IMG/VR virus record: IMGVR_UViG_3300044613_003869 | Coordinates: 1 to 20,427 of that record | Length of the DNA: 20,427 nt | Source of the DNA: a virus | Strand: one strand, 5' to 3' | Part shown: piece after piece, positions 1 through 20,427 of the stretch | How positions within the stretch are numbered: the stretch's first letter is position 1 | How the letters are laid out: every line of letters begins with the position of its first letter | The notes under the pieces: model-generated | The model's database searches: none | What the model was told of the DNA's origin: nothing | The model's input: only the letters and a program-made list of their open reading frames with translations | Program-made: the position numbers and the translations under genes

Positions 1-8
1 ATTTCCAT
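1..8 (-). CDS. Start of a leftward gene cut by the window edge
   Basis: An ATG at 8-6 on the minus strand is preceded by AGGAG (about 9 nt upstream), just after the stop of the 48-aa gene. Only two codons plus two bases lie in the window (Met-Glu-), so nothing can be said of the product. It continues the leftward run of small genes. Confidence 0.5.
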
Positions 9-155
9 TTATTTATTCTCCTGAAAAAAACTGAGCGGATTACATTGGCAAGCCTCTACATCATAATTATCTTCATCTCCGTAGTATAGCCAGCCTTTTC
101 CGTAGCAGGTATCACACTCTAAAATCTGAGTGTATAATTCTTTCATTCTTCCCAT
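9..155 (-). CDS. 48-aa protein with a CxxCxGxG motif
   Basis: The function is not recognised. The protein has CDTCYGKG at residues 14-21 and a second CQC near residue 37, a pattern like half of a DnaJ-type zinc finger, so zinc binding is plausible. The stretch between the Cys groups is acidic and aromatic. An in-frame ATG exists further upstream at 209, but the ATG at 155 is chosen because it has an AAAGGA ribosome site about 8 nt upstream and because the upstream codons overlap a promoter-like TATAAT (187-192). It is the last but one gene of the leftward run visible here. Confidence 0.7.
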   Translation of the reverse strand: MGRMKELYTQILECDTCYGKGWLYYGDEDNYDVEACQCNPLSFFQENK

Positions 156-186
156 TTTAGTTTTCCTTTCGTTTTGTTGTAATGGA

Positions 187-208
187 ATTATACCAGCACC
201 CACCGACA
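187..208 (-). promoter_or_regulatory. Leftward promoter C (TGTCGGTG-N8-TATAAT)
   Basis: The minus strand reads TGTCGGTG, 8 nt, then a perfect TATAAT. It lies just upstream of the 48-aa gene and belongs to a family of six with the same spacing (see 594, 1068, 1538, 2405, 2936). Predicted transcription start is near 180. Confidence 0.65.
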
Positions 209-209
209 T

Positions 210-350
210 TTATTCGGCTTCGGGTGTAGTAAAAATCCCCTCATTTAATAAGCCCACCTCAAGGGTGAATAACTCATCGGGGGTTGCTTCGGATAAATCT
301 ACCCAGCCAGCACCCTCGTTATCCATACGGAAAATCTCAATGTATCCCAT
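210..350 (-). CDS. 46-aa hypothetical protein
   Basis: The open frame begins with ATG at 350 and ends with TAA at 212-210. The product starts MGYIEIFRMDNEGAGWVDLS, is acidic (about nine Asp/Glu) and has no membrane segment or known motif. It starts 3 nt after the stop of the 68-aa gene 353-559, with AAAGG upstream, so the two are probably co-transcribed from the promoter at 594-615. Promoter C lies immediately beyond its 3' end. Confidence 0.6.
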   Translation of the reverse strand: MGYIEIFRMDNEGAGWVDLSEATPDELFTLEVGLLNEGIFTTPEAE

Positions 351-352
351 TA

Positions 353-559
353 TTATTCACCAACCTTTACTGCGATTGTTGCGAATTTATTTCGCAAGCC
401 ACCCGCATTTATTTCGATTAGGTAGGCTTCAGTATTTTCGCCATACCAAATTTCTGGGCGGTGTTCAGCAGAAATAATCTCACCTGAAAAGTGGCGAGTA
501 TTTGAGCGATAGGTTTTTCCTACAAGTAGGCTTTCGATTGTGTATAGTTTGGTAGCCAT
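353..559 (-). CDS. 68-aa protein, paralogue of the 71-aa protein at 828-1043
   Basis: Function unknown. Its sequence aligns end to end with the 71-aa product of 828-1043. Shared positions include Y-[TS]-I-x-x-LLV near the start, R-x-F-x-G-x-II-x-x-AE-x-R in the middle, EA-[YF]-x-I, and AT-[IV]-AV-[KR] at the C terminus. The pattern suggests a small beta-rich fold. It has no Cys cluster or membrane segment. The ATG at 559 follows a GAAAGAAGG ribosome site. A promoter with TATAAT lies at 594-615. It forms a two-gene unit with the 46-aa gene downstream. Confidence 0.7.
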   Translation of the reverse strand: MATKLYTIESLLVGKTYRSNTRHFSGEIISAEHRPEIWYGENTEAYLIEINAGGLRNKFATIAVKVGE

Positions 560-593
560 TGGCAGACCTTCTTTCGTTTGTTGTTATAGCACC

Positions 594-615
594 ATTATAG
601 CCGATAGCACCGACA
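594..615 (-). promoter_or_regulatory. Leftward promoter A (TGTCGGTG-N8-TATAAT)
   Basis: The minus strand reads TGTCGGTG, CTATCGGC, TATAAT; predicted start is near 587, upstream of the 68-aa gene. Its 22 bases match copy B (1068-1089) at all but two positions. Confidence 0.7.
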
Positions 616-699
616 TTTTTCTACTTACTAGCCAGTAATTCCAAATAATGAGACGCTCAAGCCGTGTGTTCTTAATCACATCAAAATGTCCGATTTGTC

Positions 700-717
700 T
701 GTCAAATCGACACGCCG
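700..717 (+). repeat. 18-mer iteron copy 1 (TGTCAAATCGACACGCCG)
   Basis: Identical to the copy at 1707-1724; the copy at 782-799 differs at two positions (AT to GC in the middle). Confidence 0.75.
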
Positions 718-781
718 CAGAATTCAGGGTTTTTTATAACAATGTCGTAACGACACGCCCGACGCCGCAGCTCTGCGGGCT

Positions 782-799
782 TGTCAAGCCGACACGCCG
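782..799 (+). repeat. 18-mer iteron copy 2
   Basis: TGTCAAGCCGACACGCCG, two substitutions from copies 1 and 3, embedded in overlapping inverted repeats. Confidence 0.7.
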
Positions 800-808
800 T
801 TGTGTCGG

Positions 809-824
809 TGTGAATTACCTCACA
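809..824. repeat. Palindrome P1, TGTGA-ATTACC-TCACA
   Basis: A perfect 5+5 inverted repeat with a 6-nt centre, just beyond the stop codon of the 71-aa gene. The form is that of a CRP/FNR-type operator. Related copies are at 1744-1759, 2455-2470 and 3006-3021. Confidence 0.6.
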
Positions 825-827
825 ATT

Positions 828-1043
828 TCAGTAATCTGAAATTCTGACCGCAACTGTTGCCCATTCATCAGTGAATGAACCTGTTGGGCGATAGCGAATT
901 GAAAACGCTTCATAACCTTCAGGCGGATAAACATTTTCACGCTTTTCCGCAAAGTTAATTATTCCGCCATTAAATCGGCGGCGCATTGACGTTGGTGAAT
1001 AGTATTGATCCACCAATAAATCTACAATAGAATAACCTCTCAT
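828..1043 (-). CDS. 71-aa protein, paralogue of the 68-aa protein at 353-559
   Basis: Function unknown. It shares the scattered motif set of the 68-aa protein (YSI-x-x-LLV, RRRFNGGII, AEKRENV, YEAFSI, EWATVAVRI), so the two came from one ancestor by duplication inside the phage. The ATG at 1043 overlaps the TGA of the upstream 37-aa gene (ATGA), and an AAAGGGGA ribosome site precedes it. This is the last gene of a four-gene leftward unit that begins at 1483. Palindrome P1 lies directly after its stop. Confidence 0.75.
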   Translation of the reverse strand: MRGYSIVDLLVDQYYSPTSMRRRFNGGIINFAEKRENVYPPEGYEAFSIRYRPTGSFTDEWATVAVRISDY

Positions 1044-1153
1044 TGGTTTTCCCCTTTCTTTTCAGTAATTTTAGCAGATAGCACCGACAAGGCTTCAGCC
1101 TTGCTTGCTTCACGTTGCGCTAAAACGTGTTTTTTAAATTCATCTAAATTCAT
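1040..1153 (-). CDS. 37-aa basic/alpha-helical microprotein
   Basis: The open frame begins at ATG 1153 (AAGGAGA upstream) and ends in a TGA that overlaps the next ATG. The product begins MNLDEFKKHVLAQREASKAE and is rich in Ala, Lys and Glu, so it is probably one helix. Its start follows the stop of the 47-aa gene by one base. The tight coupling on both sides is the main support that it is translated. Promoter copy B lies inside it. Confidence 0.6.
   Translation of the reverse strand: MNLDEFKKHVLAQREASKAEALSVLSAKITEKKGENQ
1068..1089 (-). promoter_or_regulatory. Leftward promoter-like copy B inside the 37-aa gene
   Basis: The minus strand reads TGTCGGTG, CTATCTGC, TAAAAT, almost identical to copy A at 594-615. 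It would drive the 71-aa gene separately. Since it also encodes part of the 37-aa protein, it could instead be a relic of a duplication that carried both promoter and gene. Confidence 0.45.
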
Positions 1154-1154
1154 T

Positions 1155-1298
1155 TTAGTTTTTCTCCTTAGTAGGTAGAGCGAATAAATATTTTAGCAGA
1201 GCCTTGCGCTCATAAGTAGTTAATTCTGGGTGATTAGAAATCACGCCACCATTTTGGTATTCCCAAACAATTTTATTAAAAGTTTTTTCGGATAACAT
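1155..1298 (-). CDS. 47-aa hypothetical protein
   Basis: The ATG at 1298 overlaps by one base (TAATG) the stop of the 61-aa gene; the frame ends at 1155, two bases before the 37-aa gene starts. The product begins MLSEKTFNKIVWEYQNGGVI and ends Lys-rich (LPTKEKN). It has no Cys cluster or membrane segment. Translational coupling in a TAATG chain is the main evidence that it is real. Confidence 0.6.
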   Translation of the reverse strand: MLSEKTFNKIVWEYQNGGVISNHPELTTYERKALLKYLFALPTKEKN

Positions 1299-1483
1299 TA
1301 CATCACCCAACTTTCTTGAGTGTATGCTAACCACTCACCAAGGGTCATTAAACCCTTGTATTCATTACAATTTCCGCAAAACATTTCGCTTGCGTAGTCT
1401 GAGCAAAAAGCGCAGACAATTAAATTCGCTTCATCAGCGCTTACATTTTCGAGAGTAATCTCTCGGATACTTAGTGTAGTCAT
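1298..1483 (-). CDS. 61-aa zinc-ribbon-like protein
   Basis: Residues 24-27 (CAFC) and 36-39 (CGNC) form two CxxC knuckles 8 residues apart, the layout of a small treble-clef or ribbon zinc site. The N terminus has beta-like alternation (LSIREITLENV), and the C terminus has an aromatic stretch (GEWLAYTQESW). Such proteins in phages may bind nucleic acid or host enzymes, but no family is recognised. ATG 1483 has an AAAGGTGG ribosome site. It is the first gene of the unit 1483-828, downstream of promoter D (1538-1559) and next to the origin-like patch. Confidence 0.75.
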   Translation of the reverse strand: MTTLSIREITLENVSADEANLIVCAFCSDYASEMFCGNCNEYKGLMTLGEWLAYTQESWVM

Positions 1484-1537
1484 TTTAAGACCACCTTTCT
1501 TTTAACGATTAAAACCTTATTTAATCTTGATACTAGT

Positions 1538-1559
1538 ATCCTACCATAGACCACTGACA
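1538..1559 (-). promoter_or_regulatory. Leftward promoter D (TGTCAGTG-N8-TAGGAT)
   Basis: The minus strand reads GTCAAA (-35-like), then TGTCAGTG, 8 nt, TAGGAT, with 17 nt between the two hexamers. It precedes the 61-aa gene unit. Confidence 0.6.
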
Positions 1560-1675
1560 TTTTGACCCCTTTTTCGGGCGTGTCGGAAAACTATTTTTGT
1601 GATTTAGGTCATGTGGATAACTTACGCTCAAAATTTGAGGGTTATCCACACCTGTTCATAAAGCTGTGGATAACT

Positions 1676-1693
1676 CCCGCAAGTACTTGCGGG
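1676..1693. repeat. Perfect palindrome CCCGCAAGTACTTGCGGG
   Basis: Eighteen bases, fully self-complementary and able to form a GC-capped hairpin. It lies 2 bp from a DnaA box. No U-tract follows on either strand, so a terminator role is unlikely. Confidence 0.7.
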
Positions 1694-1706
1694 CCGATCT
1701 GACAAT

Positions 1707-1724
1707 TGTCAAATCGACACGCCG
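1707..1724 (+). repeat. 18-mer iteron copy 3
   Basis: Identical to 700-717 (TGTCAAATCGACACGCCG); its left end overlaps the palindrome TGACAATTGTCA. Confidence 0.75.
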
Positions 1725-1728
1725 ATAA

Positions 1729-1857
1729 TTAGCGCAAATCTTTTGTGAGTTCTCTCACATCTTCTTTTAGCATTGGCCACGCCATACGCCATAAGGATAC
1801 GACGGAAACTAGTAGGGCTAATTGGACGGCGGTAGTTAGTAAGCGATTAGTAGTCAT
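1729..1857 (-). CDS. 42-aa single-span membrane protein
   Basis: The protein starts MTTNRLLTTAVQLALLVSVV. Residues 5-28 form one hydrophobic helix, followed by a charged tail rich in Lys, Glu, Asp and Arg (about residues 31-42). The ATG at 1857 is joined by TAATG to the preceding 51-aa gene, which also encodes a membrane protein. No family is recognised. Small phage membrane proteins next to replication regions may act in superinfection exclusion or membrane attachment, but this is speculation. The palindrome TGTGA-N6-TCACA (1744-1759) is inside its coding sequence. Confidence 0.6.
   Translation of the reverse strand: MTTNRLLTTAVQLALLVSVVSLWRMAWPMLKEDVRELTKDLR
1744..1759. repeat. Palindrome P2, TGTGA-GTTCTC-TCACA
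   Basis: A perfect 5+5 inverted repeat matching the intergenic copies, but lying inside the 42-aa gene, so it may have arisen by chance or be an intragenic operator. Confidence 0.45.
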
Positions 1858-2012
1858 TACTTATTCTTCTTTCTCTTATAAATCTTATAAGCAATTAGTG
1901 CTAGGGCGGTGATAATAATAGTGTGCCAAGGTAAGTAGATAGCCCCGAAGAAACTATCAAACTCTAAGCCATAGTCATTAGATATAATTAGTTCAAATCC
2001 GCTAGGTATCAT
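1857..2012 (-). CDS. 51-aa single-span membrane protein
   Basis: The N-terminal 28 residues (MIPSGFELIISNDYG...) are polar to mixed. Residues 29-43 (PWHTIIITALALIAY) are a transmembrane helix, and the end is very basic (KIYKRKKNK), predicting the C terminus in the cytoplasm by the positive-inside rule. The start at 2012 has a GGAGA ribosome site. The stop overlaps the ATG of the 42-aa membrane gene, so the two products are probably made in similar amounts and might pair. Family not recognised. Confidence 0.6.
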   Translation of the reverse strand: MIPSGFELIISNDYGLEFDSFFGAIYLPWHTIIITALALIAYKIYKRKKNK

Positions 2013-2014
2013 TA

Positions 2015-2197
2015 TTATTTATCTCCAAACATATTAAAGACTTCATCTAGTTGTTCATCTGTTAGATGGTCTATCTCAATAGCCTTAGCAAATCCGAAGA
2101 AATCTTCTTCATCTTCTTGTTCTATTTCTTCTACATCATCTAGGTGACGATAAGCATCTGCCACATCTGCTTGAATAGTATCCCATTTAGTCATCAT
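2015..2197 (-). CDS. 60-aa strongly acidic protein
   Basis: The middle (residues 17-33) carries a long run of Asp/Glu (DDVEEIEQEDEEDFF) followed by two short predicted helices ending EVFNMFGDK. Such small acidic proteins sometimes mimic DNA or bind basic host proteins, but nothing in the sequence proves it. Two ATGs are adjacent (2197 and 2194); the first forms a TAATG junction with the preceding gene, so 2197 is used. It lies in a four-gene chain 2361-1729. Confidence 0.7.
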   Translation of the reverse strand: MMTKWDTIQADVADAYRHLDDVEEIEQEDEEDFFGFAKAIEIDHLTDEQLDEVFNMFGDK

Positions 2198-2361
2198 TAC
2201 TTTACCTCTACTTTCATTACATTAGCGGAAAACTTTACTTTTTTAGCAATGTCGCTACTGTTTAATTCGGCTACTACCTTATCTATATCTTTAATAGATG
2301 TAGCGGTGTTGCCTATAGATAGTAGGCGAGAGCCTTGCCATAGTGAGTATTCGATAGTCAT
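2197..2361 (-). CDS. 54-aa hypothetical protein
   Basis: The protein begins MTIEYSLWQGSRLLSIGNTA and ends in a Lys/Val-rich strand (KKVKFSANVMKVEVK), suggesting a small alpha/beta fold. ATG 2361 has GAAAGAAG upstream; the TAA overlaps the next ATG. It is the first gene of the leftward chain 2361-1729, served by promoter E (2405-2426). No family recognised. Confidence 0.65.
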   Translation of the reverse strand: MTIEYSLWQGSRLLSIGNTATSIKDIDKVVAELNSSDIAKKVKFSANVMKVEVK

Positions 2362-2404
2362 TTATTGTTCTTCTTTCGTTAGTAGTTATTTTGTTATGTC
2401 TGTA

Positions 2405-2426
2405 AGACTACACTAAGGCGATGACA
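2405..2426 (-). promoter_or_regulatory. Leftward promoter E (TTGAAA, TGTCATCG-N8-TAGTCT)
   Basis: The minus strand has TTGAAA, a 17-nt spacer beginning ATGTCATCG, and TAGTCT. It is the fifth member of the leftward family and precedes the 54-aa gene. Confidence 0.55.
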
Positions 2427-2454
2427 TTTTCAACCTTAGCGGGGGTGTGTCGTG

Positions 2455-2470
2455 TGTGAGTTACCTCACA
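2455..2470. repeat. Palindrome P3, TGTGAG-TTAC-CTCACA
   Basis: A perfect inverted repeat (6+6 arms) overlapping the stop codon of the 50-aa gene. It is nearly identical to P1 at 809-824, which also sits at a gene's 3' end. Confidence 0.6.
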
Positions 2471-2613
2471 TTGACTAGGGCGTGTGTAGCGTATTCGCCT
2501 CCACACATTACGCATAGCGTCCAAGCGGTAACCCTACCGCAACCATTAGAGCAAGCCACATAGTGGGCGGGGGTGTGATAGTCGTTAAGACTTTCCCATA
2601 TACGATTAGTCAT
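2461..2613 (-). CDS. 50-aa zinc-ribbon-like protein
   Basis: Residues 21-25 (CSNGC) and 34-37 (CVMC) supply four Cys in CxxxC and CxxC pairs, with His near residues 12, 17 and 44, consistent with one zinc site. The ATG at 2613 is chosen over an upstream in-frame ATG at 2655 because it follows AAAGGAT by 8 nt and gives a 1-bp gap to the upstream gene instead of a 41-bp overlap. The palindrome P3 covers its last codons. Function not recognised. Confidence 0.7.
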   Translation of the reverse strand: MTNRIWESLNDYHTPAHYVACSNGCGRVTAWTLCVMCGGEYATHALVNVR

Positions 2614-2614
2614 A

Positions 2615-2827
2615 TTAGTTATCCTTTCTATTAGACATAACCCACTTACTCTCATTAGGTGAGAGATAGCGGTGAGATAGTAAGCCCTTATCGGCTACCA
2701 TATAGACATAAGCCATACGGCTAATGTAGTTACCATTAGCAAGGCGAAAGATATTTTTATCCTTAGTGTTACTAGAGGACATAGGGTGAGTAGGTTCTAC
2801 TACTACTGATACATTTAGTGAGTTCAT
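2615..2827 (-). CDS. 70-aa hypothetical protein
   Basis: The N terminus is strand-like (MNSLNVSVVVEPTHP). The middle has FRLANGNYISRMAYVYMVAD, and the end is basic and polar (SNRKDN). There is no Cys cluster and no clear membrane helix. ATG 2827 is preceded by AAAGGAG with good spacing. It is the first substantial gene of the leftward operon starting at promoter F (2936-2957), with a 13-codon micro-ORF and a tandem 16-bp repeat between. Confidence 0.65.
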   Translation of the reverse strand: MNSLNVSVVVEPTHPMSSSNTKDKNIFRLANGNYISRMAYVYMVADKGLLSHRYLSPNESKWVMSNRKDN

Positions 2828-2863
2828 TTGGAACTCCTTTCTTTTTAGATAAACTTAGGTAAT

Positions 2864-2905
2864 TTATTTGCTAGGCTCACCTTTCGGATTATTTGCTAGG
2901 CTCAT
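2864..2905 (-). other. 13-codon micro-ORF spanning two 16-bp direct repeats
   Basis: TTATTTGCTAGGCTCA occurs at 2864-2879 and again at 2889-2904. On the minus strand a short frame from ATG 2905 to TAA 2864 reads MSLANNPKGEPSK across both copies, which are read in different frames. It lies in the leader of the 70-aa gene. It could be a leader peptide or simply a repeated regulatory element; translation is uncertain because AAAGG is only 3 nt from the ATG. Confidence 0.35.
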
Positions 2906-2935
2906 TTACCTTTATTTAATTTTCTTTATACTTTA

Positions 2936-2957
2936 ATCTTAGCAGGGGGGACTGACA
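2936..2957 (-). promoter_or_regulatory. Leftward promoter F (TTGATA, TGTCAGTC-N8-TAAGAT)
   Basis: The minus strand has TTGATA, an 18-nt spacer containing TGTCAGTC, and TAAGAT. It faces left toward the 70-aa gene and lies in the divergent region between the leftward and rightward arms. Confidence 0.6.
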
Positions 2958-3005
2958 AATATCAAGTCGCAATTCGGACATGTCGGACAATTTGAAAAAA
3001 AAGTG

Positions 3006-3021
3006 TGTGAGTTAAGCCACA
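3006..3021. repeat. Palindrome P4, TGTGA-GTTAAG-CCACA
   Basis: One mismatch from the P1/P3 consensus. It sits in the divergent control region (2958-3120), where I see no gene. Confidence 0.45.
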
Positions 3022-3097
3022 ATTAGCCTAGATATGGGCGCACTATATAGACAAAACGGACATTTTAATACCCTGGATCATACAAATAAAATCTATA

Positions 3098-3132
3098 TTA
3101 ACATTTTCATAAATCTGATATTGTAGTTGACT
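3098..3132 (+). repeat. 35-bp upstream element, copy 1
   Basis: Matches 3739-3773 at 31 of 35 positions, ending ATATTGTAGTTGACT. A shorter related sequence (TTAGTTGACTAGAATATA) is at 3429-3446. Each lies directly upstream of a rightward microgene, so this is probably a promoter or operator module copied along with the genes. Confidence 0.7.
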
Positions 3133-3149
3133 GAAATATAAGATATAAT
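3121..3149 (+). promoter_or_regulatory. Rightward leaderless promoter (TTGTAG-N17-TATAAT)
   Basis: TATAAT at 3144-3149 is exactly 6 nt before the ATG at 3156, so predicted +1 is the A of ATG. No ribosome site is present. Confidence 0.65.
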
Positions 3150-3155
3150 CTATAC

Positions 3156-3233
3156 ATGAACTTAATTCAAGCGGCAGTGATCTTTGGTCCAATTATTATT
3201 CTCTTGATCGCATTTCGCAAAGATATTTTTTAA
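3156..3233 (+). CDS. 25-aa single-span membrane peptide, leaderless
   Basis: The peptide reads MNLIQAAVIFGPIIILLIAF then RKDIF: one hydrophobic helix followed by a charged end, as in many phage micro-membrane proteins. Support comes from the promoter: TATAAT lies 6 nt before the ATG with no SD, the arrangement seen before three other genes here. Function unknown. Confidence 0.55.
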   Translation: MNLIQAAVIFGPIIILLIAFRKDIF

Positions 3234-3239
3234 AAACTC

Positions 3240-3269
3240 TTGACCTAGCAAAATCTTGCATGTTATACT
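3240..3269 (+). promoter_or_regulatory. Rightward promoter TTGACC-N18-TATACT
   Basis: A good sigma-70-type promoter with predicted start near 3276. No gene of more than 14 codons follows until 3468. Confidence 0.55.
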
Positions 3270-3275
3270 TAAGGC

Positions 3276-3430
3276 TGGTTTGTGGGGGCTTACACTGAAA
3301 CTCATAATGACGGAAATGTGTAGCTTCTCTATCTTACATAATTGTTTTTAAATTATGGGGGGTAGGGGGGCTTTCCTAAAATCTAAAAATCTGGAAATGT
3401 AAGTAAAAGAATATATAACATATATATCTT
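3276..3430 (+). ncRNA. Possible untranslated RNA or long leader
   Basis: The transcript from the 3240-3269 promoter would hold a stem GCTTACAC/GTGTAGC (about 3289-3323, one bulge), a hairpin CATAATT-N7-AATTATG (3337-3357), and two G-runs (3357-3370). It has only a 14-codon frame (3307-3351). The 3' end is not defined and no U-tract terminator is seen. It could also be an unusually long leader. Confidence 0.3.
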
Positions 3431-3432
3431 AG

Positions 3433-3461
3433 TTGACTAGAATATAGATAGAGTATACAAT
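3433..3461 (+). promoter_or_regulatory. Rightward leaderless promoter (TTGACT-N17-TACAAT)
   Basis: The -10 box at 3456-3461 lies exactly 6 nt before ATG 3468. Confidence 0.65.
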
Positions 3462-3467
3462 AAAACA

Positions 3468-3575
3468 ATGGCATCAACTCGATTAGTGAAATGTGATAAA
3501 TGTGGGCGGGAGATAGAAGTAAGATCTGGATTTGCCCATATGACACTAATGAATCATCAAAAGATATGTAAGTGA
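3468..3575 (+). CDS. 35-aa zinc-finger-like microprotein, leaderless
   Basis: The protein has CDKC at residues 9-12, then His24, His30 and Cys34 toward the end (MNHQKICK), a spacing compatible with a C2H2/C2HC zinc finger: CxxC, then His-x3-Cys. It is basic, so nucleic-acid binding is plausible. There is no ribosome site; instead TACAAT is 6 nt before the ATG, so a leaderless mRNA is predicted. It is one of three Cys-pair microproteins within 600 bp on this strand. Confidence 0.65.
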   Translation: MASTRLVKCDKCGREIEVRSGFAHMTLMNHQKICK

Positions 3576-3581
3576 TATAAT
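3576..3581 (+). promoter_or_regulatory. TATAAT box 6 nt before the 48-aa gene
   Basis: Leaderless geometry as in the neighbours, although no clear -35 is present; the box follows the stop codon of the 35-aa gene at once. Confidence 0.5.
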
Positions 3582-3587
3582 TAAACT

Positions 3588-3734
3588 ATGCATGATCATA
3601 ATAATATAACTTTAGCTACTGGTTCAGGAATAACTGAAATGCAACTCATGTGGATTATCATGGGTGTAATGGCAATACATCACACTTGGATGTGGTGGAA
3701 AATGCGTTCAAAGAGATGTACTTGCAAAAAATAA
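3588..3734 (+). CDS. 48-aa membrane protein with His/Met-rich segments
   Basis: The protein begins MHDHNNITLATGSGITEMQL. Residues 20-37 form a Met/Ile/Trp-rich hydrophobic helix holding two His (IHHTWMWW), followed by a basic tail with CTCKK. The His at both ends, many Met and the final CxC could bind a metal, but this is only a composition argument. TATAAT lies 6 nt before the ATG, with no SD. No family recognised. Confidence 0.55.
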   Translation: MHDHNNITLATGSGITEMQLMWIIMGVMAIHHTWMWWKMRSKRCTCKK

Positions 3735-3738
3735 TTTT

Positions 3739-3773
3739 TTAACATTTTGTTAAATCTAATATTGTAGTCGACT
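3739..3773 (+). repeat. 35-bp upstream element, copy 2
   Basis: 31 of 35 positions match 3098-3132; ends ATATTGTAGTCGACT, ten bases before the 38-aa gene. Confidence 0.7.
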
Positions 3774-3782
3774 AGGATTAAT

Positions 3783-3899
3783 ATGAATATGAAATGTAAT
3801 TTCTGTGATAATGACAAGTATATTGAAAGATTAAACAATAAAGGTGTACTTGAGAATTACTGTGTAGATTGTATAAATAAACTAAGGAACATTAAATGA
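3783..3899 (+). CDS. 38-aa two-knuckle zinc microprotein
   Basis: CNFC at residues 5-8 and CVDC at 27-30 make a four-Cys site in a 38-residue protein of basic character, a mini zinc ribbon. A second in-frame ATG lies at 3789 and could be the true start. The upstream 35-bp element (3739-3773) duplicates the one before the 25-aa gene. Its TGA overlaps the ATG of the next gene (ATGA), so the two are co-translated. Function not recognised. Confidence 0.65.
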   Translation: MNMKCNFCDNDKYIERLNNKGVLENYCVDCINKLRNIK

Positions 3900-4030
3900 A
3901 TAAATGTATTAGATGTGGTCAAATAGCAATATATAATTTAAAAGAAGACACATCAGTTTGGTTTTGCATAGCTCATGGTATGGAGTATGCAGATATTAAA
4001 TCTGGAAAGTATTCTCAATCTAAAAATTAA
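3896..4030 (+). CDS. 44-aa Cys/His microprotein
   Basis: CIRC at residues 4-7 and C24-x2-H27 (CIAH) suggest a CCCH zinc site. The rest is polar and basic (KSGKYSQSKN at the end). It overlaps the 38-aa zinc microprotein by 4 nt and is probably translated with it. No family recognised. Confidence 0.6.
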   Translation: MNKCIRCGQIAIYNLKEDTSVWFCIAHGMEYADIKSGKYSQSKN

Positions 4031-4062
4031 AAAGGCGGGATAGGCTAAGAAATTTTCTTTGC

Positions 4063-4103
4063 TACAATTAAGCCATATGAGACCCTTTGTAGGTATTACC
4101 TAG
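4063..4103 (+). promoter_or_regulatory. TACAAT box and 8-codon upstream frame before HNH gene 1
   Basis: TACAAT at 4063-4068 is followed 8 nt later by an ATG (4077) opening the frame MRPFVGIT, whose TAG ends two bases before the ATG of the HNH gene. That ATG has only AGG just before it. The arrangement suggests a near-leaderless upstream peptide with reinitiation at the HNH gene. Confidence 0.35.
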
Positions 4104-4104
4104 G

Positions 4105-4386
4105 ATGAAGTCTGAAAAGCTCTCTATAGCCAAGCAGAAGGCTTATTTGGCATCATATATCAGAGATCTTAAAGAAAAATCCCCTTGTAGAGACTGTGGG
4201 AAGTTTTTCCCATATTATGTCATGGATTTTGACCACGTCCGTGGCAAGAAGCATGCAAATGTAATGGAACTTATTCCCACATTGTCTAAAAAGAAGATAG
4301 ATGAAGAAATAGCTAAATGTGAGATAGTATGCTCTAATTGTCATCGTATTAGGACTCATATGAGAAGGATTAATAAAATTAAATAG
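4105..4386 (+). CDS. HNH endonuclease, short form (93 aa)
   Basis: A small HNH/ENDO-VII-like nuclease. Cys28-x2-Cys31 and Cys76-x2-Cys79 form the structural zinc site; the catalytic core is DFDHVRGKK (His44) and CSNCHRIR (Asn78, His80). Phage HNH proteins cut DNA and often behave as homing or free-standing endonucleases. It is a paralogue of the second HNH gene at 4654, sharing the PYY-[VM]-[ML]-D-x-DH motif and EIAKCE-[IV]-VC-x-NCHRIRT. Compared with that copy it lacks the N-terminal helix-turn-helix. It sits just upstream of the tRNAs, a common site for such mobile nucleases. An ATG with good upstream signal is lacking (see 4063-4103). Confidence 0.85.
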   Translation: MKSEKLSIAKQKAYLASYIRDLKEKSPCRDCGKFFPYYVMDFDHVRGKKHANVMELIPTLSKKKIDEEIAKCEIVCSNCHRIRTHMRRINKIK

Positions 4387-4402
4387 GGTCTTCTCTTCCC
4401 GC

Positions 4403-4439
4403 CGCACTTTTTTCGGACGCACTTTTCATTTCGCACTTT
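4403..4439 (+). repeat. Three direct repeats of CGCACTTT before the tRNAs
   Basis: CGCACTTT occurs at 4403-4410, 4418-4425 and 4432-4439, spaced 15 and 14 nt, just upstream of a TATACT/TATAAT pair (4446-4457). Possibly a regulator site for the tRNA transcript. Confidence 0.5.
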
Positions 4440-4460
4440 ATTTAGTATACTTATAATTAT

Positions 4461-4533
4461 TGACCCATAGCTCAGATGGTAGAGCGTCGAACTGTTAATT
4501 CGAATGTCCCAGGATCGAGGCCTGGTGGGTCAG
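4461..4533 (+). tRNA. tRNA-Asn (GTT)
   Basis: A full cloverleaf of 73 nt. The acceptor TGACCCA/TGGGTCA is fully paired, the D-stem is GCTC/GAGC, the anticodon stem is TCGAA/TTCGA with loop CTGTTAA (anticodon GTT), and the T-stem is CCAGG/CCTGG. The T-loop reads ATCGAGG where TTCRANN is usual, so the normal T54 is A. CCA is not encoded. Confidence 0.9.
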
Positions 4534-4537
4534 CAAT

Positions 4538-4611
4538 GCGGATGTTGCATATCGGTAGTGCCTCTGCCTTCCAAGCAGAAGGGGTGAGTTCAATTCTCAT
4601 CATCCGCTCCA
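4538..4611 (+). tRNA. tRNA-Gly (TCC), CCA encoded
   Basis: Acceptor GCGGATG/CATCCGC, anticodon stem TCTGC/GCAGA with loop CTTCCAA (anticodon TCC, reading GGA), and a T-loop TTCAATT. Discriminator T and CCA are encoded at 4608-4611. It lies 4 nt after tRNA-Asn, so one transcript is likely. Confidence 0.92.
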
Positions 4612-4618
4612 GTTACTA

Positions 4619-4647
4619 TTGACATGATTCGATCCATTTTGTATAAT
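4619..4647 (+). promoter_or_regulatory. Consensus leaderless promoter TTGACA-N17-TATAAT
   Basis: Both hexamers are perfect with 17-nt spacing, and TATAAT ends 6 nt before the ATG at 4654. This fixes the start of HNH gene 2 at 4654 rather than the in-frame ATG at 4624, which would lie within the promoter. Confidence 0.85.
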
Positions 4648-4653
4648 CGAACC

Positions 4654-5049
4654 ATGAGACACAAAGAAGATATTATTAGGCTTAGGTCTGAGGGCAAAAC
4701 TTATAATCAAATAGTAGAAATACTAGGGTGCTCTAAAGGCACCATCGCTTATCATTTAAGCGAAAGCGTTAAGGTTAACTACAATACTCGTAGAAGAAGC
4801 TATAGAAGAGTTATTGATAAGCATATTAGAGAGTATAAAGAATCCTTTGGCTGCACAGATTGTGGAGAAAAATATCCATACTATATGCTTGATCTAGATC
4901 ACATCTCAGATGATAAAGATTTTAGTGTTTCTGCTTACAGGAATCATACTCAAGATATTGAAATAATAAAAGCAGAGATTGCTAAGTGTGAAGTAGTTTG
5001 TGCAAATTGTCATAGAATAAGAACTTATCAAAGATCTGGTAGAGAATAA
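4654..5049 (+). CDS. HNH endonuclease with N-terminal helix-turn-helix (131 aa), leaderless
   Basis: Residues 1-38 form a helix-turn-helix (LRSEGKTYNQIVEILGCSKG, then TIAYHL) like those of resolvases or sigma-like regulators; residues 45-65 are a basic linker. The HNH core has Cys67-x2-Cys70, LDLDHI (His83), and Cys116-Ala-Asn118-Cys119-His120-Arg. The HTH probably gives DNA-site specificity, as known for other phage HNH proteins. It is a paralogue of the 93-aa HNH at 4105 but has gained the HTH (or the other lost it). It is flanked by tRNA-Gly and tRNA-Arg, the layout expected of a homing nuclease inserted in a tRNA cluster. The start is set by the perfect promoter at 4619-4647. Confidence 0.88.
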   Translation: MRHKEDIIRLRSEGKTYNQIVEILGCSKGTIAYHLSESVKVNYNTRRRSYRRVIDKHIREYKESFGCTDCGEKYPYYMLDLDHISDDKDFSVSAYRNHTQDIEIIKAEIAKCEVVCANCHRIRTYQRSGRE

Positions 5050-5056
5050 AAATTAA

Positions 5057-5129
5057 CCCTTCGTAGCTCAGAGGATAGAGCGAGGCTCTTCTAAGGCCTG
5101 CGTCACACGTTCGAATCGTGTCGAGGGGG
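5057..5129 (+). tRNA. tRNA-Arg (TCT)
   Basis: 73 nt: acceptor CCCTTCG/CGAGGGG (one T-G pair), D-stem GCTC/GAGC, anticodon stem AGGCT/GGCCT with loop CTTCTAA (anticodon TCT, reading AGA), T-stem ACACG/CGTGT with loop TTCGAAT. CCA is not encoded. It ends 6 bp from the stop of the convergent glycosyltransferase gene. Confidence 0.92.
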
Positions 5130-5134
5130 CAAGA

Positions 5135-5806
5135 TTACCAATACAGGTGTACTTTTTTAACGTGCCCAACTCTAACGCTTGGGTCTATGTGAAATTTAAA
5201 TCCGCTTATCTTAGCTTTTTTAATAAAAGAAACATCTTCTGATACTAAATCTACAAAATACTCTCCAGGTTGTAGCATTTTTTTCTCCTCCACATGAGAA
5301 AACCAAGGCCTTTGTATTTTTTCAAAAACACCATTTTTTATGCAGGTAAACCCAAGTCCAGATGCAAACGCTTCAAAAATATCTTTCCTACTTCTTATAT
5401 CTTCGTACATCATTACTTTATTTTCTTTTTCATAAACCGTTGTGCTAATTCCATTAGATTGAATATATGCTCCAGAGATAATATCTTTTTCTGATAAATA
5501 TAAAGCCATAAAATCTTCAGATTCCCAAAATATATCAGAGTCTATTAAAAATATTTTATTATATGAAATATTCTCTGTAAGTGGCCTAGAAAACTCAGAT
5601 ATTGGAATAAAGTTATCGCTGTTTAAAATAGTATTTTCCCTAGCAATTGAAACATCAGAGTTCATTTTTGAAATAAATTTCCAGGTTATTCCAAGCTCGT
5701 TTAATTTATTTATTGTGTGTACAAGGGATAGGACGTATGCATTTTCCATACTGGCTCCTGGAGTTGCTATTATTACATCGTAGTGTGGATTTTGATATTG
5801 ACCCAT
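5135..5806 (-). CDS. Glycosyltransferase, GT-A-like (223 aa)
   Basis: Predicted nucleotide-sugar-dependent glycosyltransferase. The start VIIATPGASM (residues 11-20) opens the Rossmann-like fold. FLIDSDIFW (86-94) carries the DxD motif that binds the metal and nucleotide sugar, residues 147-155 have the AFASGLGFT turn, SED (189-191) is a likely acceptor-site acid motif, and HID (206-208) with GHVKK (214-218) holds the His usual at the end of such folds. No membrane segment. It is led by its own promoter (5831-5859) with weak SD (AGGGCGG). Phage glycosyltransferases modify host surface sugars, virion proteins or phage DNA; the target is unknown. Length (223 aa) fits a single-domain GT-A enzyme. 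Confidence 0.75.
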   Translation of the reverse strand: MGQYQNPHYDVIIATPGASMENAYVLSLVHTINKLNELGITWKFISKMNSDVSIARENTILNSDNFIPISEFSRPLTENISYNKIFLIDSDIFWESEDFMALYLSEKDIISGAYIQSNGISTTVYEKENKVMMYEDIRSRKDIFEAFASGLGFTCIKNGVFEKIQRPWFSHVEEKKMLQPGEYFVDLVSEDVSFIKKAKISGFKFHIDPSVRVGHVKKVHLYW

Positions 5807-5830
5807 ATCCGCCCTTTTCTATAGACTTTA

Positions 5831-5859
5831 ATAATAACATATTTAATTTTTAAAATCAA
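5831..5859 (-). promoter_or_regulatory. Leftward promoter TTGATT-N17-TATTAT for the glycosyltransferase
   Basis: Begins right after the U-tract of the upstream terminator; predicted start is near 5824. Confidence 0.6.
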
Positions 5860-5863
5860 TAGC

Positions 5864-5895
5864 AAAAAACCCAATCGGAGGCGGATCCAATTGGG
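5864..5895 (-). terminator. Rho-independent terminator (leftward)
   Basis: On the minus strand CCCAAT pairs with ATTGGG around a 14-nt loop and is followed by TTTTTT. It ends the predicted small RNA and would also stop readthrough from 6001-7511. The loop includes CCGCCTCC. Confidence 0.75.
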
Positions 5896-5959
5896 CCTTG
5901 CTAGTGTATTGCTACACATTATACGGGGAGCTTAATCTGTGGGATGCTACAACCCGTAC
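5864..5959 (-). ncRNA. Predicted 96-nt small RNA with anti-Shine-Dalgarno loop
   Basis: A strong promoter (5966-5994) fires left with predicted +1 at 5959 and transcription ends at the terminator at 5864. No frame is usable. The RNA can fold into a stem GUACGGG/CCCGUAU (5953-5959 with 5921-5927), a hairpin GUGU-N6-ACAC, and the terminator hairpin whose loop exposes CCGCCUCC. Two more C-rich patches (AUCCC, GCUCCCC) are present. C-rich single-stranded loops facing the Shine-Dalgarno sequence are well known in Gram-positive regulatory RNAs. Target genes cannot be named from the window. Alternatives: a leader remnant, or an RNA sponge for a host sRNA. Confidence 0.6.
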
Positions 5960-5965
5960 TAATAA

Positions 5966-5994
5966 AGTATAAAATAACTTATGTTTTAAGTCAA
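5966..5994 (-). promoter_or_regulatory. Strong leftward promoter TTGACT-N17-TATACT
   Basis: Near consensus, placed 6 bp after the stop of the gene at 6001. The next thing downstream is the predicted small RNA rather than a gene. Confidence 0.75.
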
Positions 5995-6000
5995 CTGTTT

Positions 6001-6288
6001 TTAGTCCCAAAGTAATTTTTTATTTGGGTCAGCTTTCCAAGGCTTCTCTGTATATTTTTCATCTTTAGTTAAATCGTAAAGTATTTCCATTAAGACTCTG
6101 CAATCATCATGTTTCCACGATATATAGCAGTTACCATTTTCTACATTTAAGCATTTGTTTAAATATGACTCTATCTTCTCAACCATCCAATTTAAAGCTT
6201 CAGAGGATTTTGTAGTGTCTTCGTAACCGTTCTTTTTAGCCCGATTCATTTTATAGGCAATTTGGTCGATGTATAATTTATTCACCAT
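6001..6288 (-). CDS. 95-aa hypothetical protein
   Basis: The product is basic in its first half and rich in Trp/Tyr/Lys near the C terminus (KPWKADPNKKLLWD). Residues 8-60 are probably helical (KLYIDQIAYKMNRAKKNG... MVEKIESYLNKC). The start is not certain: ATG 6288 lies 1 nt after AGGAG, GTG 6285 lies 4 nt after it, and a GTG at 6303 would add 5 residues. Gene context: last gene of the leftward cluster under the 7545-7574 promoter, overlapping the preceding gene. No known family. Confidence 0.6.
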   Translation of the reverse strand: MVNKLYIDQIAYKMNRAKKNGYEDTTKSSEALNWMVEKIESYLNKCLNVENGNCYISWKHDDCRVLMEILYDLTKDEKYTEKPWKADPNKKLLWD

Positions 6289-6464
6289 TCTCCTATTGGA
6301 CACATAGGAAATTCTGATTTTACAATATCAATTATATTTTTTTCTTCAATAATACATGTTTCATCTACTTCTGAAAATAAACTACATTTTAAACAAACTG
6401 GTAGCACCTGAGAATAGTAATTTTGATACTGATCTTCCTTGCTTTCAAATTCATTTAGATTCAT
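6282..6464 (-). CDS. 60-aa Cys-containing protein
   Basis: CLKC at residues 24-27, Cys37 and Cys55 (FPMCPIGEW) may form a four-Cys metal or iron-sulfur site; the order CxxC-x9-C-x17-C is not one I recognise. The chosen ATG at 6464 is 6 nt after AGGAG; longer readings from upstream ATGs would overlap the preceding gene by far more. It overlaps that gene by 14 nt, so they are probably translationally coupled. Confidence 0.65.
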   Translation of the reverse strand: MNLNEFESKEDQYQNYYSQVLPVCLKCSLFSEVDETCIIEEKNIIDIVKSEFPMCPIGEW

Positions 6465-6669
6465 CTTCATCTCCTGGTGTGTAAGAAGGAGATGGCCCAA
6501 GCAAGTAACCTTGGCTATGATATTCAACCATTTTAGAAGTATCTTCTGGCCCAACTAGCTTATTTGAGATTAATGTTAGTAGATCATAAATTCTATGCAT
6601 CATAATATAGTTAACCATAGGCAGGTTGTCTTCTAAATTCTGTGGCTGCTCTTTATTTTCCGTCGTCAT
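6451..6669 (-). CDS. 72-aa acidic protein
   Basis: Residues 18-41 form a hydrophobic amphipathic helix (MVNYIMMHRIYDLLTLISNK); the tail is Pro/Gly/Asp/Glu-rich (PSPSYTPGDEDESK). This looks like a short coiled coil or dimerisation helix with a disordered acidic end. ATG 6669 has AGGGAGA upstream. Overlaps genes on both sides. Function not recognised. Confidence 0.65.
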   Translation of the reverse strand: MTTENKEQPQNLEDNLPMVNYIMMHRIYDLLTLISNKLVGPEDTSKMVEYHSQGYLLGPSPSYTPGDEDESK

Positions 6670-6772
6670 CTGGTCTCCCTAAATCTTCCCAAAACTTTTC
6701 CCGCCCCATGGCGTCAGTTTCTTTAATAGTTCCTCCGTCAGTTAGAATCGACGGCTGATTTAAGTTTTCCAT
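6653..6772 (-). CDS. 39-aa overlapping microprotein
   Basis: The frame from ATG 6772 to TAA 6653 overlaps the end of the 68-aa gene by 35 nt and the start of the 72-aa gene by 17 nt, each in another frame. The product begins MENLNQPSILTDGGTIKETD and ends acidic (GRPDDDGK). A GGA-containing weak ribosome site lies upstream. It fills the only gap in an otherwise fully overlapping gene chain, which is the reason for calling it. Confidence 0.5.
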   Translation of the reverse strand: MENLNQPSILTDGGTIKETDAMGREKFWEDLGRPDDDGK

Positions 6773-6944
6773 AGTATTCCAATCCCACGTCTTTTTTAAA
6801 ACTGCAAGATAAGCAGTATAGATATATTATACCTTCGTTTGTCTCGTTGCACATTAAAGGGCCCTGATCCATTGGACATTCAAGTCTAGGAACAAGGCCC
6901 TTCTCTGCTAGAAGTAGGTATTTAGACACATACTGTATCTTCAT
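6738..6944 (-). CDS. 68-aa zinc-ribbon-like protein
   Basis: Cys23, Cys32 and the pair CLSC (44-47) give a C-x8-C-x11-CxxC pattern, near a zinc ribbon with basic residues (SFKKD) right after. The N terminus is a basic helix (MKIQYVSKYLLLAEKG). ATG 6944 follows GGGTAGGG. It lies 12 nt after the lysin gene and is likely on the same transcript. Function not recognised; it may bind nucleic acid. Confidence 0.7.
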   Translation of the reverse strand: MKIQYVSKYLLLAEKGLVPRLECPMDQGPLMCNETNEGIIYLYCLSCSFKKDVGLEYYGKLKSAVDSN

Positions 6945-6956
6945 AACCCTACCCTT

Positions 6957-7511
6957 CTAATTTTTGAATTCCGTTAAGAACTCCTGGTATCTTGCCCCAT
7001 TCAGGGAAGACCATGATGACCAATCGGTTCCGCCTTTAGTCATATAATACGTTATCTCTGCATTTATTACTGGATCAAATAATGTGATATTTGACTTTAA
7101 TTCAAATTTTTCTTTACGATCTACGCCGAGGTTACCCAACATATTGATCTGAAAAATTCCGTAGGAACTGTCTCCAGTTTTCCTGTTACCATTGTAAGCC
7201 ATAGGCCTTGCATTGGATTCTGACTTAGCAATAGCCCAAGCCTGTTTAAGGGCTCTTCCTTCAAAACCAACAGCTGATAGAAGTTCTTTTAGTTCTCTGT
7301 CTGTTAGCGTCTCAGAAGGCTTGTACACAGTAGTGCTGTACTTCTCTAAGGTTTCTTTCTTTAGTTGTACTGTAGATTTCACAGGTGTTTCCACCTGCAA
7401 TGCTTGAGTAATTGTTGGCCCAGGCTGGACAGTAAATAAGAATAATGTTATCATTCCTATATAAGACCAGTTATGAGCAACATCGCTCAAACGTTGTTTG
7501 ATATTCTCCAT
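6957..7511 (-). CDS. Membrane-anchored lysin with lysozyme-like transglycosylase domain
   Basis: A predicted peptidoglycan-degrading enzyme of the SLT/lysozyme-like superfamily. Residues 1-14 are cytoplasmic and basic, 15-29 (WSYIGMITLFLFTVQ) are a membrane or signal-anchor helix, 30-70 a linker, and 71-184 the catalytic domain: SES with likely catalytic Glu98, then GDSSYGIFQIN (113-123), and an aromatic C-terminal segment with WSSW. The ATG at 7511 lies 8 nt from AAAGGAGG, while the ATG at 7517 is only 2 nt from it, so 184 aa is preferred. With the holin-like protein at 10695 this may make up the lysis system, though the signal anchor suggests export independent of a holin, or a virion-associated enzyme. 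The promoter is at 7545-7574. Confidence 0.8.
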   Translation of the reverse strand: MENIKQRLSDVAHNWSYIGMITLFLFTVQPGPTITQALQVETPVKSTVQLKKETLEKYSTTVYKPSETLTDRELKELLSAVGFEGRALKQAWAIAKSESNARPMAYNGNRKTGDSSYGIFQINMLGNLGVDRKEKFELKSNITLFDPVINAEITYYMTKGGTDWSSWSSLNGARYQEFLTEFKN

Positions 7512-7544
7512 TGGCATTTCCTCCTTTAGAGATAACGAACTATA

Positions 7545-7574
7545 ATAGTAGCATTACTTGACAGTAGGTGTCAA
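7545..7574 (-). promoter_or_regulatory. Leftward promoter TTGACA-N18-TACTAT for the lysin cluster
   Basis: The -35 hexamer is exact. It overlaps the inverted repeat at 7557-7575. Confidence 0.6.
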
Positions 7575-7575
7575 G
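7557..7575. repeat. Inverted repeat CTTGACA-N5-TGTCAAG in the divergent region
   Basis: Seven-base arms with a 5-base centre between the divergent lysin and glycosyltransferase genes. It covers the leftward -35. It could be an operator, or just two -35-like hexamers face to face. Confidence 0.5.
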
Positions 7576-7595
7576 CCAGTCAACCAGAAAAAAAT

Positions 7596-8597
7596 ATGAA
7601 TATATCATTATCTATACCAAGACCTGGATTAAATCCAGCAACAGGATTTGGCTATGCAGCACAAAATATAGTTAGATCACTACAAAGCCTGGGACACATT
7701 GTTACTTGGACGAATGCGAACACGCCATTACAATTAAATTTTACACAACCTCATCATTATAAATTGCATAGAGGCCAATATCAAATTGGCTATACTCCAT
7801 GGGAGTCTACTGGCATAAGGCCAGAGTGGACAGAAAGAATGAATCTGTGTGATGAAGTTTGGGCAACATCAGACTGGAATGCAGAAGTTTTTAAAAGTAA
7901 TGGAGTTACTGTTCCAATTAAAACATATACTCACGGAATAGAAAAAATTTGGACCGCACATAAAAGAGAATTAAAAGAAGGAAGACCGTTTAAGTTTTTG
8001 CATGTTGGAGAACCAGCGCCAAGAAAATCTGGTCAGCTAGTAGTAGACACCTTTATAAAGATGTTTGGAGACAACCCAGATTATCAACTTACTATTAAGT
8101 CTCATCATTCTCATACAATTAGAGTATATGATAAATATGGTAATTTTGGATTACCAGAAAATATATATAATAATATTAAAGTAATTAAAGACGAATACTC
8201 TGCAGAACAATTAGTTTCTCTTTATCACTCACATCACGTTTTAATATATCCTAGTTGGGGAGAAGGGTTTGGATTTATTCCTCTTCAAGCTTTAGCAACT
8301 GGAATGCCTACAATAACAACATATGATTGGGCACAGTATAAAAAGTATATAGGTCCACTAAAGCTTAAGTCTAAGCTTTCAGATGAAGAATTGCCTAAAG
8401 CGGTAGGAGATCCTCATTTAGGATTAATGTTTAAGCCAGACGGAAAACACCTAGAAGAATTAATGTACGATTCTATAGTTAATTTTAAAGCTTATTCAGG
8501 ATACTACTTTGCCCAGTCAACTAAAATACATGAAGAATATGATTGGATTAAGTTGACTAAGAATGCGTTTAGTCATTTAGAAGAAAGATTTTCATAA
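7596..8597 (+). CDS. Glycosyltransferase, GT-B fold, GT4-like (333 aa)
   Basis: A retaining glycosyltransferase of the GT4/GT1-like type that uses a nucleotide sugar. The N-terminal domain holds the glycine-rich NPATGFGYAAQNI (13-25). Residues 132-146 (PFKFLHVGEPAPRKS) start the second Rossmann domain; 219-238 hold the nucleotide-binding SWGEGFGFIPLQALATG. In the usual E-x7-E signature the second Glu is Gln231 here, an unusual change. No membrane segment, no clear SD before ATG 7596. It lies divergent from the lysin and upstream of the reductase. It may decorate tail fibres, capsid or host polymers. Confidence 0.8.
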   Translation: MNISLSIPRPGLNPATGFGYAAQNIVRSLQSLGHIVTWTNANTPLQLNFTQPHHYKLHRGQYQIGYTPWESTGIRPEWTERMNLCDEVWATSDWNAEVFKSNGVTVPIKTYTHGIEKIWTAHKRELKEGRPFKFLHVGEPAPRKSGQLVVDTFIKMFGDNPDYQLTIKSHHSHTIRVYDKYGNFGLPENIYNNIKVIKDEYSAEQLVSLYHSHHVLIYPSWGEGFGFIPLQALATGMPTITTYDWAQYKKYIGPLKLKSKLSDEELPKAVGDPHLGLMFKPDGKHLEELMYDSIVNFKAYSGYYFAQSTKIHEEYDWIKLTKNAFSHLEERFS

Positions 8598-8654
8598 CCC
8601 CTTCCCCTTTAGATTAAAGTTTGGTAGAATTGGACTTCAACTAAAAATATAAAA

Positions 8655-8665
8655 CCGCAAGGCGG
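8655..8665 (+). promoter_or_regulatory. Short hairpin CCGCAAGGCGG before the reductase
   Basis: A 4-bp GC stem with a 3-base loop in the 89-bp gap, 22 nt before the ATG and overlapping the upstream end of the ribosome site region. Too small to be a riboswitch. Confidence 0.35.
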
Positions 8666-8686
8666 AGAAAAGGTGTTATTTAAAAA

Positions 8687-10621
8687 ATGTCAAAAACTAT
8701 TGCTAACCCATACGAAAACTTCATAGCTCTATCTCGATACGCAAGATGGATTCCAGAAGAAGGTCGTCGTGAAACTTGGGGCGAAACAGTAGATCGATAT
8801 TTTGATTTTATGCTAGGCCACCTAGAAAAGAATCATGGATACAAACCATCAGGCAAGCTTGTTGAAGAATTAAAAGAAGCAGTATTTAATAGAAACGTTA
8901 TGCCTTCAATGAGATCTGTAATGACTTCAGGCGCAGCTTTGGAAAGAGATAACGTAGCAGGATACAATTGTTCATTTGTTCCAGTAGATAATCCAAGATC
9001 ATTTGATGAGACTATGTATATCCTTATGTGCGGTACGGGTGTTGGATTCTCTGTTGAATATAAGTATGTAAATAAACTTCCTTCTGTTCCAGAATCTTTA
9101 GAAAAATCAGATACAGTAATTGTTGTTGAAGATTCAAAGCAAGGATGGGCTAAAGCATACCGTGAACTTCTAGCCTTGCTATGGACAGGACATATTCCAG
9201 CAATTGATGTAAGCAAGGTTCGCCCAGCGGGTGCACGTCTTAAGACGATGGGCGGGCGTTCATCTGGACCACAACCGCTTGTTAATCTTTTTGACTTTAC
9301 AATTGCAAAGTTTAAGAATGCAGTAGGTCGTCAACTAAAACCTATTGAAGCACATGATATTATGTGCAAAATTGGTGAAGTAGTTGTAGTAGGTGGAGTA
9401 AGACGCTCTGCCATGATTTCTCTTTCTAATATTAATGATATTGAAATGGCGGCAGCAAAGTCTGGTAACTGGTGGGAAAATAATACTCAACGTGCACTTT
9501 CAAATAACTCTGTGGCATACTCTCGTAAGCCAGCAATGGAGCAATTTATAGCAGAATGGAAAAATTTATATGACTCAAAGTCTGGTGAACGTGGAATCTA
9601 CAACGTTGCAGCAGCACAAGCGCAAGCAGCTAAATATGGACGAAGGGATCCTGAGATACACTATGGAACAAACCCTTGCTCAGAAATTATTTTGCGTCCT
9701 TATCAGTTTTGTAACCTTTCAGAAGTCGTATTACGTGAAAAAGATACAAATGAGGATGTTGCAAATAAAGTACGCCTTGCAACGATTCTTGGAACATGGC
9801 AGTCAACCCTAACAGATTTTAAATATCTTCGTAAAATTTGGAAAGACAACACAGAGGAGGAAAGGCTGCTTGGCGTTTCTTTAACTGGCCAGTTTGGCCA
9901 CAAATTCTTTTCTGGAAAGCAAGGACTTGATAAACTAGAAAAAGTTCTTTCTAGTCTTCGTGAGTATGCTCGTGAAATGAATAAAGAAGAGGCTGGGAAA
10001 ATTGGGATTCCTGAGTCTGCAGCTATTACATGCGTAAAGCCTTCTGGAACAGTATCTCAATTGGTCGGGGTATCTTCAGGAATGCATCCATGGCATTCAC
10101 CGTATTATATTCGTACAGTTCGTGGCTCAAAGGGAGATCCAATCTCTACATTTTTGAAGGAAGTAGGAATTCCAGTAGAAGATGATGTAATGAAGCCAAA
10201 CGACACATACGTATTCTCATTTCCAGTTAAGGCGCCAGAGGGTGCAATTGTTAGAAATGATCTAACAGCCCTGGATCATTTAAACACATGGCTAGTTTAT
10301 CAACGTGCATGGTGTGAGCATAAGCCATCTATTACTGTTTCTGTAAAAGAAGACGAATGGATGGAGGTTGGAGCTTGGGTATACAAGCATTTTGATGAGG
10401 TATCTGGAATTTCATTCTTACCTCACTCTGACCATACATATAAGCAAGCCCCGTATCAAGAAGTAACTAAGGAAGAATATGATTCCCTACTCGCACAGAT
10501 GCCTAAGTCTATTCGTTGGGAAGATTTATCATTTTATGAAACAGAAGACGGAACTTCTACAAACGCCACCCTTGCCTGTACATCTGATGGAAATTGTGAG
10601 ATTGTAGACATTTCTGCATAA
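8687..10621 (+). CDS. nrdJ: Class II (adenosylcobalamin-dependent) ribonucleotide reductase
   Basis: Reduces ribonucleotides (probably triphosphates) to deoxyribonucleotides using adenosylcobalamin, so no separate radical subunit is needed. The start YARWIPEEGRRETW (18-31) matches the N terminus of the monomeric Lactobacillus-type triphosphate reductase. Active-site residues are visible: Cys95, Asn329-Pro-Cys331-Ser-Glu333 (radical Cys and Glu), Cys342 (11 residues on, as in that family), a phosphate-binding PSGTVS (452-457), and the C-terminal redox pair Cys631/Cys637. At 644 aa it is shorter than the about 739-aa reference. SD GGAGAAAAGG precedes ATG 8687. Typical phage supply of dNTPs during replication; the host must provide or import B12. 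Confidence 0.93.
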   Translation: MSKTIANPYENFIALSRYARWIPEEGRRETWGETVDRYFDFMLGHLEKNHGYKPSGKLVEELKEAVFNRNVMPSMRSVMTSGAALERDNVAGYNCSFVPVDNPRSFDETMYILMCGTGVGFSVEYKYVNKLPSVPESLEKSDTVIVVEDSKQGWAKAYRELLALLWTGHIPAIDVSKVRPAGARLKTMGGRSSGPQPLVNLFDFTIAKFKNAVGRQLKPIEAHDIMCKIGEVVVVGGVRRSAMISLSNINDIEMAAAKSGNWWENNTQRALSNNSVAYSRKPAMEQFIAEWKNLYDSKSGERGIYNVAAAQAQAAKYGRRDPEIHYGTNPCSEIILRPYQFCNLSEVVLREKDTNEDVANKVRLATILGTWQSTLTDFKYLRKIWKDNTEEERLLGVSLTGQFGHKFFSGKQGLDKLEKVLSSLREYAREMNKEEAGKIGIPESAAITCVKPSGTVSQLVGVSSGMHPWHSPYYIRTVRGSKGDPISTFLKEVGIPVEDDVMKPNDTYVFSFPVKAPEGAIVRNDLTALDHLNTWLVYQRAWCEHKPSITVSVKEDEWMEVGAWVYKHFDEVSGISFLPHSDHTYKQAPYQEVTKEEYDSLLAQMPKSIRWEDLSFYETEDGTSTNATLACTSDGNCEIVDISA

Positions 10622-10633
10622 AGGGTATATAAT
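10605..10633 (+). promoter_or_regulatory. Rightward promoter TAGACA-N17-TATAAT before the holin-like gene
   Basis: Good spacing and a perfect -10; -35 overlaps the end of the reductase gene. Predicted start near 10640. Confidence 0.65.
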
Positions 10634-10638
10634 AAATA

Positions 10639-10676
10639 TTGGGGTAATACCCAAAATTCCTGGGCACTAGGCCCAG
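10639..10676 (+). other. Two hairpins at the 5' end of the holin transcript
   Basis: TTGGG-GTAATA-CCCAA (10639-10654) and CTGGGC-ACTAG-GCCCAG (10660-10676) lie at the very start of the predicted transcript, before the SD. They may stabilise the mRNA or control lysis timing. No U-tract, so not terminators. Confidence 0.55.
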
Positions 10677-10694
10677 AAATAAGGAGGATCTAAA

Positions 10695-10928
10695 TTGTCA
10701 AAAACAAAAGAAGATCTAAACAATGATGGAAAGGTAACAATGCAAGAGAAAATTCTAGCAGCGTTGGCAAGCTATGGGCGTCACTTTTTAGGTGCGGCTA
10801 TTGCTCTTTACATGACTGGAAACACTGACCCAGGAGACCTAATTAAGGGCGGAATCGCAGCCTGTCTCCCAGTGATTTTGAAGGCACTTAATCCAAATGA
10901 AAATTCGTTTGGATTTACAAAGAAGTAA
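10695..10928 (+). CDS. Holin-like membrane protein (77 aa), TTG start
   Basis: Residues 1-20 are hydrophilic and basic and contain LNNDGKVT, an EF-hand-like fragment. A hydrophobic segment at 23-41 (LASYGRHFLGAAIALYMTG) and another at 48-65 (DLIKGGIAACLPVILKAL) give two possible membrane helices, followed by a polar, basic tail. This fits small phage holins, which form the membrane lesion for lysis. The TTG start has AAGGAGG 8 nt upstream. The reductase lies upstream and the terminator at 10953 directly follows. The lysin is on the other strand 3 kb away, which is unusual for a holin/lysin pair. Confidence 0.65.
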   Translation: MSKTKEDLNNDGKVTMQEKILAALASYGRHFLGAAIALYMTGNTDPGDLIKGGIAACLPVILKALNPNENSFGFTKK

Positions 10929-10952
10929 AATATAGTTAAGCTATTAGGACAG

Positions 10953-10982
10953 CTCCTGTGCTAAAATGAGCATAGGAGTTTT
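10953..10982 (+). terminator. Terminator after the holin-like gene
   Basis: CTCCTGTGCT pairs with AGCATAGGAG (one G-U pair) around AAAATG, followed by TTTT. It separates the holin unit from the fibre genes, or attenuates readthrough to them. Confidence 0.75.
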
Positions 10983-11002
10983 CCTATTAGGAGAGTTTGC
11001 AA

Positions 11003-11353
11003 ATGGCAGGACAAAAAAACTGGGAAGTAGATCAAAATACTACCTTCTCTTTTATTGTAGAATATAAAGACCCTAACGATATACCAATATCTTTAGTAGG
11101 TGCAACCGCAAAAATGCAGGTCCGTGATACAAAAGGCGGATCTAAATTAGCATTTACTTTAACTTCCCCATCAACTGGTGGAATCACAATAGACGCTGCT
11201 CTTGGCAAATTAACAATTAAGATGACCCCTACCCAAACTAACAAATTATTCTATCCAAAATCTTCATACGATTTAATGGTCATCGATTCTAATGGTAATA
11301 AAATAAAATTGCTTGAAGGATTCCTTACATTAAATAGATCGGTTACAATCTAA
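11003..11353 (+). CDS. BppU-like baseplate/fibre N-terminal domain protein (116 aa)
   Basis: The pattern WEVDQNTTFSFIVEYKDPND (6-25), then LVGATAKMQVRD, TGGITID and YDLMVIDSNGNK resembles the BppU N-terminal-like beta domains that attach receptor-binding proteins to baseplates. The ATG at 11003 has AGGAGAG at 7 nt; an in-frame TTG two codons earlier is not preferred. The next gene starts inside its stop (TAATG). Role in tail-tip assembly is inferred. Confidence 0.65.
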   Translation: MAGQKNWEVDQNTTFSFIVEYKDPNDIPISLVGATAKMQVRDTKGGSKLAFTLTSPSTGGITIDAALGKLTIKMTPTQTNKLFYPKSSYDLMVIDSNGNKIKLLEGFLTLNRSVTI

Positions 11354-11817
11354 TGCCAATTATCAACAATGATAATATTCCAAAAGTTGTTATTACAGAA
11401 ACTATTAATGATGTTGTAATATCCAGCCCTGGACCACAAGGTCCTCGTGGTAAAACAATATTAAATGGTAATGGTATTCCAGCCGAAAACCTAGGTCTTG
11501 AAGGAGACTTTTACTATGATAAGCTCACAACAAGATTTTATGGTCCAAAACCCACAGATCTGACATGGGCTGGAGCCTCAAACTACCTTCTCAATACAGA
11601 GATAGCCTTTGAGTATAGCTGGGAAATGGCACTTTTTAATGGACAGTCTGGCCCAGTTTATTCCGTTCCAATAAACCACAACCTTGAATTTTACCCAAAT
11701 GTGACGGTAAAAACAAGTGGCGGAGACATATTAGAAACTGGTATAGAGTATAATAATGTTAACACTTTAACACTGACAATGGCTCAACCATTCTCAGGGA
11801 CAGCGTACCTGTCTTAG
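11353..11817 (+). CDS. Collagen-motif minor tail/fibre protein (154 aa)
   Basis: The N terminus (residues 1-25) is strand-like and followed by a very short collagen-type stretch SPGPQGPRG (25-33). Then comes a GDFYYDKLTTRFYGPK module (51-66), common in phage fibres as a trimer-forming or capping motif. The C-terminal part (about 100-154, beginning VYSVPINHNLEFYP) is a beta domain related to the C terminus of the 406-aa protein (AFLFTHNLGTKDVTV...). Likely an adaptor that joins fibre to tail. Translationally coupled to the 116-aa gene through TAATG. Confidence 0.7.
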   Translation: MPIINNDNIPKVVITETINDVVISSPGPQGPRGKTILNGNGIPAENLGLEGDFYYDKLTTRFYGPKPTDLTWAGASNYLLNTEIAFEYSWEMALFNGQSGPVYSVPINHNLEFYPNVTVKTSGGDILETGIEYNNVNTLTLTMAQPFSGTAYLS

Positions 11818-11830
11818 AGGAGCAAAGTAA

Positions 11831-13051
11831 ATGGCAAGACTATTTGTAACTAGTATTAATCTCAACAAGAATGAGCTTATTAATGCTAGAATTCAAAACG
11901 TATCATCTGCACCGTCACTTCCAGTAACTGGTCAGATATACTACAACAACTCAGACAATGTAATGTACTATTACAATGGTCGCACAGCACCAGATGGTCC
12001 ATGGATTCCAATGTCTGCTTCTACAGAAGCAATTCAGGATATTATTGGATCAACAATTGTTGGCGGAACAGGTATTACTGCGGTCTATGGAGACCCAGCA
12101 GGAACCGAAACAATTTCCATCACCAATACTGGCGTTACAGCAGGAGCATATGGATCAGCAACAAAGATCCCAACATTCACTGTTAATGCTCAAGGTCAAC
12201 TAACCTTAGCTGGCGAAGCCGATGTAGCAACAACACTAACAATTAATGGAGATACTGGCACAACTGGTATTTCTCTTCTAACAGAATCCCTACAGGTTTC
12301 TGGTGGAGAAGGCATTGATGTTACTGTAACAGATAATACAATTACAATTGCTGGCGAAGACGCAAGCACAACAAACAAAGGTGTAGCATCGTTTGCAGAT
12401 GCAGACTTCACTGTAGCAAGTGGAGCAGTATCTATAAAGAATGTAAATCTTGGAACTCAGACCACAGGAAATTATGTAGCAGGAATCACTGGCACAGCCA
12501 ATGAAGTTACTGTTTCTGGTTCAGGTTCAGAAAATGCTAGCGTTACAATTGGCCTTCCAGACGATGTAACCATCACAAACAACTTAACAGTTGGCGGTAA
12601 CTTAAATGTTACTGGAACAATCAACTCAGTAAACACAACACAGGTAAATATAGTTGATAATAAGATCAACCTTAATACCGACTTTACAGGAAACCCAACA
12701 GTAGATGCTGGTATCCGTGTAGAGCGTGGTGCTTCACCAGACGTTGAGATTTTGTGGAATGAGTCAGAAGATAAGTGGACACTTACAAATAATGGTACAA
12801 ACTACCATGAAATTACACGTAAGTTTAAAAAGGATATTCTCCTAACAGATGCATCAAATAGTCCAACAAACACGGCGTTCTTGTTTACACACAACCTTGG
12901 AACAAAAGATGTAACTGTACAAATTTATCAAACTGGCACTCCATACGCTCAAGTCGAAGCTGATGTAGAACATACTTCAGATAACACCACAACAATTAAA
13001 TTTGCTGCGGCACCTTCAGACGGAGAATATAGAGTAGTTATTGTAGGTTAA
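11831..13051 (+). CDS. Tail fibre protein (406 aa)
   Basis: Residues 1-55 start with a motif TGQIYYNNSDNVMYYYNG shared with the 202-aa protein. The middle (60-250) has short glycine/threonine-rich strand repeats typical of trimeric beta-helical or triple beta-spiral shafts. Residues 255-330 (LNVTGTINSV..., DNKINLNT, AGIRVERG, ILWNESEDKW) match the fibre module recurrent in many marine and freshwater phages. The C terminus (350-406) carries the H-N-L beta domain also found in the 154-aa protein. SD GAGGAG at 11817. Host recognition is the probable role. Confidence 0.75.
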   Translation: MARLFVTSINLNKNELINARIQNVSSAPSLPVTGQIYYNNSDNVMYYYNGRTAPDGPWIPMSASTEAIQDIIGSTIVGGTGITAVYGDPAGTETISITNTGVTAGAYGSATKIPTFTVNAQGQLTLAGEADVATTLTINGDTGTTGISLLTESLQVSGGEGIDVTVTDNTITIAGEDASTTNKGVASFADADFTVASGAVSIKNVNLGTQTTGNYVAGITGTANEVTVSGSGSENASVTIGLPDDVTITNNLTVGGNLNVTGTINSVNTTQVNIVDNKINLNTDFTGNPTVDAGIRVERGASPDVEILWNESEDKWTLTNNGTNYHEITRKFKKDILLTDASNSPTNTAFLFTHNLGTKDVTVQIYQTGTPYAQVEADVEHTSDNTTTIKFAAAPSDGEYRVVIVG

Positions 13052-13053
13052 TT

Positions 13054-13662
13054 ATGTCGAGACAATTTAAAGTCCCAGTTAACCTAGTACAACTAACAGT
13101 AGATCCATCTTCAGCCACTGCTGGAGACATATATTTTAATTCAGCAAGTCAAAAAATAAAATTCTACTCTGGAACAGAGTGGCTAGAAGTAGGCGCAGGC
13201 GCAGGCGGCGGAACAACTAATCATACACACGACTATAATGGAAATGTAATAGTTGGTGCAGGCGGATCACTAGTAACTACTGCCACATTTGCAGCAGGAG
13301 CACCAAACAATTTAAATGGTCAAAATGGTGACGTTTATGTTGATATAACCAATTTAAATGTTTATGTTAAGTCTTCAAGTACCTGGGGAAGCCCAACAGA
13401 AATAAATGTTTATACAAAACAAGAGATAGACACACTTTTCACCAACATAGACAACAGTCTTGGAGATTATGTTCCCCTTAGTATTGTAGGAGAACCAGAT
13501 GGAGTTCCAGCAACAGATTTAAACGGAAATATATTAGTTTTATCTGGCGCAGGAGTTAAGTTTCCAGACAATTCAATTCAAACAACAGCATTTAATACAA
13601 GTGGATTTGCCACGGCTTCTGATCTTTCAGATGTTGAAGTTTTGGCTTTAGCAGGACTATAA
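13054..13662 (+). CDS. Fibre/connector protein (202 aa)
   Basis: An N-terminal GDIYFNSASQKIKFYSGTEW module (25-44) parallels the 406-aa protein. A glycine-rich hinge (48-55) follows, then a strand-rich middle. The C-terminal portion has GDYVPLSIVGEPDGVPATDL (about 139-158), which recurs almost unchanged near the start of the large fibre at 18521. It starts 3 bp after the 406-aa gene. This is likely a spacer or connector subunit. The repeated connector module suggests that different distal parts share the same attachment. Confidence 0.7.
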   Translation: MSRQFKVPVNLVQLTVDPSSATAGDIYFNSASQKIKFYSGTEWLEVGAGAGGGTTNHTHDYNGNVIVGAGGSLVTTATFAAGAPNNLNGQNGDVYVDITNLNVYVKSSSTWGSPTEINVYTKQEIDTLFTNIDNSLGDYVPLSIVGEPDGVPATDLNGNILVLSGAGVKFPDNSIQTTAFNTSGFATASDLSDVEVLALAGL

Positions 13663-13672
13663 AGGGGGAAAA

Positions 13673-14812
13673 ATGTCATTAAACTTTACTAATATAGAAG
13701 CATTAATTCAAACAAGACTTAATGCTCTAACCGTTAATGTAACAGCAGCTTCTGCAAGTGGCACTCAAGTTACTTACACAGCAAGCAATAGCTTTACTGC
13801 TGGTCAGCTAGTTAGCATTACTGGATTATCTACAACAGCTTTTAATTTACAGAATGCAACAATTCATTCTGCCACATCAACTCAGTTTGTTATAAACAGC
13901 ACTGTAACTGGAACAGCGGTTACAGGATCAACAACAGGTGTTGCAGCAGCAGTACTTGATACAAAAGAACTACTCCTTCAAATGAAGGCAATCGAAACAG
14001 CAACAACAAACCTTTCTTTAGGAAAAGTAGTTTCAGAAGGACTTTTCCAGCAATCAGCACTTACTGGTATAAAGAATCAAATTGAACAAGACATTGACGC
14101 ATTATATGATGCAATAGAGGGAGCAGCAAACGTAACCCTTACTGGAGCTCAGACAGTTACTAATAAAACTTTAGTTTCCCCTATTTTAACTGGTACCCCA
14201 ACTGCTCCAACCCCAACAGCTGGTACAAATACAACACAAGTTGCAACCACAGCCTTTGTTCTTAGTGAAGTTGCTTCAGGTATTACAAATTTAGTTGGTT
14301 CATCTCCAACTCTTTTAAATACACTACAAGAATTAGCATCCGCTATAAATAATGATCCAGCGTTTTTTACAACAATATCAAATGGATTAAATACTAAGGC
14401 ACCGATTGCCTCACCAACATTTACTGGAACGGTTACCTTCCCAGCAAATACTTCTGGTGCAAATTTCGTAAATATTCCCAACGCCGCCCTAACAAATTCA
14501 TCAATAACAATTGATGGAAATGCTATATCATTGGGTGGCTCTGGGTCTGCACTACCAAGCCAGACCTCAAATACTGGAAAGTTTTTGACAACAAATGGTT
14601 CTTCAGCAACCTGGGGAACTCCAAGTTATCAGACTATTCAATATGAGTCTAGTGGAACAGTACCAGCTAGAAGCACAATTAACTTTATAGGAGCAACTGC
14701 CTCAGATGACTTGATAAATAACAGAACAACTGTTACAATAAATCCAGTCTCTGTTAGCGGAATCTCACTTATAAGGCAAGTTGAACAGATAGCAGGAATA
14801 ACAATTTTATGA
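13673..14812 (+). CDS. Tail fibre protein (379 aa)
   Basis: Residues 20-90 form an Ig-like V-T-A-x-G-Q-L-V-S-I-T-G module, also seen in the 457-aa protein. Residues 150-190 have the well-known fibre repeats (TKTLVSP..., TGTPTAPTP-A-GTNTTQVATT). Residues 205-245 (ITNLVGSSPTLLNTLQELAS) are a helical coiled-coil stretch repeated in the large fibre at 18521. The tail (280-379) is strand-rich. SD GGGGG before ATG 13673. Typical of T-even-like or siphophage side fibres. Confidence 0.75.
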   Translation: MSLNFTNIEALIQTRLNALTVNVTAASASGTQVTYTASNSFTAGQLVSITGLSTTAFNLQNATIHSATSTQFVINSTVTGTAVTGSTTGVAAAVLDTKELLLQMKAIETATTNLSLGKVVSEGLFQQSALTGIKNQIEQDIDALYDAIEGAANVTLTGAQTVTNKTLVSPILTGTPTAPTPTAGTNTTQVATTAFVLSEVASGITNLVGSSPTLLNTLQELASAINNDPAFFTTISNGLNTKAPIASPTFTGTVTFPANTSGANFVNIPNAALTNSSITIDGNAISLGGSGSALPSQTSNTGKFLTTNGSSATWGTPSYQTIQYESSGTVPARSTINFIGATASDDLINNRTTVTINPVSVSGISLIRQVEQIAGITIL

Positions 14813-14827
14813 CAGGAGTAAACTAAA

Positions 14828-16201
14828 ATGCCAAATTACGCAAGTTTGTCGTCTCAGATTGATGCAGTCAAAGCTGAGATCACAACCAGTATTGGAGCAG
14901 CAACATACACTGCCCAAGATTTAATATTCGTTTCCGCTGCACTCAAAAATTTAGGCGAGATGCTTGGCGTAAACGATGTTGTGGCCGCAACCGCAGATGG
15001 CCAAACACAAATAAATACGCTAGTAACAAATATTCTTAATGGAACAGCACCAGCAACAGCTGGAGAGCTTTATGTAGGAGATGCACCAGTAACATGGAAT
15101 ACATCTGCTTCGCTAACAAATCCAGTAGCAGTTTTAAGATATGACTCTGGAACATCAGATTCATCATATGCTCAAATTGCTTTTAACAACGATGATGCAA
15201 CATCTTCAACAGACATAATTGTCTATACTTCAAACGGAACAGACTCAAGCGGCTGGACTGGAATGGGTATGACAGGAAACTCATTTGATGATGCAACATA
15301 TGGAATTACTGGACCTCAAGATGGATACATATTTACATCAGCAAAAGCTCCATTAATTAAAGCAATTTCTCAAAAGGGAATTAACAATAACGTTGCTACA
15401 ATTACAACATCAACAGCACACGGATTTACAGTAGGTAAAAAGGTAAATATTACTGGAGTAGACGCTACATTTAATGGAACATACACCATTGCTACAACGC
15501 CTACTACAACATCTTTTACATATGCAAAAACTGCATCTAACGTAACTACAGTAGCCGCAACAGGATCAGTAACAATGTACTTTGGAGCTGGAAACCTTGT
15601 TTTGGCAACAGCTGATACAGGATCCGAAAACAAGATTATCATTGCAGCTGGTGGATATTCTACTGGAGATACCCAGATTGCTATCACCCCAGGAGAAAAT
15701 GTTCACGTAGAAATTCCAACAGCATCAGTAAGCCCATCAACTGGAGCAGTTACTGTTGTAGGTGGAGTTGGCATCAACGGAGATCTTAATATCGCAGGAG
15801 ATGTTAATATCAACGGAACGATCTCATTTGCAGGTGGAGGAACAACAGTTGTTTCTGAAAACCTTGCAGTCACAGATCCAGCTATATTCGTCGCAGACAA
15901 TAACACTGGAAATCTAGTAGACTTTACATTTATCGGAGAGTATATAGTTGGTGGAAACACTAAGTACTCTGCTTTCTCAAAGGATGCTACAGATGGAGTC
16001 TGGAAGTTAACTTCTGGAATTTCAACAGCACCAACAACAACAATCAACTATTCTGAGGCTGGTGTGGTTTTTGATAAACTACAGCTAGCACAGGTTGTTG
16101 TTACCACCGCTCCAACAGCGGAAAATGAAGTAACAACAAAATCCTATGTAGATAATAGAGCACAAAACGAATTTGTGCTAAGTCTCATGGGAGCAATTTA
16201 A
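14828..16201 (+). CDS. Tail fibre protein (457 aa)
   Basis: Residues 1-75 are helical (N-terminal anchor). Residues 80-175 are strand-rich and polar. Residues 178-250 carry the A-H-G-F-T-V-G-K-K-V-N-I-T-G module shared with the 379-aa fibre. Residues 310-410 contain the same GDVNINGTIS...VTDPAIFVADN module as the 406-aa protein (there LNVTGTINSVN...DNKINLN). SD AGGAG. It is part of the series of five fibre-like genes on one transcript. Probable host-binding or shaft role. Confidence 0.75.
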   Translation: MPNYASLSSQIDAVKAEITTSIGAATYTAQDLIFVSAALKNLGEMLGVNDVVAATADGQTQINTLVTNILNGTAPATAGELYVGDAPVTWNTSASLTNPVAVLRYDSGTSDSSYAQIAFNNDDATSSTDIIVYTSNGTDSSGWTGMGMTGNSFDDATYGITGPQDGYIFTSAKAPLIKAISQKGINNNVATITTSTAHGFTVGKKVNITGVDATFNGTYTIATTPTTTSFTYAKTASNVTTVAATGSVTMYFGAGNLVLATADTGSENKIIIAAGGYSTGDTQIAITPGENVHVEIPTASVSPSTGAVTVVGGVGINGDLNIAGDVNINGTISFAGGGTTVVSENLAVTDPAIFVADNNTGNLVDFTFIGEYIVGGNTKYSAFSKDATDGVWKLTSGISTAPTTTINYSEAGVVFDKLQLAQVVVTTAPTAENEVTTKSYVDNRAQNEFVLSLMGAI

Positions 16202-16222
16202 GCTATACGGAGGTAATAAATA

Positions 16223-16525
16223 ATGCCAAACATTGTTAAAAAGTTAGCTAGACAGACTCTAGCTACATCAGAGGGCACATTGTATACAACACCTGCTTCA
16301 ACAAGCACTGTTGTTACAAATATTGTTCTTACAAATACAACCGCATCTGCAATCACGGGTACCATAAAGCTCGGAACGCACGAAGTTCTTTCTAGTGTCT
16401 CCGTAGCAGCAAGTGGAATTCTCGCTTTAGATTTAAGACAGGTTATTGAAGCTGGAGATACGATTGCAGGGTCAGCATCTGCAACTGGATTAAAAGCACA
16501 CATTTCAGGAACAGAGGTATCATAA
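16223..16525 (+). CDS. Small Ig-like virion protein (100 aa)
   Basis: The protein begins MPNIVKKLARQTLATSEGTL and runs through VVTNIVLTNTTASAITGTIK and VIEAGDTIAGSASAT to HISGTEV, a pattern of alternating strands seen in small virion or tail decoration proteins of phages. It has good SD (GGAGG, 7 nt). The stop is followed one base later by the glycine-rich gene. Possible trimerisation or accessory factor for the adhesin that follows. Confidence 0.6.
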   Translation: MPNIVKKLARQTLATSEGTLYTTPASTSTVVTNIVLTNTTASAITGTIKLGTHEVLSSVSVAASGILALDLRQVIEAGDTIAGSASATGLKAHISGTEVS

Positions 16526-16526
16526 T

Positions 16527-18170
16527 ATGCCTCTAGTTCAATTTCCATCATCTGGTGGAGCAACATTAAAGAAACAAATATTTACATCATCTGGAACATT
16601 TAACCTTCCATCTGGGTTTAGCGCAAGCAAGCCTTTGTGGGCTAAAGTTACCGCAGTAGGTGGCGGTGGTGGTGGAGGCCAAGGTTACGCAGCCGCAGGT
16701 GGCGGTGGAGGAGCAGTTGTAATAAAAGATCTAGCTATTACTGGCAATATTCCAGTAATTATTGGATCTGGAGGAGCATCTGGAGCAGAATCTTCAAACG
16801 GAGGACGTGGTGGAGACACCATTGTAGGAAATTCACCTACACTTCCAACTAATCTATTAAGAAATCCATTTCAAGTTGGCCTATATGGTCAATGGGAGAC
16901 AACAGGATGGACTCTTACCTCAACTGGTTCTATGAACACATTTAGATCTGATTATAACTCAGCTACAAATCAGAATTTAAGAAATAGACACTACATAGTT
17001 GGGGATACAGGAAATTATCAAGATGTATTCAAATCATCATTTGGTGTTACAATGTACTCTAGTAACGGAATTGCAACACAAACTTTCTACTCAGATTATA
17101 ACCCAACTGTAGCAAATACACTGCACTATTTTGGAGCATATACAAGATCTGGACAAGGAAGCAACCCTTTACAGGTTACTATTGAATGGTATGACAATTC
17201 AAATAATCAGTTAGGATCTTTAGCTCAACTTCCTGGGTACACTTTTACGGTAGACCACGGAACAGAAAGAAAAGATTCAGCATCTGCAACATCACCTGCT
17301 GGAACTACAAAGTTTAGACTAAGAATTGTTATGACTTGTGGTGCTACAAACCACTTCCAGCAAATTTTTGGAGCATTTGTTAGCACTGAAGTAAACTATG
17401 CCCCATATTATGTCCAACATGAAAACACATACTGGACTGGAGCAAGATATTCTTCTTATCTAACTCGCTTAACTACAACTGGACTTACTGGTGGAACAAC
17501 TGGTATTGTAGCAGGTGGTGGCGGTGGTGGTGGAAACGCAGGAGATGAAGGTACTGGAGGATGGATGCAACATCGCTATGGCGGTCCTGGTGGACACATG
17601 GGCGGTTACGGAACATCACACGGTAACGATTCAGACGGAAGCTCAATCATTTTTGGTGGAGACGGTGGTGGCGCTGGTGGCGCACCAATTCGTGAAGTAT
17701 TCCGAAGCACTAATGCAACAACACCATTTTCAACAGATGGTGGACCAACTGGAATTAACTCCGCAGGAATTTGGAGAACATTTGGTTATAGAATGCCAGT
17801 AAACTCTACATTCTTAAGATATCCAGCAGGAAATATGGGAACATCCGCTATCTACTTAAACGGAATGACAGATGGTCAGTATGCTAAGTTCCGTATCGAA
17901 GGATCTCATCCACACGAGAATGGATACTCTGCAGGAGGACCTGGTTGTGGTTTTGCAAACTTTGTAAACACACAATCAACATCTCGTTATTTCTACAACG
18001 AAGGATTTGCACACTATCGTGAATTACCTTACGGAAATGGTGGAGCAGCTACTAAAGGTAGACAAAACAGAAATACTTCAAACTATGGAGACATTGATTA
18101 TTACGTAAATGGAGAATGGCCAACAAATGGCGATCCAGGAATTGTAATATTTGAATGGCTAGAAAGCTAA
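16527..18170 (+). CDS. Glycine-rich tail adhesin with inserted beta domain (547 aa)
   Basis: Two glycine-rich blocks frame a beta-rich domain. Residues 40-102 contain GGGGGGG and GGGGG runs (polyglycine-II type); residues 110-300 (LLRNPFQVGLYGQWETTGWT... through FQQIFGAFVSTEV) resemble a jelly-roll carbohydrate-binding module; residues 328-400 form a second Gly block (GGGGGGGNAGDEGTGG, GGPGGHMGGYG), and the C terminus has more Gly-rich loops. Glycine-rich motifs of this kind make the receptor-binding loops of T-even gp38-type adhesins. The insertion of a sugar-binding-like domain between them is a modular arrangement. SD GAGGT. Likely the distal receptor-binding protein. Confidence 0.65.
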   Translation: MPLVQFPSSGGATLKKQIFTSSGTFNLPSGFSASKPLWAKVTAVGGGGGGGQGYAAAGGGGGAVVIKDLAITGNIPVIIGSGGASGAESSNGGRGGDTIVGNSPTLPTNLLRNPFQVGLYGQWETTGWTLTSTGSMNTFRSDYNSATNQNLRNRHYIVGDTGNYQDVFKSSFGVTMYSSNGIATQTFYSDYNPTVANTLHYFGAYTRSGQGSNPLQVTIEWYDNSNNQLGSLAQLPGYTFTVDHGTERKDSASATSPAGTTKFRLRIVMTCGATNHFQQIFGAFVSTEVNYAPYYVQHENTYWTGARYSSYLTRLTTTGLTGGTTGIVAGGGGGGGNAGDEGTGGWMQHRYGGPGGHMGGYGTSHGNDSDGSSIIFGGDGGGAGGAPIREVFRSTNATTPFSTDGGPTGINSAGIWRTFGYRMPVNSTFLRYPAGNMGTSAIYLNGMTDGQYAKFRIEGSHPHENGYSAGGPGCGFANFVNTQSTSRYFYNEGFAHYRELPYGNGGAATKGRQNRNTSNYGDIDYYVNGEWPTNGDPGIVIFEWLES

Positions 18171-18183
18171 GAGGAGACATAAA

Positions 18184-18444
18184 ATGGCTAAATACGCATT
18201 AATAGATAATTACGATAAGCTCGGAATGATCATTGAAGCAGATTCATTAGAGATAGCTGAAGAAGTTTCTTCTAATGTTTTTGGTACTAAAATGGTAATT
18301 GCTTTAGAAGGAGTAGAGGGTGCAGAAAAAGCATCCCCTGGTTGCGAATGGGATGGATCTAAGATTCTTCCACTTCCAGATTCAGATGTTGTTGGAGAAT
18401 ACAACATGGAATTTGATCTAAGTAATCCATCTGAAGAAGCATAA
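18184..18444 (+). CDS. Small phage protein, fibre chaperone-like (86 aa)
   Basis: MAKYALIDNYDKLGMIIEAD then LEIAEEVS and a G-x-E-W-D-G-S-K-I-L-P motif (52-63), an arrangement common to small phage proteins encoded next to fibre genes and taken to be fibre-assembly chaperones. It is acidic with no membrane segment. SD AGAGGAG. It ends just before the terminator at 18463, the last gene of the transcript. Confidence 0.6.
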   Translation: MAKYALIDNYDKLGMIIEADSLEIAEEVSSNVFGTKMVIALEGVEGAEKASPGCEWDGSKILPLPDSDVVGEYNMEFDLSNPSEEA

Positions 18445-18462
18445 AAATTAAATAATAGAGCG

Positions 18463-18492
18463 GGCCCTAGAGAAATCTAGGGCCTGTTTCTT
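18463..18492 (+). terminator. Strong terminator after the first fibre operon
   Basis: GGCCCTAGA pairs with TCTAGGGCC around GAAA, followed by TGTTTCTT. Stem of nine pairs. Confidence 0.85.
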
Positions 18493-18506
18493 AATGGTAA
18501 GGCTGG

Positions 18507-18512
18507 TATAAT
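18507..18512 (+). promoter_or_regulatory. TATAAT before the large fibre gene
   Basis: A perfect -10 box 8 nt before ATG 18521, giving a 2-nt leader at most. A clear -35 is not seen. It would restart transcription after the terminator. Confidence 0.55.
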
Positions 18513-18520
18513 ATTGATAT

Positions 18521-20427
18521 ATGGCTACTAATTTTCCAACATCATTAGACTCATTAACTAATCCCGCAACAACGGATCAGTTATCTAGCCCTTCACATGC
18601 CGCACAACACGCAAACGCAAACGACGCCATTGAGAAATTAGAGGCTAAGGTCGGAGTTGATGGCTCAACAGTAACAACTTCCCATTCATATAAAATTGCC
18701 CAACTAGAATTAGATCTGCAAAATAGCATAGGTGATTATATTCCGCTCTCCGTTCTTGGAGAACCAGATGGTGTAGCAAAATTAGACCTAGATGGAAATC
18801 TAATAGTCCCAGAAAATAAAATTATCATCGAAGGGGCAACAGCGGATGCCCACGAATTAACTTTGCAGGCTCCAGATGTAACATCAGATATTACAGTAAC
18901 TCTTCCAAATGCCAGCGGAACATTGGCTCTTACAACAGATGTTTCAACGGCAATAACTAACCTTGTTAGCTCAGCCCCATCCACATTAGATACATTAAAT
19001 GAATTAGCCACAGCTCTTGGAAATGATGCAAATTTTGCAACGACAACAGCTACATCAATTGGCAATAAGGTTTCAAAAGCAGGCGGAGATATAATTCAGG
19101 CAAGTCTATCAACAGTAATACCTTTGGTCGTAAAGGGTGCAGCATCCCAATCCGCTAACCTTCAAGAATGGCAAGATTCTGCAGGAAACCTGCTTGGTAG
19201 GATTACTTCAACTGGAGTAACTTCTTTTTATGGCGGAAGCAACATATTCCCTGGAGACGTTAGGGCTGGAACATCAAGTTATCTTACTGCAGCTTTAAGC
19301 GTTGCATCAAGAGTTGCAACAGAGTCAGGACTGGCTGTTCGTGGCTTTGCTTCACAATCTGCCAATCTTCAAGAATGGCAAAACAGTGCTGGCGGTGTCT
19401 TACTGGGTATAGATTCAACAGGAAGTTTAAATATAGGCGCTGGCTCTAGCAACATATGGAAAATAAAAAACCAGACCAGTGCGGTAATGGAATGGCAACC
19501 AGTACAAGGATTTATGTTCTTGCCTTATGGTGCTTCTAATAGACCAGTAACAATTAAAGGTGCCGCAAGTCAAACAGGTAATTTAACAGAGTGGCAGAAT
19601 AACAATGGGGATGTTCTTAGCAAAATAACTTCAGACGGATCTTTGCAAATAGGTAGCGGAGCTTGGACTGTAATTAGTTCTCTGTACGGACAGGTTGGTG
19701 TTAGAACCGACGGAGCGCTTTTAGGTTCTCTTTCAGTAGGAACTGGAAATGCTGGGGTTATTGGTTTAGTAGTAAAAGGCGCAGCCTCCCAAAGTGCAGA
19801 TTATTTCCAAATTCAAAATTCATCAGGGACAGTTGTAGTTAAGGCTGATTCTTCAAACAGTATTGCAGTGCCATTTGGCCAAATTAGTGCAGCATCAGGA
19901 TTAATTGGCTCAGGCACAACAAGACTTGGAACTGCAGGCGTTACTGCTTATGCAAGTGCAGCCACTAGCAATGGAATTGTTGTTCGTGGTGCAGCATCAC
20001 AAACCGCAGACCTACAGCAATGGCAGAACAGTTCTGGTGCGATCCTTGCAAGAATTACCGCAGGCGGAGTAATTGGAACTACTCAAAATATTTATGCAAA
20101 TCGATATTATTATTCAGGCAATGGAACAGATACTGCAACTTCAATTTCTTTTATAGATGGAGTAAACGGCGGTGGATTAAATATAAGAAATATAGATTTA
20201 GGCACACCAAATGCGGCATTTGACAATGTTGTTCCATTAACTATTAGCGGAAATATTAATCAAACAGCAAATCTTCAAAATTGGAAAAATGCTGCAGGAA
20301 CAGTTTTAGCCAAAGTTGATTCAACTGGAGCTATGTTTACAGTTACTCCAGCAGCAAATACTAATACAACTCAAGTTGCTACTACAGCTTATGTTCAAAC
20401 AGAATTAGCGGACTTAGTTAATTCCGC
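18521..20427 (+). CDS. Large repeat-containing tail fibre, truncated by the window
   Basis: The frame runs from ATG 18521 to the window edge without a stop: 635 codons and counting. The start (MATNFPTSLDSLTNPATTDQ) includes SSPSHAAQHANANDAIEKLE, a pattern usual at the N terminus of phage fibres that attach to the baseplate. Residues 70-95 repeat the GDYIPLS...GEPDGV connector of the 202-aa protein; residues 147-175 repeat the coiled-coil stretch of the 379-aa protein. Then six repeats follow (see 19127-20330). The end of the window has the TNTTQVATTAYVQTEL element. Shaft and receptor-binding role. Confidence 0.8.
   Translation, partial: MATNFPTSLDSLTNPATTDQLSSPSHAAQHANANDAIEKLEAKVGVDGSTVTTSHSYKIAQLELDLQNSIGDYIPLSVLGEPDGVAKLDLDGNLIVPENKIIIEGATADAHELTLQAPDVTSDITVTLPNASGTLALTTDVSTAITNLVSSAPSTLDTLNELATALGNDANFATTTATSIGNKVSKAGGDIIQASLSTVIPLVVKGAASQSANLQEWQDSAGNLLGRITSTGVTSFYGGSNIFPGDVRAGTSSYLTAALSVASRVATESGLAVRGFASQSANLQEWQNSAGGVLLGIDSTGSLNIGAGSSNIWKIKNQTSAVMEWQPVQGFMFLPYGASNRPVTIKGAASQTGNLTEWQNNNGDVLSKITSDGSLQIGSGAWTVISSLYGQVGVRTDGALLGSLSVGTGNAGVIGLVVKGAASQSADYFQIQNSSGTVVVKADSSNSIAVPFGQISAASGLIGSGTTRLGTAGVTAYASAATSNGIVVRGAASQTADLQQWQNSSGAILARITAGGVIGTTQNIYANRYYYSGNGTDTATSISFIDGVNGGGLNIRNIDLGTPNAAFDNVVPLTISGNINQTANLQNWKNAAGTVLAKVDSTGAMFTVTPAANTNTTQVATTAYVQTELADLVNS
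19127..20330 (+). repeat. Six copies of a G-x-x-SQ-[TS]-A-x-LQ-x-WQN-S-x-G repeat
   Basis: Cores start near 19127, 19333, 19550, 19770, 19978 and 20236, spaced about 206-258 bp (about 70 aa). Each core of about 30 aa has the form GAASQSANLQEWQDSAG then NLLGRIT-S-T-G with variation. Copies 1, 2, 5 and 6 are closest; copy 4 has YFQIQN in place of LQEWQ. Confidence 0.75.

Follow-up and report, generated by a model that had tools for sequence, protein, structure and literature searches.

Promoters under DnaA control have been described in E. coli, where nrdA and mioC (PMC11317965, PMC5835720), and also dnaA, carry consensus DnaA boxes at the promoter. At ori-lambda, host DnaA stimulates transcription from a phage promoter, according to a title cited in PMC8203912. 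In Actinobacteria, GlxR/CRP promoters such as that of C. glutamicum ldhA have TGTGA-N6-TCACA upstream of the promoter, and the GlxR of Corynebacterium that binds this sequence is able to activate (PMC7999487). Both kinds of promoter, the DnaA-controlled (one in lambda included) and the GlxR/CRP-activated, are therefore already known. Repeated regulatory elements also precede many small genes in cluster K mycobacteriophages, namely SAS, a 13-mer at start codons, and ESAS, an inverted repeat of 17 bp. The passages of PMC3203893 that describe them mention neither DnaA nor CRP sites, and it is by this description only that we set them apart from the module reported here.

The locus studied here lies in a viral DNA stretch of 20,427 bp, hereafter the window, in which three DnaA boxes occupy a gap between small leftward genes (Table 1). 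The array is probably a module of transcriptional punctuation that responds to host factors: host DnaA and a protein of the Crp/GlxR family would act upstream of a leftward promoter, so that DnaA would influence a phage promoter as it does in lambda. Unlike the E. coli and lambda systems, it is a repeated cassette that precedes several operons and keeps a set distance between its boxes and a CRP-type site. Its boxes are 21–24 bp apart rather than the 2–3 bp of E. coli DnaA-regulated promoters, and in contrast to GlxR/CRP promoters it has TGTCRG in place of a −35 element and DnaA boxes adjoining the CRP-type site. A literature search, with most subscription journals outside its reach, found no repeated phage cassette joining DnaA boxes and a CRP site at fixed spacing, and no mapped promoters for phages of abundant freshwater actinobacteria.

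Table 1. Features of the DnaA-box array and of further modules in the window
Feature	Position	Strand	Remarks
DnaA box 1	1665-1673	-	Exact TTATCCACA; first after the hairpin, reading leftward; kept in homologous modules
DnaA box 2	1642-1650	+	Exact TTATCCACA; orientation opposite to the promoter; some homologous modules have TTTTCCACA here
DnaA box 3	1612-1620	-	Exact TTATCCACA; 2-bp overlap with the degenerate CRP-like site
18-bp palindrome CCCGCAAGTACTTGCGGG	1676-1693		GC hairpin immediately before box 1
Second inverted repeat GATCTGACAATTGTCAAATC	1696-1715		Upstream of the hairpin
Iteron TGTCAAATCGACACGCCG	1707-1724	+	From repeat search
Iteron core CGACACGCC, inverted copy	1577-1585	-	
CRP/GlxR-type site CATGACCTAAATCACA	1598-1613	-	Degenerate: two mismatches, both in the left half
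Leftward promoter TGTCAG-N10-TAGGAT	1542-1563	-	Extended -10 (TGG); (nearly) identical in other contigs with the array
First gene downstream of the module	1298-1483	-	61 aa, Cys-rich
Gene upstream of the module	1729-1857	-	42-aa leftward ORF
Second module	594-827	-	No DnaA boxes; ahead of ORF 353-559; promoter 594-615
CRP-type sites of the second module	809-824 (perfect), 665-680	-	With iterons 700/743/782
Third module	2406-2470	-	Perfect CRP-type site 2455-2470; weaker promoter match 2406-2427; ahead of ORF 2197-2361
Fourth module	2936-3021	-	One-mismatch CRP-type site 3006-3021; ahead of ORF 2615-2827
Promoter of the fourth module, TGTCAG-N10-TAAGAT	2936-2957	-	

As the preliminary description had reported, the three boxes lie within 62 bp with one opposite to the other two (strands −, + and −); they are the only exact occurrences of TTATCCACA in the whole window, each extends to GTTATCCACA, and the gaps between them are 21 and 14 bp. 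Their number exceeds chance. Under a second-order Markov model, 0.05 boxes are expected in the first 3.5 kb, where three boxes occurred in none of 300 controls, and 0.38 in the whole window, where three occurred in 3 of 300 controls with clustering not required.

The identity of the 9-mer as a DnaA box is well supported by comparison with relatives, in which the 9-mer is nearly invariant and its commonest variant is another strong DnaA box. The 157 distinct 110-bp regions taken upstream of CRP-type sites contain 59 exact boxes in all (permuted 9-mers: mean 0.14, maximum 3), and TTTTCCACA accounts for 12 of the 20 single-mismatch variants. In measured DnaA affinities TTATCCACA ranks top, C at position five is much the best among TTTT-type boxes, and TTTTCCACA is a strong box like TTATCCACA (PMC5835720). 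Spacing points the other way: E. coli DnaA prefers gaps of 2–3 bp in vivo (PMC11317965), so the wider gaps of the window count against easy DnaA binding. The 2–3 bp double-box arrangement is absent from the window, and some distant relatives have such double boxes adjoining CRP-type sites. Pairs in the modules are mostly direct and 21 bp apart, or inverted and 23–24 bp apart. Dense exact boxes had been considered unusual, but box clusters are not rare in viral contigs, and the same box order recurs in at least 119 IMG/VR stretches.

The surrounding gap was also described correctly, as no convincing gene was found in 1484–1728 between the two flanking leftward ORFs, and both the 18-bp palindrome and the iteron are present. 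The iteron recurs at 700 (100%) and 782 (89%), with an additional copy at 743 (78%), and there are five CGACACGCC cores in the first 3 kb of the window. The palindrome is a probable terminator of the upstream gene. Searches of Pfam and PHROG with the product of the downstream ORF gave zero matches. Read leftward, the array module consists of the GC hairpin, the DnaA boxes, the degenerate CRP/GlxR-type site, a GACACGCC element and the promoter.

Similar elements recur throughout the first 3 kb of the window, which is made up of small leftward genes and repeated elements. Perfect TGTGA-N6-TCACA sites, unnoticed in the preliminary description, start at 809, 1744 and 2455 (expected 0.02 per 3.5 kb), and one-mismatch sites at 665 and 3006; since the site at 1744 is within the ORF upstream of the array, a regulatory role may not apply to it. 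Leftward promoter-like TGTC(A/G)G-N10-TAnnnT strings are found at 187, 594, 1068, 1542 and 2936; a further, weaker match is at 2406. The promoters at 187–208, 594–615, 1068–1089, 1542–1563 and 2936–2957 have no −35 element. Common to them are TGTCRG, at about −28 to −23, and an extended −10, and they resemble activator-dependent phage promoters. There is also an alternative module type in which DnaA boxes are absent and a GGCGTGTCGTTACGACATTGTTATAAAA-like sequence fills the slot after the hairpin (window 700–830; contigs L132, L135 and L147).

Relatives gathered via ribonucleotide reductase place the array in a wider pattern. Related phages, several of them with WhiB genes, have at least two DnaA-box sets, 1–3 kb apart and in intergenic sites, and most sets belong to one repeated cassette preceding leftward small-gene operons. 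Its order is a GC hairpin, a DnaA-box pair, TGTGA-N6-TCACA, sometimes GACACGCC, and TGTCRG-N10-TAnnnT. Two near-complete relatives, G001 (109 kb) and G004 (113 kb), have two or three promoter modules each with box pairs at fixed spacing beside CRP-type sites: in their leftward block every box pair starts 28–29 and 49–53 bp from a perfect CRP-type site, except for a terminator pair at the end of the block. Each of these genomes contains seven perfect CRP-type sites, all inside the leftward block, where 0.05 are expected. The parts of the module, their order, spacing, conservation and repetition can thus be read directly from the sequences compared.

The promoter half of the cassette follows a regular grammar. 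Across 194 distinct modules from 90 loci, distances from the CRP centre to the −10 peak at 42, 52, 62, 72–73 and 83 bp, a period of 10.25–10.5 bp (vector strength 0.68), or about one helical turn. The scan imposed a range of distances and not a phase, and because the modules are related by descent their counts are not independent and we give no formal p-value. The promoter consensus comprises an A/T run, TGTCAG, TGn as an extended −10, and TAtaaT. The search itself required TGTCRG and the outer −10 letters; the A/T run and the extended −10 emerged without being prescribed. A Crp/GlxR-activated promoter should have TGTGA-N6-TCACA on its upstream side and a helical phase between site and promoter; the site is perfect in other modules of the window and in relatives, and the phasing is seen across modules. 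A DnaA-regulated promoter should have boxes at conserved upstream positions, and these are present as well. A minor off-phase class at 57–58 bp includes the window's own array module (about 58 bp to the −10), and this phase, together with its degenerate CRP-like site, counts against our reading of the array.

Box 3 is found in the window's subgroup of modules and is missing from other homologous modules. Homologous modules in L126, L280 and L350 that are without it have a perfect CRP-type site, so DnaA may partly replace Crp in the window's subgroup. More distant modules of the same subgroup retain boxes 1 and 3 (one as TTATTCACA), with TTTTCCACA as the only change at box 2. About three-quarters of the collected modules are without a DnaA box, which makes DnaA unnecessary for this promoter type in general.

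Taken together, the patch would be the control region of one leftward operon, in a block whose small genes are presumably early. It would also be one of the copies of a promoter module that freshwater actinobacterial phages appear to use repeatedly. The GC hairpin would end the transcript of the upstream gene. A Crp/GlxR-family protein, presumably of the host, would bind as a helically phased upstream activator, and host DnaA would bind as an upstream co-regulator and/or as a road-block insulating the promoter from the upstream gene; we considered activation, repression and road-blocking as possible effects of DnaA on the operon. The promoter itself would rely on its extended −10, with the TGTCRG element in place of a normal −35.

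The hairpin bears on how the boxes work. In most modules it immediately precedes the first box, with box 1 starting 0–2 nt after it. Its stems in other modules differ in sequence and are still complementary, suggesting a further role of the module in ending the transcript from upstream. DnaA on boxes that follow a hairpin lacking a U-tract might stop RNA polymerase, the boxes then serving to punctuate operons and not to regulate the next promoter. DnaA road-blocking of RNA polymerase is described in E. coli (PMC11317965), and a U-tract terminator with a double DnaA box fused to it marks the block end in G001, G004 and L331. We nevertheless consider this reading unlikely, as it explains neither the fixed spacing of boxes to CRP-type sites nor why box 3 abuts the CRP-like site in modules of the window's subgroup. 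We also rejected the proposal that the DnaA pair generally forms one RNA hairpin, since direct repeats 21 bp apart make up many of the pairs and TTTTCCACA breaks a base pair.

Titration of DnaA and origin activity are minor rivals. In E. coli, datA titrates DnaA with boxes outside the origin (PMC5835720), and the boxes of many phage copies could likewise draw DnaA off the host origin and halt host replication. G001 has 8 boxes where 1.85 are expected and G003 has 9, but such an excess amounts to a few boxes per genome, and a sponge would work without a set distance to the CRP-type sites and promoters to which the phage boxes, unlike those of datA, are tied; this function is improbable.

The origin role put forward in the preliminary description, with host DnaA opening the phage DNA here for helicase loading, fares no better. 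The three exact boxes, palindrome and iterons within a short non-coding gap, and the strong conservation of the array, are in its favor, and a cluster of consensus boxes is what a DnaA-dependent origin should have. Such an origin should also be a single site per replicon at a skew switch, yet a phage of this group has box sets in several modules, each set tied to a promoter. As the window is a 20-kb fragment, GC skew was read on G001 and G004, where it tracks gene direction and shows no switch of its own at the arrays. Since the boxes sit in a repeated terminator–promoter cassette, they most likely serve transcription control by host DnaA and a CRP-type protein, and we hold it doubtful that they mark a single origin.

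A better candidate for an origin or terminator lies elsewhere. A double DnaA box with a 2–3 bp gap is fused to a U-tract terminator at four loci (L253, L246, L331 and L291), of which L253 is at about 28.1 kb of G001 and L246 at about 11.3 kb of G004, both at the convergent end of the leftward block. In these two genomes the double box is followed by repeats with TTTACGA and AATCCCTGAAATTTG. The site (G001, G004 and L331) is non-coding, has no perfect CRP-type site nearby and is outside the window's reach. G004 also encodes DnaB-, DnaG-, DnaE- and RecA-like proteins, so the phage may initiate replication by its own means.

That another phage or host protein sharing the DnaA-box sequence binds the 9-mer is very improbable: the box spacing is unlike the E. 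coli double-box type, but the 9-mer is near-invariant, its main tolerated variant is also well bound by DnaA, and no DnaA_C-like phage protein was found in 15 related contigs.

The same 15 contigs, of uncertain completeness, gave no HTH_Crp_2 domain, and seven related contigs, likewise of uncertain completeness, no sigma-70 region 2. Because the large relatives are without recognisable DnaA or Crp, the binders are presumably host proteins. The phage infects a freshwater actinobacterium, placed at phylum level only. WhiB, which is restricted to Actinobacteria (PMC10202952), is encoded in five of the 15 contigs, and the nearest isolate-phage homologues of the window's ribonucleotide reductase (phrog_367, 8687–10621) are from Streptomyces phages, at 66% identity. 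A reductase of this type is very common among related viral contigs. Host calling by this gene gave five matches in unrelated MAG bins and was unusable. In INPHARED, megablast returned zero relatives of the window, and a search with module DNA gave weak, chance-like matches only.

More tentatively, the leftward block could be wired to two host status signals, DnaA and a cAMP-type Crp/GlxR protein, through a repeated composite promoter; it is likewise conceivable that this promoter holds a DnaA-box pair, a CRP site and a TGTCRG/extended −10 promoter in register. If so, the phages would sense host replication and metabolism through a standard cassette, and DnaA occupancy would couple the phage programme to the replication state of the host and might in addition divert DnaA from its origin. 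The promoter grammar (hairpin, DnaA pair, CRP site, TGTCRG-N10-TAnnnT) could then be used to annotate leftward operons in contigs of uncultured phages; few isolates exist for phages of abundant freshwater actinobacteria. The modules would also offer a natural series of arrangements for testing DnaA boxes outside origins.

The 62-bp array is identical in five contigs (the window, L004, L014, L087 and L118) whose flanking genes differ. Positions 1515–1699 are nearly invariant across the five, and the adjoining genes are diverged or missing, the downstream gene being replaced in L004 and L118. Recent recombination could account for part of this near-identity. At the CRP-type site at 665–680, the half-sites are largely kept across contigs and the spacer is variable. 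Comparison of window positions 1155–1483 with L004 and L118 shows that genes between conserved modules have been swapped or are absent, as though recombination joined gene cassettes at the modules.

An Rfam search of the window found tRNAs only. Three tRNA genes (Asn, Gly and Arg) are interleaved at 4105–5130 with two HNH-like ORFs, below the Pfam cut-off, that are possible homing endonucleases. A rightward promoter-like TTGACT-N17-TACAAT at 3430–3475, which ends near an ATG, is of a type unlike the leftward promoters.

Follow-up and report, generated by a model that had tools for sequence, protein, structure and literature searches.

What is encoded by a stretch of phage DNA that is bracketed by a promoter and a terminator and holds no gene is the question raised by an intergenic region of IMG/VR virus record IMGVR_UViG_3300044613_003869, of which positions 1 to 20,427 (20,427 nucleotides, hereafter the window) were analysed. 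The initial annotation, made from the letters alone, had predicted a phage small RNA here. The near-consensus promoter (TTGACT-N17-TATACT) and the U-tract terminator on which it relied are both present, and both lie on the minus strand, which it had not named (Table 1). The minus-strand RNA folds with a predicted energy of -39 kcal/mol (z = -5.1), a stability that none of 200 shuffled sequences equals, versus an unremarkable fold of the plus strand (z = -1.3), and the predicted fold contains both the 7-bp outer stem and the second hairpin that had been described. The terminator loop had been described as exposing CCGCCUCC; the loop proper, closed by an A-U pair, is UCCGCC, and CCGCCUCC is only partly exposed because the UCC that follows UCCGCC is paired with GGA. 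Of the two further C-rich patches, CAUCCCAC does lie in the loop region of hairpin 1, whereas most of CUCCCC is base-paired within stem 1. The placement of the site between lysin and glycosyltransferase genes holds on one side only, the glycosyltransferase-like gene being directly downstream and the lysin-like gene not adjacent.

Table 1. Features of the window in and around the putative small RNA.
Feature	Position	Strand	Remarks
Glycosyltransferase-like gene (phrog_1574)	5135..5806	-	Downstream of sRNA
GGCGGA at ribosome-binding site of glycosyltransferase-like gene, possible target	5808..5813	-	3' of sRNA
Small RNA, three hairpins, about 96-100 nt	5864..5960	-	RNA start about 5960
Hairpin 3 and U-tract, intrinsic terminator	5864..5899	-	U-tract 5869-5864
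6-nt loop UCCGCC, proposed seed	5880..5885	-	Near-invariant in family
Hairpin 2	5904..5917	-	GUGUA-GCAA-UACAC
Hairpin 1	5921..5959	-	7-bp outer stem, GUYG bulge, loop region with CAUCCCAC
sRNA promoter	5966..5994	-	-35 TTGACT 5994-5989, 17-nt spacer, -10 TATACT 5971-5966
100-aa gene, function unassigned	6001-6303	-	Upstream of sRNA
Lysin-like gene	6957-7517		SLT_3 domain; further upstream, beyond 100-aa gene
GGCGGA in nrdJ leader, possible target	8661..8666	+	Also 3' arm of local hairpin CCGC-AA-GGCGG
nrdJ, B12-dependent ribonucleotide reductase gene	8687..10621	+	Pfam PF02867, PF21995

The element in the window (covariance model match at 5861-5960 on the minus strand, 71 bits) belongs to an RNA family that is present in well over 100 IMG/VR contigs. 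Nineteen nucleotides of the terminator hairpin are matched exactly in 79 IMG/VR stretches and a looser stem pattern in 112, of which L114, among those inspected, is plainly a chance match; in the sequence flanking the matches, the promoter and hairpins are retained while their letters change. There is about one copy per phage of ~100-115 kb, and a copy is present in almost all records of ~95 kb or more, the exception being G048. Loci that were retrieved by homology to the 100-aa neighbour protein and not to the RNA (L088, L090-L096, L098-L100) also have the sRNA, and covariance model R3, which was built without L101 and L102, detects their divergent copies, in which the stem differs and the loop is UCCGCC. 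Hairpin 2 is absent from some short members (L108, L109). No match to the RNA was obtained with cmscan from Rfam at the gathering threshold and at E <= 5; blastn against cultured phages gave weak fragments only; and one scan of bacterial genomes with one fixed pattern gave 11 matches, none with the RNA on inspection, which are judged to be due to chance because they are without the three-hairpin RNA and the U-tract. The initial annotation thus undersold the element, and among the papers searched no description of the family was found.

The covariation check that had been proposed was run on an alignment (A6) of 51 members to the covariance model, A6 and R3 both consisting of real matches only. 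Compensatory changes were found in 24 of 30 base pairs: 10 of the 12 model pairs of hairpin 1, all five pairs of hairpin 2 and nine of the 13 pairs of hairpin 3. In this alignment, 97.5% of cells pair, versus 30-46% when the partners are slid, and none of 500 shuffles reaches any covariation measure; the counts lean towards structure because the structure guided the alignment, and the contrast with the controls is large. A sigma-70-type promoter (at least 9 of 12 matches) precedes 63 of 71 non-redundant members, with about 11.5 expected from shuffles, and its -10 usually ends 3-7 nt ahead of hairpin 1. Changes of length among members preserve no reading frame. The whole unit from promoter to terminator is conserved with covariation, more than by chance; judged by its sequence it would be an independent transcription unit with its own promoter and terminator, and it has the conserved, covarying structure required of a trans-acting sRNA.

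Within this structure, the constrained piece is the loop and not the surrounding C-rich string, since the loop is near-fixed while its flanks covary. When the stem was held fixed and the six loop bases were left free, 80 stretches were found, 78 of them with UCCGCC (77 as scanned and L104 on the other strand), the other two (L103 and L105) being unrelated sequence. UCCGCC is present in all 56 full sense matches among the nrdJ-homology loci, where the loop flanks change in concert (GGA/UCU, GGA/UCC, GAA/UUU, AGA/UCU); the flanks in L101 and L102 are UAA/UUA, and the sole loop exception is CCCGCC in L369 of G038. The CUCC part of CCGCCUCC covaries with the stem (CUCC, CUCU, CUUU, CUUA). Thus, where a generic anti-Shine-Dalgarno sequence CCGCCUCC had been proposed, a terminator loop directed at ribosome-binding sites is supported, but CCGCCUCC itself is not conserved. 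Mimicry of the 16S 3' end, in which UGGAUCCGCCUCC would resemble UGGAUCACCUCC, was considered and rejected in view of the covariation of the GGA/UCC part (GAA/UUU in L090, UAA/UUA in L101).

The exact complement of the loop is GGCGGA, a rare six-letter word that stands before a few phage genes. Targets with strong Shine-Dalgarno sequences had been suggested as a possibility; the word at a few specific phage leaders is not GGAGG but this unusual one. The prediction of GGCGGA was written after two examples had been noticed and before the genome-wide test of genes. Among six near-complete phages, GGCGG is a conserved leader word in three ortholog groups, and GGTGG and GGGGG in none. Among 1302 leaders of nine phages, GGCGGA occurs 33 times versus 6.4 expected and AGGCGG 33 times versus 4.3 expected, and the words that rank above these two are mostly Shine-Dalgarno-like, promoter-like or A-rich. 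When a 6-mer was slid along the sRNA and its complement counted in 126 families, the loop complement was found 114 times versus 6.9 expected; the complements of only two 6-mers, both spanning the loop, are strongly enriched (~15-fold), every other position remains below 6-fold, and the adjoining AUCCGC and CGCCUC reach just 2-3-fold. Because the MGDRANF and nrdJ loci had been selected for looking like targets, the less biased weight lies with the six-phage ortholog test and the nine-phage test. Enrichment at ribosome-binding sites is in any case a general property of G-rich words (GGGGG 4.4-fold, GGTGG 2.4-fold, GGCGG 4.0-fold).

In the HWFNP small-protein family, of which six aligned members are only 23-43% identical to the first, GGCGGA lies near the start codon in 47 of 48 distinct leaders, and the remaining leader has GGUGGG, which still pairs by wobble. 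Leaders of the MGDRANF family have GGCGG in 24 of 31 distinct cases, the others being mostly AAAGGA-like; 39 records of cultured phages, for the most part Streptomyces phages, contain homologs, and GGCGG was not found in the leaders of these homologs in five cultured phages, StarPlatinum among them. The word is also present in six of seven distinct leaders of the glycosyltransferase-like family (as GGCGG), in three of six leaders of the DnaB-like helicase and in two of six leaders of DNA polymerase III alpha. With the exceptions of G048 and G038, the conserved exposed seed is accompanied by conserved complementary sites in unlinked mRNAs. The nrdJ gene, which has GGCGG in 72 of 77 leaders, was downgraded as a clean target because its GGCGG mostly forms the 3' arm of a small hairpin, and some loci (L209, L233-L235) have the hairpin without GGCGG; the match may reflect this local hairpin.

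We consider it likely that the element is a trans-acting phage sRNA that uses its terminator loop to pair at the ribosome-binding sites of genes of the same phage, with repression the most likely effect. The RNA of ~96-100 nt would be transcribed by host RNA polymerase from a sigma-70-type promoter of its own, hairpins 1 and 2 would form the body, and the terminator hairpin would present UCCGCC for pairing with GGCGGA overlapping or immediately after the ribosome-binding site in a few phage mRNAs. The predicted regulon comprises the HWFNP protein, the MGDRANF protein, the glycosyltransferase-like gene and sometimes the DnaB-like helicase, with nrdJ and DNA polymerase III alpha as further possible members; pairing would block ribosome loading, and would thereby time or limit a gene set that includes replication genes. 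The promoter, structure, loop and terminator, all conserved, and the complementary word at gene starts support the model at the level of sequence, and from them we infer transcription, physical pairing, repression in preference to activation, and timing. The seed of 6 bp is short, which counts against the model. The earlier proposal of a phage riboregulator is strongly supported as regards a conserved, covarying family, but the conserved candidate targets are phage genes with GGCGGA and not genes with strong Shine-Dalgarno sequences.

Two phages limit the claim of sRNA and targets. In G048, which is near-complete at 115 kb, no sRNA was found by the covariance model and a plain terminator with a GAAA loop occupies its place (L229 8400-8464), and GGCGG is retained at the HWFNP leader, the MGDRANF leader and one third leader; the sRNA has apparently been lost, so the word may serve some other purpose, or the sRNA may have disappeared only recently. 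In G038 (L369 1500-1580), the sRNA is divergent, with the exceptional loop noted above and an altered hairpin 1, and the leaders still have GGCGGA. The leaders of G048, and the general enrichment of G-rich words at gene starts, would fit an explanation in which these phages use GGCGGA in its own right, as a weak or special ribosome-binding word, and the loop is kept for a protein or for host mRNAs, their match being a by-product of the resemblance of both to Shine-Dalgarno sequences. We regard this as unlikely, given that the C in GGCGGA disrupts pairing with the 16S tail (the established anti-Shine-Dalgarno sequence being CCUCC), that the base before the word in MGDRANF leaders is A, T or C, that enrichment stops at the borders of the loop, and that the control words are unconserved in orthologs.

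Very unlikely, in our estimate, is an sRNA whose main targets are host mRNAs that carry GGCGGA or G-rich ribosome-binding sites, as in host takeover, with phage targets secondary: the single copy, the host-type promoter and the complementarity of the loop to G-rich leaders would suit such a role, as would the effects of known phage sRNAs on host genes (PMC12197685), but conserved GGCGGA leaders were observed in the phages' own genes among the phage leaders examined. Still less probable is a conserved terminator or attenuator that acts in cis on downstream genes; although a strong terminator ends the RNA and TATAAT promoter-like sequences or genes often come directly after it, the RNA has its own promoter just ahead of hairpin 1, the sequence after it differs between phages, and a cis terminator needs no near-invariant loop beside a freely changing stem. 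A coincidental promoter and terminator, or instead a short protein-coding gene, has a negligible probability despite the frequency of promoter-like matches in this region (14 found, 8 expected), being already refuted by covariation and opposed by the conserved promoter and the frame-breaking changes of length between members.

The proposed trans-acting sRNA has partial counterparts among known regulators. The loops of the Listeria LhrC family and of the staphylococcal Rsa RNAs, terminator loop included, act on Shine-Dalgarno regions, as is predicted here; those RNAs are encoded by bacterial chromosomes and direct CU-rich motifs against generic Shine-Dalgarno sequences, whereas this one is a phage sRNA without an Rfam match. 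The RegA protein of phage T4 is a translational repressor of a set of phage mRNAs, to whose leaders it binds; one phage factor would likewise act on a set of phage leaders here, but as an RNA by base pairing. The structured actinobacterial sRNA 6C/B11 (Mycobacterium, RF01066) has, in the passage that PMC10470900 devotes to it (citing Mai et al. 2019), C-rich loops that pair with G-rich ribosome-binding sites and repress, and so resembles the present RNA, for which pairing of a C-rich hairpin loop with such sites is predicted. Unlike 6C, which has two C-string loops, the present RNA is phage-encoded, has three hairpins and a single terminator loop UCCGCC, and has phage genes as its conserved candidate targets; the 6C covariance model gave no match with cmscan at the gathering threshold and at E <= 5, and in place of two hairpins with C-run loops the family has a CAUCCCAC-type loop in hairpin 1 of one subgroup only, a 4-nt loop in hairpin 2 and UCCGCC in hairpin 3. 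VpdS of VP882, OOP and PreS of lambda, and 24B_1 of phi24B are phage-encoded, as this RNA is, and act on phage and/or host mRNAs (PMC12197685), an action that is here predicted. They are individual RNAs of temperate phages, some of them Hfq-linked, in contrast to a family across many uncultured phages in which the seed loop is near-fixed and many leaders have the word that matches it.

Phage sRNAs have so far been known mostly singly, from temperate phages of model hosts, and the present family is deeply conserved and occurs in abundant uncultured phages. We would give an even chance to the broader idea that a clade of freshwater actinophages has a private translational code, made up of a fixed six-base loop and the non-Shine-Dalgarno word GGCGGA at each regulated gene start; if so, a phage regulon including replication genes would be switched by RNA pairing and not by a repressor protein. 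Since the sequence shows the RNA as well as its likely target sites, direct tests become possible of the regulon, of how it evolved and of how it was lost (G048), and the putative regulon offers a first handle on two phage protein families of unassigned function, HWFNP and MGDRANF.

Relatives by gene order are Streptomyces phages of the Stanwilliamsviridae: nrdJ is ~66% identical to theirs, and the gene order (glycosyltransferase, HNH, transglycosylase on the minus strand, then glycosyltransferase and nrdJ on the plus strand) is shared with Jay2Jay. The carriers of the sRNA are freshwater viruses, and their host is probably an actinobacterium. A search of the whole records of StarPlatinum and Jay2Jay, run without a positive control of its own, gave no sRNA match; a weak 19-bit model match in Jay2Jay (L263 4738-4817) lies between genes near nrdJ and consists of a small hairpin and a terminator in which the loop differs.

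Several minor observations concern other elements of these phages. Just past the sRNA terminator in L011, L081, L107, L108 and others, TATAAT is found very near upstream of a start codon (e.g., GTGGTATAATTATATTATG), which suggests leaderless or very short-leader transcripts. Words like AACGAAAGG are common in leaders, CGAAAG occurring 49 times versus 2.9 expected in nine phage records. Ahead of nrdJ, the conserved hairpin CCGC-AA-GGCGG is followed by AGAAAAGG (8655-8686 in the window, and the leaders of L186-L262), and its variants preserve pairing (CUGCC-AGA-GGGCAG in L209, UCGC-AUAU-GGCGA in L233); it is perhaps a separate leader element. The window also has genes for tRNA-Asn, tRNA-Gly and tRNA-Arg at 4461-4611 and 5057-5130, of which tRNA-Arg was called by ARAGORN and not by Rfam at its threshold, and these lie near genes that by appearance are putative HNH endonucleases.
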